The position numbers were made by a program, and so were the translations under genes. The notes under the pieces were generated by a model, which was given only the letters and a program-made list of their open reading frames with translations, had not been told where the DNA came from and did no database searches. DNA of 64,000 nucleotides from Barnesiella sp. WM24. GTDB lineage: Bacteria; Bacteroidota; Bacteroidia; Bacteroidales; Muribaculaceae. Location of the stretch: positions 245,102 to 309,101 of the forward strand of contig NZ_SPPC01000003.1 in NCBI RefSeq assembly GCF_004570975.1, in the 5' to 3' direction. Positions 1-64,000 of the stretch are shown piece after piece. Within the stretch, counting starts at the first letter, position 1, and every line of letters starts with the position of its first letter.

Positions 1-82
1 AGCTTGTCGATAGATATGTGAGAAATATGCTTTAATTGTGTATTTTTAACAGATATTTGCCGTGGCTGTAATCAATTCAATA

Positions 83-114
83 TTTGCCTGACTCTTGGCT
101 AATGGTTATCTTTG
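83..114 (+). promoter_or_regulatory. Promoter of ruvA
   Basis: A TTTG -33 element at 83-86 and TATCTTTG -7 element at 107-114 are separated by 20 bp, an exact fit to the Bacteroidota housekeeping sigma consensus. Transcription would start near 121, leaving a leader of about 20 nt before the ruvA ATG. Confidence 0.8.
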
Positions 115-143
115 TGGCGGAATTAACAAATAACCGATAATTA

Positions 144-725
144 ATGATAGAATATATAAAAGGACGACTCGTAGCTCTGACTCCTACCGACGCAGTGGTG
201 GAGACATGCGGCATCGGCTATCGTCTTGAAATATCGCTCTCGACCTACACTTCTCTTGAGGGTAGCGATGATGCAAGACTTCTTGTTCATGAGGTGATAA
301 GGGAAGATGCCCATGTGTTATTTGGGTTTGCTGAAGAGCGTGAACGCGCCCTGTTCCGCCTTTTGATAGGCGTGTCGGGAGTAGGGGCAAATACGGCGCG
401 TATAATTTTGTCTTCGATTCCTGTTGCCGAACTCGAGATTGTCATAACCTCAGGCGACCATGCGCATTTGAAAAATGTAAAAGGAATAGGCATAAAAACC
501 GCGCAAAGAATAATTGTTGACTTGAAGGATAAAATAAAACCGGGTGATGACACGTTACTAATTCAGCCGTCGGTCAACAACGAGGCGTTTGACGAGGCGC
601 TTGCAGCCTTGTTGATGCTCGGTTTTCCGCGTCCGCAGTCGCAGAAAGTGCTTAAAAAATTGTTTGACTCTGACCCTGCATTGAAGGTTGAGTCGGCAAT
701 CAAGAAAGCTCTGTCGATGCTTTGA
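144..725 (+). CDS. ruvA: Holliday junction branch migration protein RuvA
   Basis: RuvA tetramers bind four-way Holliday junctions and load the RuvB helicase during recombinational repair in the cytoplasm. The 193-aa product has the usual family length and begins with the OB-fold (MIEYIKGRL at residues 1-9). Two helix-hairpin-helix motifs follow (VSGVGANTA near residue 78 and VKGIGIKTA near residue 113), which contact the junction arms, and a C-terminal RuvB-binding domain starts near residue 145. The strong promoter at 83-114 lies just upstream. sprA follows after 52 nt on the same strand, so the two are probably co-transcribed; this neighbourhood says nothing about a functional link. The call is secure. 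Confidence 0.97.
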   Translation: MIEYIKGRLVALTPTDAVVETCGIGYRLEISLSTYTSLEGSDDARLLVHEVIREDAHVLFGFAEERERALFRLLIGVSGVGANTARIILSSIPVAELEIVITSGDHAHLKNVKGIGIKTAQRIIVDLKDKIKPGDDTLLIQPSVNNEAFDEALAALLMLGFPRPQSQKVLKKLFDSDPALKVESAIKKALSML

Positions 726-777
726 TTCTGTCAACTGTGGATGTCGCGGTGAGAATTTTGGTGGTAATCCACTTGCG

Positions 778-3700
778 ATGTTAAGAGTTAGACGTAGATT
801 TACAAGAATATTGCTATGTGCTGTCGTCCCGGGCTTCCTTTTAGGCTCGGTGAATGGCTTTTTTGCCCGTGCGCAATATCATGAGTCCAGCCTGCTCCCA
901 CCACCGCCTCCCCCCGGAGGTCCTGTCGTGACCGAAGATTCTACCGGTCTGCCTTTCCCTGTGCAGCCTACAATCCCGCCTGATTATGAGTCGCTTGCGG
1001 AGGGTGAGCTCGCCGCCGACCTTGAGACCCCGTCAAATGTCAGAACTGAAGCTGAGTATGACATTGAGTCGGGTTGCTATATAATAAGGACAAAAGTAGG
1101 CGATTTTGAAGTGGCTACTCCATTCATGCTCACCCCTGAGCAGTATGCCAACATGGAGTTGCGCAAATCCATGCAGGGATACTTCAACAAGCGCAATTCC
1201 GAACTGATGCAAGGCGAGAAAGAGAAGGAGCCGTTTAATGTGCTTGACATGAACTTCGCTCTCGGACCGCTTGAAAAGATATTCGGGCCCGGAGGTGTGC
1301 AGTTGAAGACACAGGGATCAGTGCAGATTTCAACCGGAATAAAGAGTAATAAGACCGACAATCCTGCGTTATCGCTGACAGCACGCCGAAAGACATATTT
1401 TGACTTTGACCAGAAGATACAGGCGACGGTCAATGCCTCGGTGGGCGACCGTCTGAAATTTAACATGTCCTATAACACTGACGCCACATTTGATTTTGAT
1501 TCAAAAAACATCAAATTACAGTATGAAGGCACAGAGGACGACATCGTAAAGAGTATTGAGGCGGGTAATGTAAGCATGACTACCGGCTCGTCGCTTATAA
1601 GGGGTAGCACGGCGCTGTTTGGTATAAAGTCGCAGCTTCAGTTTGGCAAACTGACTGCCACGGCACTCGTGTCGCAACAAAACAGCGAGTCAAGGACTGT
1701 CAACACAAAGGGTGGAGTGCAGACTACTGACTTCAGTATAAATGCTGATGAATATGACCAGAACCGCCACTATTTTCTCGGGCATTTCTTCAGGGACAAT
1801 TATGATGCGTTTGCTTCAAAGCTTCCTTATGTAAGTTCAGGAGTGAACATTACGCGTATTGAGGTGTGGGTCACCAATAAGAGCGGCAATTACAACCAGT
1901 CGAGAAATATAGTGTCGTTTATGGACCTTGGCGAAAACAGGGTGCTTGCCAACAATTATTGGACTACTGACCCTGCATATCCCAATCCAAGCAACAACTC
2001 CAATAATCTTCTTTCCGTCATAAAAAACGATTATCCGGGAGCAAGAAACATTAATACCGTGACTCAGGCACTTGAGCCTTTGGCGGCTTATGGCATAGAT
2101 GGCGGAAAGGATTATGAGAAGGTAGAGAGTGCGCGTTTGCTCCAGTCGTCGGAATATACGCTGAACTCTACACTCGGATATATCTCTATAAAGACTGCGC
2201 TGAATGCCGACGAGGTGCTTGGCGTGGCTTACGAGTACACTTATCGCGGACAGGTCTATCAGGTGGGCGAGTTTTCTGCCGACATAACCACTACCGACCA
2301 GTCGCTATATGTCAAGATGCTCAAAAGTACCACCGTTGCACCTAAGCTCCCAATGTGGGATCTTATGATGAAAAATGTCTATTCTCTTGGCGCCTATCAG
2401 ATACAAAAATCCAATTTCCGCCTTAACATAAAGTATCTTAACGATACTACCGGCACACAGATAAATTATCTGCCTGTAGCCGGACTGTCAGATAAATCCT
2501 TGCTTCAGGTGATGAATCTGGACCGCATTGACGCAAGCGAAAATTCCAATCCCGACGGATTTTTTGACTTTATTGAAGGCTATACCATCCAGTCGTCGAC
2601 AGGTAAGGTAATATTTCCGGTCGTTGAGCCGTTTGGCTCTCATCTTGCTGAAGTGATTACTGACCCTGTTGTGAGAGACAAGTATCTGTATCAGGAACTT
2701 TACGACTCGACGATTGTGGTGGCACGTCAGTTTGCCGATAAAAACAAATTTATACTTACCGGTGAATACCAGGCGTCAAGCGGCTCGCAGATACGCCTGA
2801 ACGCGATGAATGTGCCCCGAGGCTCGGTCGTGGTAATGGCTGGCGGTGTCAGGCTTACAGAAAACAGTGACTACACCGTTGATTATTCAATGGGTATAGT
2901 CACGATTACCAACCAGAGTATAATAGACTCAGGGCAAAGCATCAGTGTGACGCTCGAAAATCAGTCAATGTTCAGTATGCAGCGTAAGACATTGCTCGGT
3001 CTTGACCTGAACTATAAGTTTAACAAGGATTTTAATATCGGCGCGACGATAATGCACTTTTCCGAGAAGGCGCTGACTGAGAAGGTCAATATCGGAGATG
3101 AGCTGATCAACAATACTATGTGGGGAGTGAATCTCGCCTACAACAATCAGTTTATGTGGCTTACCAATCTTGTAAACAAGATACCGACAGTCAACGCTAC
3201 CCAGCCGTCTACCATCAGCCTGCAGGCTGAGTTTGCGCAGCTCGTGCCCCACAAGCAGAAGAGCGGCTCCAATAAGGGTAGTTCATATATTGATGATTTT
3301 GAATCGACACAGACGGGCATTGACCTCAGGTCGCCTTATTCATGGGTGCTTGCATCAACGCCCTACGAATCGGGTAAAAACGCGCTTTTCCCTGAAGCGG
3401 CACTATCCAATAATGTGGATTATGGAAAAAACCGTGCGCTTCTGGCTTGGTATTACATAGACCGAATGTTTACACAGCGTAACTCTTCGCTTGCGCCGGG
3501 GTATATCAGTGCCGACCTGAAGCAGCTTTCCAATCCATATGTCAGGGAAGTCACCTCTACCGAGCTTTTCCCTGACCGCCAGCTCGGTTATGGGGAGTCC
3601 AATATAATCCAGACTCTGAACCTGTCATATTATCCTACTGAGCGAGGCCCATATAATCTTGATGCCACCAATATCAACGATCAGGGTGAACTGCTTAATC

Positions 3701-6700
3701 CGGAATCACGTTGGGGCGGAATCATGCGTAAAATGGATAATACCAATTTTGAACAGGCCAACATCGAGTATGTCCAGTTCTGGCTGATGAATCCGTTTCT
3801 TGATCCGGAGAATCCTAATTATGATGGTGGCGACCTTTACCTTAACTTCGGTGAGATAAGCGAGGATATACTTAAAGACGGTCTTAAATCTTATGAAAAC
3901 GGTATACCCTATGACGGCAATGACCAGTTCCTGACCGAGACAGTGTGGGGTAGGGTTTCAAAGCAAAATTCGCTGACATATGCGTTTGACAATAATGCCG
4001 GGGCACGTCTTGTGCAGGACGTCGGTCTTGACGGATTGAAAAATGACGAGGAGTTTCATTTTGACTCTTACTCCACTTATCTTGACCAGTTGCGTGCAAA
4101 GCTTGCACCTTCTGCAATAGAAAGAATGCAGGCTGACCAGTTTTCACCATTTAATGACCCTGCCGGTGATAACTACCATTTTTATCGCGGCTATGACTAT
4201 GATGAAGAGCGTCTATCTATTCTTGAACGCTATAAGCATTATAATGGAGTGGAAGGCAACTCTCTGTCGCCTGACGATGCTCCTGATCCATTATACCAGT
4301 CGGCCCGAACATCTCCTGATGTCGAGGATATCAATCAAGACAATACTCTTAACGAGTATGAACGATATTTTCAATACAAGGTGTCGATACGCCCCGAAGA
4401 CCTCGTGGTGGGTAAGAATTATATAACTGACAAGCAGGTGGCTTTGGTAAGGACCCGTGACGGAAGCGACCAGGAGGTGGAGTGGTATCAGTTCAAGATA
4501 CCCTTGGATGACTATGAGCGCGTGGTCGGTTCAATCAACGACTTCTCGACCATCCGTTTTGCCAGAATGTTTATGACCGGATTCAAGCAGGTGACACATC
4601 TGCGTTTTGCAACTCTGGAGCTTGTGCGTGGCGAGTGGCGTCCCTACGATTTCAATCTGAACAGCCGCGGCGATGCGCCTGCCGAGGGACAGCTTGATGT
4701 GTCGGTGGTTAATATTGAAGAGAATGCCGGCAGAGAACCGGTAAATTATGTGTTGCCTCCGGGTGTGTCGCGTATTACCGACCCGGGGCAGTCGCAGATT
4801 ACCCAGCTCAACGAGCAGTCGATGTCGCTCAAGGTTACCGGGCTTCATGCCGGTGATGCACGTGGTGTATACCGTAACACATCTCATGACCTGCGTAATT
4901 ACAAGCGCATGCAGATGTGGGTGCATGCTGAAAGCCTCATAGACGACGCGACCAATCTGAAATCGGGGGAATTGTCGTTGTTTATCCGCCTTGGTACTGA
5001 CATAAAGAATAATTACTACGAGTATGAGATACCTCTTACTCTGACGCCACATATCACATCGGCAAACAAGTATCATGATTCGGGCGATGACCTTTATAAG
5101 GTGTGGCCGCTGTCCAATCGTCTTGACTTCGCCCTTCAGAGTCTTGTGAACTTGAAGAAGGAGCGTAATATGGCGCGTCATCAGGCTAATTCCACTGTCA
5201 GCTTTACGACGCTTTACACCGGCCGTGACCCTGATAATGAACAAAACCGCATTGCCGTGATGGGAAATCCGTCGCTAAGTGATGTCAGGGTCATGCTTAT
5301 CGGTGTGCGTAACAACGCCAGCTCTACCCGTGACGGCATTGTGTGGGTCAATGAGCTTAAAGTTACCGACTTTGATGAAAGCGGAGGCTGGGCGGCGAAG
5401 GCAAATGTCAATCTCGGGCTATCGGATCTTGCGACTTTCAATTTCGGAGTGCATAAAGAGACTGCCGGTTTCGGAGGTGTGGATCAGCCTTTGAATGCCC
5501 GTCGCATGGATGATTACGAACAATATAACTTTGCGATGCAGGTTGATGTGGGTCGATTCATCCCTGAAAAGGCAAAGCTTAAAGCTCCGGTGTATTATTC
5601 GATTTCTAAAGAAAAGACATCGCCTAAATATAATCCTCTTGACCAGGATGTGTTGCTGAAGGATGCCCTCGACGAGGCGGCTACCAAGCAGGAGCGTGAT
5701 TCGATTTCCAATTATGCGGTAGAGCGGTCGACGGTTCAGAGTTTCAGTATCTCGGGACTTAGATTTGATATTCAGAGTGCCAACCCGATGCCTTGGGATC
5801 CTGCCAACTTCACGTTTAATTTCTCTTTCAACAAGAGAAACGAGATGAACCCTACGACTGAATACGAGAACACCAATGATTACCGTGGTTCGTTCCAGTA
5901 TTCATGGACTCCCTATGTCAAGGGATTGAAACCCTTCAGCTGGGTGAAGTCAAAGTCTAAAAACGCAAAGTTTATCAAGGAGTGGGAGATTAATTACCTG
6001 CCGGCAAATATATCGTTCCTGACCACCATGTCACGCTACTATTACGAGCAGCAGACCCGCAGCGAGATTGACCAGATGTTTCAGCTTCCGGTGTCGGTTT
6101 CCAAGAATTTTATCTGGGACCGTCAGCTTAACCTCTCATGGAATCTTACAAAGTCGCTGAATGTATCATTCTCATCCAATACATCAGCGCGTATCGAGGA
6201 GCCGATAGGGGCGGTGAACCGCAAGCTCTTCCCCGACCGGTATAAGGAATGGAAAGACACGGTGTTGAACAGCATATTGCATCTCGGCACCCCCTGGTCC
6301 TATAATCAGAGCTTCGTTGCATCTTATCGCGCCCCGTTCAACCGCATTCCTGTAATTGACTTCTTGACCGGTTCGGTCAGCTATAACGCTACATACCGCT
6401 GGGATCGCGGGGCGACAGTTGACGGCGTGAACATAGGTAATACGATTGCAAATCAGGCTTCCTGGAATGTTGACGGCAGAATAAATCTTGAGGGGCTATA
6501 CAATAAGTTTGGCTATCTTAAAAAGGTCAATCAGCGGTTTAGTTCGACAAGACGTGCGCCTGTCTCTACCAAGCCTAAGAAGTTTGAGCGCACATTCAAG
6601 CTTCTGCCCGACACTACTCTTGTCATAAAACACAACCTCCGTAATAAGAAAGTAAAGGTCACAGCGACTACAACCGATGGAAAACCTTTTGCAGTAAAGA

Positions 6701-8229
6701 CCGTGGTCAAGGATAATAATACTGTGGAGGTATTGACCCGTGGCGACCAGAATATCAAGTTCACCATTGTCGAGCAGCTAAAAGATGAAAAGTCGACCTG
6801 GCGTGAAATCGGCGAGCATGCGACCCGTTTTGCCATGCTTGTAAGGAGTGTGAATGTGCGTTTCCGCACATCTCACTCGCTATCGTTGCCGCTCTTCGCC
6901 CCCGAAATAGGTGACGGATTCGGGCAGACACGAAGCTACGGACCTCTTGCCCCGGGTCTTGATTTCGCTTTCGGATTCATCGGAGAGGGTTATGTCGACA
7001 AGGCAAAAGAAAGGGGCTGGCTGATATGTAATGATACTCAGACATCGCCATCTATATGGTCCAATACGAATGAATTTAATTTTGAAGTCGACCTTGAACC
7101 CCTCCGCGGATTGAAGATTAAGCTTACCAACAATCGCACTGATAACCGTAATTCGCAGACACAGTTCATGTATGACAACATGCCTGTCACACGCAGCGGA
7201 AGCTACACAAAGACGCATTGCGCCATAGCAACAGCATTGCGTACAGCAAAGGCTGACGATGGTTATCATAGTGAGGCGTTTGACCAATTCCTTGCCAACA
7301 TACCTGTAATTGCCGACCGTATCGAGCGCAAATATATCGGTGTAAACTATCCTGTCGGAGGATTCATGAAGGATAATCCAAATGCCGGACGACCCTTTGA
7401 CCCTGAGGTCGGAGGTGTCAACCGTGCCGGAAGCGATGTGCTGATTCCTGCATTTCTTGCCGCATATACAGGCGTTGACGCGTCAAAAATTTACCTTACG
7501 CCTTTCCCGTCGCTTGCTCAGATGCTTCCTAACTGGAGAGTGACCTTTGACGGGTTGATACGTATGGGTAATCTTGGCAATATATTCAAGAGCATTACCT
7601 TGACTCATGCCTACCAGTGTACCTACTCTGTAGGAAGTTATTCGTCGTTTCTTAACTGGATGGCTGTTGACGGCGATCTCGGTTTTACTGTCGATGAACT
7701 TACAGGAGAGCCTGTGCCCTCATCTCCCTACAATATCTCGTCGGTAGCTATCACTGAGAAGTTTGCTCCTCTTTTTGGAGTGCAGGTGACGCTTAAAAAT
7801 GACTTGAAATTTAACGCAGAATATCGTGACAGCCGCACCCTCACTCTTAATTCCGATGCCGGGCAGCTGGTAGAGGCGCAGACACGCAATATTACAGTCG
7901 GTGCGGGTTACAAGTTTGTCGGATTCAATACCGTGCTTAAAATGAAAGGCTCAGGCAGAGGTGTCAGCAATGACCTTACTCTAAACGCCGACTTCTCCCT
8001 TGCCCAGAGTCATGCCTTGATACGCCGTATTGAGAGCAACTATGCACAGGCTACTTCCGGAACACGTTCGATAAGCGTCAATTTTACCGCACAATATATC
8101 ATGAGCAGGCGTGTTACGCTCGGTGCGTTCTTTGACCACCAGATTAACACCCCGCTTATTTCATCAAGCGCATTCCCCACTACCAACAGTAGCTATGGGC
8201 TGACATTCAATCTTAATCTTGCCCGTTAA
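778..8229 (+). CDS. sprA: T9SS outer-membrane translocon protein SprA (Sov)
   Basis: SprA forms the giant outer-membrane barrel through which type IX secretion substrates leave the cell. At 2483 aa the product matches the size of known SprA proteins, and its long runs of alternating aromatic beta-strands with repeated references such as the YWTTDPAYPNPS and GIDLRSPYSW segments fit the family. I place the start at ATG 778 rather than further upstream at 688 because the product then begins with a basic stretch and a hydrophobic segment (MLRVRRRFTRILLCAVVPGF), a signal peptide, and does not overlap ruvA. A proline-rich segment (SLLPPPPPPGG) follows the cleavage region. With porQ at 48.3 kb and three proteins here with T9SS-type tails, the organism very likely runs a working T9SS. 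Confidence 0.93.
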   Translation: MLRVRRRFTRILLCAVVPGFLLGSVNGFFARAQYHESSLLPPPPPPGGPVVTEDSTGLPFPVQPTIPPDYESLAEGELAADLETPSNVRTEAEYDIESGCYIIRTKVGDFEVATPFMLTPEQYANMELRKSMQGYFNKRNSELMQGEKEKEPFNVLDMNFALGPLEKIFGPGGVQLKTQGSVQISTGIKSNKTDNPALSLTARRKTYFDFDQKIQATVNASVGDRLKFNMSYNTDATFDFDSKNIKLQYEGTEDDIVKSIEAGNVSMTTGSSLIRGSTALFGIKSQLQFGKLTATALVSQQNSESRTVNTKGGVQTTDFSINADEYDQNRHYFLGHFFRDNYDAFASKLPYVSSGVNITRIEVWVTNKSGNYNQSRNIVSFMDLGENRVLANNYWTTDPAYPNPSNNSNNLLSVIKNDYPGARNINTVTQALEPLAAYGIDGGKDYEKVESARLLQSSEYTLNSTLGYISIKTALNADEVLGVAYEYTYRGQVYQVGEFSADITTTDQSLYVKMLKSTTVAPKLPMWDLMMKNVYSLGAYQIQKSNFRLNIKYLNDTTGTQINYLPVAGLSDKSLLQVMNLDRIDASENSNPDGFFDFIEGYTIQSSTGKVIFPVVEPFGSHLAEVITDPVVRDKYLYQELYDSTIVVARQFADKNKFILTGEYQASSGSQIRLNAMNVPRGSVVVMAGGVRLTENSDYTVDYSMGIVTITNQSIIDSGQSISVTLENQSMFSMQRKTLLGLDLNYKFNKDFNIGATIMHFSEKALTEKVNIGDELINNTMWGVNLAYNNQFMWLTNLVNKIPTVNATQPSTISLQAEFAQLVPHKQKSGSNKGSSYIDDFESTQTGIDLRSPYSWVLASTPYESGKNALFPEAALSNNVDYGKNRALLAWYYIDRMFTQRNSSLAPGYISADLKQLSNPYVREVTSTELFPDRQLGYGESNIIQTLNLSYYPTERGPYNLDATNINDQGELLNPESRWGGIMRKMDNTNFEQANIEYVQFWLMNPFLDPENPNYDGGDLYLNFGEISEDILKDGLKSYENGIPYDGNDQFLTETVWGRVSKQNSLTYAFDNNAGARLVQDVGLDGLKNDEEFHFDSYSTYLDQLRAKLAPSAIERMQADQFSPFNDPAGDNYHFYRGYDYDEERLSILERYKHYNGVEGNSLSPDDAPDPLYQSARTSPDVEDINQDNTLNEYERYFQYKVSIRPEDLVVGKNYITDKQVALVRTRDGSDQEVEWYQFKIPLDDYERVVGSINDFSTIRFARMFMTGFKQVTHLRFATLELVRGEWRPYDFNLNSRGDAPAEGQLDVSVVNIEENAGREPVNYVLPPGVSRITDPGQSQITQLNEQSMSLKVTGLHAGDARGVYRNTSHDLRNYKRMQMWVHAESLIDDATNLKSGELSLFIRLGTDIKNNYYEYEIPLTLTPHITSANKYHDSGDDLYKVWPLSNRLDFALQSLVNLKKERNMARHQANSTVSFTTLYTGRDPDNEQNRIAVMGNPSLSDVRVMLIGVRNNASSTRDGIVWVNELKVTDFDESGGWAAKANVNLGLSDLATFNFGVHKETAGFGGVDQPLNARRMDDYEQYNFAMQVDVGRFIPEKAKLKAPVYYSISKEKTSPKYNPLDQDVLLKDALDEAATKQERDSISNYAVERSTVQSFSISGLRFDIQSANPMPWDPANFTFNFSFNKRNEMNPTTEYENTNDYRGSFQYSWTPYVKGLKPFSWVKSKSKNAKFIKEWEINYLPANISFLTTMSRYYYEQQTRSEIDQMFQLPVSVSKNFIWDRQLNLSWNLTKSLNVSFSSNTSARIEEPIGAVNRKLFPDRYKEWKDTVLNSILHLGTPWSYNQSFVASYRAPFNRIPVIDFLTGSVSYNATYRWDRGATVDGVNIGNTIANQASWNVDGRINLEGLYNKFGYLKKVNQRFSSTRRAPVSTKPKKFERTFKLLPDTTLVIKHNLRNKKVKVTATTTDGKPFAVKTVVKDNNTVEVLTRGDQNIKFTIVEQLKDEKSTWREIGEHATRFAMLVRSVNVRFRTSHSLSLPLFAPEIGDGFGQTRSYGPLAPGLDFAFGFIGEGYVDKAKERGWLICNDTQTSPSIWSNTNEFNFEVDLEPLRGLKIKLTNNRTDNRNSQTQFMYDNMPVTRSGSYTKTHCAIATALRTAKADDGYHSEAFDQFLANIPVIADRIERKYIGVNYPVGGFMKDNPNAGRPFDPEVGGVNRAGSDVLIPAFLAAYTGVDASKIYLTPFPSLAQMLPNWRVTFDGLIRMGNLGNIFKSITLTHAYQCTYSVGSYSSFLNWMAVDGDLGFTVDELTGEPVPSSPYNISSVAITEKFAPLFGVQVTLKNDLKFNAEYRDSRTLTLNSDAGQLVEAQTRNITVGAGYKFVGFNTVLKMKGSGRGVSNDLTLNADFSLAQSHALIRRIESNYAQATSGTRSISVNFTAQYIMSRRVTLGAFFDHQINTPLISSSAFPTTNSSYGLTFNLNLAR

Positions 8230-8310
8230 ATCGGTTGCCTGAGAGTAGGGTATGGCGGGAACAATTATAAGGTGAATGGCGTTATTTCAACTGAACAGAA
8301 ATATGTAGAT

Positions 8311-8772
8311 ATGAAAACAGGACCGGTTGAAAAGATATATGAGGCATTTAGCGCCATTGCCGATGATAGGGTTAGATTTATCTCAGAAGAGGGTTGCCTT
8401 ATGCCTACAGCTCAAGGTGTCGCAAAAGTGACTTCATCCGATGGAAATAAAACCTATACTGTCACCTGGCAAGGTGAAGACTATACATCAAATGATAATG
8501 CCACTTATTGGCAAGGTTATGCCGGCTATCCGGTGATAGCTGTTTTGATGCTGCAGGGCAGGCTGCCGCTTGACCGTAGCATTTCCGACCTTTTCAAAGG
8601 AATAAACTGGACTGAACTTAACAATGCACATAAGCGGGATTATTCAGCCGCCCTTGACGAGATAATAGACAAGCGTGGCATAGACCGTTCGGTCATTAGT
8701 GGGGTGGTCCAGGAGACCTATTCATTGCTTGGCGCACTTCCTGTAAATATCGGGAAAGGTAAAATGAGGTGA
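8311..8772 (+). CDS. Conserved-looking protein of unknown function
   Basis: I do not recognise this family. The 153-aa product (start at ATG 8311; a GTG at 8272 would add 13 residues) has no signal peptide or membrane segment. It looks like a small alpha/beta protein: an N-terminal part with KIYEAFSAIADDR, a beta-rich middle with TVTWQGEDY near residue 50, a hydrophobic YPVIAVLMLQGRLPLD segment around residues 72-87 and a helical C-terminus. Codon use resembles its neighbours. It sits 81 nt after sprA on the same strand with no clear promoter in the gap, so it may be the last gene of the ruvA-sprA transcript. The hydrophobic YPVIA..M segment and the IGKGKMR ending give no reliable clue to function. 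Confidence 0.7.
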   Translation: MKTGPVEKIYEAFSAIADDRVRFISEEGCLMPTAQGVAKVTSSDGNKTYTVTWQGEDYTSNDNATYWQGYAGYPVIAVLMLQGRLPLDRSISDLFKGINWTELNNAHKRDYSAALDEIIDKRGIDRSVISGVVQETYSLLGALPVNIGKGKMR

Positions 8773-8892
8773 TATTTGTGACTATATGCTTTTAAAACGT
8801 TCGGTTTGCTGTCAATATTTGATTGAAATTGGTAAATTTGGTGCTATTTGCCATAATTATTTTGTTTTTTGAAGAAAATTTTTCAAAAAGCA

Positions 8893-8922
8893 TTGCGGTT
8901 TATGACAAAATGTATATCTTTG
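8893..8922 (+). promoter_or_regulatory. Promoter of dapF operon
   Basis: A TTG at 8893-8895 and TATCTTTG at 8915-8922 are separated by 19 bp and match the Bacteroidota promoter consensus. The predicted transcript start near 8929 lies downstream of an in-frame ATG at 8869, which supports the dapF start at 8944. Confidence 0.7.
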
Positions 8923-8943
8923 CATCAAAATACGATTACAATC

Positions 8944-9798
8944 ATGTCGATGAACCCGATTAGATTCACCAAGATGCATGGCATCAGCAACGACTATATA
9001 TACATCAACTGTATGAATGGTCAGCCCGAGTACCCGCAGCATCTGTCGGTCGAGATGAGTGATCGCCACACAGGAGTAGGAGGAGACGGGATTATTTTGA
9101 TATGCCCCTCCGAAATTGCCGATTTCAAAATGCGAATATTTAACGCCGACGGTTCCGAGGCAAAGATGTGTGGCAATGGAAGCCGCTGTGTCGGCAAATA
9201 TGTCTATGATTACGGTCTTACCGACAAAACCCGGATTACACTTGAGACTCTTTCAGGGATAAAGGTGCTTTCGCTGCATCTGCGCGACGGGAAGGTTGAT
9301 ACGGTCACGGTCGACATGGGTGAGCCGGTTCTTACTCCTTGTGAAATACCTGTACGCCATTCTGGCGATTCAATGATTGACCATAAGGTCATATCAGCGG
9401 GTAAGGAATACCGGCTGACGGCGGTTTCGATGGGCAATCCTCACGGTGTTATATTCGGAGCCGACCCTGACTCTTTGCCGTTGGAAGCTATTGGCCCCGG
9501 ACTTGAATGTCACGACATGTGGCAGGACAGGGCTAACATAGAATTTGCGTCGGTCCTATCTCCTTCAGAGATAAAGATGAGAGTATGGGAACGCGGAAGC
9601 GGAGAGACAATGGCGTGTGGCACCGGAGCTTGTGCTACGGCTGTCGCTGCAGTGTTGAACGGTCTTACCGGAAGAAGAGTCACCGTCCATTTGCGGGGCG
9701 GCGACTTGACTATCGAGTGGCGCCCCGACGACAACCATGTTTACATGACGGGAAGTGCTACTACGGTTTTTGAAGGGACCTATGAAAGACAGATATAA
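8944..9798 (+). CDS. dapF: Diaminopimelate epimerase
   Basis: DapF interconverts LL- and meso-diaminopimelate, the last step before the lysine decarboxylase and the source of the peptidoglycan cross-link residue. The two catalytic cysteines are visible: Cys76 in MCGNGSRC and Cys225 in MACGTGACAT. The family N-terminus FTKMHGISNDYIYI starts at residue 8. The length of 284 aa is typical. I choose ATG 8944 because the longer frame from 8869 would begin upstream of the promoter. dapL follows after 26 nt, so the two final steps of the aminotransferase branch of DAP synthesis are co-transcribed, probably together with glnN. Confidence 0.96.
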   Translation: MSMNPIRFTKMHGISNDYIYINCMNGQPEYPQHLSVEMSDRHTGVGGDGIILICPSEIADFKMRIFNADGSEAKMCGNGSRCVGKYVYDYGLTDKTRITLETLSGIKVLSLHLRDGKVDTVTVDMGEPVLTPCEIPVRHSGDSMIDHKVISAGKEYRLTAVSMGNPHGVIFGADPDSLPLEAIGPGLECHDMWQDRANIEFASVLSPSEIKMRVWERGSGETMACGTGACATAVAAVLNGLTGRRVTVHLRGGDLTIEWRPDDNHVYMTGSATTVFEGTYERQI

Positions 9799-9824
9799 TT
9801 AATTAGATAAAGATTGTTTTAGTG

Positions 9825-11054
9825 ATGATAAAAGTAAATGATAATTTTTGTAAGCTTCCTGCCGGATATTTATTCTCGGAGGTGGCGCGCCGTATAGAAG
9901 CATACCGTAAAGCCCATCCCGATGCCGCCATTATACGTATGGGTATCGGTGATGTCACTTGCCCGATATGTCAGGCGGCTGTTGACGCGATGCACCGTGC
10001 GGCTGACGACCAATTGTCGGAATTTACTTTTCATGGCTATGGTCCCGAACAGGGTTATGCGTTTCTGCGTGAAAAGATTTCTGAATATGATTATAAGAAA
10101 CGCGGAATCAATATCGGGATTGACGAGATATTTATCAGTGACGGGGCGAAAAGCGATACCGGCAATATAGGTGACATACTTTCACCTGACTGTAAGGTAG
10201 CTGTCACCGACCCGGTATATCCTGTTTATGTCGATACTAATGTGATGAGTGGCAGAGCCGGAGAGCTTTGTGACAATAAATGGTCGCGCATAGAATATCT
10301 GCCCTGCACGGCTGAAAATAATTTTGTCCCCGCTCTTCCTGTCGGGAATCCGGATGTAATTTATCTTTGCTATCCCAATAACCCTACTGGCACAACTCTT
10401 AATCGCAAGCAACTTGCAGAATGGGTTGAGTATGCTATCGGTCATAACGCGCTGATTATGTTTGACTCTGCCTATGAAGCGTATATAACGGATGACGATG
10501 TGCCGCACAGCATTTACGAGATACCTGGCGCTGAAAAGGTGGCTATCGAGTTCAGAAGTTACTCTAAGACAGCCGGATTCACGGGATTGAGATGTGGATA
10601 TACTGTAGTGCCTAAGTCGCTGAAAGGTGTTGACTCTAATGGAGCGGAGGTGTCGCTTAATTCATTGTGGAACCGCCGTCAGTGTACAAAATTCAATGGC
10701 GCGAGCTATATTGTCCAGCGCGCTGCGGAAGCCCTTTATACACCAAAGGGTCAGAAGCAGGTACGCGAGACTATCGACTATTATATGCGCAATGCTTGTG
10801 TGTTAAGAGAGGGATTGACTGAAGCCGGATTGACTGTGTTTGGTGGGGTTAATGCACCTTATATATGGATTAAGACTCCCGGTGACATGTCGTCATGGGA
10901 CTTTTTCGACTTGCTTTTGGCTGAAAGTAACGTTGCCGGTACTCCGGGCTCTGGCTTTGGACCCTCCGGAGAAGGATATTTCCGTCTTACCGCATTCGGC
11001 AGATATGAAAACACGGTCGAGGCGGTTGAAAGGATTAAGAAACTGAAGTTTTAG
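9825..11054 (+). CDS. dapL: LL-diaminopimelate aminotransferase
   Basis: DapL converts tetrahydrodipicolinate to LL-diaminopimelate in one PLP-dependent step with glutamate as amino donor, bypassing the succinylase and acetylase branches. The 409-aa product opens with the family signature [16 protein letters not shown], has the PNNPTGT loop near residue 184 and a PLP-binding Lys248 within [13 protein letters not shown] 9825 is preferred over the GTG three bases upstream. It lies directly behind dapF, which uses its product, and in front of type III glutamine synthetase, which ties DAP and lysine synthesis to nitrogen assimilation in one transcript. Confidence 0.95.
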
Positions 11055-11088
11055 AACAGCATATTATTCATCATATAATTATTTATTT

Positions 11089-13278
11089 ATGTCAAAGTTG
11101 AGATTTAAAGTTGTAGAAGAAGCATTTGACCGTAAGGCGATGCCTGTGGAAATCCCCACGGAACGCCCGACAGAGTATTATGGAAAGTATGTATTCAACC
11201 GTCAGAAGATGTTTGAGTATCTGCCCAAAAATACTTATGATGTATTGGTCGATGCCATCGACAACAAAAAATCGTTGCCTCGTGAGGTTGCCGACAGTGT
11301 GGCTGCCGGCATGAAGCAGTGGGCAATTGATAATGGCGCGCGCCATTATACCCATTGGTTCCATCCTCTGACCGACGGTACAGCAGAGAAGCATGACGCT
11401 TTCATTGAGCATGACGGTAAAGGGGGTGTGGTCGAACAGTTCAACGGAAAGCTGCTTGTGCAGCAGGAACCCGATGCTTCAAGCTTTCCTAACGGAGGTA
11501 TCCGTAACACCTTTGAGGCTCGCGGCTACTCGGCGTGGGACATTTCGTCTCCCGCGTTTATAATGGACAAGACCCTGTGTATACCTACTATTTTTATCTC
11601 TTACACGGGTGAGTCGCTTGACTATAAGACTCCGTTGCTTAGGGCGCTTAACAGTGTTGACAAGGCAGCTACAGCTGTAGCTCAGTATTTTGACCCTGAG
11701 GTTAAGCATGTAAACTCTTATCTCGGATGGGAGCAGGAATATTTCCTTGTAGACGAGGCTTTATATTCGGCACGTCCTGACCTGGTAATGACCGGACGTA
11801 CTCTGATGGGACATGAGAGTGCTAAGAACCAGCAGCTTGAAGACCATTATTTCGGTGCCATACCTTCGCGCGTAGAGGCCTTCATGCTTGATCTCGAGAT
11901 TGAGTGTCATAAACTTGGCATTCCGGCAAAGACTCGCCATAATGAGGTTGCTCCTAACCAGTTTGAGCTTGCGCCCATATTTGAGGAAACCAATCTTGCC
12001 AATGACCATAATCTTCTGTTGATGTCGCTTATCGCTGAAGTTGCCCGCCGTCATAATTTCCGAGTGCTCCTTCATGAAAAGCCATTCTCGGGAATCAACG
12101 GCTCTGGCAAGCATAATAACTGGAGTCTCGGCACTGACAAGGGTGTCCTTCTCTTTGCTCCGGGCAAGACTCCTAAAGACAACCTTCAGTTCATAACATT
12201 TGTGGCAAATGTCATGGCGGCGGTTTATCGTCACAACGGATTGCTGAAGGCTTCAATTGCCTCAGCCACCAATGCTCACCGTCTTGGAGCCAACGAGGCC
12301 CCTCCTGCCATCATTTCAATTTTTGTGGGTACACAGCTTGCTGAAATTCTTGAAAATCTTGAATCGAGCGACAGCAGTGACCTTATCAATCTTGCCGGCA
12401 AAAAGGGCTTGAAACTTGATGTGGACCAGATTCCGGAGATTATTGTTGACAATACTGACCGAAACCGCACGTCTCCGTTTGCTTTCACCGGCAATCGCTT
12501 TGAGTTCCGTGCCGTAGGCTCATCTGCCAACTGTGCGTCGGCGATGATTGCTCTTAATGCGGCTGTGGCTGACCAGCTTAATGATTTTAAGAAAAAAGTT
12601 GACGCGCGCCTTGCTACCGGTGGTGACCTTACTCACGCTCTCCTTGCTGAAATCAAGGAACTTATAAAGTATTCAAAATCTATTCATTTCGACGGCAACG
12701 GCTATAGCGATGAGTGGAAGGAAGAAGCCGCACGCCGTGGTCTTGATTGCGAGACATGTGTGCCTAAGATATTTGATGCTTATCTGAGCGAGTCGTCGGT
12801 TGACATGTTTAAAGCTACCGGTGTATTTACAAAGGTCGAGCTTGAGGCACGCAACGAGGTGAAGTGGGAAATGTACACCAAGAAGATTCAGATAGAGGCG
12901 CGTGTGCTTGGCGACCTTGCTGTGAACCACGTGATTCCGGTGGCGATACGCTATCAGTCGGTACTTACTGACAATGTGTTCAAGCTAAAGACTCTTTTCC
13001 CCAACGAGAAGGGCGACAAGCTCGCTCAGCTTGACCTTGACACAATCGAGCGCATGTCGGCTCACATGGCTACCATCATGGAAGAGGTCAAGAAGATGGT
13101 TAATGCCCGCAAGTCGGCAAACCGTATCGAGAATGAGCGTGAAAAGGCTATTGCCTATCATGACACAGTAGTTCCGTGCATGGATGTCATCCGTTATCAT
13201 ATCGACAAGCTTGAGCTGATGATTGACGACGAGATGTGGCCATTGCCCAAGTATCGTGAACTCCTCTTTATCCGTTAA
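11089..13278 (+). CDS. glnN: Glutamine synthetase type III
   Basis: This enzyme makes glutamine from glutamate, ammonia and ATP. The 729-aa length, far above the 450-470 aa of type I enzymes, and the segments ARGYSAWDISSPAF, GWEQEYFL, KTRHNEVAPNQFELAP and GKHNNWSLGT mark it as GSIII, the form typical of Bacteroidales. It acts as a large cytoplasmic oligomer. It follows dapL after 34 nt with no clear promoter in between, and a strong hairpin with a long T-run separates it from gltB, its GOGAT partner. GS and GOGAT together form the ammonia assimilation cycle. Confidence 0.96.
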   Translation: MSKLRFKVVEEAFDRKAMPVEIPTERPTEYYGKYVFNRQKMFEYLPKNTYDVLVDAIDNKKSLPREVADSVAAGMKQWAIDNGARHYTHWFHPLTDGTAEKHDAFIEHDGKGGVVEQFNGKLLVQQEPDASSFPNGGIRNTFEARGYSAWDISSPAFIMDKTLCIPTIFISYTGESLDYKTPLLRALNSVDKAATAVAQYFDPEVKHVNSYLGWEQEYFLVDEALYSARPDLVMTGRTLMGHESAKNQQLEDHYFGAIPSRVEAFMLDLEIECHKLGIPAKTRHNEVAPNQFELAPIFEETNLANDHNLLLMSLIAEVARRHNFRVLLHEKPFSGINGSGKHNNWSLGTDKGVLLFAPGKTPKDNLQFITFVANVMAAVYRHNGLLKASIASATNAHRLGANEAPPAIISIFVGTQLAEILENLESSDSSDLINLAGKKGLKLDVDQIPEIIVDNTDRNRTSPFAFTGNRFEFRAVGSSANCASAMIALNAAVADQLNDFKKKVDARLATGGDLTHALLAEIKELIKYSKSIHFDGNGYSDEWKEEAARRGLDCETCVPKIFDAYLSESSVDMFKATGVFTKVELEARNEVKWEMYTKKIQIEARVLGDLAVNHVIPVAIRYQSVLTDNVFKLKTLFPNEKGDKLAQLDLDTIERMSAHMATIMEEVKKMVNARKSANRIENEREKAIAYHDTVVPCMDVIRYHIDKLELMIDDEMWPLPKYRELLFIR

Positions 13279-13310
13279 GCGATTATTATTAGATAATATT
13301 ATACAAAATT

Positions 13311-13372
13311 ACCGGCACGCGATGTCGATTTGAGATGTAACTTAACATCGTGTGCCGGTTCTGTTTTTTTTT
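13311..13372 (+). terminator. Terminator or attenuator between glnN and gltB
   Basis: Arms at 13311-13325 (ACCGGCACGCGATGT) and 13345-13359 pair over 15 positions with one mismatch and are followed by a T-rich tract at 13360-13372. This is a strong intrinsic terminator for glnN. It ends only 15 nt before the gltB ATG, and no Bacteroidota promoter is visible between it and gltB, so it may act as an attenuator on read-through. Confidence 0.8.
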
Positions 13373-13387
13373 GGAAGTTTATTACGT

Positions 13388-16300
13388 ATGAGAAGTCCTA
13401 TTCTTAAACCTGAAGGGCTCTATGACCCGCGCTTCGAGCATGATGCGTGTGGAGTGGGGCTGCTTGTAAACATAAGGGGCATAAAGTCCCACCAGCTCGT
13501 AGAGCAGGGTTTGCAAGTGCTTGAACACATGGTACACCGTGGCGCAGAAGGCGCCGACCCCAAGACCGGTGACGGTGCCGGCATAATGGTGCAGATTCCT
13601 CATGAATTTATTTTGCTGCAGGGTATAGCCGTTCCTGAAAAGGGACGTTACGGAAGTGGTCTTGTCTTTATGCCTAAAGATGAAGACACTCAGCAGATTA
13701 TGCTCGACATTATAGAGCGCGAGGCTATTGAGCTTGGCCTGTCGCTTATTGCAGTGAGAGATGTCCCTACCAACAATGAACAGCTTGGTGTTGTGGCGCG
13801 AGAGGCGGAACCTGCTATCAAGCAGATTTTTGTCGCCGATGAAAAGACCAATGAAGAGATAGAACCAAGGCTGTATGTGCTTCGTCGCAGTGTAGAGAAA
13901 AAGATTGCAGCCTCGTCGCTTTTAGGGAAAGAGGCTTTTTACATCGTGTCACTGTCATCCAAGGTGATTGTGTACAAAGGCATGCTTTCAAGTCTTCAGC
14001 TGCGCTACTATTTCCCTGACTTGATGAATCCGCACTTCACAACCGGTATGGCGCTTGTACATTCGAGATTCAGTACCAATACATTCCCGACATGGTCGCT
14101 TGCCCAGCCTTTCCGTATGCTCGGTCATAATGGAGAAATAAATACTATACAGGGCAACCGCATGTGGATGAAGGCGCGTGAGTGTGTGCTTCATCCGTCA
14201 AAATTCGGTGGTGCCGACCTTACTCCGATTGTCCAGCCCGGCATGAGTGACTCCGCGTCTCTTGACAATGTGCTTGAGTTTTTTGTAATGAGCGGTATGT
14301 CGCTGCCTCATGCGCTTGCAATGCTTGTCCCTGAGTCGTTCAATGATAAGAATCCTATATCGCCTGAACTGAAAGCGTTTTACGAGTTCCATTCCATTTT
14401 GATGGAAGCCTGGGACGGTCCCGCGACATTGTTGTTCAGCGATGGAAGATATGCCGGCGGCATGCTTGACCGCAACGGTCTGCGTCCTGCGCGTTATCTT
14501 ATCACCAACAATGACACAATGGTTGTTGCCTCTGAGATGGGTGTGTTGCCGTTTGAGGCTTCGGAAGTGAAGGAAAAAGGTCGTTTGCGTCCGGGAAAGA
14601 TGCTGATGGTCGACATGGAAGAAGGCAAAATATATCATGATGCCGAACTTAAAGAAAAACTGGCTTCCGAATTTCCTTACCGCGACTGGCTGTCGCGCAA
14701 CAGGATAATCCTTGATAAGATAAGCAGCGGACGTAAGGTATCGTATGAAGTGGATGACTTCGGGCGACTGTTGCACACATTCTTCTATCATAGGGAGGAA
14801 GTAGAGAATATTATAACGCGAATGGTGGTTGATGGAAAAGAGCCTGTCAATTCGATGGGCTGTGACACTCCTCTTGCCGTACTTTCCAAAGAGCCTCAGC
14901 TGCTTTATAATTATTTCCGTCAGCATTTTGCCCAGGTGACAAATCCCCCGATCGACCCGCTACGCGAAGAGCTCGTCATGAGCCTTGACAGTTATATCGG
15001 CGCTATTGACCTGAATCTTCTTGAGCCGAATCCTGAGTTATGTAAGATGGTTTTGCTAAAGCGTCCTATCATAACCAACCGGGAGCTTGACCTTCTCTGC
15101 AATCTTCGCTACAAGGGATTCAATACCCGCAAGCTCGATATGACATTCCCCGTGGCGGAAGGCACTGACGGTCTTGCCGAGGCTATAGACCGCTTGTGTC
15201 GTGACGCCGAGACCGCTGTTGACGAAGGCTGTAATTATATCGTGTTGAGTGACCGCAGCGTAAGTGCCGACCGTGCTCCTATACCGTCGCTGCTTGCCAC
15301 CTCTGCCGTTCATCACCATCTGATAGAGTGCAAGAAACGTGTACAGACCGCGCTTGTCGTAGAGACCGCCGATGCGCGTGAGGTAATGCACTTTGCTCTC
15401 TTGTCGGGTTATGGCGCGAGTGCAATCAATCCTTATCTTGCATTTGCGGTAATCAACGACCTTGTAGAGAGAAAGGAGATACAGCTTGACTTCCACACAG
15501 CTGAAAAGAATTATATCAAGGCTATCGACAAGGGATTGCTTAAAGTGATGTCAAAGATGGGCATCTCAACGATTACAAGCTACAAGGGTGCGCAATTGTT
15601 TGAGGCGATAGGCGTATCTGACGACATGGTGAAGCGTTATTTCGGCAATACCGTAAGCAAGATTTCAGGTATCGAGCTTGACGACCTGTGTCGTGACATC
15701 CTAAAGTCTCATTCCGAGGCTTATTCAGAAGATTTCGACAGCGAGTTGCCGTTGCGTCATCTTGGACAGTATTCTTTCCGCAAGGATGGTGAGTCACACG
15801 CGTGGAACCCCCTTGCGATTACTACGCTTCAACTTGCCACTCGTCTTGGCAGTTACAAGAAATTTAAAGAATTCACATCGCTTGTCGACAATAAGCCGGA
15901 GCCTATATTTATACGTGACTTCCTTGACTTTAAGAAAGGTACACCTGTGCCTATTGATGAAGTCGAGCCGATAGAGGATATAATGCACCGTTTTGTCACC
16001 GGAGCGATGTCATTCGGCTCTATAAGTCGCGAGGCTCATGAGGCACTCGGTATAGCGATGAATGCTATCGGTGCCCGAAGCAACACCGGTGAGGGCGGTG
16101 AGGATCCTGAACGATTCAAGCAGCGCGAGGATGGTTCGTCGGCGCGTTCTGCTATAAAGCAGGTTGCCTCAGGCCGTTTTGGCGTTACAGCCGAGTATCT
16201 TGTGAACGCTGATGAGATACAGATAAAGATTGCGCAAGGCGCAAAGCCGGGAGAGGGCGGTCAGCTTCCGGGATTCAAGGTTGACCAGATTATCGCTAAG

Positions 16301-17896
16301 ACTCGTCATTCTATTCCCGGCATATCGCTTATCTCGCCGCCTCCTCACCATGACATTTATTCAATTGAGGATTTGGCGCAGCTTATATTTGACTTAAAAA
16401 ATGTCAATCCCGATGCAAAAGTAAGCGTGAAGCTTGTTTCTGAAAGTGGAGTCGGCACTATTGCCGCCGGTGTGGCAAAGGCGAAGAGCGACCTTATAAC
16501 CATAAGCGGAAGCGACGGCGGAACCGGTGCATCTCCTGCAAGCTCTATCCGCTATGCAGGTCTGCCCGTGGAGATTGGTCTGTCGGAGACGCAGCAGACT
16601 CTTGTATTGAATAATCTGAGAGGACAGGTGAAGCTACAGGCCGACGGTCAATTGAAGACAGCGCGTGATGTTGTTATTATGGCGATGCTCGGTGCTGAAG
16701 AATATGGATTTGCGACAAGCGCGCTGATTGTGCTTGGTTGCGTGATGATGCGTAAATGTCATCTCAACACGTGTCCTGTCGGTGTCGCCACTCAGAATGA
16801 AGAGCTGCGTAAGCGCTTTGTCGGAAGGTCGGAATATGTGATTAATTTCTTCCGTTTCCTTGCGCAGGAAATACGTGAGACTCTTGCGGAGATAGGAGTG
16901 CGTCGTCTCGATGAAATAATCGGTCGCACCGATATGCTTTTTGTGAAACCTGACCATTCCACTTACAAGACTTCACATCTTGACTTCTCAAAGATATTAT
17001 ACACGCCTTCTGAGGCAAAGGTTAATGCAATATTGAATGTTGTTGACCAGAAGCACGATATTGCCAATGTGCTTGACCGCAAGCTGATAAGCCGTTCATT
17101 CCCTGCAATTGAGTCAAAGATGCCTGTCGGACTCGAGTTCCCGATAGCCAATACTGACCGCTCAGTGGGCGCGATGCTGTCGGGTGTCGTTGCAAAGCGC
17201 TTCGGCGACGCGGGATTGCCCGATGACATGATTGCCTGCACTTTCCGTGGGTCGGCAGGACAGAGCTTCGGTGCATTCCTGGCTCATGGTGTTTCTTTCC
17301 GCCTTGAAGGTGATGCCAACGACTATGTGGGCAAGGGTCTTTCAGGAGGCAAGATTGTCATTGTGCCTCCGGCAGGAAGCACATTCCCGCCACAGGACAA
17401 TATTATAGCCGGCAACACCATCCTTTACGGAGCCACTTCCGGTGAGATTTATATCAATGGACGTGTGGGCGAACGATTCTGTGTTAGAAATTCCGGCGCC
17501 ACCGCAGTAGTGGAAGGCGTTGGCGACCATTGTTGTGAGTATATGACAGGTGGCCGTACAGTAGTGCTCGGAACGACCGGACGTAATTTTGCCGCAGGTA
17601 TGAGCGGCGGTGTGGCTTATGTGTGGAATCCTGAGGGAGACTTTGACTATTTCTGCAACATGGAGATGGTAGAGTTGTCGCTTATTGAGGATATGTCTGA
17701 CAATCGTGAGCTTTACCGCCTTATCGGCAACCATTATAAGCACACTCACAGCCCTCTTGCCGGTAGAATGCTTGATAACTGGCAGGAATATGTGGAGCAG
17801 TTTATAAAGGTAATCCCTATCGAGTACAAGAAGGTGCTTCATGATGAGAAGATGGCGCGTTTGCAGCAGCGTCTTGCAAACGTGGAGAGAGATTGA
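13388..17896 (+). CDS. gltB: Glutamate synthase large subunit
   Basis: The large subunit of GOGAT hydrolyses glutamine and transfers the ammonia to 2-oxoglutarate. The 1502-aa product shows the full domain order: an N-terminal Ntn amidotransferase whose catalytic Cys21 (HDACGVGLL) is exposed by removal of a short propeptide, the central domain, the FMN-binding synthase domain with 3Fe-4S cysteines in GCVMMRKCHLNTCPVG, and the C-terminal beta-helix rich in glycine (SGGKIVIVPP, MTGGRTVVLG). ATG 13388 is chosen because an upstream GTG at 13352 lies inside the terminator hairpin. gltD follows after 42 nt. Its position after glnN makes one nitrogen-assimilation locus. Confidence 0.97.
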   Translation: MRSPILKPEGLYDPRFEHDACGVGLLVNIRGIKSHQLVEQGLQVLEHMVHRGAEGADPKTGDGAGIMVQIPHEFILLQGIAVPEKGRYGSGLVFMPKDEDTQQIMLDIIEREAIELGLSLIAVRDVPTNNEQLGVVAREAEPAIKQIFVADEKTNEEIEPRLYVLRRSVEKKIAASSLLGKEAFYIVSLSSKVIVYKGMLSSLQLRYYFPDLMNPHFTTGMALVHSRFSTNTFPTWSLAQPFRMLGHNGEINTIQGNRMWMKARECVLHPSKFGGADLTPIVQPGMSDSASLDNVLEFFVMSGMSLPHALAMLVPESFNDKNPISPELKAFYEFHSILMEAWDGPATLLFSDGRYAGGMLDRNGLRPARYLITNNDTMVVASEMGVLPFEASEVKEKGRLRPGKMLMVDMEEGKIYHDAELKEKLASEFPYRDWLSRNRIILDKISSGRKVSYEVDDFGRLLHTFFYHREEVENIITRMVVDGKEPVNSMGCDTPLAVLSKEPQLLYNYFRQHFAQVTNPPIDPLREELVMSLDSYIGAIDLNLLEPNPELCKMVLLKRPIITNRELDLLCNLRYKGFNTRKLDMTFPVAEGTDGLAEAIDRLCRDAETAVDEGCNYIVLSDRSVSADRAPIPSLLATSAVHHHLIECKKRVQTALVVETADAREVMHFALLSGYGASAINPYLAFAVINDLVERKEIQLDFHTAEKNYIKAIDKGLLKVMSKMGISTITSYKGAQLFEAIGVSDDMVKRYFGNTVSKISGIELDDLCRDILKSHSEAYSEDFDSELPLRHLGQYSFRKDGESHAWNPLAITTLQLATRLGSYKKFKEFTSLVDNKPEPIFIRDFLDFKKGTPVPIDEVEPIEDIMHRFVTGAMSFGSISREAHEALGIAMNAIGARSNTGEGGEDPERFKQREDGSSARSAIKQVASGRFGVTAEYLVNADEIQIKIAQGAKPGEGGQLPGFKVDQIIAKTRHSIPGISLISPPPHHDIYSIEDLAQLIFDLKNVNPDAKVSVKLVSESGVGTIAAGVAKAKSDLITISGSDGGTGASPASSIRYAGLPVEIGLSETQQTLVLNNLRGQVKLQADGQLKTARDVVIMAMLGAEEYGFATSALIVLGCVMMRKCHLNTCPVGVATQNEELRKRFVGRSEYVINFFRFLAQEIRETLAEIGVRRLDEIIGRTDMLFVKPDHSTYKTSHLDFSKILYTPSEAKVNAILNVVDQKHDIANVLDRKLISRSFPAIESKMPVGLEFPIANTDRSVGAMLSGVVAKRFGDAGLPDDMIACTFRGSAGQSFGAFLAHGVSFRLEGDANDYVGKGLSGGKIVIVPPAGSTFPPQDNIIAGNTILYGATSGEIYINGRVGERFCVRNSGATAVVEGVGDHCCEYMTGGRTVVLGTTGRNFAAGMSGGVAYVWNPEGDFDYFCNMEMVELSLIEDMSDNRELYRLIGNHYKHTHSPLAGRMLDNWQEYVEQFIKVIPIEYKKVLHDEKMARLQQRLANVERD

Positions 17897-17938
17897 TGAC
17901 ATTTAATTTTTGAACCGCTTAATATTACAATATATATT

Positions 17939-19363
17939 ATGGGAAATCCTAAAGCGTTTCTGACCATTCCTCGTAAAGAGGCTGGTTACCGACCGGTCAG
18001 TGACCGAGTGCGTGATTACGGAGAGGTCGAACAGACACTTAATCCCGAAGACCGCCGTCTTCAGGCATCCAGGTGCATGGAGTGTGGCGTCCCGTTCTGT
18101 CACTGGAATTGTCCGCTTGGAAACCGACAGTCGGAATGGCAGGACCGTCTGTATAAGAATGATATAAAGGGCGCGTATGCCTTGTTGATTGCAACTGATG
18201 ACTTTCCTGAGTTTACAGGCAGGGTATGTCCTGCCGGATGTGAGAAAGGCTGTGTGCTCAACAAGCAGCATGAGCCTGTGACAATACGAGAGAATGAAGC
18301 GGCTATCGTGGAGCGAGCCTATAATGAGGGATATGTCTATCCACGTGTGCCGAAGCGTCGCACCGGCAAGAAAGTTGCCGTAATCGGCTCCGGCCCTTCA
18401 GGACTTGCCTGCGCCAACCAATTGAATCAGAAAGGTCATTCGGTGACTGTATTTGAGAAAAATGAGAGTGTCGGCGGGCTTCTTCGGTTTGGAATCCCCG
18501 ATTTCAAACTTAACAAAAGTGTGATAGACCGTCGCATCGACCTGCTTAAAGAGGAGGGCATCGAGTTTAAGACCGGTGTCCTGGTCGGTACTGATGTAAA
18601 AGCTGATGACCTGTTGCGTGACTATGATGCAGTTTGTGTGGCTATCGGAGCCGAAGTACCGCGCAACCTTAATGTCGAAGGTCGTGAGCTTGACGGCATT
18701 CATTTCGCTCTTGAATTTCTTCAGCAGCAAAACCGCGTAAATGCAGGAGTGGAAGTGCCGCGTGACGAGCGTATCTCGGCAAAAGGGAAGCATGTACTTG
18801 TGATAGGCGGCGGCGATACGGGCAGTGACTGTGTAGGAACTGCAAATCGTCAAGGCGCCCTTTCGGTCACTCAGATTGAAATCATGCCTAAGCCGCCTGT
18901 AGGGGAGAATCCCGATACCCCGTGGCCTAACATGCCTCTTATATTAAAGACATCAAGCTCTCATCTTGAGGGGTGTGAGCGCCGTTGGCTTCTTGACACC
19001 CGCAAGTTCATTGGTAAGGATGGCAAGGTTGACGAAGTTGAAATCGAGGAAGTTAATTGGGAAAAAGACCCTTCCACCGGAAAAATGAACCTTATCCGTA
19101 CCGGAAAGATAGAGCGGCTGTCAGCACAGCTTGTGCTTCTTGCCATGGGCTTTACCAATCCTGTGGCGGAGGGGTTGCTTGAACAGCTCGGTGTGGAAAA
19201 GGATGCAAGAGGCAACGTTAAAGTAAATGCCTCTCAACAGAGTAGTGTCGAGAAGGTATTTGCTGCCGGTGATGCCGCTACCGGGGCGTCGCTTGTGGCT
19301 CGTTGCATCGCGTCAGGTCGCAATGCCGCAAAAGGAATTGATAAATTTCTTAAAACAAAATAA
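17939..19363 (+). CDS. gltD: Glutamate synthase small subunit
   Basis: GltD takes electrons from NADPH through FAD and two 4Fe-4S clusters to GltB. The 474-aa product carries the cysteine clusters CMECGVPFCHWNCP (near residue 47) and CPAGCEKGC (near residue 97), an FAD fold IGSGPSGLACANQL near residue 148 and an NAD(P)H fold IGGGDTGSDCVG near residue 287. The stop codon overlaps the start of the next gene in TAATG, which points to translational coupling with the PurF-like protein. Confidence 0.97.
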   Translation: MGNPKAFLTIPRKEAGYRPVSDRVRDYGEVEQTLNPEDRRLQASRCMECGVPFCHWNCPLGNRQSEWQDRLYKNDIKGAYALLIATDDFPEFTGRVCPAGCEKGCVLNKQHEPVTIRENEAAIVERAYNEGYVYPRVPKRRTGKKVAVIGSGPSGLACANQLNQKGHSVTVFEKNESVGGLLRFGIPDFKLNKSVIDRRIDLLKEEGIEFKTGVLVGTDVKADDLLRDYDAVCVAIGAEVPRNLNVEGRELDGIHFALEFLQQQNRVNAGVEVPRDERISAKGKHVLVIGGGDTGSDCVGTANRQGALSVTQIEIMPKPPVGENPDTPWPNMPLILKTSSSHLEGCERRWLLDTRKFIGKDGKVDEVEIEEVNWEKDPSTGKMNLIRTGKIERLSAQLVLLAMGFTNPVAEGLLEQLGVEKDARGNVKVNASQQSSVEKVFAAGDAATGASLVARCIASGRNAAKGIDKFLKTK

Positions 19364-21252
19364 TGGAACCACTAAAGCACGAGTGTGGCGTTGCGATGAT
19401 ACGCCTTCTCAAACCGCTTGAATATTACAAACAAAAATATGGCACCTATCTTTACGGGCTGAACAAGCTGTATCTCCTTATGGAGAAGCAGCATAACCGT
19501 GGACAAGAAGCTGCGGGTGCCGGAGTGATAAAGATGAATTCTCCCGCGGGACACGAATATGTGTTCCGCGAGAGGGCTCTCGGCTCCGGAGCCATTCAGG
19601 AGATTTTCTCAACGATAAATAGGCAGTTGGACCAGGTTCATATAAATGATCATTCCGCTGACTGGGTTGATGCCTATGCTCCGTTTGTCGGTGAGATTTA
19701 CATGGGACACTTGAGGTATTCTACGACCGGTCGCAGCGGTATCAGTTATGTACACCCGTTTTTGAGGCGTAACAACTGGTGTTCGCGCTCACTCATGCTA
19801 TGTGGAAATTTCAATATGACTAATGTCGACAGCATATTTCAGTCGGTTGTCGACAAAGGTCAGCACCCTCGCATATACTCTGACACAGTCATAATACTTG
19901 AACAGCTCGGTTACGCTCTCGACAAGGAAAACAACAGGCTTTATCATCAGTTTACCGAGCAGGGCCTTGACGGCATCGAGCGTGCTGTCGCTATTGAGGA
20001 TAATATTGACCTTCGTCCGGTGCTGGCTTCTACGGCTCCGGGATGGGATGGGGGATATGTGATATGCGGAGCCCTCGGCTCCGGTGACATGTGGGCTTTG
20101 CGTGATCCCCATGGCATACGTCCGGCTTTTTATTATGCCGATGATGAAATTGTCGTAGTGGCTTCAGAGCGTCCGGTCATACAGACTGTCTTGAATGTCC
20201 CGCGCCGAGACGTGCATGAGCTCGCACCAGGCAGTGCAATTATCGTGACAAAGAAGGGCGATGTTGCAGTCGAAGATATACTGGGAGAGGGTAAAAACGA
20301 GCGTTGTTCCTTTGAACGCATATATTTTTCCCGTGGAAGCGATGCCGAAATCTATCAGGAGCGCAAAGCCCTCGGACGAAATCTTGTCGACAAGATACTC
20401 AAGGGGGTTGACTACGATCTGAACCATTCGGTGTTCTCGTTTATACCCAATACTGCCGAGGTCGCGTTTATCGGCATGATAGAGGGTCTTGAAAAGTATC
20501 TTGACAGGGCAAAGGCTGACCGCATATATGAGCTGTCGCAAAATGACGCTCTGTCACGTGACGCGTTATTTGACATAATGCGGACAAAGCTGCGCATAGA
20601 GAAAGTGGCAATCAAGGATATAAAACTCCGCACATTCATCGCTGAAGGTGAGTCACGTAATGATCTTGCCGCTCATGTCTATGACGTGACTTACGGTATC
20701 GTTGAAAATGACAAGGACACCTTGGTCGTGATTGACGATTCTATCGTGCGCGGCACAACTTTACGCCAGTCAATCATAAGGATGCTTGACCGGCTTCATC
20801 CTAAAAAAATTGTCATCGTCAGCTCTTCACCACAGGTCCGCTATCCCGACTATTATGGAATAGATATGTCAAGAATGGGAGAGTTCTGTGCATTCCGCGC
20901 CGCAGTGGAGCTGCTTAAAGAGAGTGGAAGGGAAGATGTGCTGAACAAGGTCTATGAGAATTGCATCTCCCTTGAGAACGCTCCCGACAGCGAGCTTGTA
21001 AACTGTGTAAAAGCTATTTACGAACCATTTTCAGAGGAGAAGATTTCTAAAAAAATAGCGCAGATGCTTACTCCTGATGACACTCATGCCGAAGTCGAGA
21101 TTATATATCAGACAATTGAAGGATTGCATGAGGCGGTTCCCGGATGTCCCGGTGACTGGTATTTTTCCGGTGACTATCCTACGTCGGGTGGCATCAGGCT
21201 TGTAAATAAGGCCTATATCAATTATTATGAGGGAAATGTTGACAAGCGTTAA
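19363..21252 (+). CDS. Long PurF-like glutamine amidotransferase / phosphoribosyltransferase
   Basis: The protein is 629 aa against about 470-510 for housekeeping PurF, which makes phosphoribosylamine from PRPP and glutamine. An N-terminal Ntn amidotransferase has its likely nucleophile at Cys8 (HECGVAMI) and the loop NRGQEAAG at residues 45-52; the type I phosphoribosyltransferase loop VVIDDSIVRGTT lies at 455-466 and RYPDYYGIDM near 493. Extra sequence sits between the domains and at the C-terminus. It overlaps gltD by one base, so it is made with GOGAT. Such long PurF homologues next to gltBD are known from other Bacteroidota, but their exact role is unclear to me; it may be the only PurF of the cell or a specialised paralogue. 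Confidence 0.8.
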   Translation: MEPLKHECGVAMIRLLKPLEYYKQKYGTYLYGLNKLYLLMEKQHNRGQEAAGAGVIKMNSPAGHEYVFRERALGSGAIQEIFSTINRQLDQVHINDHSADWVDAYAPFVGEIYMGHLRYSTTGRSGISYVHPFLRRNNWCSRSLMLCGNFNMTNVDSIFQSVVDKGQHPRIYSDTVIILEQLGYALDKENNRLYHQFTEQGLDGIERAVAIEDNIDLRPVLASTAPGWDGGYVICGALGSGDMWALRDPHGIRPAFYYADDEIVVVASERPVIQTVLNVPRRDVHELAPGSAIIVTKKGDVAVEDILGEGKNERCSFERIYFSRGSDAEIYQERKALGRNLVDKILKGVDYDLNHSVFSFIPNTAEVAFIGMIEGLEKYLDRAKADRIYELSQNDALSRDALFDIMRTKLRIEKVAIKDIKLRTFIAEGESRNDLAAHVYDVTYGIVENDKDTLVVIDDSIVRGTTLRQSIIRMLDRLHPKKIVIVSSSPQVRYPDYYGIDMSRMGEFCAFRAAVELLKESGREDVLNKVYENCISLENAPDSELVNCVKAIYEPFSEEKISKKIAQMLTPDDTHAEVEIIYQTIEGLHEAVPGCPGDWYFSGDYPTSGGIRLVNKAYINYYEGNVDKR

Positions 21253-21269
21253 AATTTCCTATACAAAAA

Positions 21270-21301
21270 TTGTGATTAATAGAATTATTTTAGTTACTTT
21301 G
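21270..21301 (+). promoter_or_regulatory. Promoter of the TM2-domain gene
   Basis: TTG at 21270-21272 and a near-consensus TTACTTTG at 21294-21301 with 21 bp between them. The expected transcript start near 21308 gives a leader of about 40 nt. Confidence 0.5.
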
Positions 21302-21347
21302 CATTATAGAGGTAATCATTATTGCTAACAATAAAACAGTATTCAAG

Positions 21348-21647
21348 ATGGAAAATAATTCAAACAATTGTCCTCCTCCTTATCAGGATAGTGTATTTTC
21401 TCCGGGTCCTTCAGGAAAAAGCCGTGGAGTGGCTGCCTTGCTTGCTATATTTCTTGGCACACTTGGAATCCAGTATTTCTATGTCGGTAAGAACACTGCA
21501 GGCATAATTACGCTCATAGTGTCACTGTGTACATGTGGTATTCCTTCAATTCTCTGGCTGATTCAGGGTATATTGATGTTCACTATGTCTCAGCAGGATT
21601 TTGAACGCAAATATGTGTATTCGACTTCGACATTCCCGTTGTTCTGA
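21348..21647 (+). CDS. TM2-domain membrane protein
   Basis: This 99-aa protein has a soluble proline-rich N-terminus (NNCPPPYQDSVFSPGP, residues 6-21) followed by a TM2 domain: RGVAALLAIFLGTLGIQYFYVG, a short loop, and IITLIVSLCTCGIPSILWLIQG. The G..G.H/Q.FY.G signature between the two helices is present as GTLGIQYFYVGK. TM2 proteins are small inner-membrane proteins whose role in bacteria is mostly unknown. It stands alone between its own promoter and a bidirectional terminator. Confidence 0.88.
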   Translation: MENNSNNCPPPYQDSVFSPGPSGKSRGVAALLAIFLGTLGIQYFYVGKNTAGIITLIVSLCTCGIPSILWLIQGILMFTMSQQDFERKYVYSTSTFPLF

Positions 21648-21659
21648 TTAAAAGTCAAA

Positions 21660-21702
21660 TAAAAAAACTCCGAGGTTCAATAAGAACTCCGGAGTTTTTT
21701 TA
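21660..21702. terminator. Bidirectional terminator between TM2 gene and fabI
   Basis: AAAAAAACTCCG at 21661-21672 pairs with CGGAGTTTTTTT at 21690-21701. A-run and T-run on either side make it usable for both the TM2 gene (plus) and fabI (minus), whose stop lies 20 nt further on. Confidence 0.85.
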
Positions 21703-21720
21703 TTTGGGCATACGGGTTGA

Positions 21721-22578
21721 TTAACCGTATTGTATTGTTCCGTCAGAGTTGCGGTAAAGGTCAAAACTCTTCTCATATTGATCCATTGCACGCAGGCTCA
21801 TACCCATGTTAGAGAATCCTCCGTCGTGATAAAGATTCTGCATGGTCACCTTGCGGGTGAGGTCACTGAACATGACGATACAATAGTTGGCACACTCTTC
21901 TGCGTCAGCATTGCCGAGCGGTGACATTCTGTTTGCAAAGTCCATGAGTGAATCCATGCCTTTTACACCGCTTCCAGCCGTGGTCTGGGTGGGTGATTGC
22001 GAGATAGTGTTGATTCTCACGTGCTTTTCTCTACCGTAGATGTAGCCGAAGCTGCGGGCGATAGACTCAAGCAGAGCTTTTGCGTCAGCCATGTCGTTGT
22101 AGCCGAACATTGTGCGCTGAGCCGCGATATAGCTCAATGCGATAATGCTTCCGTAATCGTTTATGGCGTCAAGCTTCTTTGCCGCCTGAATCATCTTGTG
22201 GAATGACACAGCAGAGATGTCAAGGGTTTTATTTAGCAAGTCGTAGTCAATGTCATCATACAGACGCTTTTTACGTACATTAGGTGACATGCCTATAGAG
22301 TGAAGCACAAAATCAATCTTGCCGCCGAGAACCTCGGTAGAACGCTGGAACACCATCTCAAGGTCATCCACATTAGTTGCGTCGGCAGGGATTACTTCTG
22401 CATTAAGTTTTTCGCCAAGTTTACTTACATCACCCATTCTCACAGCAACCGGAGTATTTGAGAGAGTGATTGTCGCGCCTTCTTCAACAGCCTTTTCAGC
22501 TACCTTCCAGGCGATACTCATGTCATTGAGCGCGCCGAATATCACACCGCGCTTTCCTTTCAATAAGTTGTAACTCAT
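21721..22578 (-). CDS. fabI: Enoyl-[acyl-carrier-protein] reductase (NADH)
   Basis: FabI reduces the enoyl-ACP double bond, the last step of each fatty-acid elongation round in the cytoplasm. The 285-aa product is an SDR-fold protein with the FabI hallmarks: an N-terminal GKRGVIFGALNDMSIAW nucleotide site, SIGMSP near residue 94, and the catalytic Tyr-X6-Lys as Tyr160 and Lys167 (with Tyr150 ten residues before). It is transcribed alone from a TACCTTTG promoter at 22613-22606. Confidence 0.95.
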   Translation of the reverse strand: MSYNLLKGKRGVIFGALNDMSIAWKVAEKAVEEGATITLSNTPVAVRMGDVSKLGEKLNAEVIPADATNVDDLEMVFQRSTEVLGGKIDFVLHSIGMSPNVRKKRLYDDIDYDLLNKTLDISAVSFHKMIQAAKKLDAINDYGSIIALSYIAAQRTMFGYNDMADAKALLESIARSFGYIYGREKHVRINTISQSPTQTTAGSGVKGMDSLMDFANRMSPLGNADAEECANYCIVMFSDLTRKVTMQNLYHDGGFSNMGMSLRAMDQYEKSFDLYRNSDGTIQYG

Positions 22579-22605
22579 TAATCTTCTATGTTATTATTCG
22601 GGGGA

Positions 22606-22613
22606 CAAAGGTA
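22606..22613 (-). promoter_or_regulatory. -7 element of the fabI promoter
   Basis: On the minus strand this reads TACCTTTG, a full match to TAnnTTTG, about 35 nt before the fabI ATG. No good -33 element is seen at the usual distance. Confidence 0.55.
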
Positions 22614-22726
22614 CAACAAAAAAGTGAAATATGGAAAATATAGCGTTGCTTGTTGGCTGTCACATCCTATGCTCCACGCTTTTTAAGCCATGTGTCATAA
22701 AATTTTCCGGTCTTGATGAAATGCGG

Positions 22727-22734
22727 TATATTTG
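22727..22734 (+). promoter_or_regulatory. -7 element of the Nim-like gene promoter
   Basis: TATATTTG matches TAnnTTTG exactly. Transcription would begin near 22741, downstream of an in-frame start at 22713, which decides for the ATG at 22794. The -33 region is only T-rich (22703-22706). Confidence 0.55.
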
Positions 22735-22793
22735 TCAGGAAAAGTATTATTGTATGTATAACTGGATTCAATTATTGGTTTAAAAGTTTTAGG

Positions 22794-23282
22794 ATGATGA
22801 ATCATAAGATGCGACGTTTCAAGCAGCTTCTGCCTGAGAGTGATACAATGGATATATTGCGAAAAGGCAAAGTAGCGGTATGGGCTGTGGATGGAGATGA
22901 AGGTTACCCATATGCTGTGCCGATAAACTATGTGTATGATGGCAAGTGCATATATGTGCATTGTGCCAAGCAGGGTCATAAGATTGACGCAATCGCGCGT
23001 AATCCGAAATGTTCGTTATGTATTATTGACAAGGATGATGTCGTTCCGGAGAAATTTACATCATATTTCAGGAGCGTGATTGTGTTTGGAAAAGCCCGGA
23101 TTGTGGATGACAGCCGGGAGCGCCTTGATGCCTTGATGATGCTGGCTGAGAAGTATTCGCCGGGGATTGACCCTCACGACGAGATTGAACGCTTTATAAA
23201 AGTGGTGTGTGTCGTGTGTATTGAAATCGATTCCATGACGGGAAAAGAGGCGATAGAGCTTACCGGTGACAGAAACCGGTAA
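22794..23282 (+). CDS. Pyridoxamine 5'-phosphate oxidase family protein, Nim-like
   Basis: This 162-aa flavin-binding split-barrel protein resembles the Nim group, members of which reduce 5-nitroimidazole drugs in anaerobes. Seen in the sequence: MRRFKQLLPESD near the start, then GYPYAVPINYVYDGKCIYVHCA and GHKIDAI with the conserved histidine and lysine, and VPEKFTSYFRSVIVFGKAR in the second half. Many chromosomal homologues are not resistance genes, so function as a general FMN-dependent reductase is equally possible. ATG 22794 is set by the promoter at 22727-22734. The gene stands alone, divergent from fabI and convergent with the amylase. Confidence 0.82.
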   Translation: MMNHKMRRFKQLLPESDTMDILRKGKVAVWAVDGDEGYPYAVPINYVYDGKCIYVHCAKQGHKIDAIARNPKCSLCIIDKDDVVPEKFTSYFRSVIVFGKARIVDDSRERLDALMMLAEKYSPGIDPHDEIERFIKVVCVVCIEIDSMTGKEAIELTGDRNR

Positions 23283-23298
23283 ACCCTATCGCTTTAGG

Positions 23299-25158
23299 TT
23301 AAGGGATAATGCACTTGGTCACATTATTACCTCGACGGACGATGTATATTCCTCCCGAGGGGTTCTCTACTTTGACTCCTTGTAGATTATAATACTCGAC
23401 AGTAGAGTCATCGGTTATGGTGACTTCATTTATGCCTGCCACTTCTTTTGCGACAACAGTCTTGTCAGACCAATTGACAGTTATCGTATATGACCCCGGC
23501 GCCGACACTGTATATGCACTTGGATCTGACATCTGGTATATGGGTGACGGGGTGCCATTGTCAAGTTTTGTATCTTTTGTAGCTCCATAGCGGTTTCCGC
23601 TGTTGTTGAACGCGTTCCAGTCACCAGCCTTTCCAAGAGCCTTGGTGAAGCTGAAATAGCCTTTGACATTTACTTCTGCCACAAATTCAGCTCCTGACTT
23701 TTCCATTTTCACGCCTATTGCAGGGTCCCAGGTGTTGCCGTTGACTTCTCCTATGATATAAAACTCATCAGGCATGTCGGCGGGGGTGGGGTCGTCGTCA
23801 TCACCGGGCTCAAACGGCAGGTCGGCATCATAAATCACGGCAATACCTGTTTCTCCGACACGACCGCTGATTGTCGTCGGCGTAACGGTGAATGTCGAGC
23901 CCGACACTTCATCGACATATGTACCCGAGGGAACATAGCCTCCGCCATTTGTTACCGTGACGTCACGGCTACCGCCGGCACCTACCACAATGCACGCTCC
24001 ACCATCCTTTCTGGTGACACAAGCTATACCGTCGGATGAAGTGTAGTAATCGGGTCTGCCTGTCATGGCATTTTTGAAATGGTTTACTGCGGCAATTTCA
24101 CGGGAAGTGAAGTGGGTGCTGCCTTTTTGTCCCATTCTTATGTTGTTGCGTTTGGTCGCTGACGGGCGGGAAAAGTAAAGAGATGTCTCTCCGTTACGGC
24201 AGGCGCCAATCGCCCACATGCGGTCGATTTTATCTTGAGCCACATTTGAACTGTTTGTCCCGTAGTCTCCGTCATTGGAATATGTGTCGTGGCTTTCTCC
24301 CCAATATACGATGCCCGTGGAGGGGACACCGTTTGCGGTCCAGCTTCCATGACCTGAGGGTACATTGCCTGAACATACCTGGTTGTATGTCCATGACGAA
24401 TATTCCGAGTCGGTCACACTGATATAGTCGGTGTATTCTTTCAAAAGATTGTATTTGTCACCGCCGGGTCCATCAAGAATCTCGCCGTAGTGCCACATAT
24501 CGGGCACAGAAGTCACTGCCGACCAGAATCCACATCTTTCCGAAGGAAGTCCGATATGCTTGGCTGCATCCCAGCGTATACCGGCAACGCCACATGACTT
24601 CAACTCTTCAACAAAAGCCTTGGCTCGTTGCTGTACATCCTCGCGTTCTGAATTTACATCACCGTAATCTCCAAGCTGACCATGGGTTATGCTGTAGCGG
24701 CTGTTATAATTTATGCCTCCCTGCCAACGCACGCGGTCATCGGAGTCCCACCATTTGTCATGATAGCCTGAGGCTTTGTTTACATGATTGGCGACCACAT
24801 CGACCACAATCTTGATGCCATACTTTGCCGCCTCGTCGCATAACGATTTTAACTCTGTCTTAGTCGCGGCTACTCCTGAGGAGCGGAACGCGAAGTCATA
24901 GGGCATGTAGGCGTAAAACCATTCGGCGCCTGAATTGCAGTTGCCCTGTACGGGTGACAGCTGCACGGCTCCGAATCCGGCTTCTGCTATTGCCGGTAAT
25001 TCTTCTTTGACCTGAGAGCAGGTCCAGTCAAAACAATGAAGGATATTGCCTTCCCGGATTTTTTCGGGTAATCCGTAATCGCCTGTCGTAGCAGCGACAA
25101 TTGCCGGGGATGAGCCCAGCAACATCAATGAATAGAAAATTCCTTTTACCATTTTCAA
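23299..25158 (-). CDS. Secreted GH13 alpha-amylase with starch-binding-like domain and T9SS-type tail
   Basis: The enzyme should hydrolyse alpha-1,4-glucan outside the cell. Of 619 residues, 1-23 form a signal peptide; the GH13 barrel covers about 35-360 with DVVANH at 120-125, nucleophile Asp197 (GIRWDAAKH), acid/base Glu226 (HYGEILD) and the third carboxylate Asp291 (GESHDTYSND); a C-terminal amylase beta-domain follows. After an Asp/Pro-rich linker (450-462) comes a module like the SusE/SusF starch-binding domains (FYIIGEVNGNTWDP, 466-480), and residues 580-619 form a T9SS type A-like tail (YYNLQGVKVENPSGGIYIV). It has its own promoter and no sus genes beside it. Confidence 0.9.
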   Translation of the reverse strand: MKMVKGIFYSLMLLGSSPAIVAATTGDYGLPEKIREGNILHCFDWTCSQVKEELPAIAEAGFGAVQLSPVQGNCNSGAEWFYAYMPYDFAFRSSGVAATKTELKSLCDEAAKYGIKIVVDVVANHVNKASGYHDKWWDSDDRVRWQGGINYNSRYSITHGQLGDYGDVNSEREDVQQRAKAFVEELKSCGVAGIRWDAAKHIGLPSERCGFWSAVTSVPDMWHYGEILDGPGGDKYNLLKEYTDYISVTDSEYSSWTYNQVCSGNVPSGHGSWTANGVPSTGIVYWGESHDTYSNDGDYGTNSSNVAQDKIDRMWAIGACRNGETSLYFSRPSATKRNNIRMGQKGSTHFTSREIAAVNHFKNAMTGRPDYYTSSDGIACVTRKDGGACIVVGAGGSRDVTVTNGGGYVPSGTYVDEVSGSTFTVTPTTISGRVGETGIAVIYDADLPFEPGDDDDPTPADMPDEFYIIGEVNGNTWDPAIGVKMEKSGAEFVAEVNVKGYFSFTKALGKAGDWNAFNNSGNRYGATKDTKLDNGTPSPIYQMSDPSAYTVSAPGSYTITVNWSDKTVVAKEVAGINEVTITDDSTVEYYNLQGVKVENPSGGIYIVRRGNNVTKCIIP

Positions 25159-25212
25159 TTAATAAATAAAAAAATAAATCACAGAATTACGTATATAAGC
25201 TATAAAACATTC

Positions 25213-25244
25213 CAAATTTAGCAAATTATTTTAAATGGCGACAA
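25213..25244 (-). promoter_or_regulatory. Promoter of the amylase gene
   Basis: On the minus strand a TTG at 25244-25242, 21 bp, and TAAATTTG at 25220-25213. The leader of about 50 nt is A/T-rich and unstructured by eye. No obvious operator repeat. Confidence 0.65.
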
Positions 25245-25277
25245 GAAGTGTGTTGTAAAACATAAAATGAGGGATAA

Positions 25278-25305
25278 TTGTTATTGCTATCCATTGCTAT
25301 CTTTG
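25278..25305 (+). promoter_or_regulatory. Promoter of the 25.3-kb two-gene operon
   Basis: TATCTTTG at 25298-25305 matches the -7 consensus; the nearest TTG at 25278-25280 gives a rather short 17-bp spacer. The ATG of the first gene lies 34 nt beyond the -7 element. Confidence 0.55.
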
Positions 25306-25339
25306 TGACAATTTTTGTAACCTAAATATTAATGTAAAG

Positions 25340-25741
25340 ATGAAGTACACACCGGAAAATATTACATCACTCGAAGAAGATGATATTTTTGTATTTGGGA
25401 GTAATCTTGCCGGAATGCATGCAGGAGGTGCCGCAAGGGTTGCCTATGAGCGTTTCGGTGCAATATGGGGGCAAGGGGTCGGCATACAGGGACAATCTTA
25501 TGCGATACCTACCATGCAGGGTGGTGTTGACACAATAAAGCCTTATGTGGATGATTTTATCAAGCTTGCACGAGAGTGGGACCAGAATACGTTTTATGTT
25601 ACCCGCATAGGTTGCGGCATAGCCGGATTTACCGACGAAGAGATTGCCCCTCTTTTTGCCGACGCGCTTGAATTGTATAATGTAAGGCTTCCCGAAAGTT
25701 TTGTCAAAATAATAGAAAGAAATAATGACGGAAAAGGATAA
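25340..25741 (+). CDS. Small protein resembling the phage A1S_2505 / macro-like family
   Basis: The 133-aa product has an N-terminal DIFVFGSNLAGMHAGGAARVAYERFGA segment split here by position (residues 15-41), a SYAIPTMQGGVDTI loop near 53-66 and VTRIGCGIAGFTDEEIAPLF near 87-106. The pattern of FGSN, G-rich turn, AIPT and RIGCGxAG is shared with a small family that I recall as phage-associated A1S_2505-like proteins; it resembles nucleotide or ADP-ribose binding folds, but no activity can be stated. The next gene begins 17 nt before its stop codon, so both are translated from one message. No other phage genes are near. Confidence 0.7.
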   Translation: MKYTPENITSLEEDDIFVFGSNLAGMHAGGAARVAYERFGAIWGQGVGIQGQSYAIPTMQGGVDTIKPYVDDFIKLAREWDQNTFYVTRIGCGIAGFTDEEIAPLFADALELYNVRLPESFVKIIERNNDGKG

Positions 25742-26291
25742 GATGCTTGCCGGCATGATATATGATGCCAATTATGACCCGCTGCTTATAAAAGAGCGGC
25801 TGAGATGTAAGGAGATGTGTCATGAATACAATAGCATGTCTCCGGGCGATATGCCGGCAAGGGAATCTCTTCTCAAAAGGTTGCTTGGGCATGTAAAGGG
25901 ATGCTTACTTATAGAGCAGCCGTTTTATTGTGACTATGGCTATAATATAAGCGTCGGCGATAATTTCTATGCCAATGTCAATATGGTGATACTTGACGGA
26001 GGTAGAGTGACATTTGGTGACAATGTATTTGTCGCGCCAAATTGCGGCTTTTATACCGCCGGTCATCCTCTTGATCCTGAGGCGCGTAACAAAGGTCTTG
26101 AATACGCCCGACCGATAACGGTGGGAGATAATGTGTGGATTGGTGCCGGGGTATCTGTATTACCCGGTGTTACTATCGGCGATAATTGTGTTATCGGTGC
26201 GGGGAGTGTCGTAAACCGGGACATACCGTCATGGTCGCTTGCCGTCGGTAATCCATGTCGTGTGGTAAGGACTATCGAGCGAGAAAAGTAA
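25725..26291 (+). CDS. Maltose/galactoside O-acetyltransferase-like enzyme
   Basis: A left-handed beta-helix acetyltransferase of the Maa/LacA family, which moves acetyl from acetyl-CoA to sugars. The 188-aa product has the N-terminal mac domain (EKDKMLAGMIYDANYDPLL), hexapeptide repeats, the catalytic histidine in FYTAGHPLDPEAR (His115 by my count is approximate) and the coenzyme-A loop GDNVWIGAGVSVLPGVTIG. It overlaps the preceding gene by 17 nt and its 3' end overlaps the convergent yaaA by 20 nt. Confidence 0.92.
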   Translation: MTEKDKMLAGMIYDANYDPLLIKERLRCKEMCHEYNSMSPGDMPARESLLKRLLGHVKGCLLIEQPFYCDYGYNISVGDNFYANVNMVILDGGRVTFGDNVFVAPNCGFYTAGHPLDPEARNKGLEYARPITVGDNVWIGAGVSVLPGVTIGDNCVIGAGSVVNRDIPSWSLAVGNPCRVVRTIEREK

Positions 26292-27024
26292 GTTTTTCGG
26301 GATTGCTGATGCTGAATCCCTCGTACTCAAACTTAATTAGGCCAGAGATACTGTCGATTCTGTTGAGCAGTATGTAGCGTGCCATTTCGCCACGACACAT
26401 CTTTGCATATATTGTGACTGTGCATTCTTTTCCTCCTTTCAGTACCTTGAAAGATGGAGTCACCACATTTACTTCTTTTTCAACGCGCTTCCAGTCAAAA
26501 AGTCCTTTCATCTCCGCACTTGCGAGATTGACAAGCGTCCCTCCCGAATCATTGACGCTCTTGATAAGGGTGTCGGTCAACAGCGGTCGCCAATACTCTG
26601 TCATTGGCCTGCCGTCGGTACAGGGAAGTTCTACATTACCTTCAAGCCTGTAAGAGCTTATTAGGTCAAGTGGACGGAGCATCCCGTAAAGAAAGGAGCA
26701 GATAGTAAGATTGTCGTTGGCATAAACAAGATCCTCGTCGTTGAAATTCTCAAGCATCAGTCTTTTGAAAACCATGCCGTTATACATGAACCCGGCAGGA
26801 TGTCGGGCTGACTTGATGTCAAAATTCCGGTAGCGCATATAGTTTTCAACAGCAATGCTTCTGTTGGTTTTCAATATATGTTGCAATTCATCTACTGTGT
26901 AACCGGCAAGCTGTCGCGCTATCATTTCTGCGTTTTTTAGAAATCTTGGTTCGGTAGCGTTGATGACATGTCGGGTGGGAAACACATCGTTCATTAGTTT
27001 TGCACAGGCGAGAAGTATATGCAT
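26272..27024 (-). CDS. yaaA: Peroxide stress protein YaaA
   Basis: YaaA (DUF328) limits free iron and DNA damage in peroxide-stressed E. coli. The 250-aa product shows GMLRPLDLISSYRLEG near residue 115, LVNLASAEMKGL near 165 and the basic C-terminal KMCRGEMARYIL that belongs to its DNA-binding helix-hairpin-helix-like core. The ATG at 27024 is preferred over a TTG at 27033. It begins 9 nt after hemW and is the last gene of the long minus-strand operon from tsaB; its end overlaps the convergent acetyltransferase by 20 nt. Confidence 0.92.
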   Translation of the reverse strand: MHILLACAKLMNDVFPTRHVINATEPRFLKNAEMIARQLAGYTVDELQHILKTNRSIAVENYMRYRNFDIKSARHPAGFMYNGMVFKRLMLENFNDEDLVYANDNLTICSFLYGMLRPLDLISSYRLEGNVELPCTDGRPMTEYWRPLLTDTLIKSVNDSGGTLVNLASAEMKGLFDWKRVEKEVNVVTPSFKVLKGGKECTVTIYAKMCRGEMARYILLNRIDSISGLIKFEYEGFSISNPEKLTFLAR

Positions 27025-27033
27025 GGTGGTCAA

Positions 27034-28143
27034 TCAGTGTATAAGTTCGACAAAAATAGAGTCAGACACAAGAAATGCCGCCTCATCTATGTAGACGGAT
27101 GTAGGCGTATCAATTATTTTCCCCGTATTGATGAACTGACGGGACTCTTCCAATAGCGAATTGAGGGCTTTGGCGCCAAACTGATCGGAGAAGTGCTGTT
27201 TATTGATTCCTTCTGCTGTGCGCAATGCTGTGATTATATAATCATTATACAGCTCGTCGGCCGACTCTGTCTCTACGTCATAAAATGGATTGCCTGCCGA
27301 GATTGCATTTATATATGCTCCTATCCCTCGTCGGTTGGCTCGTCGGGTCGTTCCGTCGAAGCTGTGTGCCGCAGTGCCAAGTCCGAGGTATGGGGTGAAA
27401 TGCCAGTATGAACTATTGTGGACCGCTCTTTTCCCCGGAAGAGCGAAATTTGAAATCTCGTAATGCTCATATCCTGCCTTCCGCAATGTTTCTGTCAGGC
27501 GAAGATACATCTCATTGACTGTTTCTTCATCGGTCTCAATTATTTTTCCTGACGATAACATTGCGTGAAGCCGCGTCCCCGGCTCGTAAGACAGTGAGTA
27601 GGCTGATATGTGTTCGACACCGCTGTCAACAAGACGGTCAAGCGATTCTTGCCATGAGCTGATTGTCTGTCCCGGAAGACCGTATATGAGGTCGCCGCTT
27701 ATGTTTTTTATCCCTCCGCGACGCAGGGCGAGTAACGCTTCTTCTGCATCCTTTCCTGAATGACGGCGGTTTATCATTTTTAATTCCGTGTCGGAAAATG
27801 ATTGTATGCCGATGCTGACCCGATTTATTCCAAGATTACTGATAAACCGTGTATAATCGATTGTCACGTCTTCCGGATTTGCCTCGATAGTGAACTCGGT
27901 CAAGTTGTCACATGGCAAGCTTTCAACAAGCCGCTTCAACTTCTCGGGAGGAAGTATTGACGGGGTTCCGCCACCTATGTACACAGTAGTGAAAGGTGCC
28001 GATATTTCACTTTTGCGCATGTGCCACTCCTGTATCAATGCATCCACATAGGCATCGGTGTGTTTGGTGTAGGGCATTGAATAGAAGTCACAATAGCTGC
28101 ATTTTGAATGACAGAAAGGGATATGTATGTAAAGGCCTGCCAT
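27034..28143 (-). CDS. hemW: Radical SAM protein HemW-like
   Basis: HemW-like proteins bind heme and a 4Fe-4S cluster and are proposed heme chaperones; many are still labelled coproporphyrinogen oxidase. The 369-aa product begins MAGLYIHIPFCHSKCSYCDF with the CxxxCxxC cluster motif at residues 10-17, followed by IGGGTPS, the TIEANPED strand and GLGTAAHSFDG. The start at 28143 replaces a longer frame at 28197 that would run into the upstream gene. The gap to the addB-like gene is 8 nt. The organism's heme status cannot be read from this window. Confidence 0.9.
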   Translation of the reverse strand: MAGLYIHIPFCHSKCSYCDFYSMPYTKHTDAYVDALIQEWHMRKSEISAPFTTVYIGGGTPSILPPEKLKRLVESLPCDNLTEFTIEANPEDVTIDYTRFISNLGINRVSIGIQSFSDTELKMINRRHSGKDAEEALLALRRGGIKNISGDLIYGLPGQTISSWQESLDRLVDSGVEHISAYSLSYEPGTRLHAMLSSGKIIETDEETVNEMYLRLTETLRKAGYEHYEISNFALPGKRAVHNSSYWHFTPYLGLGTAAHSFDGTTRRANRRGIGAYINAISAGNPFYDVETESADELYNDYIITALRTAEGINKQHFSDQFGAKALNSLLEESRQFINTGKIIDTPTSVYIDEAAFLVSDSIFVELIH

Positions 28144-28151
28144 ATGATGAT

Positions 28152-31097
28152 TTATTGTGCTTGTCCACATATCTCTTTGTAATTGCAGAAATGACAATGT
28201 TCCGGGCTCGGGTCAGGTTCAAAAGGCTTATCCCGGTCAAAAAGTCCGGAAAGCCTTTCCCGTAACATCCCCATTACCTCGTCGTTCAGATTATGGTAAT
28301 CAACAAGGTCGTCAGAGCCATATTTGACAGGTTGTATGCCATCGGTGCTGAATTTTTTGAAAAGATACAGAATCGGTTGCATGGGGCTGTTGTCTTTTTT
28401 TTCATAAGCAAGTCCGTTGCAATACAGGAAGAGCTGTAAAATTGCTTTTTTCTTTGAAAATATCTCATCAATATCTTTGAACGTTGAATCATCGCCACCT
28501 GTCTTATAGTCGATTATCCTCAGTGTCCTGCGGTCGGCGAGCATGTCGATGCGGTCAATCGAACCTCCGATATTGAATGCACGGTCATCATCAATCGGGA
28601 TGCGTGCTTGAAATTTGTGTTCGCCCTCAATAAAATAGAAGGGGACAAGTGACTTTTCAAGATCAAACATCTTGATGATAAACTCGCGGATTACTTCTCC
28701 TATTACTTTAGCCTCACCGTGAAGCGGGGTGAGATTGATGTAGGGTTTGTCATCAGGAGCTTGTGAGGACAGATGATGGTAATGCTGATTGGTCGCGGAA
28801 GTTATGAGCTTTTCAAGCTCTGTGACCTCGCTTTTTAGACGGTCAAGAATCTCAGCGGTCACTTTCAACTCGGGCAAATTGCCTTTTAGACGATTATAAG
28901 AGTGTTCCGACACCTGATGGACTATTGTTCCGAATGTACTTTCATCCATATAATCGGTGATTTCATCTTCCGGGCGTATATGCTCGATGTAGTGGAAATA
29001 AAACTCAAGAGGGCAGTTGAGATATTTTTTTATCGCCGATGCCGACAATGACTTACGGTCACTGCCTGTTGACAGGTAACAGTTGAGCCTTGCCATGATT
29101 TCCTCATTTTTCTCAACGCTCAGACTGCTGTCGGGATTGGACGGAGGCATGTCATAATATGCGTTTCTCCTCACGATGTTTCCGCTGTCACACAGATATA
29201 GAAGCTGGTACAGGTAACGTGACATCTCACCGCCTTTAAGACCCGATGTCCGTGAGTCATATAACAGCTTCACTTTTTTTGCACGTGCTATGAGGCGGTA
29301 AAAGTAATAGGCATATATGCACTCCTGAAACTCAAGCGTGGAGAGTCCGAAACTGCGTCGAAGCACATCGGGGATGAAAGAGCGCGTATAGTGTTTACGG
29401 GGGAATATGCGCTCATTCATGGAGAGCAGAATAACGTTGTCAAAGTCAAGGGCGCGGGTTTCAAGCACTCCCATTATCTGTAGCCCTTTCAACGGTTCAC
29501 CGATGAAATTGACACTTTCAGCGTTAATGGTGCGGTCGATGAGATGAAAGAATGTGTTTTCTTTCATTGTAATGCCATAACGAGATATGGCATTATGCAA
29601 TAAGTCAAGAGAGATACGGTAACGGGTCAGGAAACCAAGCTCCATTGAAGTAGACCCGTTGTCATCAAGCTGTTTAAGGCGCCCGGCTATGAAATCCACA
29701 AGCCTGCACTGGTAATCAAACACGGAGTCGCCAGTGTGCTGTTCTTCCACGGGGAAAAACACGGTTGACAGCCCGTCGAAATTACTGTTTATCCAGTCAA
29801 CCGGAATGGTAAACATTTTGTTAAAGTCAATCTGGTTGACAATATCCTTGCATAATTCCGGGGCTATAGCCTTGAGAAGGGGGTGAGATAACACATCCTT
29901 GACATCCTCATAGAAAAAGCTCCATATGTCGCGCACCTTTCTCGCTCTCATATGCATCATTGTGATATTGCGCATCAATGTGGCGATGGAGGTCAGCCGC
30001 AATGGGTAGCCCATCGTTATGTTGACTGAGTTTATTGATTCCGGAACTGAATGTAGCAGGTCGATGAATAAATTCTCAGACGGCAGTACAATGGCTGTGT
30101 CTATGGCATTGCCGCTATCGGCTATGTCGCCGCTTTCACTCATCTCTTCAAGCAGTTTGCCGGTGAGCTTGACCTGACCTATATTGGACGGCACACTTAT
30201 AATCTCGATTTCCGGCATGTCCACCTCCGGCAGAGAAATGTCATAGAGCGACCGGAATTCTTTGACATATTTTTTCAGGAAAAATGTCGCTGACCTGTTG
30301 TCCTTGAACGCTTCCGGCAGGTCATAATCCCAATAAAAATCACCGATGCCAAGGTCACGCAATCGCTCGAATATCTTTATCTCGCTCATTGAAAGCACGT
30401 TGAAGCCTACAATGATGATGCGTTTATAGGGGAAGTCTTCAGCCTGCATTGTTTTAAAGCGCTCGGCGACTTCCTTATATTGCATGCCGGAGTAACATAA
30501 TCCCCGGTCGGCAAGACTCTTGCGGTAGCCGGAATAAAGAGGGTAGAGTATCTCCCACAGCTTTACAAATGAATCGCGATTGGTTCTCGGTTCGCCTTTT
30601 TCATTAAGATGAGTCCAGAATGACTCCGGATTGCCTAACGGCAGGTCGACTCCCCAATATTGCTTGATTATTAGTTTCTGTTCATCAGTAAGGAAGTCAG
30701 TGCTTATCTCGTTATAGTCGGTGATGTTTTTGAATAGCATGGGAGCGTCTGCCATATAACGGTCAACATCGTTGAAATCAGATATAAGCATGTCGCCCCA
30801 GAATACAAAGCGGTCAAAGTCCTCGATTTCCTGCGACAGCTTTGCATATTCGTTGTACATAGTGAACAGCAGGTCGTAGCGGCTTGCCTCCACATAGTCG
30901 GAGAAATCGGCGATGAAATCACTGATAGTAGTGATTTTGGGCTCGAACACCGGCGTCGGGCCATCATTAAGCTCACTGAGAAAGTGCTGGAAAAAAGTGC
31001 CGCTTCTCTTGTTGGGAAAGATGAAGCAGTAATCGGCAAGCTTTTCTTTTTCGGCTTGAAAATATATGTCGGCAATACGTTGGAGAAATGACGTCAT
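28152..31097 (-). CDS. AddB/RexB-like PD-(D/E)XK nuclease with Fe-S cysteines
   Basis: This 981-aa protein looks like the Bacteroidota counterpart of AddB, the subunit that with AddA resects double-strand breaks. Evidence: an inactivated helicase-like N-terminal half (FIFPNKRSGTFF near residue 27), a mid-region ALDFDNVILLSMNERIFPR, the RecB-type nuclease motif RIIDYKTGG near residue 880, and cysteines placed as in Fe-S nucleases: one in LNCPLEFYFHY and three in HCHFCNYKEIC at the C-terminus. No addA-like gene is in the window. It lies between holB and hemW with gaps of 41 and 8 nt. Confidence 0.85.
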   Translation of the reverse strand: MTSFLQRIADIYFQAEKEKLADYCFIFPNKRSGTFFQHFLSELNDGPTPVFEPKITTISDFIADFSDYVEASRYDLLFTMYNEYAKLSQEIEDFDRFVFWGDMLISDFNDVDRYMADAPMLFKNITDYNEISTDFLTDEQKLIIKQYWGVDLPLGNPESFWTHLNEKGEPRTNRDSFVKLWEILYPLYSGYRKSLADRGLCYSGMQYKEVAERFKTMQAEDFPYKRIIIVGFNVLSMSEIKIFERLRDLGIGDFYWDYDLPEAFKDNRSATFFLKKYVKEFRSLYDISLPEVDMPEIEIISVPSNIGQVKLTGKLLEEMSESGDIADSGNAIDTAIVLPSENLFIDLLHSVPESINSVNITMGYPLRLTSIATLMRNITMMHMRARKVRDIWSFFYEDVKDVLSHPLLKAIAPELCKDIVNQIDFNKMFTIPVDWINSNFDGLSTVFFPVEEQHTGDSVFDYQCRLVDFIAGRLKQLDDNGSTSMELGFLTRYRISLDLLHNAISRYGITMKENTFFHLIDRTINAESVNFIGEPLKGLQIMGVLETRALDFDNVILLSMNERIFPRKHYTRSFIPDVLRRSFGLSTLEFQECIYAYYFYRLIARAKKVKLLYDSRTSGLKGGEMSRYLYQLLYLCDSGNIVRRNAYYDMPPSNPDSSLSVEKNEEIMARLNCYLSTGSDRKSLSASAIKKYLNCPLEFYFHYIEHIRPEDEITDYMDESTFGTIVHQVSEHSYNRLKGNLPELKVTAEILDRLKSEVTELEKLITSATNQHYHHLSSQAPDDKPYINLTPLHGEAKVIGEVIREFIIKMFDLEKSLVPFYFIEGEHKFQARIPIDDDRAFNIGGSIDRIDMLADRRTLRIIDYKTGGDDSTFKDIDEIFSKKKAILQLFLYCNGLAYEKKDNSPMQPILYLFKKFSTDGIQPVKYGSDDLVDYHNLNDEVMGMLRERLSGLFDRDKPFEPDPSPEHCHFCNYKEICGQAQ

Positions 31098-31138
31098 GAT
31101 GTGTTGGTCTAAAAAATGGGTCGCTGGTATGGGCTGTC

Positions 31139-32263
31139 TTATTGCTTCAGAAGCAGAATCATGTGTACGGCAAGGTCAAACATCACAATTTTCCCGTTGG
31201 CGTTTCCGGCTATGTCTATAGCTGCCTTGTCAAGTTCAGCTGCAATCTGCAATACGTTGCGCTCATTGATGAATCGCGCAAAATTGCGGCTAAATGCCGC
31301 TTCATCGCGATTCAGGTAATTAAGCTCGCTTATGTTAAGATTGTAGATAAAGTTTTCGCGTATAAGCCTTTGGCAATATTCAAGAAAGCGGATTTCGCTT
31401 TCCCTGCCCATTGAGGCAACATCGCCCGCCCACTCTTTAAGTTCCTTGACGTTACGTTGATAGGCGAGGCGCATCAGAGCCATGAACCGGTCAAGATAAT
31501 CGCGGTTTTCTTTGCTTAGACTCAGACTGTTGACCGCAGTTATTATGTTGCCTTCCGCGATGTGTGCTATTGCCGTTGCATCGGTGATTTCGATAGAGAA
31601 ATTGTCGCTGAGATATTTTGCCACAATATTGTCGGGAAGACGCTTTAGCTGCAGCCGCTGGGTGCGCGAGTATATAGTCGGCAATATTTCCGACGGCTTA
31701 TTGCTGACAAGTATAAATATTGTGTCGCTATATGGCTCTTCAATCTGTTTAAGCAGTTTGTTGGCGCCCGTGATATTGAGCCTCTCAGGAAGCCACATGA
31801 TTGCAATCTTGTAGCGCGAGCTGTGGGAGGTGAAACTGAGCTTGCGTATTAATGCGTCAGCTTCGTCGGCATATATCTGAGGCTGAGTCGTGGGGGAGCC
31901 GAGAGCAATGAGCCATTTTTGAAAATCCATATAGGTATTTTCCATGAGATAGTCGCGCCACTCGCCGATGAAATCGTCGCAGTAAGAAGCCCTGTCGCTC
32001 TTCTTCTTTATAATAGGGAAGGCGAAATGGGTGTCGATGTGGTTAAACGACTGATGTTGCAGGCACGAAGGACACACCCCGCAACTGTCGCCTCCGCTAC
32101 GATGTTCACAATGAATATATTGTGCCGCAGCACGGGCAAGTGCAAATTTGCCAATCCCTGCAGGACCTTCTATCAGCAAGGCATGAGGTATGCGGTCACT
32201 GTCAATCATTGACCTTAGTCGCTCTTTGGCATTATCATGATATGGTATGTCGGCAAATTTCAT
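31139..32263 (-). CDS. holB: DNA polymerase III delta prime subunit
   Basis: Delta prime is the stator of the clamp loader. The 374-aa product has a Walker A-like loop GPAGIGKF at residues 33-40, zinc-binding cysteines in CGVCPSC near residue 61, a Walker B-region (KIAIMWLPERL), sensor-like EEPYSDTIFILV and the SRTQR segment, the clamp-loader SRC-like motif. It is 26 nt downstream of metF and 41 nt before the addB-like gene in the same operon. Confidence 0.93.
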   Translation of the reverse strand: MKFADIPYHDNAKERLRSMIDSDRIPHALLIEGPAGIGKFALARAAAQYIHCEHRSGGDSCGVCPSCLQHQSFNHIDTHFAFPIIKKKSDRASYCDDFIGEWRDYLMENTYMDFQKWLIALGSPTTQPQIYADEADALIRKLSFTSHSSRYKIAIMWLPERLNITGANKLLKQIEEPYSDTIFILVSNKPSEILPTIYSRTQRLQLKRLPDNIVAKYLSDNFSIEITDATAIAHIAEGNIITAVNSLSLSKENRDYLDRFMALMRLAYQRNVKELKEWAGDVASMGRESEIRFLEYCQRLIRENFIYNLNISELNYLNRDEAAFSRNFARFINERNVLQIAAELDKAAIDIAGNANGKIVMFDLAVHMILLLKQ

Positions 32264-32289
32264 GGATTAAAAATTTCTGGATATATTGG

Positions 32290-33246
32290 TCAATAAACTG
32301 CCCTTGCCACCTGTTCAACGCTCTTTGTGGCATTCAGCGAATAGAAGTGTATGCTCGGTATGTTATGGGCAATGAGGTCGGCAGCCTGCATCTTGCACCA
32401 TTCCACGCCTACTTGCTTTGCATCAGCGTCGCTCTTGCATTTCATCAGTTCGGTAGCAAGCTCCATCGGTAAGTCCACATGAAACACTTTCGGCAAAAGA
32501 TTAAGCTGATTCATGGTGGTAATCGGTTTGAGTCCCGCTATTATCGGCACATTGATTCCGGCTTTGCGGCACCGGTCAACAAAGTCATAATATTTCTGGT
32601 TGTCAAAGAACATCTGTGTGACTATATATTCCGCCCCATTATCGATTTTCTGGCGGGCATATTGGATGTCAATGTCAATATTTGGCGCTTCTTCATGCTT
32701 TTCCGGATAGCCTGCGACGCCATAAGAAAACGGTTCGCCGGTCACTATGTCCATCTTGGTGCCGTCAATGAAATAACCACGGTTAAATTCATTGACCTGA
32801 ATCTGTAGCTCTGTAGCATGGGAATAGCCGTTGTCGTTAGGTATAAAACGGTTTTCATGCTTTGCTTTGTCACCGCGCAGCAACAATATATTGGTGATTC
32901 CTAAGAAATTGAGGTCAATGAGAGCATATTCGGTCTCTATCCGCGAGAATCCGCTGCAGATTATATGTGGGACGGCCGGTATGCCATATTTCTGTTGTAT
33001 CGCGGCTGCGACCGCCACTGTGCCCGGGCGGCTGCGTTCACTCACTTTCTGGTATAGCCCGTCGGGAGTGTTCTTATAGACCATCTCGCTGCGATGGGTG
33101 GTTATGTTGATATAGAGCGGATTAAACTCTTTCAAGACGTCAATATTGCGGAATAATTGAGATATGCCTCTTCCCTTAAGCGGAGGCAGCACTTCAAATG
33201 AGAATCCGGTTTTGCCATTGGAGGCTATTAAATCGGTGACTTTCAT
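32290..33246 (-). CDS. metF: Methylenetetrahydrofolate reductase
   Basis: MetF reduces 5,10-methylene-THF to 5-methyl-THF for methionine synthesis, using FAD. The 318-aa length is normal; family segments visible are FSFEVLPPLKGRG at the start, VPHIICSG, LLLRGDK, FSYGVAGYPEKHEE and VTQMFFDN. It sits 22 nt after tsaB and 26 nt before holB. Confidence 0.95.
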   Translation of the reverse strand: MKVTDLIASNGKTGFSFEVLPPLKGRGISQLFRNIDVLKEFNPLYINITTHRSEMVYKNTPDGLYQKVSERSRPGTVAVAAAIQQKYGIPAVPHIICSGFSRIETEYALIDLNFLGITNILLLRGDKAKHENRFIPNDNGYSHATELQIQVNEFNRGYFIDGTKMDIVTGEPFSYGVAGYPEKHEEAPNIDIDIQYARQKIDNGAEYIVTQMFFDNQKYYDFVDRCRKAGINVPIIAGLKPITTMNQLNLLPKVFHVDLPMELATELMKCKSDADAKQVGVEWCKMQAADLIAHNIPSIHFYSLNATKSVEQVARAVY

Positions 33247-33268
33247 TGACAGAATATATAATGTGATG

Positions 33269-33967
33269 TTATTTACTTAATTTTGACTTTGCAACTGTAG
33301 CCTGGAACTCTTTTAGATAAGCCGGTGTGGAGTAGGCGAGATCAAGGAAGTCTTTATTGAGATAAGCCTTGTCGGCAAGTGCCATCATATTGGCTGCGGT
33401 AGGGTGTATCTCTGTGATGAAATTAGCGTTGGGGTGACCTTCAAGGAGCTGTCTCGCCTTGTCGCTGCCGTTTCCGAAAAATATTACTGGACCGCGGTCA
33501 AGATACTCGCGGTAGCTTTCCTCATCAAGTATGAGCGGCTTGGACGCGAGTACGGGACGAAGGGCATAGTCATACACGGCAGTGAACACTTCCATGCGGC
33601 GGGCGTCAATCATCGGTGCAAACATCACGTCTTCATCAAAGAAGTCACTGAACATGACTGCGACTGTCATTATCTGAAGGGTGTCTACCCCGATTAACGG
33701 CACGTCAAGAGCATAGGCAAGCCCTTTCGCTTCCGACAGCCCTATGCGCAGTCCCGTGTAACTTCCCGGTCCTATGCTCACTGCGACAGCGTCGATTTTG
33801 AGCTTTTTCTCTTTTGCCTCCTCCAGGCAATCCTTGATATATCCGCTTAGCAAGGTGGCATGGTTGTGACCTTGATAATCTTCTCTTTGAGTGATGATAT
33901 GCCCGTCATATGTCAGTGCTGTTGAGCACACATTGGTAGAAGTCTCTATGTTAAGTATTACCGCCAT
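33269..33967 (-). CDS. tsaB: tRNA threonylcarbamoyladenosine biosynthesis protein TsaB
   Basis: TsaB is the scaffold partner of TsaD in making t6A37 of ANN-decoding tRNAs. The 232-aa product has ILNIETSTNVCS at the start, NHATLLSG near residue 34 and the signature SIGPGSYTGLRIGLSEAKGLA near residue 64. It is the first gene of the six-gene minus-strand operon, behind a TATCTTTG element at 33995-33988, and diverges from yicC. Confidence 0.94.
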   Translation of the reverse strand: MAVILNIETSTNVCSTALTYDGHIITQREDYQGHNHATLLSGYIKDCLEEAKEKKLKIDAVAVSIGPGSYTGLRIGLSEAKGLAYALDVPLIGVDTLQIMTVAVMFSDFFDEDVMFAPMIDARRMEVFTAVYDYALRPVLASKPLILDEESYREYLDRGPVIFFGNGSDKARQLLEGHPNANFITEIHPTAANMMALADKAYLNKDFLDLAYSTPAYLKEFQATVAKSKLSK

Positions 33968-33987
33968 TTCAAGATTTTTTTATAATA

Positions 33988-33995
33988 CAAAGATA
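33988..33995 (-). promoter_or_regulatory. -7 element of the tsaB operon
   Basis: Reads TATCTTTG on the minus strand, 20 nt before the tsaB ATG. A clear -33 element is not seen. Confidence 0.55.
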
Positions 33996-34036
33996 CGATT
34001 TTTTGCGTGAAACATCTGTATTATCGGGAGATTTTG

Positions 34037-34044
34037 TAATTTTG
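34037..34044 (+). promoter_or_regulatory. -7 element of the yicC operon
   Basis: TAATTTTG matches TAnnTTTG, 16 nt before the yicC ATG, in the 93-nt divergent gap with tsaB. Confidence 0.5.
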
Positions 34045-34060
34045 TAGAAAATATCTGTCC

Positions 34061-34936
34061 ATGTTACTATCAATGACCGGATTTGGAAAATCTGTAGCAC
34101 AGATTCCAAATAAGAAAATCACAGTGGAGATTAAATCGCTGAACAGCAAGCAGCTCGACATATCGTCGCGCGTGCCTGCCGCTTTCCGTGAAAAGGAACT
34201 TGAATTCCGTAATTTGATCGCTTCCCGTCTTGAAAGGGGAAAGGTCGATTTCCAGATATATGCTGAATCAGTGGGCGTAGAGACCACTGTGTCACTTAAT
34301 ATTCCGCTCATGGCGGCTTACAAGACACAAGTAGAGGAGATGGCAAGGCAGCTTGGACTTGCTTGGCCTGATGACTGGTACAGTGTCTTGTTGCGCTTTC
34401 CGGAGACGGTGAAAAGCGAGCTGCCGGCGTCTCTTTCAGAAGAAGATTCTGCTGTGCTTATGTCGGCTGTCGGCAATGCCATTGACGGCTTGATGCAGTT
34501 CAGGGCAAAAGAGGGCGTGAAGCTGACCGAGTTTTTTACACGACGCATTGAAAACATACGCGCTCTGCTTGATAACGTCGAGCCATTTGAGAAGGAGCGT
34601 GTCGCAAAGATTCGTGCCCGCATAGAGGAGAATCTCTCGAAGATTGACGGTGTCGCGTTTGACAAAAACCGTCTTGAGCAGGAGATGATATTCTATATCG
34701 AGAAGCTTGATGTAAACGAAGAGAAGCAGCGTCTTGCCCAGCATCTCAACTATTTCATGGAGACAATGGACGGCGCGCCGGGTCAAGGCAAAAAGCTCGG
34801 ATTTATCAGCCAGGAGATGGGACGCGAGATTAACACGCTCGGTTCCAAGTCCAATCATGCTGAAATGCAGAAAATTGTCGTAAAAATGAAAGACGAGCTC
34901 GAGCAGATAAAGGAGCAGGTGCTTAACGTCATGTAA
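34061..34936 (+). CDS. yicC: YicC family endoribonuclease
   Basis: YicC-type proteins are endoribonucleases that affect small RNA turnover and stationary-phase survival. The 291-aa product begins with the family signature MLLSMTGFG and continues EIKSLNSKQLDIS, then has the C-terminal block IEKLDVNEEKQRLAQHLNYF and GKKLGFISQEMGREINTLGSK. gmk follows after 7 nt, an association seen widely in bacteria. Confidence 0.94.
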   Translation: MLLSMTGFGKSVAQIPNKKITVEIKSLNSKQLDISSRVPAAFREKELEFRNLIASRLERGKVDFQIYAESVGVETTVSLNIPLMAAYKTQVEEMARQLGLAWPDDWYSVLLRFPETVKSELPASLSEEDSAVLMSAVGNAIDGLMQFRAKEGVKLTEFFTRRIENIRALLDNVEPFEKERVAKIRARIEENLSKIDGVAFDKNRLEQEMIFYIEKLDVNEEKQRLAQHLNYFMETMDGAPGQGKKLGFISQEMGREINTLGSKSNHAEMQKIVVKMKDELEQIKEQVLNVM

Positions 34937-34943
34937 TCGCTCT

Positions 34944-35513
34944 ATGGCAGGTAAGATAATTATTGTGTCGGCGCCGTCAGGATGTGGCAAATCGACCATT
35001 ATCAACGCATTGCTTGAGCGTGGTGATATAGACATGCAGTTTTCCATATCGGCGACAAGCCGCAAGCCGCGTGGCGAAGAAAAGCATGGAGTTCACTATT
35101 ATTTCCTTACGGAAGAAGAGTTTCGTGAACGTATCTCGCGTGACGAGTTTGTAGAGTATGAGGAAGTCTATGCCGGACGTTTTTACGGTACTCTCAAAAG
35201 TGAGATTGACCGCATCACCGGCGACGGGCATAATGTCGTCCTTGACATAGATGTGAAAGGCGCCATGAATGTCAAGCGTATATATGGCGACATGGCTCTT
35301 GCGCTGTTTATCATGCCGCCGTCTATCGAAACGCTGCGCAGCAGGCTCGAAGGCAGGGCTACCGATGCTCCTGAGGTAATTGAAGAGAGGGTGCGTAAGG
35401 CATCATATGAAATAGGTTTTGCCCCTCGATATGACGTTACCGTTGTCAATGACGATCTTGCCACAGCAATAGCCGATACTCACAGGGTTATAACGGATTT
35501 CCTTTCAAAATGA
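34944..35513 (+). CDS. gmk: Guanylate kinase
   Basis: Phosphorylates GMP to GDP with ATP. The 189-aa product has the P-loop APSGCGKST at residues 10-18, the GMP-binding SRKPRGEEKHGVHYYF and YAGRFYG segments, and LDIDVKGA. Its stop overlaps the nadD start in ATGA, so translation is coupled. Confidence 0.96.
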   Translation: MAGKIIIVSAPSGCGKSTIINALLERGDIDMQFSISATSRKPRGEEKHGVHYYFLTEEEFRERISRDEFVEYEEVYAGRFYGTLKSEIDRITGDGHNVVLDIDVKGAMNVKRIYGDMALALFIMPPSIETLRSRLEGRATDAPEVIEERVRKASYEIGFAPRYDVTVVNDDLATAIADTHRVITDFLSK

Positions 35514-36100
35514 AGGCATCGTCGGTTGTCGGTGTGTTTGGCGGCTCGTTCAATCCGGTTCATTCCGGTCACATGATGCTCGCTTCCTACATAGCTCAAT
35601 TTGGGGATGTCGACTCTGTTATGTTGATGCTGTCGCCGTGCAACCCTTTGAAAAAGGGGAAGAGCATGGCATCGGATTCCGACCGGTTCAATATGCTTCT
35701 TACGGCTTGTAATGATTCCGGCTGTGTATATGCATCTGACCTGGAGTTGTCTATGCCACGTCCGTCCTACACAATAGATACGCTCCGACGGCTTGAGCAT
35801 GACAACCCCGGAGTAAGATTCAAGCTTATAATAGGCAGTGACAATTGGGCGATATTCAATCAATGGCGTGCTTCAGAAGAGATTCTTGACCGTTTCGGCG
35901 TGATTGTGTATCCGCGTCGTGGTTATCCGGTCTCCGGTACAAATGATTCGCGTGTGCAGTTAATAGATGCGCCCATGATTGACATATCATCGACATTTAT
36001 AAGAAACAGCATATCACTCGGAAAAGATATGAACTATTTTCTTCCTTCCGGGGTATATGATTATATATGCCAACACAATTTATATCAGTCTGAATTATGA
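35510..36100 (+). CDS. nadD: Nicotinate-nucleotide adenylyltransferase
   Basis: Makes deamido-NAD from nicotinate mononucleotide and ATP. The 196-aa product shows GVFGGSFNPVHSGHMML at residues 8-24 with the GxFxPxHxGH nucleotide motif, IIGSDNWAIFNQW, and the ISSTFIR motif near residue 160. It overlaps gmk by 4 nt at the start and the DUF5063 gene by 4 nt at the end. Confidence 0.95.
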   Translation: MKASSVVGVFGGSFNPVHSGHMMLASYIAQFGDVDSVMLMLSPCNPLKKGKSMASDSDRFNMLLTACNDSGCVYASDLELSMPRPSYTIDTLRRLEHDNPGVRFKLIIGSDNWAIFNQWRASEEILDRFGVIVYPRRGYPVSGTNDSRVQLIDAPMIDISSTFIRNSISLGKDMNYFLPSGVYDYICQHNLYQSEL

Positions 36101-36615
36101 GTGATTCGATAATTAATAATAATGCGCTCGCCTTTATGGCGCTTTGTAATGAGTATTGTCATGAGGTGGAAAGTGCCCGCGAGACAGAGCACGATGCCTT
36201 TGTCGCCGCGATGCTTCGCCTGTTACCGCGTATTTATATCTCTGCAACCGATGTAAAGACCGATTTTACTCCGGTTGAAGAGCCATATATCGCCGGGGTG
36301 CTTGAAGAGGATTATTATGAGGCGGTAAGGCGCAGCATTGAGAATCTGCTCGGCCCCGACGACACATATCTGGAAGTGTTTGAAGAAGACATGAAGTATT
36401 CCGACACTCCTATTGCGGCATCGATATCAGAAGGTCTTGCCGATATATTCCAGGTGCTATATAATTTCCTTGAGGCGGTGAAAGATGTCCCGGAAGAGCT
36501 TGTGGCAATGGGGCTCGTCGCCATAAAGGAAGATTTCGGCGCATATTGGAGCCGGATACTGTGTAATGTGCTCCGTGCGCTGAATCATGTACGCTACAAC
36601 AGTGTTGCCGATTAG
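36097..36615 (+). CDS. DUF5063 protein
   Basis: This 172-aa acidic, largely helical cytoplasmic protein belongs to the DUF5063 group as far as I can recognise it; the family has no known activity. Visible pieces are FMALCNEYCHEVESA near residue 14, the MLRLLPRIYI helix near 40 and LADIFQVLYNFLEAVKDVP near 107. It is the last gene of yicC-gmk-nadD-DUF5063, joined to nadD by an ATGA overlap, and its stop codon overlaps that of the convergent yccF by 4 nt (TTAG). Confidence 0.82.
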   Translation: MSDSIINNNALAFMALCNEYCHEVESARETEHDAFVAAMLRLLPRIYISATDVKTDFTPVEEPYIAGVLEEDYYEAVRRSIENLLGPDDTYLEVFEEDMKYSDTPIAASISEGLADIFQVLYNFLEAVKDVPEELVAMGLVAIKEDFGAYWSRILCNVLRALNHVRYNSVAD

Positions 36616-36980
36616 ACGATTGTCTTGCCGAAAGGCATGAACGCAAGCCCGGCAAGCTTAAAATGCTGGACTCCAAATGGAATGCCTATTATGGTGATGC
36701 AGAACAGCAGCCCGAATCCTATGTGGGTAAGCGCAATCGGAATTCCTCCGACAAACCACCAGATTACATTCATTATCAGGTTGAGGCATCCGCTTGAGGT
36801 GGGTGACGGGAGCACTTTTGTGCCAAAAGGCACAAGCGCGACACCAGCAAGTTTAAGGGTCTGAAGTCCGAAAGGGATGCCTATAATCGTAAGCATCATT
36901 GCGAGGCTCGACACCACATATTCGACTGCCACGAAGAATCCACCGAATACAATCCAGATTATGTTGAGAAACAGATTCAT
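36612..36980 (-). CDS. yccF: YccF-domain inner-membrane protein
   Basis: A 122-aa membrane protein made of two tandem YccF repeats: each ends IIGIPFG(L/V)Q..KLAG.A..PFG (residues about 32-53 and 96-117), preceded by a hydrophobic hairpin. The function of YccF proteins is unknown. It is transcribed alone from a TATCTTTG promoter at 37015-37008, with a 16-bp palindrome over the -33 region. Confidence 0.9.
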   Translation of the reverse strand: MNLFLNIIWIVFGGFFVAVEYVVSSLAMMLTIIGIPFGLQTLKLAGVALVPFGTKVLPSPTSSGCLNLIMNVIWWFVGGIPIALTHIGFGLLFCITIIGIPFGVQHFKLAGLAFMPFGKTIV

Positions 36981-37007
36981 ATAATATTGTTGTTAATCAT
37001 TAGGCTG

Positions 37008-37039
37008 CAAAGATAGCTAAAACTTGTCGGTACCGACAA
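37008..37039 (-). promoter_or_regulatory. yccF promoter
   Basis: On the minus strand TTG at 37039-37037, 21 bp, then TATCTTTG at 37015-37008. The -33 TTG is the outer arm of the perfect palindrome TTGTCGGTACCGACAA at 37024-37039. Confidence 0.65.
37024..37039. promoter_or_regulatory. Perfect 16-bp palindrome, candidate operator
   Basis: TTGTCGGTACCGACAA is self-complementary with no spacer. It covers the space between -33 and -7 of the yccF promoter and ends 18 nt before the -33 element of the plus-strand RNA promoter at 37058-37088. A dimeric repressor bound here could affect both. It has no spacer loop, so it would make a poor RNA hairpin. Confidence 0.45.
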
Positions 37040-37057
37040 AAAATCTTGCCTCGAAAG

Positions 37058-37088
37058 TTGCAAAATTCAACAATATGAATTAACTTTG
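37058..37088 (+). promoter_or_regulatory. Promoter of the 37.1-kb RNA
   Basis: TTG at 37058-37060, 20 bp, then TAACTTTG at 37081-37088: exact spacing and full -7 match, among the best promoters in the window. Confidence 0.75.
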
Positions 37089-37093
37089 TGTTA

Positions 37094-37360
37094 TAACAAT
37101 GAAGGCAAGAGAGCCGAAGATATACCACATCAAAGTTGATTGGGAAACTCATCAAATTTATATGAAATACCGAGACAAGCTTAGTCGACTGATGGCGGGC
37201 CCCGACCGCTTTTCGGAGCGGTGGCTAATAACCCAGGCGGATTACAAAGGTTGGCGAGCACTCAAATCCTGTCATTCGGAGTTTCATCGCATCCTTTGGT
37301 GTGGTCCTATAAAGAAGAGACTGTCGCGTAAATCATTTACGTTGCAGTCTCTTTCTTTTT
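37094..37360 (+). ncRNA. Candidate structured non-coding RNA
   Basis: The 459-nt gap between yccF and the OmpA-like gene holds a strong promoter, about 265 nt of transcript and a terminator. Long-range pairing is visible: 37124-37135 with 37294-37305 (12 bp, one G-U) and 37144-37150 with 37279-37285 (7 bp), enclosing a hairpin at 37205-37222 (ACCGCT/AGCGGT). A frame open from ATG 37099 has no stop before the terminator and runs on through two terminators into the OmpA gene, so it is unlikely to be a real protein, and that ATG lies only about 5 nt after the expected transcript start. It could be a 6S-like or other regulatory RNA; I recognise no known family. A short leaderless peptide gene remains possible. 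Confidence 0.55.
37315..37360 (+). terminator. Terminator of the 37.1-kb RNA
   Basis: AAGAGACTG at 37315-37323 pairs with CAGTCTCTT at 37345-37353, with an inner stem CGTAA/TTACG (37327-37331 with 37337-37341), followed by a T-rich tract to 37360. Confidence 0.85.
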
Positions 37361-37384
37361 GCATGTACGCTCGTCTATACAGGA

Positions 37385-37418
37385 ATAAAAAAATAAGCGG
37401 CATTTTGCCGCTTATTTT
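37385..37418 (-). terminator. Terminator of the OmpA-like gene
   Basis: AAATAAGCGGCA at 37391-37402 pairs with TGCCGCTTATTT at 37406-37417 around a TTT loop. On the minus strand the stem is followed by a T-run (the A-run at 37387-37393). It lies 22 nt after the OmpA-like stop. Confidence 0.85.
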
Positions 37419-37439
37419 ATCAGTTACATTTATGGTTGT

Positions 37440-38138
37440 TTATTGCAGAGAGCCGTTCTCAGCCTCCTTCACCATTTCAGGACTTGCGGTGATGTAGATT
37501 TCAACTCGACGGTTCTGAGCCCTGCCTGCTGCGGTCTCGTTGGATGCAACGTAGTCAGCCATAGGAATGCCCTTTGCGGTTAAGCGGGTAGGGCTTACTC
37601 CTGAATTTACGAGGTAGGTCAACACTGCGTCAGCACGCTCGTTAGAGAGCTTTTCATTTACAGCATATGAACCTGTGTTGTCGGTAAAGCCGAGAATCTG
37701 CACGTCAGTAAGAGGATTCTGCTTCAAAGATACTGCAAACTGGCTGAGATCCTGCTGTGCCGAAGTGTTAAGTGTATATTTACCGGTCGGGAACAAGATA
37801 CCTCCGTCAAATGTAACCTTGATTGCCTGCAATCCATTTTGGTCGGTGGTCTGTTCGACCTGGGCATCGGGGAGGGTGGCAGCAAGTTCTTTCTGCTGAT
37901 TATCCATTTTCTTACCGATAAGCGCGCCTGCGCCCGCTCCTACGGCAGCACCGATTGCACTACCGATACCTGCGCCTTTGCCGCCTCCGATAAGAGCGCC
38001 AAGACCTGCGCCGACGGCAGCACCGCCGCCACCACCGATAAGAGCGCCCTTGCCGGTATTGGTCATTGAGCTACAACCCGAAGAGAGAAGCATACATGCA
38101 GCGAGAAGAGCCGCACCTGTTAATTTAAGAACTTTCAT
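37440..38138 (-). CDS. OmpA-family lipoprotein (YiaD-like) with glycine zipper
   Basis: A peptidoglycan-binding envelope lipoprotein. The 232-aa product has a signal peptide with a lipobox-like LSSGC at residues 18-22 (Cys22 lipidated), a glycine-zipper region with GALIGGGGGAAVGAGLGALI repeats from about 31 to 75, and a C-terminal OmpA domain with FPTGKYTLNTSAQQDL, ILGFTDNTGS, LSNERADAV and AQNRRVEIYI. The glycine zipper may insert in or flatten against the membrane. Transcribed alone from a TAACTTTG promoter and closed by its own terminator. Confidence 0.92.
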   Translation of the reverse strand: MKVLKLTGAALLAACMLLSSGCSSMTNTGKGALIGGGGGAAVGAGLGALIGGGKGAGIGSAIGAAVGAGAGALIGKKMDNQQKELAATLPDAQVEQTTDQNGLQAIKVTFDGGILFPTGKYTLNTSAQQDLSQFAVSLKQNPLTDVQILGFTDNTGSYAVNEKLSNERADAVLTYLVNSGVSPTRLTAKGIPMADYVASNETAAGRAQNRRVEIYITASPEMVKEAENGSLQ

Positions 38139-38175
38139 CGTCGTATATTTAATTAATTTAATAAAATTTAAACCA

Positions 38176-38183
38176 CAAAGTTA
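38176..38183 (-). promoter_or_regulatory. -7 element of the OmpA-like gene
   Basis: Reads TAACTTTG on the minus strand, 37 nt before the ATG. The leader is A/T-rich. Confidence 0.6.
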
Positions 38184-38276
38184 ATAAATGCGTTTAATAT
38201 AAAAAAGCGAATCGACGCTATTATTTTTAATACAAGATAAACGGAAAAAATGTTTTTAGACTTGCAGGATTTTCAG

Positions 38277-38284
38277 TAAGTTTG
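38277..38284 (+). promoter_or_regulatory. -7 element of the EamA transporter gene
   Basis: TAAGTTTG matches TAnnTTTG, 25 nt before the ATG; the -33 region is only a T-run at 38252-38257. Confidence 0.5.
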
Positions 38285-38309
38285 CATACATATTCAATAT
38301 ATAAGGGAG

Positions 38310-39227
38310 ATGATGGATAGAAAATTCAGCATAGGTCGAGGGACTCTCGTGTGGTTTCATCTCGGCGCATTACTGACTATAATAGCTTGGGGTGTATCAT
38401 TTGTTTCAACAAAAGTCCTGCTTGAACATGGATTGCAGCCTACAGAAGTGTATGTGTACCGTACATTGCTTGCCTATATGATGGTGTTATGTGTATGTCA
38501 CAAACGCATTTTTTCAAATTCACTGCGTGACGAACTTCTCTTTGTCGTATGTGGACTATGTGCAGGTTCTCTATATTTTATCGCGGAGAACACGGCTCTT
38601 GAATATACGCTTGTATCAAATGTGTCGCTTATTGTGACTCTTGCCCCTCTGCTTACCACGCTTCTTGTCGGAGCCATATATAAAAGCGAAAAACCCGGCA
38701 AGGGGGTCCTTGTCGGGTCTCTGGTGGCTTTGACCGGTGTGGGGTTTGTTATCTTCAACAGCAGTTTTGTGCTTGACGTCAAGCCTCTCGGTGATCTGTT
38801 GTCGCTTGCCGCCGCACTCTCATGGGCGGTGTACTCGCTCGTATTACGTAAGTTGAATGCATTCTATTCCGTAATGTTTATATCACGTAAGACATTTTTT
38901 TATGGAATGCTTACAGCTGTGCCGTTTTTGTTTATGCAATCAAGCCATACACCTGTTTCGGTGTTTATGGAATTTGATGTATGGTCCAATTTCATGTTCC
39001 TCGGACTATTCTGCTCGATGCTCGCTTTTATAATATGGGCATGGGTCAACAAAGGGCTTGGCGCAATCAAAGCTAACAATTATCTTTATTTCCAGCCGAT
39101 TGTGACACTAATCGCATCAGCATTGCTCCTTGGCGAGAAAGTGTCGATAATCGGCTATACCGGCTGCGCGCTTATACTGCTTGGCGTGTGGGTCAGCGAC
39201 CGATGGGGAACAGGCTCTAATCATTAG
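38310..39227 (+). CDS. EamA (DMT superfamily) transporter
   Basis: A 305-aa inner-membrane protein with about ten hydrophobic segments in two EamA halves. The first half starts LGALLTIIAWGVSFVSTKVLLEHG and the second near GDLLSLAAALSWAVYSLVLRKL; AENTALEYTLVSNVSLIVTLAPL is typical of the first repeat. EamA members export amino acids, metabolites or drugs; the substrate cannot be told here. The last codons and stop fall in a 27-nt palindrome shared with the convergent AlkD-like gene. Confidence 0.9.
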   Translation: MMDRKFSIGRGTLVWFHLGALLTIIAWGVSFVSTKVLLEHGLQPTEVYVYRTLLAYMMVLCVCHKRIFSNSLRDELLFVVCGLCAGSLYFIAENTALEYTLVSNVSLIVTLAPLLTTLLVGAIYKSEKPGKGVLVGSLVALTGVGFVIFNSSFVLDVKPLGDLLSLAAALSWAVYSLVLRKLNAFYSVMFISRKTFFYGMLTAVPFLFMQSSHTPVSVFMEFDVWSNFMFLGLFCSMLAFIIWAWVNKGLGAIKANNYLYFQPIVTLIASALLLGEKVSIIGYTGCALILLGVWVSDRWGTGSNH

Positions 39228-39235
39228 AGCCTGTT
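39209..39235. terminator. Shared palindrome with both stop codons
   Basis: Arms AACAGGCTCTAAT (39209-39221) and ATTAGAGCCTGTT (39223-39235) are perfect complements around a single C. Stops of the EamA gene (39225-39227) and of the AlkD-like gene (39219-39217) both lie inside. The stem has little T-run behind it, so it may act as an mRNA 3'-end barrier rather than a classical terminator. Confidence 0.6.
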
Positions 39236-39771
39236 ATAAAGTCAATCTCTTCTACAAGCGCTGAGGCGATGCCGGCGGTAAGCGGATTTTTTCGCTCCAG
39301 TTCGGCCGCTGCATATGCGCGTGTTTCCGCAAGCCTTTCGGGCAGAAGGTTAAACATCAGCCGTAAAGCCGTGTATCTGTACATTTCACGGTCGGAGAGT
39401 ATAAGCTCCTCGGCAAGAGTACATGCCCACGGCATTTTTTTCAATAGCTTCAGGCATAAGATGTCAGCTACTTCAGTCGTGGCGATTGTTTCGACCCATT
39501 CACGTGCCACTGATATGTCAAACTGCTCAGGCGGATACACCATTGGCGCCAATAGCCGGCTTTCGCGTGTGGAATCGTTATGCCAAAGCTCGTCGGCTAT
39601 CTGTGGCGACGGAGGTATCTCTGCCGCCAATGCTGTAAGCTGAGGCAGGTTTAGTCCGAATATAATCTTATATGGAGCGCCCATCCGGCGCATTGCATCA
39701 GCGACAGCACCGTTGCGCAGTGAGTACATGCGGTGTTTTATCTCCTGAATAGGGTTGTTAAATCGTGTCAT
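39217..39771 (-). CDS. AlkD-like DNA alkylation repair protein (HEAT repeats)
   Basis: A 184-aa all-helical protein resembling the AlkD group of HEAT-like DNA glycosylases, which remove alkylated bases. Visible: EIKHRMYSLRNGAVADAMRRMG at the start, LAPMVYPPEQFD near residue 73, REWVETIATTEVADILCLKLL near 87. It is shorter than the usual 220-240 aa, and I cannot confirm the catalytic aspartate, so activity is uncertain. The ATG at 39771 overlaps thiH by 14 nt; a longer frame from 39903 would lie deep in thiH. It is the last gene of the thiamin operon. Confidence 0.75.
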   Translation of the reverse strand: MTRFNNPIQEIKHRMYSLRNGAVADAMRRMGAPYKIIFGLNLPQLTALAAEIPPSPQIADELWHNDSTRESRLLAPMVYPPEQFDISVAREWVETIATTEVADILCLKLLKKMPWACTLAEELILSDREMYRYTALRLMFNLLPERLAETRAYAAAELERKNPLTAGIASALVEEIDFITGSND

Positions 39772-40882
39772 TTGAATCAAATATTTTATCCCAGTCTTTC
39801 CATACAGCCTCGTAGCCGAGACGGCGTATTCCTCCGACAACGGCTTCCGGACTTCTGTCATCGCTGACCTCAAACTGCTCCAATGAGTCGGGCGAGACAG
39901 CATATCCTCCCGGGTCGGTCTTGCTTCCCGCGCTCATCGAGGTCACACCGAGCTTCATCATGTTCTCGCGGAATACCGGGTTTTCTCGTGTTGAATAGCT
40001 AATGTCGACATCATGGTCAAAGATACGAAATGCAAATGTCAGTTGAGCGAGCTCTTTGTCGCTCATCACTACATTGGGCTGGAAATGTCCTTCAGAAGGA
40101 CGCATGCGAGGAAAATTGACCGAGAATTTTGTCTGCCAATAATTCTTTCGCAGGTATCGCAGATGGCGTGCCATCATTGTTACATCGGTACGCCAGTCTT
40201 CCAGCCCGATCAATACACCCATGCCTATTTTGTGCACGCCGGCCTGCCCCATGCGGTCGTAGCCGTTAAGTCGCCAGTCGAAGATTGATTTCATGCCTAC
40301 GGGGTGATACTTCTTATAGTTTGCCTCGTTGTAAGTCTCTTGGAAGCACACTACGCCATTCAGCCCCGACTTCGTGAGCCTGTGATACTCTTCTGCTTTC
40401 ATCGGCTGCACTTCGATTGACAGATTACTGAAGTAGGGACGGCAGGTGAGCAGGGCCTGTTCAAAATATTCTACTCCGGCTTTAGCAGGATTTTCTCCGC
40501 TTACAAGCAGTAGATTCTCAAACGGCCCAAGCTTGCGTATCGCCTTACATTCCTCTTCAATCTGCGGCATCGTGAGAATCGTGCGCTTGAACGGATTGTT
40601 ATGGTTAAATCCGCAATATACACATGCGTTAGTACACGAATTGGTTATGTACATCGGGATGTACATGCTTATGGTGTTGCCGAATCGCTCTCTTGTGTAT
40701 CGGCGGCTCAACTGAGCCATTGGCTCAAGATAGTCGGCAGCCGCCGGAGAAATCAGCGCCATAAAGTCATCGATGTCGAGATTGGTCTTTCCGAGAGCAA
40801 TCTCGACATCCGCTTTCCGCTTTGACATTATGCACCGGGTAGTGTCATCCCAGTCATAATGCTTAATCTCGTCGTAAAACAT
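39758..40882 (-). CDS. thiH: 2-iminoacetate synthase ThiH
   Basis: A radical SAM enzyme that cleaves tyrosine to dehydroglycine, a thiazole precursor, and so fits an anaerobe. The 374-aa product has the cluster motif CTNACVYCGF near residue 85 (CxxxCxxC), LLVSGENPAKAG and GVLIGLEDWRTD. The ATG at 40882 lies 2 nt after the thiC stop codon; an upstream frame from 40948 runs inside thiC. Confidence 0.95.
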   Translation of the reverse strand: MFYDEIKHYDWDDTTRCIMSKRKADVEIALGKTNLDIDDFMALISPAAADYLEPMAQLSRRYTRERFGNTISMYIPMYITNSCTNACVYCGFNHNNPFKRTILTMPQIEEECKAIRKLGPFENLLLVSGENPAKAGVEYFEQALLTCRPYFSNLSIEVQPMKAEEYHRLTKSGLNGVVCFQETYNEANYKKYHPVGMKSIFDWRLNGYDRMGQAGVHKIGMGVLIGLEDWRTDVTMMARHLRYLRKNYWQTKFSVNFPRMRPSEGHFQPNVVMSDKELAQLTFAFRIFDHDVDISYSTRENPVFRENMMKLGVTSMSAGSKTDPGGYAVSPDSLEQFEVSDDRSPEAVVGGIRRLGYEAVWKDWDKIFDSNDTI

Positions 40883-40884
40883 GA

Positions 40885-43375
<2,491 letters not shown>

Positions 43376-43421
43376 GATTGGTTTATGATAGTTTATAGTG
43401 ATTATTCTTGATTTTTGTATG

Positions 43422-44039
43422 TCATCGGGCAAGCCGCCTGAGAATATCTTCGGTGTATTCAACCGGAGAAGGCGCATTTATTATCGCGCCTGACACGGCG
43501 ATACCTTGGACACCTGTAGACATGATTTCATCTACGTCGTCGATTGTTATCCCTCCTATGGCGACTATCGGTAATTGATTTCCGGCATCGCTTACAGTCT
43601 TGACGATTTGCCTGTAGCCTTCAAGCCCGATAACAGGGGCAAGGTTCTTTTTGGTGTCAGTGTGGCGGAATGGGCCGAGCCCTACATAGTCGACATCCAC
43701 CCTTTTGAATGTGAGTATATCGTCAGCCGTGTTTGCTGTCACGCCTATTATGGCGTGCGGGCCGAGTATTTCCCTTGCTTTGCGCGGATCCATGTCAGTC
43801 TTGCCAAGATGAACGCCATGAACACGCAGCTCGTTGACAAGCTCCACGTTGTCATCAATGACGAGTATTACGTCGTTATCTTTGCACATAGGTATTATAT
43901 CAAGAGCTGTAGCTTTTAGCTCCTCATATGACGCATCTTTCATTCGGAGCTGTACCCATTTGCAGCCTCCTTCTATAGCCATTTTCACCTCTTTGGGGAT
44001 TGAATACTTTTCCGAGGGATGAGTAATGAATTGTAACAT
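43422..44039 (-). CDS. thiE: Thiamine phosphate synthase
   Basis: Joins HMP-PP and thiazole phosphate. The 205-aa product keeps the ThiE substrate residues: WVQLRMKDA near residue 28, IDDNVELV near 61, [31 protein letters not shown] near 118 and [10 protein letters not shown]. It is the better candidate of the two ThiE-type genes here for true thiamine phosphate synthase. Confidence 0.93.
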
Positions 44040-44064
44040 AATATATAGTAGTTGTATTAGTCAA

Positions 44065-44643
44065 TCAGTTGTTAAATAATCCGAGCCTGAGCCTCAGGTC
44101 TTCGATAGATTTAGCCCCCGCCAGGTATCCGAGCACAGCATAGCCTTTGAAGGGTAGCAAGGCAAGTTCTGGCAGGCGGAACGGGGTGACTCCTCCGAGA
44201 GCGACTACCTTGCCTTCAGGAAGCGAGGCAAGCTCTTCTGCTGCGAATGAACCGCTGTAACCCGGCTTTGAAACACTTGGGAAGATAGGACTGAGCGTCA
44301 GATAGTCGAAATAATCTTTATATTCCTGCACTTCTTCTATGGTGTGACACGTGCGGCTCACTGACCCGTTGTATCTTGCCGGTGCATCAGGACACCGGGA
44401 ATTAAGGTGTATGCCTCCGAGATTAAACTCATTAAGGAGCTCAAAGTGACCGTGCAACCGCAACCGCGAGTGATATACAGGCGGCAGGCTCTCGATAATC
44501 GCCTTCATCTCGCGAAGCGTAGCGCCGGGATGACGCAGATGGACATAATCCCATCCTGCCTCAAGAATGACCTTTATCCAAATCGGTTCATTCTCAAGCG
44601 CATCGGGTGGCGTCACTGCTATTCGTAGCGGCTGCTTATCCAC
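44065..44643 (-). CDS. ThiE/TenI-like paralogue
   Basis: A 192-aa TIM-barrel of the ThiE/TenI group. It retains DYVHLRHPGATL, GGIHLNSRCPDAP, LTLSPIFPSVSKPGYSG and ALGGVTPF, but differs from the neighbouring ThiE in the Lys after Arg (HLRHP against QLRMK) and in the DDN segment (LHGHFELLNE). This suggests TenI, the thiazole tautomerase, rather than a second synthase. Its start overlaps the thiS stop by 8 nt, and 25 nt separate it from thiE. Confidence 0.75.
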   Translation of the reverse strand: MDKQPLRIAVTPPDALENEPIWIKVILEAGWDYVHLRHPGATLREMKAIIESLPPVYHSRLRLHGHFELLNEFNLGGIHLNSRCPDAPARYNGSVSRTCHTIEEVQEYKDYFDYLTLSPIFPSVSKPGYSGSFAAEELASLPEGKVVALGGVTPFRLPELALLPFKGYAVLGYLAGAKSIEDLRLRLGLFNN

Positions 44644-44836
44644 CGTAAAATGGTTCGATTACTAAAACAGAATCGCCGTCATGAAGTTCTGTGGAGTCGC
44701 GGTCTACAAGTGACACGACTTCGCCGTTAAGTGCCGTGGCGATACCTTCAGGATTTATTCCCGCAAGGTCAAGTGCGCCTTGAAGTGTGGTGTGGTCAGG
44801 TACTGTCATCGGCTTGTTGTTTACTGAAATATTCAT
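44636..44836 (-). CDS. thiS: Sulfur carrier protein ThiS
   Basis: A 66-aa ubiquitin-like carrier ending in Gly-Gly (EPFYGG), whose C-terminus receives sulfur for the thiazole. MNISVNNKPMTV at the start and ALNGEVV in the middle match the family. Activation normally needs ThiF, which is not visible in this operon. Starts 4 nt after the thiD stop codon. Confidence 0.95.
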   Translation of the reverse strand: MNISVNNKPMTVPDHTTLQGALDLAGINPEGIATALNGEVVSLVDRDSTELHDGDSVLVIEPFYGG

Positions 44837-44840
44837 AGTC

Positions 44841-45662
44841 TTATTGTTTAGTTGTTATTTTCAATGGGACAGGGGCATAGAGATGGTTGACCGGACCATG
44901 TCCGTGACCGATAGTGATTCCGGCACCGGCTTTCAATGCATCTGTTATATATCGTTTTGCCCTGGATACACTTTCAACCATGTCATATCCAAGGGCAAGG
45001 CAGGAGGCTATTGCTGACGACAGGGTGCAACCTGTGCCATGATTGTTTTTTGTAATCACACGTCTTGATTCAAGCACTACCGGCTCGTCATAGCCTTCGA
45101 GGGCGAGGTAATCTACCGACATTCCGTTGGAACTGTCTCTGTCACCTCCCTTTAAAAGTACATTTTTTGCTCCGAGCTTTCGCAGCGCCTCTATCTGGCG
45201 TTTTAAATCATCAGTGCCGGTGAGGGCTATAGCTTCATTGACATTGGGGGTTATGAGCGAGGCGACAGGTATAATGCGTCTGGTAATGACATCAATCGCT
45301 TCTTCTGATATGAGCCTATCGCCCGACGTAGCCACCATTACAGGGTCAAGAACTATGTTTTTGGCGTTTCTCTCAACCAGCCTGTCGGCAACAATATTAG
45401 CGATATCCGGGGAAAACAGCATCCCTATTTTTACGGCATCGGGGTATATGTCATCAAACACCGCGTCAATCTGAGCGGCGACCGCCTCAGGCTCGATGCC
45501 GGTAACGGAACGCACTCCCGACGTGTTCTGAACGGCAATAGCTGTGATTGCCGTCATGCCATAGACACCGAGTGCCGACATGGTCTTGATGTCGGCCTGA
45601 ATGCCTGCGCCGCCTGATGGGTCAGACCCGGCTATCGAAAGTGCGGTGGTGTAACAATTCAT
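44841..45662 (-). CDS. thiD: Hydroxymethylpyrimidine (phospho)kinase ThiD
   Basis: Phosphorylates HMP and HMP phosphate. The 273-aa product has SIAGSDPSGGAGIQADIKT near residue 8, GVYGMTAITAIAVQNT, LDPVMVATSGDRL, and the GTGCTLSSAIAS anion-hole region near 212. It is the first gene of the thi operon, right behind the TPP riboswitch, whose expression platform places the bases upstream of its ATG in a stem. Confidence 0.96.
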   Translation of the reverse strand: MNCYTTALSIAGSDPSGGAGIQADIKTMSALGVYGMTAITAIAVQNTSGVRSVTGIEPEAVAAQIDAVFDDIYPDAVKIGMLFSPDIANIVADRLVERNAKNIVLDPVMVATSGDRLISEEAIDVITRRIIPVASLITPNVNEAIALTGTDDLKRQIEALRKLGAKNVLLKGGDRDSSNGMSVDYLALEGYDEPVVLESRRVITKNNHGTGCTLSSAIASCLALGYDMVESVSRAKRYITDALKAGAGITIGHGHGPVNHLYAPVPLKITTKQ

Positions 45663-45664
45663 AT

Positions 45665-45703
45665 GCCTTTTTATCTTAATAACAAAATAATAGACAAAAA
45701 GGC
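45665..45703 (-). promoter_or_regulatory. thiD: Expression platform of the TPP riboswitch
   Basis: GCCTTTTT (45703-45696 on the minus strand) pairs exactly with AAAAAGGC (45672-45665), which ends 2 nt before the thiD ATG. In this phylum translation starts depend on an unpaired A-rich stretch before the ATG rather than on a Shine-Dalgarno, so this stem would block initiation. No T-run follows, so control is probably translational. Confidence 0.6.
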
Positions 45704-45721
45704 TCTAAAGATAATCAACAA

Positions 45722-45796
45722 TCCCTTCGTCGGTGTTAACCGTGTCAGGTTCGGAGGGTATAATCTCAGCACGTCAAAATGACGGCACCCCTTTGT
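45722..45796 (-). promoter_or_regulatory. TPP riboswitch (THI box)
   Basis: Read on the minus strand the element has all hallmarks: GGGGTGCC, GCTGAGA (45770-45764), ACCC, GAACCTGA (45752-45745), GTTAACACCGACGAAGGGA. It lies between the promoter and thiD and would repress the operon when thiamin pyrophosphate is plentiful. Confidence 0.95.
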
Positions 45797-45805
45797 CTAT
45801 GTCTG

Positions 45806-45837
45806 CAAATTTAGTAATATTAAATCGTCTCTCCAAA
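45806..45837 (-). promoter_or_regulatory. Promoter of the thiamin operon
   Basis: On the minus strand TTTG at 45837-45834, 20 bp, then TAAATTTG at 45813-45806. Start of transcription near 45799 places the riboswitch at the very 5' end of the message. Confidence 0.8.
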
Positions 45838-45847
45838 TCCTGCGGCG

Positions 45848-46633
45848 TCAGATTATGTCAAAACGGTCAGATTCCTGCAAAACAGGGAATTTTGTCCTGA
45901 ACGACACGAGGGATTCTTTAGACAGCGAAGCGGCAATTGTCTTGTCGTTTTGCTCTTCGCCTATTAGTCTGCCCTTGGCATCAACAATCACCGAACTGCC
46001 TGAGTATTTGCCATAGCTGTCTTCTCCTGTGCGGTTGCATCCTATTACGTAAGCCTGGTTTTCGATAGCACGCGCTATTAGGAGGTGTTTCCACGCGTAG
46101 GCGCGTGAGTCAGGCCAGTTTGCCATTATTATAAGAAGGTCGTAGGCTCCGTCATTGTTTCTCAGCCACGCGGGGAAGCGCACATCGAAGCAGACTGCCA
46201 TTGCAATGTTCCACCCTCTGTAGCGGAATCGCGGGATGGGCGAGTCCCCCCGACGGTAGGCATTGTCTTCTCCGCTTATTGAAAAAAGATGGTGCTTGTC
46301 ATAAAAATAGGTGTCTCCTGACGGCTCGATAAAAAATGCACGGTTATAGACAGCATCATTGTCGCGGGCGATGAACGAACCACATATGGCAATCTTGTAG
46401 CCGGCGGCAATCTTTTTTATTGCCGTAAGTGTCATCCCGTCGTTACTCTCGGCAAGCGATGCCGCCATGACGGGGTCGCAGATAAAGCCGGTGGTAAACA
46501 TTTCCGGCAACACGGCTATGTCATAGCCTTCGGGCAATGACTTTATCAGGTTTTCCGCTTCAGCTATATTTCCCGACTTATCACCCTGGATTATGTCAAG
46601 TTGCAGCGCGGCTGTTTTAAGAATGTCACTCAT
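45848..46633 (-). CDS. Nitrilase-family amidohydrolase, omega-amidase-like (YafV)
   Basis: The carbon-nitrogen hydrolase triad is visible as Glu44 (VLPEMF), Lys113 (YDKHHLF) and Cys148 (AVCFDVRFP). The 261-aa length and the HHLFSISGED segment fit the YafV/omega-amidase group, which hydrolyses 2-oxoglutaramate or 2-oxosuccinamate formed in side reactions. Its start overlaps the acyltransferase stop by 8 nt, so the two are coupled. Confidence 0.9.
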   Translation of the reverse strand: MSDILKTAALQLDIIQGDKSGNIAEAENLIKSLPEGYDIAVLPEMFTTGFICDPVMAASLAESNDGMTLTAIKKIAAGYKIAICGSFIARDNDAVYNRAFFIEPSGDTYFYDKHHLFSISGEDNAYRRGDSPIPRFRYRGWNIAMAVCFDVRFPAWLRNNDGAYDLLIIMANWPDSRAYAWKHLLIARAIENQAYVIGCNRTGEDSYGKYSGSSVIVDAKGRLIGEEQNDKTIAASLSKESLVSFRTKFPVLQESDRFDII

Positions 46634-47171
46634 CGTCGGTAATAAATTTTTCCGGATATTTTGCAGAAAATCCGCTATAGAAATTTTTTATCGCTCTTAT
46701 GTCGGCATCCACATTGCCGGTTGGCGAGAATCGGGTAGCAATCTCTATATATTTGTGTTTATAATCAATGGCACCCAAAAGCAGCGGGATATTGGCTTCC
46801 ATCGCAATGTGCAGAAAGCCGTGACGCCATTTTGCAGTGCCTTTGCGGGTGCCTTCCGGAGTTATAGCAAGCACCAGCCTGTCAGAATGGTTGAACTTGT
46901 CGACAATCGCCGCTGTAAGCGACGAACCCCTCTTTTTCGGCACAGGAATGCCTCCTATGGCACGGAAAAAGTAGCCGAGCGGCCATCGGAACCAGGCTTC
47001 TTTCATCAAAAAGCCTGCTCTGCGACCCACTGAAGTGTAGGCAAGCTCGCCAAGAATAAAGTCCCAGTTGCTTGTGTGCGGAGCGACGCAAATTAGGCAC
47101 TTAGGATAATCGGGTGTGGTGATATTCACCTTCCACCCGATTATTTTAAGGATAAATTTCGACAGATTCAT
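46626..47171 (-). CDS. 1-acyl-glycerol-3-phosphate acyltransferase-like protein
   Basis: A 181-aa PlsC-family protein with the catalytic HX4D as HTSNWD near residue 32 and EGTRK near 106, plus GGIPVPKKRG. It is shorter than housekeeping PlsC and lacks a clear N-terminal membrane anchor beyond residues 1-12; some proteins of this short type acylate other lipids. It overlaps the nitrilase gene by 8 nt and follows the small unknown gene after 29 nt. Confidence 0.87.
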   Translation of the reverse strand: MNLSKFILKIIGWKVNITTPDYPKCLICVAPHTSNWDFILGELAYTSVGRRAGFLMKEAWFRWPLGYFFRAIGGIPVPKKRGSSLTAAIVDKFNHSDRLVLAITPEGTRKGTAKWRHGFLHIAMEANIPLLLGAIDYKHKYIEIATRFSPTGNVDADIRAIKNFYSGFSAKYPEKFITDDE

Positions 47172-47200
47172 TGCCGATAAATGTCGTTGCAGTTTTTTGA

Positions 47201-47560
47201 TTATTTCGCGGCTGCCTTATTGCGTTCCTTCTGTTCAGCCGGCAGCGCTTCATTCATAAGACCTACAATCTGGTCAACTCCTTTCTTGAAGTCGTCGATA
47301 AGTTTTTTGTATCCTTTATGGAAATATGCCTCGCGGGCTTTCTTGTATTCGTGGCGCGAAGAAAAGCTTTTCTCACTCTTGTCAAAAGAGAAAGATACAT
47401 TTTCGATTGACGAGAATTGCAGGTCAGCGATGCTGAAGATTATCTCATCCATCTTTCTGGTATCTACTCCCGGCACATAGTTACGGGTCATTATGCATTC
47501 GCCAGCCATATTTCCACAAGCAGCCTTGATGGCTTTCTTTAGTTTGCGTTTATTTGCCAT
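47201..47560 (-). CDS. Small basic-ended protein of unknown function
   Basis: I cannot assign a function. The 119-aa product has a lysine-rich start (KRKLKKAIKAACGNMAGECI) that resembles conserved Bacteroidales proteins with the pattern KKAI..IC..L..EC, a DEIIFSIADLQF beta/helix middle and a helical, charged C-terminus with possible coiled-coil character (KKLIDDFKKGVDQIVGLMNEAL). No signal peptide. It probably starts the transcript that continues to the acyltransferase and nitrilase; a TATATTCG element lies at 47599-47592. Confidence 0.75.
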   Translation of the reverse strand: MANKRKLKKAIKAACGNMAGECIMTRNYVPGVDTRKMDEIIFSIADLQFSSIENVSFSFDKSEKSFSSRHEYKKAREAYFHKGYKKLIDDFKKGVDQIVGLMNEALPAEQKERNKAAAK

Positions 47561-47591
47561 AATCGTTATGTTTGAAATGAATAATTCACTG

Positions 47592-47599
47592 CGAATATA
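47592..47599 (-). promoter_or_regulatory. -7 element upstream of the 47.2-kb gene
   Basis: Reads TATATTCG on the minus strand, one base off TAnnTTTG; a TTG at 47624-47622 lies 22 bp upstream of it. Confidence 0.4.
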
Positions 47600-47643
47600 A
47601 CAATTTTTTTGTCAATAATCGCAAGTCTTGTCAAGAAAAAGCG

Positions 47644-48126
47644 TCAGAGACGGAAAGTGACAGGAAGTATGCAATAGACCGCGACTTTGTTGCCGTTGAT
47701 GCGTCCGGCACGCCAGTTGGGCATTGACCCGAGTATTCTTACGGCTTCACGGTCGAGCGACGGCTCCACGCCGCGCAACACATTTACGTGAGTGATTTCA
47801 CCGTCGGGCTGCACTATGAACGAGCATAATACACGTCCGTGAATTTTGTTCTTATATGCCTGTGCGGGATATCGGCGTGATGAATTGATATATTGGACCA
47901 GTGCATTGTTGCCTCCAGGAAACATCGGCGGCTCGTCGACCATTTCATATTCATAGGCTTCTATGATTTCGGCAGAGAAGGTCTGCTGCATTTCCCGGAT
48001 GTCAGTCATGGCGAGCGACTGCTGGGTGGTGTGGGCGACGATTCGTCTCGCCTGTGCCGGAGCCGCTATTATGCCCGTTGCCGCGAGCAACGATACAATT
48101 GTTAGTCTTAGGTTCGATATATCCAT
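47644..48126 (-). CDS. TonB C-terminal domain periplasmic protein
   Basis: A 160-aa exported protein with a signal peptide (residues 1-26 or so: DISNLRLTIVSLLAATGIIAAPAQA) and one TonB C-terminal domain: EPPMFPGGNNALVQYI near 60, then GRVLCSFIVQPDGEI and LDREAVRILGSMPNWRAG. It lacks the proline-rich spacer and membrane anchor of a full TonB, so it may be a helper or a stand-alone TonB-like domain. The ATG at 48126 is fixed by the promoter at 48179-48149, which lies downstream of the longer frame's start. Confidence 0.87.
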   Translation of the reverse strand: MDISNLRLTIVSLLAATGIIAAPAQARRIVAHTTQQSLAMTDIREMQQTFSAEIIEAYEYEMVDEPPMFPGGNNALVQYINSSRRYPAQAYKNKIHGRVLCSFIVQPDGEITHVNVLRGVEPSLDREAVRILGSMPNWRAGRINGNKVAVYCILPVTFRL

Positions 48127-48148
48127 TGTTTTGAGGTGAAATGTATTG

Positions 48149-48179
48149 CAAATATAAAGTGACTGATTTAGATTTACAA
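48149..48179 (-). promoter_or_regulatory. Promoter of the TonB-domain gene
   Basis: On the minus strand TTG at 48179-48177, 20 bp, then TATATTTG at 48156-48149: full consensus. Confidence 0.75.
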
Positions 48180-48287
48180 TTTTAGCCTGTCTATTTTGCA
48201 TTTGTTTAGCGATGTTTCAGGTTTGTTAGCAAATTAAACGGTTGTTCATGCAATATGGCGCGATGAAATACGTTTACCTTAACAGTT

Positions 48288-49298
48288 ATGAATATTCGCA
48301 GTGTCATATCATATATAGTATTGTGTCTTGGCGGAATCGCGGCAAACGCAGCCGACGGATCCACGGCATACAATTTTCTTGACGTTACCTCTTCAAGCCA
48401 CATATATGGACTTGGGGGTGTCAATATTTCCATAATTGAAGATGATATAAATGTCATAGACCAGAATCCTGCACTTTTAGGCCCTGAGATAGAAAAGCAG
48501 ATGGGCGTCGACTATATGCGTTATCTCGGAGAATCTAATTTTGCAGGCGTAAGATATGGCATGGCTGCCGGTGATCATGGCGCCTGGGCTGCCGGAATCA
48601 AGTATTTTGGTTACGGGTCAATGAAAAGCGCCGATGAGACGGGTGTTGTCACAGGTACGTTCAGTCCTAAGGACATATGCTTCTCCGCTTCCTATTCTCA
48701 TGACATAACCGGTTATCTGCGTGGCGGTATAACGCTGAAAGGAATTTATTCATCATATGACAAATATAGCGCGTTTGCAGTGGCAACCGACCTTGGTCTG
48801 AATTATTTTGACGACGAGCGTGATTTGTCGCTTTCTTTTGTCGTGGCAAATCTTGGCGGTCAGCTAAAGCGTTTCAATGAGACTTACGACCGGCTCCCTG
48901 TCGATGTAAGGCTCGGTTTTACTAAAGGGTTGGGCTCGATACCTTTCCGTATATCGGTAACGGCATGGAATCTTACCAAGTGGAGTCTTCCCTATGTTGA
49001 TGTCGGTGACGGCACATCGGTCGCTTTTGAGAAAAAGGAGTCGTTTGCATCCAATCTTTTCAGGCATCTTGTGTTTGCGGCGGAGTATGCGCCGTCCGAC
49101 CGTTTTTATGTAGGAGTCGGATATAATTACAAGATACGCACTGATATGAGTACATATTCCCGGAGTTTCCTTTCCGGCTTCTCTGCCTGTGCGGGAGTGA
49201 ATGTAAGCCGTTTCGGTGTAGGGGTGGCTATTGCCCAGCCTCACACCGGCGCTACGACTTTCATGCTTAATCTAAACATGCGCCTGTACGAATTCTGA
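48288..49298 (+). CDS. porQ: Type IX secretion system protein PorQ
   Basis: PorQ is an outer-membrane beta-barrel of the PorV/PorQ group, part of the T9SS attachment machinery. The 336-aa product has a signal peptide (to about residue 22), NFLDVTSSSHIYGLGGVNISI near residue 28, the NPALL segment with its conserved Asn-Pro (DQNPALLGPE) and repeated amphipathic strands ending in an aromatic tail (NLNMRLYEF). With sprA in the same window it supports a functional T9SS. The promoter is weak; TACGTTTA at 48269-48276 is a possible -7. Confidence 0.88.
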   Translation: MNIRSVISYIVLCLGGIAANAADGSTAYNFLDVTSSSHIYGLGGVNISIIEDDINVIDQNPALLGPEIEKQMGVDYMRYLGESNFAGVRYGMAAGDHGAWAAGIKYFGYGSMKSADETGVVTGTFSPKDICFSASYSHDITGYLRGGITLKGIYSSYDKYSAFAVATDLGLNYFDDERDLSLSFVVANLGGQLKRFNETYDRLPVDVRLGFTKGLGSIPFRISVTAWNLTKWSLPYVDVGDGTSVAFEKKESFASNLFRHLVFAAEYAPSDRFYVGVGYNYKIRTDMSTYSRSFLSGFSACAGVNVSRFGVGVAIAQPHTGATTFMLNLNMRLYEF

Positions 49299-49316
49299 TT
49301 TGTATTTGGTTGACTC

Positions 49317-49381
49317 GTGTAAAAACTGGTGTAAAAACTGGTTGAAATGTTTAGCATTTCAATATTAAATTGCTAAATTTG
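49317..49381 (+). promoter_or_regulatory. Promoter region of the T9SS cargo pair with repeats
   Basis: A tandem 12-bp repeat GTGTAAAAACTG (49317-49328, 49329-49340) is followed at once by an inverted repeat TTGAAATG/CATTTCAA (49342-49349 with 49355-49362, 5-nt loop) and a consensus -7 TAAATTTG at 49374-49381. The inverted repeat covers the -33 position, so either a regulator site or the 3' hairpin of porQ. Confidence 0.55.
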
Positions 49382-49432
49382 TTGCATAAATGCAATTTTG
49401 CTAAAAAATATTCAACTAAACCATATCATTCA

Positions 49433-50839
49433 ATGATTAAAAATTTACTTCTATCTGGTGCTATTCTGTCAGCACCTGCACTGATGGTGAATGCTGAGCC
49501 AAAAGTCTACACCACCGACGATCTCGCACAAGAGATACACGTTTCATTAAACGGCAAGTATGTTGCTATGGGCGACTATGAACAGAACTTGTCTTATATA
49601 TGGAATATCGACGATCCTGAGACATTTCAGGCTTTGCCGGGTGAGTCCGTGGCTTATGAAGTTGCCAATGACGGTACTGTTGTGGGATATATAAAGCAGC
49701 CCGGTGGTGTTTACCGTCCATGTGTGCTGGAAAATGGCGAGTGGACGCTTCTTCCATGCCATCCCGCCGTTGCAAACACTGCCGAGGCCAACTGTATAAC
49801 TCCCGACGGCAAGATAATTGCAGGCACCCAGTTTATAAATGATCCTACGTCTGAGATAAAAGGGAGATATTATCCCTGCATATGGAAAAAGAATGATGAC
49901 GGCAGATGGACTCTTATCGACTATAGTTACATTAAGCTTCCCGACCATCAGGGATTTTTGACCAAATGTCTGTATGTCAACGGTGATGACATCATAATCG
50001 GTGGCAGACTGTATTGTGGAATAGGTTCGGAAGTGCCTGCTTTGATAGTGAATGGAGAGCTCAAATTCTGGAATGAGATAAGCACATATAGTGAGCCATT
50101 GATTTATAGGGGACAATATGGTGCTTATGATGAGAATGGCAAGCAATATTTTACTGATGACCCGAACGACCCGAATATATTCTACTATGATTACTCAACT
50201 GTCGACGGCTATCGCGACGGAGAGACCGGTGAATATTTCGCAGGCGAGTTTTCAACGGTCGACGCGCAAGGTAATTTCTATGGTTACCGCACAAGGGCTT
50301 TCAATGTAAAGGAAGACGGGTCGGGTGACCTTGAAAACGGAGCGACTATATATAATTATGGTAAAGATGAATGGACCGACAATACCGGATTTACCAATTT
50401 TGCCATAGGTCTTGGAAATGCCGACATCGTATTTGCCAACGGAGGCAGTATGCTTGTAAACGGTGAAAAGAAGGAAATCACTGAGGAACTTGGCTTCACC
50501 ACCGACCGCATTTTTACATTTGTGCGCAGCGTTTCGTCTGATGGCAAGGTGCTTGGAATCAATACCGCCGAGCTCAACGAGGGGACAGGAGAATATCAGT
50601 ATTTCCCCGCCATAGTAGTGCTTGACGAACCTCTCGTTGCCGGCATCGACAATGTAATAGGCGCTGACGGCGTGACTATTATCGTGTCGGAAGGACGTAT
50701 CGATGTCGCAGGCGCTGCATCAGTTGCTGTATATGACCTTAACGGTCGTAAGGTAAGCAGTTCCGCTACCGCTCATGTGGTTTCCGGAGTCTATGTCGTT
50801 AAGGCTGATGATGTCGTAAAGAAGGTGCTTGTTAAATAA
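49433..50839 (+). CDS. Secreted beta-propeller-like protein with T9SS type A tail
   Basis: The 468-aa product starts at ATG 49433, giving a signal peptide (MIKNLLLSGAILSAPALMVNA); a longer frame from 49370 begins before the promoter. The body consists of repeated WD-like units, for example YVAMGDYEQNLSYIWNIDD, PDGKIIAGTQF and IIGGRLYCGIGSE, suggestive of a beta-propeller, and it ends in a T9SS sorting domain (VAVYDLNGRKVSSSA...SGVYVVKADDVVKKVLVK). No enzymatic motif is visible. The next gene starts right after its stop. Confidence 0.8.
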   Translation: MIKNLLLSGAILSAPALMVNAEPKVYTTDDLAQEIHVSLNGKYVAMGDYEQNLSYIWNIDDPETFQALPGESVAYEVANDGTVVGYIKQPGGVYRPCVLENGEWTLLPCHPAVANTAEANCITPDGKIIAGTQFINDPTSEIKGRYYPCIWKKNDDGRWTLIDYSYIKLPDHQGFLTKCLYVNGDDIIIGGRLYCGIGSEVPALIVNGELKFWNEISTYSEPLIYRGQYGAYDENGKQYFTDDPNDPNIFYYDYSTVDGYRDGETGEYFAGEFSTVDAQGNFYGYRTRAFNVKEDGSGDLENGATIYNYGKDEWTDNTGFTNFAIGLGNADIVFANGGSMLVNGEKKEITEELGFTTDRIFTFVRSVSSDGKVLGINTAELNEGTGEYQYFPAIVVLDEPLVAGIDNVIGADGVTIIVSEGRIDVAGAASVAVYDLNGRKVSSSATAHVVSGVYVVKADDVVKKVLVK

Positions 50840-52705
50840 ATGAGCATGAAAGGTATTCGTTGCACATTATTATGTGGTATATTGTCGATGTCATGGTTGC
50901 CCGTGACATCGACAAATTTGTTGTACACGCTTGATATCAGTTATGGTGATTTTCCCAAGGGAGTCACAGTGGAGGATGTCGACGGGCTTGCTCTTGACGA
51001 GAAATGCTATAAGCATGGATTGACCGACAATGGATGGACTGTAGACCGGTATGGCAATAAAGGATATGTGGTAGTCAGCCCTACGCGCAGCGAAAAAGGC
51101 GGCGTTCAGAACAATCGTCTTCTGCTTCCTGAAATTACGGTGACAGGCGAAAATGTAGTGGTGAGATGGGGGGCATGCTCTGCACATCCCGATTTCCCGG
51201 AATCATATGAGGTCATAGTCGTTACGCCTGAGGGCAAGGAAGAGGTCATCTTTTCCTCTGAAGGGGAGTCATATGACTGGACTGTACATACTGTCGGGCT
51301 TGATGCCTATGACGGAAAGGAGATTAATGTAGGGTTTGTCGCGACGTCAGCCTCAGGTTATCTACTCGTGATAGATGATGTAGAGGTAGGGGAGATGACA
51401 GCACCGGCATTTCAGGTTACTGACCTCACCCGGCGTTATGCGGGGTTGTCCGATGAGAAAGTCAGTGTAAACGGCGTGATCTCAAATGTTGGCATGACGC
51501 TGGATCTTGTAAAACTTGTATGTAAGGTTGACGATGAAGTCGCCGATGAGATGCCGGTCAATGGTGCATTTGCCACAGGGAGCAAGATTGACTATATGTT
51601 TGAGATTCCGTCAGAACTCAATAAGTCTACCCACTATTATATATCTGGCATAGACAGTTCCGGAGACGAGATTGCTATACATGACGACAGTTTCTTTACC
51701 TCTTATTTCCGTCGCACATTACTTGTTGACAAGGGCACCGGAATGTGGTGTAACAATTGTCCTTCAGGAATTTTGGTGCTTGAGTCGCTGAAGTCTCGTT
51801 ATGGCAATTCATTAATAGCGGTAGAGACTCATGTTGATGACGCGTTGGGGCAACGTGACATGTGGGATAAACTGGGGTTCTATGCAGCTCCATATTTCAA
51901 GTTGAATCGCAACAATTCCACAGCCAGCAGCAATGACTCAAAATTTAAAAAAGAGTATGAGGCTGAGACATCCTGGCATGTACGGTTTGCCGGTCTTGAG
52001 AAAGATGGTGAACGTCTGAACGTAAATGTGAATGTCATGTCGGCTCTTGGTGTCGATAATTCGACCGACCGCTACCGTGTAGGTTGGATGCTGACCCGTG
52101 ATTACGATGAGCAGCCGGAAGGGATGATGTTTTATCAATCCAATAACATGACCGGGCCCACAGGTAAGCGATTCTATTATCTGCCTTCTTACGTTTCTGC
52201 CGACATGGTTAAATTTCATGATGTGACACTTCCGTCGGAATATGCATTTACCGGAATAGCCGGTTCAATACCCGACGCTGTGGAGCCTTACAGTGAATAT
52301 AGCGCGTCATGGAGCATTCCGGTAGCCGACTGTCCCGATGACATGAAAGGCATTAATGTAATAGTATATGTGCTTGACTGTAAGACGGGATATATCGAGA
52401 ATGCGGCTACGATGACACTTGACCGTTGGGCGGAAGTTGCGTCGACTGATGATATTATCGTCGATAACGACATGGATATCTATATCTCGCCCGATGGCAT
52501 ATGTACAGTGACTTTTGGTGCGGGATGTGATGGTGACTATCGTCTTGACTTGTTTAATGCCTCAGGCTCAAAATTATATTCTGTAAGTGACGTCATAAGC
52601 GATAGTCGGCATGAGCGACACAGGCTTTCTTTGTCTCCGGGAATTGTGATTGCGCGGCTTAATTCCGGAAACAAATATCTTGCAAGGAAATTTGTCATAA
52701 AGTAA
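50840..52705 (+). CDS. Cell-surface protein with cleaved-adhesin and Omp28/thioredoxin-like domains
   Basis: A 621-aa exported protein. After the signal peptide (residues 1-25) there is a jelly-roll domain like the cleaved adhesin module of Bacteroidota (residues about 30-185, with ENVVVRWGACSAHPDFPESY), then a beta-sandwich and a thioredoxin-like Omp28-type domain with CxxC Cys304-Cys307 (GMWCNNCPSG) and a later FYAAPYFKLNR cis-proline segment. The C-terminus (YRLDLFNASGSKLYS...YLARKFVIK) is a T9SS type A tail. Directly follows the beta-propeller gene with no gap (TAA ATG), so both are exported together. Confidence 0.82.
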   Translation: MSMKGIRCTLLCGILSMSWLPVTSTNLLYTLDISYGDFPKGVTVEDVDGLALDEKCYKHGLTDNGWTVDRYGNKGYVVVSPTRSEKGGVQNNRLLLPEITVTGENVVVRWGACSAHPDFPESYEVIVVTPEGKEEVIFSSEGESYDWTVHTVGLDAYDGKEINVGFVATSASGYLLVIDDVEVGEMTAPAFQVTDLTRRYAGLSDEKVSVNGVISNVGMTLDLVKLVCKVDDEVADEMPVNGAFATGSKIDYMFEIPSELNKSTHYYISGIDSSGDEIAIHDDSFFTSYFRRTLLVDKGTGMWCNNCPSGILVLESLKSRYGNSLIAVETHVDDALGQRDMWDKLGFYAAPYFKLNRNNSTASSNDSKFKKEYEAETSWHVRFAGLEKDGERLNVNVNVMSALGVDNSTDRYRVGWMLTRDYDEQPEGMMFYQSNNMTGPTGKRFYYLPSYVSADMVKFHDVTLPSEYAFTGIAGSIPDAVEPYSEYSASWSIPVADCPDDMKGINVIVYVLDCKTGYIENAATMTLDRWAEVASTDDIIVDNDMDIYISPDGICTVTFGAGCDGDYRLDLFNASGSKLYSVSDVISDSRHERHRLSLSPGIVIARLNSGNKYLARKFVIK

Positions 52706-52718
52706 CCCTACGATATAA

Positions 52719-52745
52719 AGGAGCGCCAAATGGCGCTCCTTTTTT
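52719..52745 (+). terminator. Terminator of the T9SS cargo pair
   Basis: GGAGCGCCA at 52720-52728 pairs with TGGCGCTCC at 52731-52739 around a tiny loop and is followed by TTTTTT. Confidence 0.9.
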
Positions 52746-52749
52746 GTCG

Positions 52750-54786
52750 CTATTTTCCTGTGCCGAAGCGAGATGTGTCAATGTTCGTGTCTTTGGGCTT
52801 GAAGCCGTTGAATCGCCAGATAAATGTCAGTTTGAGGTTGCGGGTCATGTCGCGCACTTTCATCCGGTAATCCTGACCGGCATGGTTGATAGTCATGGTT
52901 GGCGACCATTTATTGAAAATGTCATCAGCTTTCAAATCAAGTTCACAGCATCGATTCTTTCCGAACTGCCATTTTACGCCGGCATCGACTTTCCATATAC
53001 TCGATAAGTCGGCTATACCCTGCAAAGATGGCGAGATGTAGCTGAAATCAACGGTCAGTGATACCGGGCAGTTCTGACTGAACTTAAAAGAATTGCTAAA
53101 TTCACCATAGAATATCCACTTGCTGTTGTCAAAGCCGATGTCATGAAAATGGTCGGCTTTCTCCCGCTGATTGAAAACATTGGCTGTGGCCGTGGCATTC
53201 CAGATATATCCTACACCAAAAGGCGCATAAAGATTAAGCCCGACAACGCGCTTATAGTTCATGTTGATGGTCTGATAGATGAGATTCATGGCATCCGGCG
53301 ATTGGTAAGGAAGCTGCACCGTGGTCTTGTCGCCATATTGGAAATAGAAGGTCGCTACATATTTTTGCCTGAGGATATAGTTGAACTGGGCATCATATTG
53401 AATATAGGGTTGCAACTGGAGATTACCGACAATTGTCGAGTAGTCGTTAATGTGGCTCGTGCCGCCATGTAGTTCCCAATATGAGGGATATATGCGTTGG
53501 GTGTTGAAGTTCAGTTGAAATATGCTTTTGGGTGTTTTGTAGTAAGTCGCCCCGAACTGAGGAATGAAATTCCAGTTGTGCTGATATTTATTGTAATAAT
53601 ACTCACCCTTTGCCGAAAGATTGAACGACAGTCCCCAGTCGAAAGACCGTTCTGTGCCGACGTAAAAACTCGCCACATCTTCGTTGAGAATATCATCGAA
53701 ATCGGGATTGTCGGACATTGCGTAGTGTTGTGAACTGTGATCTTTTGAGTGTTGATATTCCGCGCCATAGTTCAGTTGCCACTGTCCAAGCTGATGCTGT
53801 TGGTCAATATATGCATGCCAACGGTTAATATCCTGACGGTTTTCAGAGCCAAGAAGGTAGTCTGTGTCCTTAAACAATGACTGTGAGCGGTTTTCGGAAT
53901 AGCGGGTGTAGTCGCCGCCTATTGTCATGCCAAATGGCGTCGTGTAGCGCAGGGCGATATTATGATAGCCGACAGGCGACAGCATATTGTAGGCATTTGT
54001 ATAGTTGCCCAATGATCCCGAAGAGAGTCCCCAACTCTTTGAATCGGAGATTATCTGACCGTTGTAAGTGAGTTTGAGTGTTTTCCAAGAAGCGGAGGCA
54101 AATATGGTATTGCTCCAGTTCTGACCAATACGCCGCATGTCGTCCTCAATCATAGTTCGTCCGTCATCATAAAGATGATTCGACCATGTTTCCTCGCGGC
54201 TCCAAGACTTGGTGCGCGACAGCCCGTAATTCAAATCAAAAGTCCAGTCTTTTACAGCGTATGTGGCTGCAAGTACACCGCCATACGAACCATAGTGAGC
54301 CTGATTGTATCCGGCTCTGACCTGTCCCTGCAAGCCGTCGAGAGGCGTCGGAGTTTTCAGAACCACGTTGATTACGGCACCATTAACATGATACTTAGCC
54401 GGGGCGGAATACATAATCTCCACGTTTTTCAGCCTGTCAACCGGAGTGTTGTAGAGAAGTTGATAAAGATTCTGGAGCGGCATATTGGTAAGCTCGCCAT
54501 TGAGAATAATAGTGACATTTGAAGCTCCCGTGAGCCATATCATACCGTTGTTGTTTGTGACGCCGGGCATATAGCCAAGGGCTTCAAGAATATTGTTAAC
54601 CGGTTTGTCCTTGACTATTCCGGGGAGGTCGACTACCATAATTCCGTCCTTACCTTTGACTTGTGGTTTCTCTCCCTTTACAACAACCTCATCGAGCTGT
54701 CTGGTAGAAATTGTATCAGTTGCTTCCGTCTGTGCCACAGCCGATATGAACGTAATGAATGAAGCGAATAATATGCCTTTCCTCAT
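52750..54786 (-). CDS. TonB-dependent receptor-like outer-membrane barrel
   Basis: A 678-aa outer-membrane protein with a signal peptide (1-18), a short TonB-box-like DTISTRQLDEVVVKG, a plug domain (VNNILEALGYMPGV, NVTIILNGELTN, YSAPAKYHVNGAVINVVLK) and a 22-strand-type barrel rich in aromatic strands. It lacks the N-terminal carboxypeptidase-like domain common in SusC-like receptors and resembles the OMP_b-brl-type family. Substrate unknown. It is divergent from a two-component system and shares with it the repeat cluster at 54850-54889, which makes control by that system likely. Confidence 0.87.
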   Translation of the reverse strand: MRKGILFASFITFISAVAQTEATDTISTRQLDEVVVKGEKPQVKGKDGIMVVDLPGIVKDKPVNNILEALGYMPGVTNNNGMIWLTGASNVTIILNGELTNMPLQNLYQLLYNTPVDRLKNVEIMYSAPAKYHVNGAVINVVLKTPTPLDGLQGQVRAGYNQAHYGSYGGVLAATYAVKDWTFDLNYGLSRTKSWSREETWSNHLYDDGRTMIEDDMRRIGQNWSNTIFASASWKTLKLTYNGQIISDSKSWGLSSGSLGNYTNAYNMLSPVGYHNIALRYTTPFGMTIGGDYTRYSENRSQSLFKDTDYLLGSENRQDINRWHAYIDQQHQLGQWQLNYGAEYQHSKDHSSQHYAMSDNPDFDDILNEDVASFYVGTERSFDWGLSFNLSAKGEYYYNKYQHNWNFIPQFGATYYKTPKSIFQLNFNTQRIYPSYWELHGGTSHINDYSTIVGNLQLQPYIQYDAQFNYILRQKYVATFYFQYGDKTTVQLPYQSPDAMNLIYQTINMNYKRVVGLNLYAPFGVGYIWNATATANVFNQREKADHFHDIGFDNSKWIFYGEFSNSFKFSQNCPVSLTVDFSYISPSLQGIADLSSIWKVDAGVKWQFGKNRCCELDLKADDIFNKWSPTMTINHAGQDYRMKVRDMTRNLKLTFIWRFNGFKPKDTNIDTSRFGTGK

Positions 54787-54809
54787 AGCTGTTTAATTTT
54801 TGTTTGATG

Positions 54810-54817
54810 CAAAATTA
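54810..54817 (-). promoter_or_regulatory. -7 element of the TonB receptor gene
   Basis: Reads TAATTTTG on the minus strand, 24 nt before the ATG. No -33 element is seen at 19-21 bp, which would fit an activator-dependent promoter. Confidence 0.55.
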
Positions 54818-54849
54818 CAGGCAAATGGTCTTTGGCAGATAATTCTCAA

Positions 54850-54889
54850 CCTTATTTAGTCTTAAATGCTCCCTTATTTAGTCTTAAAT
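54850..54889. promoter_or_regulatory. Tandem 18-bp direct repeats, candidate response-regulator box
   Basis: CCTTATTTAGTCTTAAAT occurs at 54850-54867 and again at 54872-54889, identical, 22 bp apart. Each copy contains two CTTA(A/T) half-sites, so CTTA recurs at 54851, 54861, 54873 and 54883, close to one per helical turn, as in OmpR/PhoB-type sites. It lies 33 bp beyond the -7 of the receptor and 50 bp before the sensor kinase gene. Confidence 0.65.
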
Positions 54890-54938
54890 TGAAGTGTTCC
54901 TAAACAATTGTGTGACGGATTATTAGTAACTTCGCATT

Positions 54939-56357
54939 ATGAAACGCTTTAAGACAATCTCGACTACGTTTATTGTTGTCATTGCAGTTATTTTCAGCTG
55001 CAATGTCTATTATCTCATATCCCTTTACAATTCGATCAGGACAGATGTCGAACGCGATGTAATGACTGCTTTGGCTGATGCTGATATTGACGACCTAATG
55101 TATCGGGCAGGGAGGGCGCAGGCATTGGCATCAAATGTACAAATGCAGGAAGACATTGAAGAATATAATGCCCCCAGAAAAGCAGAAGCATCAACATATA
55201 AAGATGAAAACGGTCAACTCATATCAGTCCGGACTGAAGCCGACGGAACTGTTATTGAAGAGCGCGCAATGTTATCTGAAAACTCGTCCTATTCCAATCA
55301 GATGGTTGATGCTATGAGCCGGCAATTTCACGCTATAATGGATAAATACATCCCTTACGATATGGAGGTTATGGATAGCGTCTTATATAATCAACTTTCC
55401 AATAGGTTCATATATCCGGATTTCCTATGTGTGGAAGTTGTCAACAGTAACGATTCCGTGATTTGCGGCAATCCCAAATTCAACGGAGAATCAGGATTGG
55501 ATTCATTCAGCTTCAATATCAATCCTGACGAGGGAATATATTACAAGGCATATATGACACCACTAACCCGCCATATACTTTCGCAGATGTTTGGAATCAT
55601 TATTACGGTATTTCTTCTGATGGTTGCATTCTCTCTGGCGTTTTGGTATCTGTTCCGCACAGTCTCGCGACTGCGCACCATTGAGGAGATGAAAGATGAT
55701 TTTGTCAGCAATATGACCCATGAATTGAAAACGCCTATTGCCATAGCATATTCAGCCAATGACGCTCTGCTCAATTATGACATAACCAACGACCCCGACA
55801 AAAAGACAAAGTATCTGACGATTGCAAACAAGCAACTGAAACGACTTGGCGAACTTGTGGAAAATATCCTTGCAATGAGTATGGAACGTCGAAAAACCAT
55901 GAAACTCAGACCTGAAGATATACAGTTACGCGAGTTTGCAGAAGAAATCGCCGCAGCCCAGCGTATGAGAGGAGATAAGGATATAACCATCAATGTTAAT
56001 ATTCCCGAAAATACCACCATTGAGGCAGACAGGGCGCACTTGGCAAATGTACTGAACAATCTGATTGACAATGCTATCAAATACTCCAGAGATAGCGTTG
56101 AGATAACGGTAACCGGCGACAGCCATGATCTTTCGGTAAGAGATAACGGCATCGGCATTCCGTCAAAATCCATTCCCTACCTGTTCAATAAGTTCTACCG
56201 CGTTCCGCATGGCAACCGTCAGGATGTCCGTGGCTATGGCATAGGACTATATTATGTAAAGAGTATTCTCGACAAAATGGGCTGGGATATTGAGGCCAAG
56301 AGTACAGAAGGTGAAGGCTCGGTGTTCACTATTAAATTCAGCAAAGATGAGCAATAA
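54939..56357 (+). CDS. Sensor histidine kinase
   Basis: A 472-aa inner-membrane two-component sensor. TM1 is near residues 8-28, a periplasmic sensor region of about 180 residues follows, TM2 is near 213-239, and the cytoplasmic part has the H-box HELKTPIAIA with phosphoacceptor His261, the N-box NNLIDNAIKYS and G-boxes DNGIGIP and GYGIGLYYV. No HAMP domain is obvious between TM2 and the H-box. The response regulator gene starts inside its last codons (11-nt overlap). Confidence 0.94.
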   Translation: MKRFKTISTTFIVVIAVIFSCNVYYLISLYNSIRTDVERDVMTALADADIDDLMYRAGRAQALASNVQMQEDIEEYNAPRKAEASTYKDENGQLISVRTEADGTVIEERAMLSENSSYSNQMVDAMSRQFHAIMDKYIPYDMEVMDSVLYNQLSNRFIYPDFLCVEVVNSNDSVICGNPKFNGESGLDSFSFNINPDEGIYYKAYMTPLTRHILSQMFGIIITVFLLMVAFSLAFWYLFRTVSRLRTIEEMKDDFVSNMTHELKTPIAIAYSANDALLNYDITNDPDKKTKYLTIANKQLKRLGELVENILAMSMERRKTMKLRPEDIQLREFAEEIAAAQRMRGDKDITINVNIPENTTIEADRAHLANVLNNLIDNAIKYSRDSVEITVTGDSHDLSVRDNGIGIPSKSIPYLFNKFYRVPHGNRQDVRGYGIGLYYVKSILDKMGWDIEAKSTEGEGSVFTIKFSKDEQ

Positions 56358-57027
56358 GATACTGTTTGTAGAAGATGAGGAAGACCTGACGCTGATTGTC
56401 GCCGACACTCTGCGCGGAGAAGGCTATGAGGTTGTCACTGCTGTTGATGGCGAAGACGGGCTTGAGAAATTCAAGACCGAAGCTGCCGATATAGTCGTGG
56501 CTGATGTCATGATGCCCAAAATGGATGGGTTCACTATGGCGAAGGAGATAAGGAAATTGTCGCCGACTGTACCATTGCTTTTTCTCACCGCAAAAAGCAC
56601 AATAGATGATGTTGAGCAAGGTTTTGAAATCGGAGCCAACGACTATCTTAAAAAGCCCTTTGAACTCCGCGAACTGATAGTGCGGATTAAGGCGCTATTA
56701 AGAAGATATGGTGACAATCGCACCGAGGATATCCGGTTTGCAATTGGAACATACATATTTAACGTAACGACCCAGACATTGTCATTTGGCGACAAAGAGA
56801 CAGAGCTGTCTCACTTTGAAGCCAAGATTCTTGAACGTCTGGCCACAAATATCGGCAAGACTGTCGATGCCTCAGAACTGATGATTGCCGTATGGCAGCG
56901 CGATGAACAAAGCAACCGCAACTCCCTGCATGGCTACATCCACAAACTACGCCGAGCCCTGCGTCACGACCCCACAATTTCTATCATCAACCAGCGTGGC
57001 TTCGGCTATATGCTTGTCGTCAAATAA
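56347..57027 (+). CDS. OmpR/PhoB-family response regulator
   Basis: 226 aa: receiver domain (FVEDEEDLTLIV, phosphoacceptor Asp53 in VADVMMPKMDG, FLTAKSTIDDV, KKPFE) and a C-terminal winged helix (ELSHFEAKILERL, then NSLHGYIHKLRRAL and GFGYMLVV). The ATG at 56347 is used; a frame from 56290 would lie inside the kinase gene. It probably binds the 18-bp repeats at 54850-54889 and thereby controls its own operon and the TonB receptor. Confidence 0.95.
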   Translation: MSNKILFVEDEEDLTLIVADTLRGEGYEVVTAVDGEDGLEKFKTEAADIVVADVMMPKMDGFTMAKEIRKLSPTVPLLFLTAKSTIDDVEQGFEIGANDYLKKPFELRELIVRIKALLRRYGDNRTEDIRFAIGTYIFNVTTQTLSFGDKETELSHFEAKILERLATNIGKTVDASELMIAVWQRDEQSNRNSLHGYIHKLRRALRHDPTISIINQRGFGYMLVVK

Positions 57028-57072
57028 AGAGGCTATAGTTAGATTGCGTTTGTTTATCATTACAATTCCTTA

Positions 57073-57558
57073 TTAGCCGTTTATTGTTTTAGCTATTTCC
57101 TTAACCATCTCGGGGGCGTCTTTGCAGCCGAGCATATACTTCTTGCCATTGTCAAGGGTTACAAGGAAGCAGTCGGAAGCTTTACCGTAATAAGCGAAAT
57201 ACTTGCCAAGATCCTTCTCGCGGAACCATCCATACCAGCCAAACCATCCTCCGCTGCCACAAATACGGATTGCGCCCATAGTCGGAGGGCATAGTTTGAC
57301 ATCAGCAATCTTAGACAACGGTATGGATTTTACTCTCAGCGGTCTGACAATGTTAAGGCAACCGTTATCCAAGGATATGTATAGCGGCATGTAGAAAAGA
57401 GTTGACAGTAACAGCAGGATAATCACTGCTACTAAAATTCCTATTGCTAACTCGTCGTCAGGCTGTTTCAGTGCATACACAAGCACTCCACACATCAGAG
57501 CAGTTGAAAGCGCTGATATAATCAGACAATATGAACTGAGTTCTACTCGCTTTTTCAT
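57073..57558 (-). CDS. Membrane protein with PH-like domain
   Basis: A 161-aa protein with two N-terminal membrane helices (YCLIISALSTALMCGVLVYAL and IGILVAVIILLLLSTLF) and a bacterial PH-like beta-domain (LYISLDNGCLNIVRPLRVKSIPLSKIADVKL, CFLVTLDNGKKYMLGC). Its role is unknown; such modules often appear next to envelope genes. The gene overlaps the preceding one by 4 nt and ends the six-gene minus-strand operon. Confidence 0.82.
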   Translation of the reverse strand: MKKRVELSSYCLIISALSTALMCGVLVYALKQPDDELAIGILVAVIILLLLSTLFYMPLYISLDNGCLNIVRPLRVKSIPLSKIADVKLCPPTMGAIRICGSGGWFGWYGWFREKDLGKYFAYYGKASDCFLVTLDNGKKYMLGCKDAPEMVKEIAKTING

Positions 57559-58085
57559 TGTTTCTTCAATTTTTCGATTTTTGCTTTTATATGTCGTTGC
57601 GCACTCCTAATACCTGGCGATAGCGCTTGATATTGCATCAAGCCAAGATGGTGTTCAAGTTCAGAAATCAATTCCGGAAAATGGCGGCACATCTTGTAAG
57701 CGGCATATGTGCTGAAACATCGGATTGAGCAAGGCTCACACTCGGAATTGATTTTCGACATGCAGTAGTCAAGGAAATCCGCTCTTATCTCGTCCACACG
57801 GTATTCTTGCTCTCTAAGGAGTTGCAAGAGCATGCGTTTCTTGCTTGTATCGGTCTCTGTCAGCAACATGTCAATCATGTCATCTCGTATTGATACCAGC
57901 CATTCCGCATCCTTTTGAGGCAGATGAGTCATCGACCATAGCGAGTTTACGCTCGTCATTCTGTCGTTTGATTGTGCTAAATTCCAAAGCATTGTTATCT
58001 TTTCCCTGGAGCCTGAAGCCCACGATGCAACACTTTTTATTTCCGGCAAATTGACACGTTGAGCCAACAGATTCTCGATGTCCAT
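57555..58085 (-). CDS. Helical protein of unknown function
   Basis: Not recognised. The 176-aa product begins MDIENLLAQRVNLP (a longer frame from 58229 would overlap the SIMPL gene) and is all-helical, with repeated two-helix units such as KITMLWNLAQSNDRMTSVN and LTETDTSKKRMLLQLL that look HEAT-like, and a cysteine-rich patch (CEPCSIRC near residue 120). No signal or membrane segment. It starts 4 nt after the SIMPL gene and overlaps the PH-domain gene by 4 nt. Confidence 0.75.
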   Translation of the reverse strand: MDIENLLAQRVNLPEIKSVASWASGSREKITMLWNLAQSNDRMTSVNSLWSMTHLPQKDAEWLVSIRDDMIDMLLTETDTSKKRMLLQLLREQEYRVDEIRADFLDYCMSKINSECEPCSIRCFSTYAAYKMCRHFPELISELEHHLGLMQYQALSPGIRSAQRHIKAKIEKLKKQ

Positions 58086-58089
58086 GACG

Positions 58090-58773
58090 TTACTGCCTTT
58101 CAGAGAAAATAAAACGCACTTTGACGCTATAGCGGCGGACGATACGGCGGAGATTCTCCATACCGGAGCCTCCGCTGTAAGCAACGTTACTGAATGTCGA
58201 ATATCCCGATGGATCGCCTGTTGTTTCAATTATCTCGTAAGGGGCAATTATCTGCAGCCCTTCGTTTTCAGCTATGAACTCGGCTTTTTGTCGCGCGGCG
58301 TCAAGCGCCGACTTTAGTCCCTCCCTGTTATAATGCGCCATATCGGAGCAGTCGGTCTTGGTGATATTGAAAGCCGTGATGCCATTTCGGTCAAGACGGT
58401 CGGATATATACTCTATCTGACTGAAGTCGGAGACAGTAGCCGAGAGCCGTTTAGCCATCAGGAATGTAGCTGAAACATCACGGTCTCTGTAATTTCCCAA
58501 GTCAGAGACTATAATATGAGAATCCGGCACCCCGGCATCGCGAAGAGTTTTTCTGATGCGTTTTTCAATGTCAGCCAATTTCACGATTGTACTGTCGCCA
58601 AATGTCTTCTGTTTAAAGTATTCTTCCATGCCTATCTCGATTGAAATGCGGTCGGGGATTATATTCAATGTCGCCGAACCTGTTACCTCTATCATGTTAG
58701 GGGTGTTATTTTGCGCATCTGCAACGATGACTGACATAAGCAATGCCGTCAACGATATAAATATCTTTTTCAT
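58090..58773 (-). CDS. SIMPL (DUF541) periplasmic protein
   Basis: A 227-aa exported protein with a signal peptide (residues 1-20) and a SIMPL domain: MIEVTGSATLNIIPDRISIEIGM near residue 27, then DAGVPDSHI, FNITKTDCSDM and ALDAARQKAEFIAENEGL. Members are linked to envelope stress, oxidative stress or signalling in other bacteria, without an agreed biochemical role. It is 32 nt downstream of the SanA-like gene. Confidence 0.88.
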   Translation of the reverse strand: MKKIFISLTALLMSVIVADAQNNTPNMIEVTGSATLNIIPDRISIEIGMEEYFKQKTFGDSTIVKLADIEKRIRKTLRDAGVPDSHIIVSDLGNYRDRDVSATFLMAKRLSATVSDFSQIEYISDRLDRNGITAFNITKTDCSDMAHYNREGLKSALDAARQKAEFIAENEGLQIIAPYEIIETTGDPSGYSTFSNVAYSGGSGMENLRRIVRRYSVKVRFIFSERQ

Positions 58774-58805
58774 TCTCTGAGCCGTTTTTGTGGATGACTG
58801 TGATT

Positions 58806-59885
58806 TTATTTTATTTGAAACTCAACATATACCGTATCACTCTTCTGGATAGGATAGGGCGGATAACTGAATGTCTTGACAAGACGGTATGTGGCAGACT
58901 TGTCACTCAGATCATAAAGCCACGGCCTTACTGTCAATCGGAATGAACCATTGGGCTTTAGCGAGTGTCCTATGTCATTGAAACATACTTCCATTCCCTT
59001 TGCCAAGAGGTCATGATACTTTTTTGAGTAAGGAGCCGGAATCCAATTTCGCCGATTAGATTTAACGTCTATTCTATACCATTCCCCTGTAGTCATCTCC
59101 TCGTCACGACTGTTGGTAAACTCCACGACAAGTGAATCTATCGGGTTTTGTATGACCTCGGGACTTACTATTTTCATTGTCACGCCTTCAGCCGTGGCAT
59201 AGCTTTTTTGCGGCATTATGTCGGTAATCTCAATCTTTTCCCCAAGGAAATGAGGCTGTTTGCCAAACCAAAGGTCAAGTATCATCTTGTCGCGGGCAAG
59301 CCATTCGCGCAAGGCAAGGCGGCTGCGCACCAATCTTCCGGCTCGCAGCGGAGCAGCTATTGCAACCGCTTTTATCCCGTTGGCATCAGCAATATACAGC
59401 GCTCTTGCATCATGATCGGACTGGGATATGATAGTAATCGAATCGCAACCGAATACCTCCTTTGCCCTTACGACAGAATCAAGAGTCCTGAATCCGGCGA
59501 AATCAAGAATAATCCTACATTCCGGCACTCCATGAGCTATCAGAGAGTCTCTCATAGCTGTTGCTTCGTCATATTTCTTTGTGTGGTTGTCACCACTCGC
59601 GATGATAAAATCGACCTTCCCGGCATGATACAGCTCTGCTGCCGTATTTATGCGAGTGGTAAAGTAGGAATTGGGGCGCCCAAGCTTATTCAGCGGATTT
59701 GTTCCAAGCAACAGAGCCACTTTATTGCGGGGAAACGAGTCCGCAGAAAAATATATGCGGCTCTCTGCGGCATTTTCTACCTTGACGTTTGCATAAACTG
59801 TAAATGCCACAATCAGAAGTAGAAATGCGCAAAGACTTAGCGCAATCCTTCTTATCAGAATTTTGAATTTCGCAGCCATGGTCAT
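58806..59885 (-). CDS. SanA/DUF218 membrane protein fused to an Ig-like domain
   Basis: 359 aa. An N-terminal anchor (IALSLCAFLLLIVAFTVYANV) is followed by a DUF218 (ElyC/SanA/YdcF) domain: VALLLGTNPLNKLGRPNSYFTTRI, FIIASGDNHTKKYDEATAM, VPECRIILDFAGFRTLDSVVRA and the SQSDHDARALY segment, about residues 50-205. The usual SanA ends near here at about 240 aa; this one carries an extra C-terminal beta-sandwich (VTMKIVSPEVIQ..VEFTNSRDEEMTTGEWYRID) resembling bacterial Ig-like domains. E. coli SanA affects envelope barrier function. First ATG (59885) overlaps the upstream stop (ATGA). Confidence 0.83.
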   Translation of the reverse strand: MTMAAKFKILIRRIALSLCAFLLLIVAFTVYANVKVENAAESRIYFSADSFPRNKVALLLGTNPLNKLGRPNSYFTTRINTAAELYHAGKVDFIIASGDNHTKKYDEATAMRDSLIAHGVPECRIILDFAGFRTLDSVVRAKEVFGCDSITIISQSDHDARALYIADANGIKAVAIAAPLRAGRLVRSRLALREWLARDKMILDLWFGKQPHFLGEKIEITDIMPQKSYATAEGVTMKIVSPEVIQNPIDSLVVEFTNSRDEEMTTGEWYRIDVKSNRRNWIPAPYSKKYHDLLAKGMEVCFNDIGHSLKPNGSFRLTVRPWLYDLSDKSATYRLVKTFSYPPYPIQKSDTVYVEFQIK

Positions 59886-60112
59886 TTTTTATTATATGAA
59901 ATTTCATCAAGACGTTTTGAAAACCATCTATATATGAAATAATAGCCAAGAAACATGAACGCACTGAGCATAAATTTTGTAGATTTGGTCAGCATTTCAT
60001 TTTCACGCAGATATTGATTGCACAAGGCTATAATTGCCCCGTACACCACTGCCATAAGCAATAAAACTATGAATGCAAAAAGTGCTTTCTTTACCGTAGG
60101 TCTGATTTTCAT
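59882..60112 (-). CDS. Small membrane protein
   Basis: 76 aa with two hydrophobic helices (ALFAFIVLLLMAVVYGAIIALC and FMLSAFMFLGYYFIY) and charged ends. No family recognised. ATG 60112 is preferred over a frame from 60157 that overlaps the EFR1 gene. It starts 32 nt after EFR1 and overlaps the SanA-like gene by 4 nt, so is translationally coupled to it. Confidence 0.72.
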   Translation of the reverse strand: MKIRPTVKKALFAFIVLLLMAVVYGAIIALCNQYLRENEMLTKSTKFMLSAFMFLGYYFIYRWFSKRLDEISYNKK

Positions 60113-60144
60113 TGTCAGTAATGTTATTGGTTTAAATGTATGGA

Positions 60145-60906
60145 TTAGACAAACCACTCCGGTTCAAGCCGGCGGCTGTTGTCTTTGACAAATTTCCATC
60201 CGGCAATCTTGTAAAGCATGCCGCCAAGATAGCGTGCTTCATTGGGACATACATTGATGCACCTACAGCACATCATACATTTCTTGCCGTCTGTGAGCGT
60301 GGGATTTTTTAAATCAATGGCACGGGTAGGACACTGCGTGGCACATTTGCCACAACTGTTGCATTTCTGTTTATCAACATTGGGGTGAAGGGGCACTCCC
60401 GCTGCCTTTTTGTATGGTCGGTTTCCCTTTATTGCATTAAGGTCAAGCAAGCCTTCACCGGCAATTTTCTGTGAGACACTATCGGCAAATGCCGATAGTA
60501 TTTTCTCGTCATCAGCATCAGGACGTCCTGTCGCCACCTTGGGAAAAATGCAGTGTTGGGCTATAAACGTGCCTGCGGCAATCACTTTAAATCCTCGCGC
60601 AGCAACGATGTCGCCAAGTTCCACCAGCGCGTCATCATAGTCGCGATTACCATACACGACAATCACGACCGCTTTCTGCCCGTTACCGGTTACAGTCTGG
60701 AGGCGTTTGGCGGCAAGGGCAGGAATCCTTCCGGCATAAACCGGCATGGCGAATACAGCCACATCGGATTCAGCGCTGAGATTAATGTTTCCCGATTCTT
60801 CTAATGTGAGGTCATGTGTCTTGGTTTCTGCTCCAAGATAATTTATAAATATTTTTGCTACCTTTGCGGTTGTCCCTGACGGGCTGAAAATAAAGGCGTG
60901 TATCAT
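60145..60906 (-). CDS. EFR1-family flavodoxin-ferredoxin
   Basis: 253 aa: a flavodoxin-like domain with the FMN loop FSPSGTTAKVA near residue 7 and a C-terminal ferredoxin with two 4Fe-4S motifs, CNSCGKCATQCP and CMMCCRCINVCP. The EFR1 family is found in gut anaerobes and has no firm physiological role; an electron carrier is the natural inference. First gene of the six-gene operon; its promoter has TATATTTG at 60949-60942. Confidence 0.9.
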   Translation of the reverse strand: MIHAFIFSPSGTTAKVAKIFINYLGAETKTHDLTLEESGNINLSAESDVAVFAMPVYAGRIPALAAKRLQTVTGNGQKAVVIVVYGNRDYDDALVELGDIVAARGFKVIAAGTFIAQHCIFPKVATGRPDADDEKILSAFADSVSQKIAGEGLLDLNAIKGNRPYKKAAGVPLHPNVDKQKCNSCGKCATQCPTRAIDLKNPTLTDGKKCMMCCRCINVCPNEARYLGGMLYKIAGWKFVKDNSRRLEPEWFV

Positions 60907-60941
60907 TGCAAGCTGATGTGTCTATTAACGTTCGATAACTG

Positions 60942-60949
60942 CAAATATA
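60942..60949 (-). promoter_or_regulatory. -7 element of the EFR1 operon
   Basis: Reads TATATTTG on the minus strand, 36 nt before the EFR1 ATG; -33 not clear. Confidence 0.6.
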
Positions 60950-61094
60950 GTAAATTATTTAATAACGCTTCGCTTTCAATACAATACATTTTTCATTGCT
61001 GTCGTTCTAATTTCAAGTAAATGAAAACTGCCTGCCTTCAATCCGGGTTGAACTTAAATTATGATTTTCCGTTTTTGAAAAAAAGAAAATAAAT

Positions 61095-61889
61095 ATGGAT
61101 ATACTTGACGCTATAAAATCACGCCGCTCGGTAAGAAGCTTTAATGGAGAGGCACTCTTCGGGAGCAACCGCAAGATATTGATGGATGCAGTAGAACAAT
61201 CTTCAAGCCCTTTTGGCGGCAATGTCACTATCCGTCTTAAAGAATTTGACATAAAAGATGGATATAAACCAAGCACTTACGGCATGATAAAGGGTGCCGT
61301 CGATTTCTTTCTGCTTGGCATAGGCGATGACGAGGCATCAGCGCTCACTGCCGGATTTCGTTTTGAACAGGTAGTTCTGAAGGCATGGCAACTCGGACTC
61401 GGCACCTGCTGGATTGCCGCCACGTTCAAGGGATCGACATTTGATGACGGGCTGACATGGAGCGATGGCGAGAAACTAAAAGTCATTTGTCCTGTGGGGG
61501 TTCCGGCAAAACAGAGTATGATGGAGAGAATCACACGTCTGTCGCTCGGAAGTAAAAATCGTAAACCGTTTGGAGAATTGTTTTATGATGAAGACTTTAA
61601 GCACCCGCTATCCGTAGAAAGTCGGTTTGGTGTTGCTCTTGAGATGATGCGTCTTGCTCCGTCGTCAACCAATTCGCAGCCGTGGAGAGCGCTTGTCGCC
61701 GGTGATACCGTACATTTTTATTATAAACCTCAAAGTGACGCTTCTGTGCTTGACTGCGGAATAGGTATGTGTCATTTTTATGAAGCAGAAAAATACAGGT
61801 CACATGATGGCAAGTTCTTCAAAGCAGCTGAAATCCCGGTTTCTCATGAATCGTGGAAATATCTATATTCTTACAAGTCAAATCTTTAG
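61095..61889 (+). CDS. TM1586-like nitroreductase
   Basis: A 264-aa protein in which both halves resemble nitroreductase sequence (SRRSVRSFNGEAL near residue 9 and APSSTNSQPWRALVAG near 190), the layout of the TM1586-type group, where one half is degenerate. It would bind FMN and reduce unknown substrates with NAD(P)H. It stands alone between the EFR1 operon (divergent) and the radical SAM gene (convergent); no good promoter match in 61007-61094. Confidence 0.85.
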   Translation: MDILDAIKSRRSVRSFNGEALFGSNRKILMDAVEQSSSPFGGNVTIRLKEFDIKDGYKPSTYGMIKGAVDFFLLGIGDDEASALTAGFRFEQVVLKAWQLGLGTCWIAATFKGSTFDDGLTWSDGEKLKVICPVGVPAKQSMMERITRLSLGSKNRKPFGELFYDEDFKHPLSVESRFGVALEMMRLAPSSTNSQPWRALVAGDTVHFYYKPQSDASVLDCGIGMCHFYEAEKYRSHDGKFFKAAEIPVSHESWKYLYSYKSNL

Positions 61890-61933
61890 CACAAGACACC
61901 AAACTAATCTTGTAGAAAATATAAGTTCCGGAT

Positions 61934-62827
61934 TTACAGATGCCATATCCTGTTGCGATATGCCTTGAGTTCCTCTTCTGGAAACTCGGCTATCGCATTG
62001 TCAAATTCATGGAGCAACACCGCCTTGTCGTAGGGTAACGCCCCCGTTACAGGTACAGTGTTGGAAACATGGTGTCCAAGTAGGTTGACCTTTATTTTCA
62101 GTCGGTCAATCAGTGTGCGTATCTCGATTAGTCTTTCGATTTCCGGCTCTTCCACATAAGTCCCGTTTATGACCTCCTGATATAGTTGTGATTCGGGAAA
62201 TATCGTGAGTGATACGATGTTGATGATACACGGATGGAGCCGGTTAAGGACATCAGCTGTCGCTACGGCACTTTCCACTCCTTTCCCTTTTCCTCCGAGT
62301 CCGTTAAGATAGAATACGTTGTAACGGATTCCTGCCTCGTCGAGTTTCGACAGCTGCTCAAGAATGTCCGATGCGCGGTAACCCTTGTTCATTCTTGTAA
62401 GGGTCTCGTCGTGGGCTGTCTCAATGCCGATGTTGATACTGTCGAGCTTCATGTGACGGAGATTTTTAAGTTCCTCTACCGACTTTGGCGCGATGTCTGT
62501 CACGCGGGCAAACATTCCGAACGACACCATGTGAGGGAGGTATTTCCTCAGCAGAAGTGCCACATCCATAAGCCGGCTGTAGCTCAATGCAAAAGGGTTT
62601 GCCCCGGTGAGATAGACACGCCGGGCACGTGGCTGCCACTGACTGATGACTTTCAAGTCTTCCTCCACCTCTGACAGCGGTGACATACGGAACGGTGTGC
62701 CGTGATAAAGACTACAGAATTTGCACTTGTGCCATGTACAGCCTGACGTAATCTGAAGAAGCTGGGAACTCGCCTCGTATGGCGGACGCCATACCTGCCC
62801 TGTGAAATGTAGTTGCGGATATATCAT
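61934..62827 (-). CDS. Radical SAM protein of unknown substrate
   Basis: 297 aa with the cluster motif CTWHKCKFC (CxxxxCxxC) near residue 29, INIGIETAHDETL near 132 and the TGANPFALS strand. The four-residue spacing in the first cysteine gap is unusual (commonly three). This domain pattern matches a B12-free group often labelled radical SAM protein with no known product. ATG 62827 is set by a promoter whose -7 at 62865-62858 lies within a longer frame from 62860. Confidence 0.85.
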   Translation of the reverse strand: MIYPQLHFTGQVWRPPYEASSQLLQITSGCTWHKCKFCSLYHGTPFRMSPLSEVEEDLKVISQWQPRARRVYLTGANPFALSYSRLMDVALLLRKYLPHMVSFGMFARVTDIAPKSVEELKNLRHMKLDSINIGIETAHDETLTRMNKGYRASDILEQLSKLDEAGIRYNVFYLNGLGGKGKGVESAVATADVLNRLHPCIINIVSLTIFPESQLYQEVINGTYVEEPEIERLIEIRTLIDRLKIKVNLLGHHVSNTVPVTGALPYDKAVLLHEFDNAIAEFPEEELKAYRNRIWHL

Positions 62828-62857
62828 ATCTCGATTATTTTTTGTAACTTCGTAGTG

Positions 62858-62865
62858 CAAAATTA
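62858..62865 (-). promoter_or_regulatory. -7 element of the radical SAM gene
   Basis: Reads TAATTTTG on the minus strand. A possible plus-strand variant TAACTTCG at 62845-62852 for the HxlR gene overlaps the same small region. Confidence 0.5.
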
Positions 62866-62961
62866 GATGATTATAAGCGTGGAATCAATGACTTACCTAA
62901 GAGTTTGACCCTTACCGAAAAGTTTGCATTGCTCTTAATCAGTCTTTTTGCAACTCCTGTT

Positions 62962-63315
62962 ATGGCTAAAAAACTTGACTACGAATATTGCAAGGCTGCT
63001 CCGATGCTCGAATGGCTGGGCAACAAGTGGGCACTGGTGGTTCTCGTAAAGATTTCAGAGAACGAGCCGGTGCGCTTCAACGAGCTGTACCGCAATATCC
63101 CGTCGGTCTCGGAGAAAGTGCTTTCGCAGGTGCTTCGTCAGCTTACAACCGACGGCATTATCCGCCGTGAGTTATTCCCGGATGTGCCTCCCCGCACAGA
63201 ATACTCAGTGACGGAGTTCGGCAGAACGCTTCTGCCTCATGTCGAGGCCCTGCTCAACTGGGGACGCGAGAATTTTGAACAGATAATGTCAAACCGCCAA
63301 AAGTCTCATAACTAA
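62962..63315 (+). CDS. HxlR-family transcriptional regulator
   Basis: 117 aa winged-helix regulator: LEWLGNKWALVVLVKI near residue 15, RFNELYRNIPSVSEKVLSQVLRQL and a wing with PPRTEYSVTEFG. Cys10 sits in the N-terminal segment EYCKAAP, the position where quinone- or electrophile-sensing HxlR proteins (YodB, HypR type) carry a reactive cysteine. The ATG at 62962 is preferred over a TTG at 62905. A tautomerase gene follows after 2 nt, so the regulator probably heads its own target operon. Confidence 0.9.
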   Translation: MAKKLDYEYCKAAPMLEWLGNKWALVVLVKISENEPVRFNELYRNIPSVSEKVLSQVLRQLTTDGIIRRELFPDVPPRTEYSVTEFGRTLLPHVEALLNWGRENFEQIMSNRQKSHN

Positions 63316-63317
63316 AG

Positions 63318-63518
63318 ATGCCTTACATATCAATCGAGAGCGGCAAACTGACCGCTGAACAGAAGAAGCAGTTGATTGAACGACTCACTGCAACGGCCTC
63401 CGAGATAACCCATATCCCGGAGCAGTTCTTCACCGTTACCATCAAAGAACTGCCCGATGAAAACTTCGGTATCGGCGGCAAATCAATCGACGAGGTAAAA
63501 TGCAATTACAAGCCATGA
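63318..63518 (+). CDS. 4-oxalocrotonate tautomerase-family protein
   Basis: 66 aa beginning MPYISIESG, so that Pro1 after Met removal can act as catalytic base; KLTAEQKKQLIERL and ITHIPEQFFTVTIKELP match the family. These small enzymes tautomerise enols and related electrophile breakdown products. It overlaps the next gene in ATGA and starts 2 nt after the HxlR stop codon. Confidence 0.92.
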   Translation: MPYISIESGKLTAEQKKQLIERLTATASEITHIPEQFFTVTIKELPDENFGIGGKSIDEVKCNYKP

Positions 63519-64000
63519 AGGTAATCGGTATTAACGGAAGTGCCCGAAAAGGCGGCAACACAGCCCTGATTATCAGCAAGGTCTTTGATGAACTCAATAA
63601 GGAGGGTATCGAAACTGAGCTGATACAATTGGCTGAATATGAAATACAGCCGTGTCGCGGATGCTTTGCTTGTAAAGGCAGAGGCAACTGTGTGTTTGCG
63701 AATGATGGATTTGCAGAGATATTCAGCCGTATGGCAGATGCGGACGGCATAGTTCTCGGATCTCCGGTATATTCCGCGGATGTATCTGCAAAGATGAAAG
63801 CCTTTCTGGAGCGTGGGGGTGTTGTCGTTGCAACCAATCCGGGAATTCTTCGCCATAAGATAGGGGCGTCGGTTGCCGCAGTGCGTCGCGGTGGCGCAAT
63901 GACAACGGTCGACACCATGAATCATTTCATGCTCAACAAGGAAATGATTGTCGTAGGCTCCACCTATTGGAATATGGTCTATGGCAAGAACATCGGTGAT
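63515..64000 (+). CDS. Flavodoxin-like Fe-S flavoprotein, partial at window end
   Basis: The first 162 residues of a flavodoxin-fold NAD(P)H-dependent reductase are present; the frame is open at the last base. INGSARKGGNTALI near residue 6 binds FMN phosphate, and Cys47, Cys50, Cys53 and Cys59 (CRGCFACKGRGNC, CxxCxxCx5C) match the compact motif of iron-sulfur flavoproteins. LGSPVYSADVSAKMK follows. It overlaps the tautomerase gene by 4 nt and is the third gene of the HxlR operon. Confidence 0.9.
   Translation, partial: MKVIGINGSARKGGNTALIISKVFDELNKEGIETELIQLAEYEIQPCRGCFACKGRGNCVFANDGFAEIFSRMADADGIVLGSPVYSADVSAKMKAFLERGGVVVATNPGILRHKIGASVAAVRRGGAMTTVDTMNHFMLNKEMIVVGSTYWNMVYGKNIGD

Follow-up and report, generated by a model that had tools for sequence, protein, structure and literature searches.

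The window, that is the whole 64,000 nt stretch of Barnesiella sp. WM24 DNA analysed here, carries a gene for a small, stand-alone structured RNA on its forward strand, located between yccF and an OmpA-like gene, both of which lie on the opposite strand. Upstream is a promoter of the Bacteroidetes housekeeping (sigma-ABfr) type at 37058-37088, in which TTGC at 37058 supplies the TTG at -33 and is separated by a spacer of exactly 20 nt from TAACTTTG at -7 (37081-37088). Transcription would start at about 37092-37095 and end at an intrinsic terminator at 37314-37360, a strong hairpin followed by a run of T, and T-rich hairpins are found at the same place in relatives. The terminator stem (37314-37354) has a folding z-score of -6.4, with none of 200 shuffled sequences being equally stable. 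The predicted transcript, running from the promoter to the terminator, is about 265 nt long and contains a core of about 190 nt; folded as a whole it gave z = -3.8 and was equalled by one of 200 shuffles. A preliminary description made from the sequence alone had proposed this -33/-7 promoter with its 20-bp spacing, the terminator and a free-standing, structured RNA of some 265 nt with a regulatory role, and its anatomy proved to be right in nearly every detail.

The covariance search against Rfam which that description had suggested assigned positions 37123-37312 of the forward strand to the family RF01693 (Bacteroidales-1). The full model (1-179) was matched with 119.9 bits and an E-value of 2.5e-19, far beyond chance; the threshold for membership is the curated gathering score of 60 bits, and the model was built from other genomes. 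The conserved apical helix and the invariant motifs of the family are present as well. All other Rfam matches there, among them mir-6 and MicX, were far below gathering scores and chance. The Bacteroidales-1 motif was listed by Weinberg et al. in 2010 (PMC2864571), and an annotated copy exists in Porphyromonas gingivalis (PMC5771137). The RNA therefore belongs to a described class, and the earlier idea that it might represent one still undescribed in this group was not borne out. The window RNA is an ordinary member of this already known family. There is no difference of kind between the two, since the match is full-length and far above the gathering score and includes the same motifs and apical arm; the promoter, leader hairpin and terminator of the window copy lie outside the model.

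RF01693 is present as a single copy in the own genome. Among the 61 genomes searched, 40 harbor one copy each, 39 of them above the cut-off, and a DNA pattern derived from the core was found in many named Bacteroidales, including Phocaeicola vulgatus, Parabacteroides distasonis, Dysgonomonas mossii, Barnesiella and Porphyromonas. A typical Bacteroidales copy was also seen at locus L059 (JAMPBP010000007.1) of a genome labelled Clostridiales, which is probably mislabelled or a mixed metagenome bin. The motif TAnnTTTG lies upstream of all 39 RF01693 copies from the relatives and the own genome, with TTG at a distance of 20 in nearly all of them. Among further homologues it was detected in 77 of 80 cases, 66 of these 77 having TTG at exactly 20. 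In a B. thetaiotaomicron study (PMC7366714), the consensus for the primary sigma factor of this phylum is given as TAnnTTTG preceded by TTTG. Because the promoter is kept in 39 of 39 and 77 of 80 copies, sequence conservation is strong evidence that the gene is a dedicated transcription unit. In the window, TTG-N20-TAnnTTTG occurs six times (0.76 expected). A promoter of this pattern at 45806-45836 on the reverse strand is located directly upstream of a TPP riboswitch (RF00059, 63.6 bits) at 45705-45802 of the same strand.

The core is enclosed by a closing helix of 12 pairs including one U-G, formed by 37124-37135 and 37294-37305 exactly as first drawn. In 39 sequences, 93.1% of the cells of this helix are paired and 8 of the 12 pairs show changes on both sides, with 22 double-change cells compared with 6.6 in shuffles; slid versions of the helix were all far worse. 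With 114 distinct sequences, double changes extend to all 12 pairs (136 cells), and the main apical helix shows them in all seven of its pairs (261 cells). The compensatory changes whose lack would have spoken against a structured RNA are thus abundant. Since the closing helix covaries and is left unpaired in the RF01693 model of Rfam, the published structure is sharpened at this point. The apical arm (37179-37259) consists of the helix 37179-37194/37245-37259 with the invariant motifs AUGGCGG and GGAUUACA, and of a variable inner hairpin at 37205-37222. The 6-bp stem of the latter (37206-37211/37216-37221), noted at the outset, is present in the minimum free energy (MFE) fold of the window copy; across homologues it is only 63.9% paired, yet it varies compensatorily.

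Between closing helix and apical arm lies a central region which is nearly invariant across homologues. Its 5′ side (37136-37178) contains GAAACUC (37144-37150) and AUGAAAU (37162-37168), while its 3′ side (37260-37293) contains CUCAAAUCCUGU and GGAGUUUCAUC; the GAGUUUC found here can pair with either of the two 5′ motifs. These pairings are mutually exclusive and both are mostly maintained. One of them, the 7-bp pairing 37162-37168/37281-37287, had already been recognised inside the closing helix and is part of the MFE fold. The extended rod pairing 37162-37173/37276-37287 is kept in 85-93% of cells with weak covariation and the alternative pairing 37144-37150/37279-37285 in 95-98% with little covariation, because the bases hardly vary. 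This is too little variation to decide between the two, and a refolding switch between them is therefore only a suggestion from the sequence. The putative central bubble can also be represented as an almost uninterrupted rod, which counts against the 6S reading considered below.

Two readings of the locus do not involve a free-standing RNA. Translation from the ATG at 37099 could be considered, with the transcript serving as mRNA for a small protein, since this frame is open to 37497; it thereby runs through and beyond the terminator, for which reason a protein had been regarded as unlikely from the beginning. In relatives, 26 of 45 cores contain stops in all three frames, core lengths and indels are not multiples of three, and the helices covary. 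The stops and the non-triplet lengths rule out a conserved protein, and no conserved frame, as would have argued for one, was found in the relatives; a coding function of the window copy has a negligible probability. The position between yccF and the OmpA-like gene might likewise suggest a cis-regulatory leader, which we rule out for practical purposes because both neighbours are on the other strand and synteny is not conserved. Among 118 other Bacteroidales copies, as far as flanks were available, the YccF side is shared by one and the OmpA side by none, and no conserved same-strand downstream gene was found next to the copies of the relatives. In addition, the RNA has its own terminator. As the neighbours differ in nearly all relatives, the proposed comparison of the corresponding intergenic regions flanked by yccF and the OmpA-like gene was inapplicable.

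6S RNA is a widespread regulator which imitates an open promoter and occupies the complex of RNA polymerase and the primary sigma factor. On release it serves as a template for product RNAs and then refolds. A rod-like resemblance to 6S-type RNAs had been suspected for the window RNA, and it is supported by the covarying stems, the promoter, double matches to the family 6S-Flavo (RF01685) and a location between zapA and rny in divergent homologues. The architecture of the functional class, a closing stem, a large conserved centre and an apical arm, was found across the 114 distinct sequences. The core, promoter and terminator predicted here are also consistent with the core of about 160-200 nt and the own housekeeping-sigma unit which characterise the class. 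RF01693 is described in Rfam with the words “6S-Bacteroidales RNA suggested”. The canonical 6S family RF00013 (E. coli ssrS, B. subtilis bsrA) is similar in size, closing stem, conserved centre and apical arm; in sequence and structure, however, its model has no match to the window RNA, neither at the site up to E = 1 nor anywhere in 41 genomes (the own and 40 relatives). 6S-Flavo shares the core motifs AAACUCAAC and GGAGUUU with the window RNA. Its model detects neither the site nor anything else in the own genome, and the 6S-Flavo genes examined are located between zapA and rny, whereas the window copy stands by itself behind a promoter of its own.

The connection to accepted 6S RNAs is provided by divergent Bacteroidota. 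Hits of RF01693 and RF01685 coincide in place and strand at three loci of the same class (L033, L034 and L035) and one of the same order (L055), with 37.5-41.1 bits for RF01693, which is below the gathering cut-off, and 33.1-96.8 bits for RF01685. Homology to an accepted 6S family thus comes through four loci at which RF01693 scores below gathering. Two further weak RF01685 matches were detected within the order (L031 and L032). All of these loci, together with nine 6S-Flavo loci, lie between zapA (PF05164) and rny (PF12072) on the same strand; Pfam was run on ZapA of L033 and L055 and on RNase Y of L033, and the remaining neighbours were identified by tblastn. In E. coli K-12, zapA is directly followed by ssrS, so that the divergent homologues of the window RNA adjoin zapA as the canonical gene does. 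Because of the shared location, the shared motifs and the double matches, common descent of the RF01693 RNA with 6S RNA is very likely. Furthermore, a dRNA-seq study of B. thetaiotaomicron (PMC7366714) describes “the Bacteroides 6S RNA” and product RNAs that fall into two classes. The main text of that study gives neither a sequence nor an Rfam accession for it, and this 6S RNA is likely to be RF01693.

Members of RF01693 could also be genuine structured sRNAs without 6S action, working through another protein partner or by basepairing with mRNAs. The failure of RF00013 to detect the window RNA, the cautious Rfam wording and the fact that Weinberg et al. 2010 (PMC2864571) left the function open fit such a view. 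Against it stand the divergent homologues which match 6S-Flavo at the same place in the order zapA-6S-rny, the zapA-ssrS order of E. coli, the presence of closing stem, central region and apical arm, and the product RNAs reported for the Bacteroides 6S RNA in PMC7366714, and we consider it improbable. With high confidence, the window RNA can be regarded as the 6S RNA gene of the host bacterium, which belongs to the Bacteroidales and to judge by named relatives to the Muribaculaceae, and as a member of RF01693.

If so, the housekeeping-type promoter would give rise to the transcript of about 265 nt ending at the intrinsic terminator, the leader would probably be trimmed, and the core of about 190 nt would fold into closing stem, conserved central region and apical arm. 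Judged from known 6S RNAs, 37136-37178 would form the 5′ side of the central bubble, and the rod may imitate an open promoter and be bound by RNA polymerase together with its primary sigma factor, which would keep the enzyme from promoters. When nucleotides are plentiful, the polymerase would copy the 5′ side of the central region into short product RNAs, after which the RNA would refold and free the polymerase.

The leader upstream of the Rfam model carries a hairpin of its own, GGC-AAGAGA-GCC at 37104-37115 of the forward strand, whose loop is conserved and whose stem covaries in part of the Bacteroidales copies. Hexaloop hairpins of the type (A/G)AGAG(A/T) with varying stems were seen between promoter and closing stem in about one third of Bacteroidales leaders (L009-L020, L025, L028, L065, L081, L109, L118, L132 and others). 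In about 670 kb sampled, AAGAGA with a perfect stem of at least 5 pairs is almost confined to 6S leaders. The own assembly has no 16S rRNA match, and rRNA leaders were therefore inspected in relatives: a perfect AAGAGA hairpin was not encountered before 16S rRNA in two of them, and ACATTGAAA-like stretches are present there. Boxes of the sequence YWTTGAMA occur in 18 of 114 Bacteroidales leaders, compared with about one in shuffles and five in equal-length upstream DNA, and most 6S-Flavo genes examined have a GTTCTTTAAAA-like box about 50 nt before the model start (L031, L032, L035, L036, L039, L040, L042-L045). We take these boxes to resemble boxA antitermination signals. Such boxA-like sequences (CATTGAAA, GTTCTTTGAAA, GTTCTTTAAAA) stand just upstream of 6S RNA genes both at the loci just listed and in the leaders of L003, L054, L072, L085, L095, L098, L106, L108, L110, L126, L129 and L130. 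Among the papers searched, none combines boxA, antitermination and 6S RNA. The conserved AAGAGA-type leader hairpin and the boxA-like sequences of other leaders are perhaps new. It is a rather speculative idea that Bacteroidota 6S leaders carry transcription antitermination signals of the rRNA-operon kind, namely a boxA-like GTTCTTTAAAA or CATTGAAA and also the AAGAGA-type hairpin in Muribaculaceae and some neighbouring groups, by which 6S RNA would be made by Nus-modified polymerase.

Some further repeats were observed in the own genome. Of five occurrences of the 12-mer GGCAAGAGAGCC, one is in the 6S leader, and the reversed control gave none; its other contexts (L174, L175, L177, L178) look unrelated, namely before an ORF, after another promoter and near a tRNA-like stretch. 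Two identical copies of a 39-base promoter lie about 1.1 kb apart on contig C22 of G000 (196367-196405 and 197444-197482; L181 and L182), followed by nearly identical leaders and then by ORFs that begin alike (MAKI...). This pair is apparently a recent tandem duplication.

Concerning the history of the gene, zapA and rny are still adjacent in the own genome, and the gap between them has no Rfam match to a 6S remnant. From the adjacency and the lack of a recognisable 6S RNA it appears that the gene moved from this site and gained its own promoter in the clade of the host. A hairpin CCGCACT...AGTGC-TTTTT was observed before rny (L193 1388-1450 and the zapA-rny gaps of L195 and L197-L211) and is kept in most relatives without 6S RNA in this gap; it may be an attenuator or a relic of the former 6S closing stem.

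The gene itself is ordinary and is to be expected in most bacteria of this group. The value of the locus lies in a clean check of a reading from raw sequence and in additional evidence for a single 6S lineage comprising Bacteroidales-1 and 6S-Flavo, once located beside zapA as in E. coli and later relocated to free-standing sites in the main Bacteroidales clade.

Follow-up and report, generated by a model that had tools for sequence, protein, structure and literature searches.

A tandem CTTA box between a receptor gene and an RprY-like two-component operon is a predicted operator on an apparently mobile cassette in Muribaculaceae

In FecA-type transenvelope signaling and in SusCD polysaccharide loci, the gene for an outer membrane receptor adjoins that for its regulator. 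The locus described here differs from both in that its receptor carries no STN domain, no SusD-like gene was found among the neighbors scanned, and its regulator is a two-component pair. Among gammaproteobacteria, sites of the QseB type are grouped with those of PmrA/BasR, an OmpR-family system whose half-sites come close to CTTA: in the available excerpt of PMC10927774, Salmonella PmrA reads the direct repeat YTTAAK and the Klebsiella half-sites are CTTAAT/CCTAAG. PmrA/BasR targets lipid A modification genes, whereas the site considered here lies at a receptor gene and has a spacing of 10/12/10 bp.

Within the Bacteroidales, the closest named model is RprXY, an OmpR-family pair (Bacteroides fragilis; RprY of Porphyromonas gingivalis). 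In the parts of the sources available, RprY is autoregulated (PMC5706477), acts as a repressor in P. gingivalis (PMC6032018, PMC5706477), and binds the nqrA and stress-gene promoters (PMC3646045, PMC6032018, PMC5706477); those parts of the three papers give no RprY box. HaeSR of P. gingivalis, for which hemin is the signal, controls TonB-dependent heme receptors and so resembles the present locus, by description, as a Bacteroidales two-component system tied to outer membrane receptors (PMC5706477, in excerpt). That same description sets it apart, since HaeSR has a broad regulon and no tandem box is described in the excerpt, while the present box occupies one place in its genome. The preliminary description of this DNA knew of no described system for this receptor group with such a box; we likewise found none in the open-licence literature, and the letters of the box occurred in no paper searched there. 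By analogy, the locus would work like known autoregulated OmpR-family systems with CTTA-type half-sites, yet by the models applied below it is neither RprY nor PmrA. What is new is the box, its fixed geometry, the moving cassette, and the sensor swaps.

Features are numbered by position in the window, the whole 64,000-nucleotide stretch of DNA that was analyzed.

52749 to 57030: cassette common to relatives at 88 to 97% DNA identity (swapped kinase sensor excepted), with unrelated flanks
52750 to 54786, minus strand: outer membrane receptor, 678 amino acids, with a PF14905 barrel and a weak plug match; putative target 1
54810 to 54817, minus strand: -7 element of the receptor promoter, TAATTTTG, 33 bp from box copy 1 (TAnnTTTG consensus, PMC7366714, in excerpt)
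54850 to 54867, plus strand: box copy 1, CCTTATTTAGTCTTAAAT, with two CTTA half-sites 10 bp apart; predicted regulator site serving the receptor
54872 to 54889, plus strand: box copy 2, identical, 22 bp downstream of copy 1; predicted site serving the kinase operon
54927 to 54934, plus strand: -7-like element of the kinase operon, TAACTTCG, one base off the consensus, 40 bp from box copy 2
54939 to 56357, plus strand: sensor histidine kinase, 472 amino acids (HisKA/HATPase_c)
55094 to 55520, plus strand: periplasmic sensor stretch, at which the DNA match breaks and an unrelated allele stands in L061 and L025
56347 to 57027, plus strand: OmpR/PhoB-family response regulator, 226 amino acids (Response_reg/Trans_reg_C)
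56914 to 56955, plus strand: putative recognition helix, NRNSLHGYIHKLRR; its class, RNSLH, pairs with the CTTA box

The 152-bp gap between the receptor gene (minus strand) and the kinase-regulator operon (plus strand, 54939 to 57027) holds both boxes. They read in the window sequence as identical 18-bp copies, and their CTTA half-sites start at 54851, 54861, 54873, and 54883, at intervals of 10, 12, and 10 bp; both the coordinates and the letters reported in the preliminary description are exact. Such direct repeats of CTTA, with roughly a helical turn between half-sites and the target promoters downstream, are what would be expected for an OmpR/PhoB-family system. In the 64-kb window, a 17-mer search at ≤3 mismatches returned just the two known copies (0.19 expected). 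Across all 3.49 Mb of the genome, exact matches to the 14-mer CTTATTTAGTCTTA numbered two, both at the locus (reversed control, 0), the 17-mer at ≤3 mismatches gave 13 matches, not above the 16 of the control, and a pattern combining the CTTA half-sites with the TAnnTTTG geometry gave one site. The genome-wide motif search that had been proposed for defining a regulon therefore leads to one place by exact core and geometry alike. Copies scattered through the genome at unrelated genes, named beforehand as evidence against the idea, were not seen, and a global regulon in this genome is ruled out.

Among 149 genomes of the family, the exact core was present in 60 copies in 33 genomes (reversed control, 4), and 54 copies lay ≤1 kb upstream of a kinase match on the same strand. 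The other six comprise three in G132, where the module is split (two boxes at a kinase fragment on a contig end and one at the receptor), one at a lone receptor in G037, and two at small barrel genes standing alone, one in G034 and one in G037. Every one of the 60 copies stands at the module or at a part split off from it, and the lone targets retain the 32- to 33-bp distance and the polarity. Box and kinase occurred together in 32 of the 33 box genomes, the 33rd having a kinase fragment at a contig end; the genome association (32/1/10/106) gave a Fisher P value of 1.2e-22 with relatedness ignored. The exact core was absent from 10 of 42 genomes with a kinase match, some of which carry a variant box. 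The pattern of CTTA half-sites plus TAnnTTTG geometry had 52 sites in the 149 genomes (control, 12).

Related boxes were found in the wider order. In other families, GTTATTTAGTCTTA stands upstream of kinase relatives (exact at four of the seven loci inspected, variant at two, and unclear at one), and of the seven GTTATTTAGTCTTAYC sites across 344 genomes from the order, six adjoin receptor and/or kinase relatives (control, 1). A phylum-wide spread of the exact core was rejected as chance: of 296 genomes, 8 had it, one being the window's, and the seven others carried one copy each, a count below the reversed control and in contexts unlike the module.

For a phylogenetic footprint, 103 loci with the kinase N terminus were reduced to 80 by dropping identical 180-nt stretches; 53 of these have a divergent receptor, 45 have the 22-bp pair, and 34 remain at an 80% identity cut. 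CTTAN6CTTA units were paired at exactly 22 bp in 45 of the 53 distinct divergent-receptor loci, which are interrelated, so that the counts are not independent trials. Across the 34 loci that are <80% mutually identical, the box columns are near invariant, both -7 elements are well kept, and the spacer stays close to background over most of its length. The eight exceptions have one changed base (L015), a spacing of 21 bp (L024 and L034) or 23 bp (L078), a single box (L096), or a diverged box (L036, L037, and L038). In a related group with another, ~688-amino-acid receptor, a kinase ~40% identical, and a regulator ~58% identical, one full box lies 32 bp from one promoter and 40 bp from the other. 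The upstream regions of L058 and of G013, which is of the same genus as the window's genome, are identical.

Some loci depart from this layout in other ways. At L093 (positions 4766 to 5851), a 361-amino-acid gene without a Pfam match stands in the receptor's place, with box and distance kept, and another gene replaces the receptor at L094, where the box is also retained. L024 and L058 have an in-frame TAG within the first 250 kinase codons; a second module copy in that genome is intact. An extra leader of ~45 to 60 nt with a GAGACCGCGAGC-like sequence separates the kinase promoter from the start codon in L018, L062, L064, and L097, and the inverse of such a leader seems present on the receptor side of L024.

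Distances between box and promoter were analyzed in 75 nonredundant box-bearing loci with exact TAnnTTTG, the Bacteroidetes -7 consensus (PMC7366714, in excerpt), and with 500 shuffles as the control. On the receptor side, exact TAnnTTTG lay 32 to 33 bp from the box in 52 of 75 loci and was otherwise seen once, at 42 bp. The kinase-side distance was 39 to 41 bp in 53 of 75, 28 to 30 bp in 5, and 62 bp in 1. The shuffles never placed more than two TAnnTTTG at any one distance. Most remaining loci, including the window's kinase side, have a one-base -7 variant at the same distance. The 28- to 30-bp group is about one helical turn shorter than 40 bp, and none lies at a half-turn. Where three copies occur as 22-bp units (L050 and L076), both outer promoter distances are unaltered; in L072, a third copy stands 40 bp further on. 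A -33 TTTG at the expected place showed no conservation on either the receptor or the kinase side of the footprint alignment. The divergent promoters described earlier around the repeats are thus borne out in their -7 elements, located on both sides; the sigma-70 scan of the region is uninformative for this phylum.

We infer, from the computed box and from how it is conserved, placed, and linked, that the OmpR-family regulator encoded next to the tandem box uses it as an operator to activate the receptor gene as well as its own operon (probability, about 0.83). Each box would take one head-to-tail dimer of the phosphorylated regulator, with a CTTA half-site read by each monomer. From box 1, 33 bp upstream of the receptor -7 element, and box 2, 40 bp upstream of that of the kinase operon, the regulator would contact RNA polymerase at promoters without a conserved -33 element. 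One signal would then raise both the receptor and its own sensor, a positive autoregulation. Activation is deduced here from the position of the site upstream of such promoters; a box outside the -7 element, in fixed helical phase, at a promoter without a -33 element would suit an activator.

The regulator has matches to PF00072 (1.8e-29) and PF00486 (5.1e-15). The best named model is RprY (NCBIfam NF051850), but the score of 218.8 bits is far from the cutoff of 370, and the true RprY, at 456.8 bits, is encoded elsewhere in the window's genome, where no CTTAN6CTTA lies near its gene. PmrA (NCBIfam NF007928) was likewise rejected at 129.5 bits against a cutoff of 330. By these models, the regulator belongs to a separate, RprY-like system. 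In the 75-locus table, an RNSLH helix goes with CTTAN6CTTA in 72 loci and an NRLH helix with doubled TTAGTCTTAG in 3; L166, L167, and L240 show further agreement of the NRLH type. Each helix class is probably a clade of its own, in which case box and helix may agree through one evolutionary event and not many. Footprint, fixed geometry, co-occurrence, boxed displaced targets, and this agreement together give good support to the earlier prediction of an OmpR/PhoB-type tandem site for the adjacent regulator, shared by receptor and operon.

The receptor matches PF14905 (E value, 2.4e-41); its plug match, 18.9 bits, is below the Pfam cutoff of 23.9. Pfam searches at E ≤5 gave OMP_b-brl_3, Plug, and a stray hemP match only, with no STN signaling domain; no NCBIfam family matched at E ≤0.001, and no solved structure resembled the receptor by sequence. 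A small outer membrane barrel protein of ~265 amino acids is encoded directly after the regulator in 19 of the 103 loci. L056 is one of them, and its kinase and that of the window are 99% identical. The genes for the small barrel protein were placed as follows.

L056, 8086 to 8889: small barrel gene
L161, 3096 to 3992: small barrel gene
L164, 2142 to 2966: small barrel gene

One of the three members has a subthreshold match to PF13505, the protein has no assigned Pfam family, and its structure model is poor (mean pLDDT, 65). In G034 and G037, the gene stands apart from the regulator, with a box to itself. A true regulon member should look like this, joined to the regulator in some genomes and carrying a box where it is not, and in relatives this protein would belong to the same regulon as the receptor; the search of the window's genome gave 0 candidates.

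The kinase carries PF00512 and PF02518 domains, and its gene overlaps the regulator gene by 11 bp. Relative to the window, L025 and L061 show a clean replacement of approximately residues 52 to 194, while their receptors are 98.7 to 99% identical. Unrelated sensor alleles between near-identical operons were seen in L025, L061, L065, L063, L064, and L049. We clustered the 46 loci having a receptor and a kinase identity of >55%; at 60% identity, the kinase core formed one cluster and the sensor eleven, and sensor identity was <50% in 139 of 246 pairs with a kinase core ≥80% identical. The receptor does not covary with the sensor, which would argue against a sensor that reads the receptor itself. 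The structure model of the periplasmic sensor (pLDDT, 84.2) gave no Foldseek match at E ≤0.001. The matches from Foldseek and VIA-align, to the sporulation kinase D sensor and CACHE-type chemoreceptor domains, were weak (best Z, 6.1, and 5.4 to 5.8 for CACHE-type domains, all in a range that chance can give), so we propose no ligand.

In L056, L044, L045, and L047, DNA matching the window spans the receptor stop to the regulator end and extends beyond on neither side. While rprY of G097, G081, and G076 is 79 to 83% identical to that of the window's genome, the module genes of G097 and G076 are 94 to 98% identical to the window's, and G081 has 98.7% in the receptor stretch, 90% in the regulator, and 86% in the alignable part of the kinase. 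G097 and G081 belong to another genus than the window's genome. G013 is closer by rprY (86%), yet its module is ~70% identical. These identities indicate that the receptor-kinase-regulator unit has moved horizontally, and recently. Beyond this, we hold with slightly better than even confidence that the three genes form a transferable sense-and-uptake cassette, passed from genus to genus as an exact unit, in which the output (kinase core, regulator, box, and promoter distances) is constant and the periplasmic sensor is exchanged among at least 11 alleles, so linking one receptor program to different cues.

Three other accounts of the repeats have to be weighed against the activation of receptor and operon by the adjacent regulator. 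The same site and regulator could instead repress the receptor and/or the operon until the signal comes, as might be thought from the homologous P. gingivalis RprY, described in excerpt as a repressor and autoregulated (PMC6032018, PMC5706477), and from the divergent genes, which with one shared operator suit corepression. Fixed spacing alone cannot separate the two modes. With their edges 33 and 40 bp upstream, however, the boxes leave the -7 elements uncovered, neither promoter has a conserved -33 element, and kinase-side distances that cluster at 40 bp and about one turn less (28 to 30 bp), with none at a half-turn, suit polymerase contact; repression is thus an improbable reading, though the least improbable of the three. 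Less probable again is that another OmpR-family regulator mainly reads the box, the adjacent pair being merely one of its targets. The case for it comes from G037, a genome 99% complete in 3 contigs, in which the lone receptor and the lone small barrel gene (L165 and L164) are both boxed without a close regulator, the nearest being of the NRLH class at 48% identity, and from TTTAGTCTTA, which the NRLH-class box has in common with the window-type box. Either the pair was lost recently from G037 or another regulator can read the box. Such a regulator would, however, have a single exact target in the window's genome, and the kinase accompanies the box in all box genomes but the one with a kinase fragment at a contig end.

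The third account is that the repeats serve mainly for the attachment of a mobile element and that the promoters lie there by coincidence. A tyrosine-recombinase element either separates kinase from receptor or takes the receptor's position in L046 (1 to 5912), L051 (1 to 853), and L162/L163 (G132); its end is immediately next to CTTATTTAGTCTTA in L046, L051, and L162, and the opposite end in G132 adjoins a box at the receptor. The elements of L046 and G132 include a replication-protein-like gene. Most boxed loci, however, are without the element, close integrase relatives occur in only 2 of the 149 family genomes (E ≤1e-100), one of them at 43% identity, and an attachment site would leave both the two-promoter geometry and the boxes at lone receptor and barrel genes unexplained. 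As the primary function of the repeats, attachment is very unlikely; as a secondary one, the box does seem to serve as the element's attachment site. At L117 (3825 to 5950), two copies of box plus receptor start flank a piece of the element (its 414-amino-acid gene), suggesting a duplicated promoter segment.

Binding sites of two-component regulators have been little mapped in gut Bacteroidales. The present box is precise enough for targets to be predicted by eye (TAAGACTAAATAAG, 32 to 33 bp, TAnnTTTG), and searching with it turned up an unlinked second target family in relatives, the small outer membrane protein. The invariance of the box also illustrates how a mobile element can come to use a regulatory site as its address. 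The natural swaps of sensor over a constant output offer a ready experiment for finding the signals of these kinases and for rewiring receptors in commensals.
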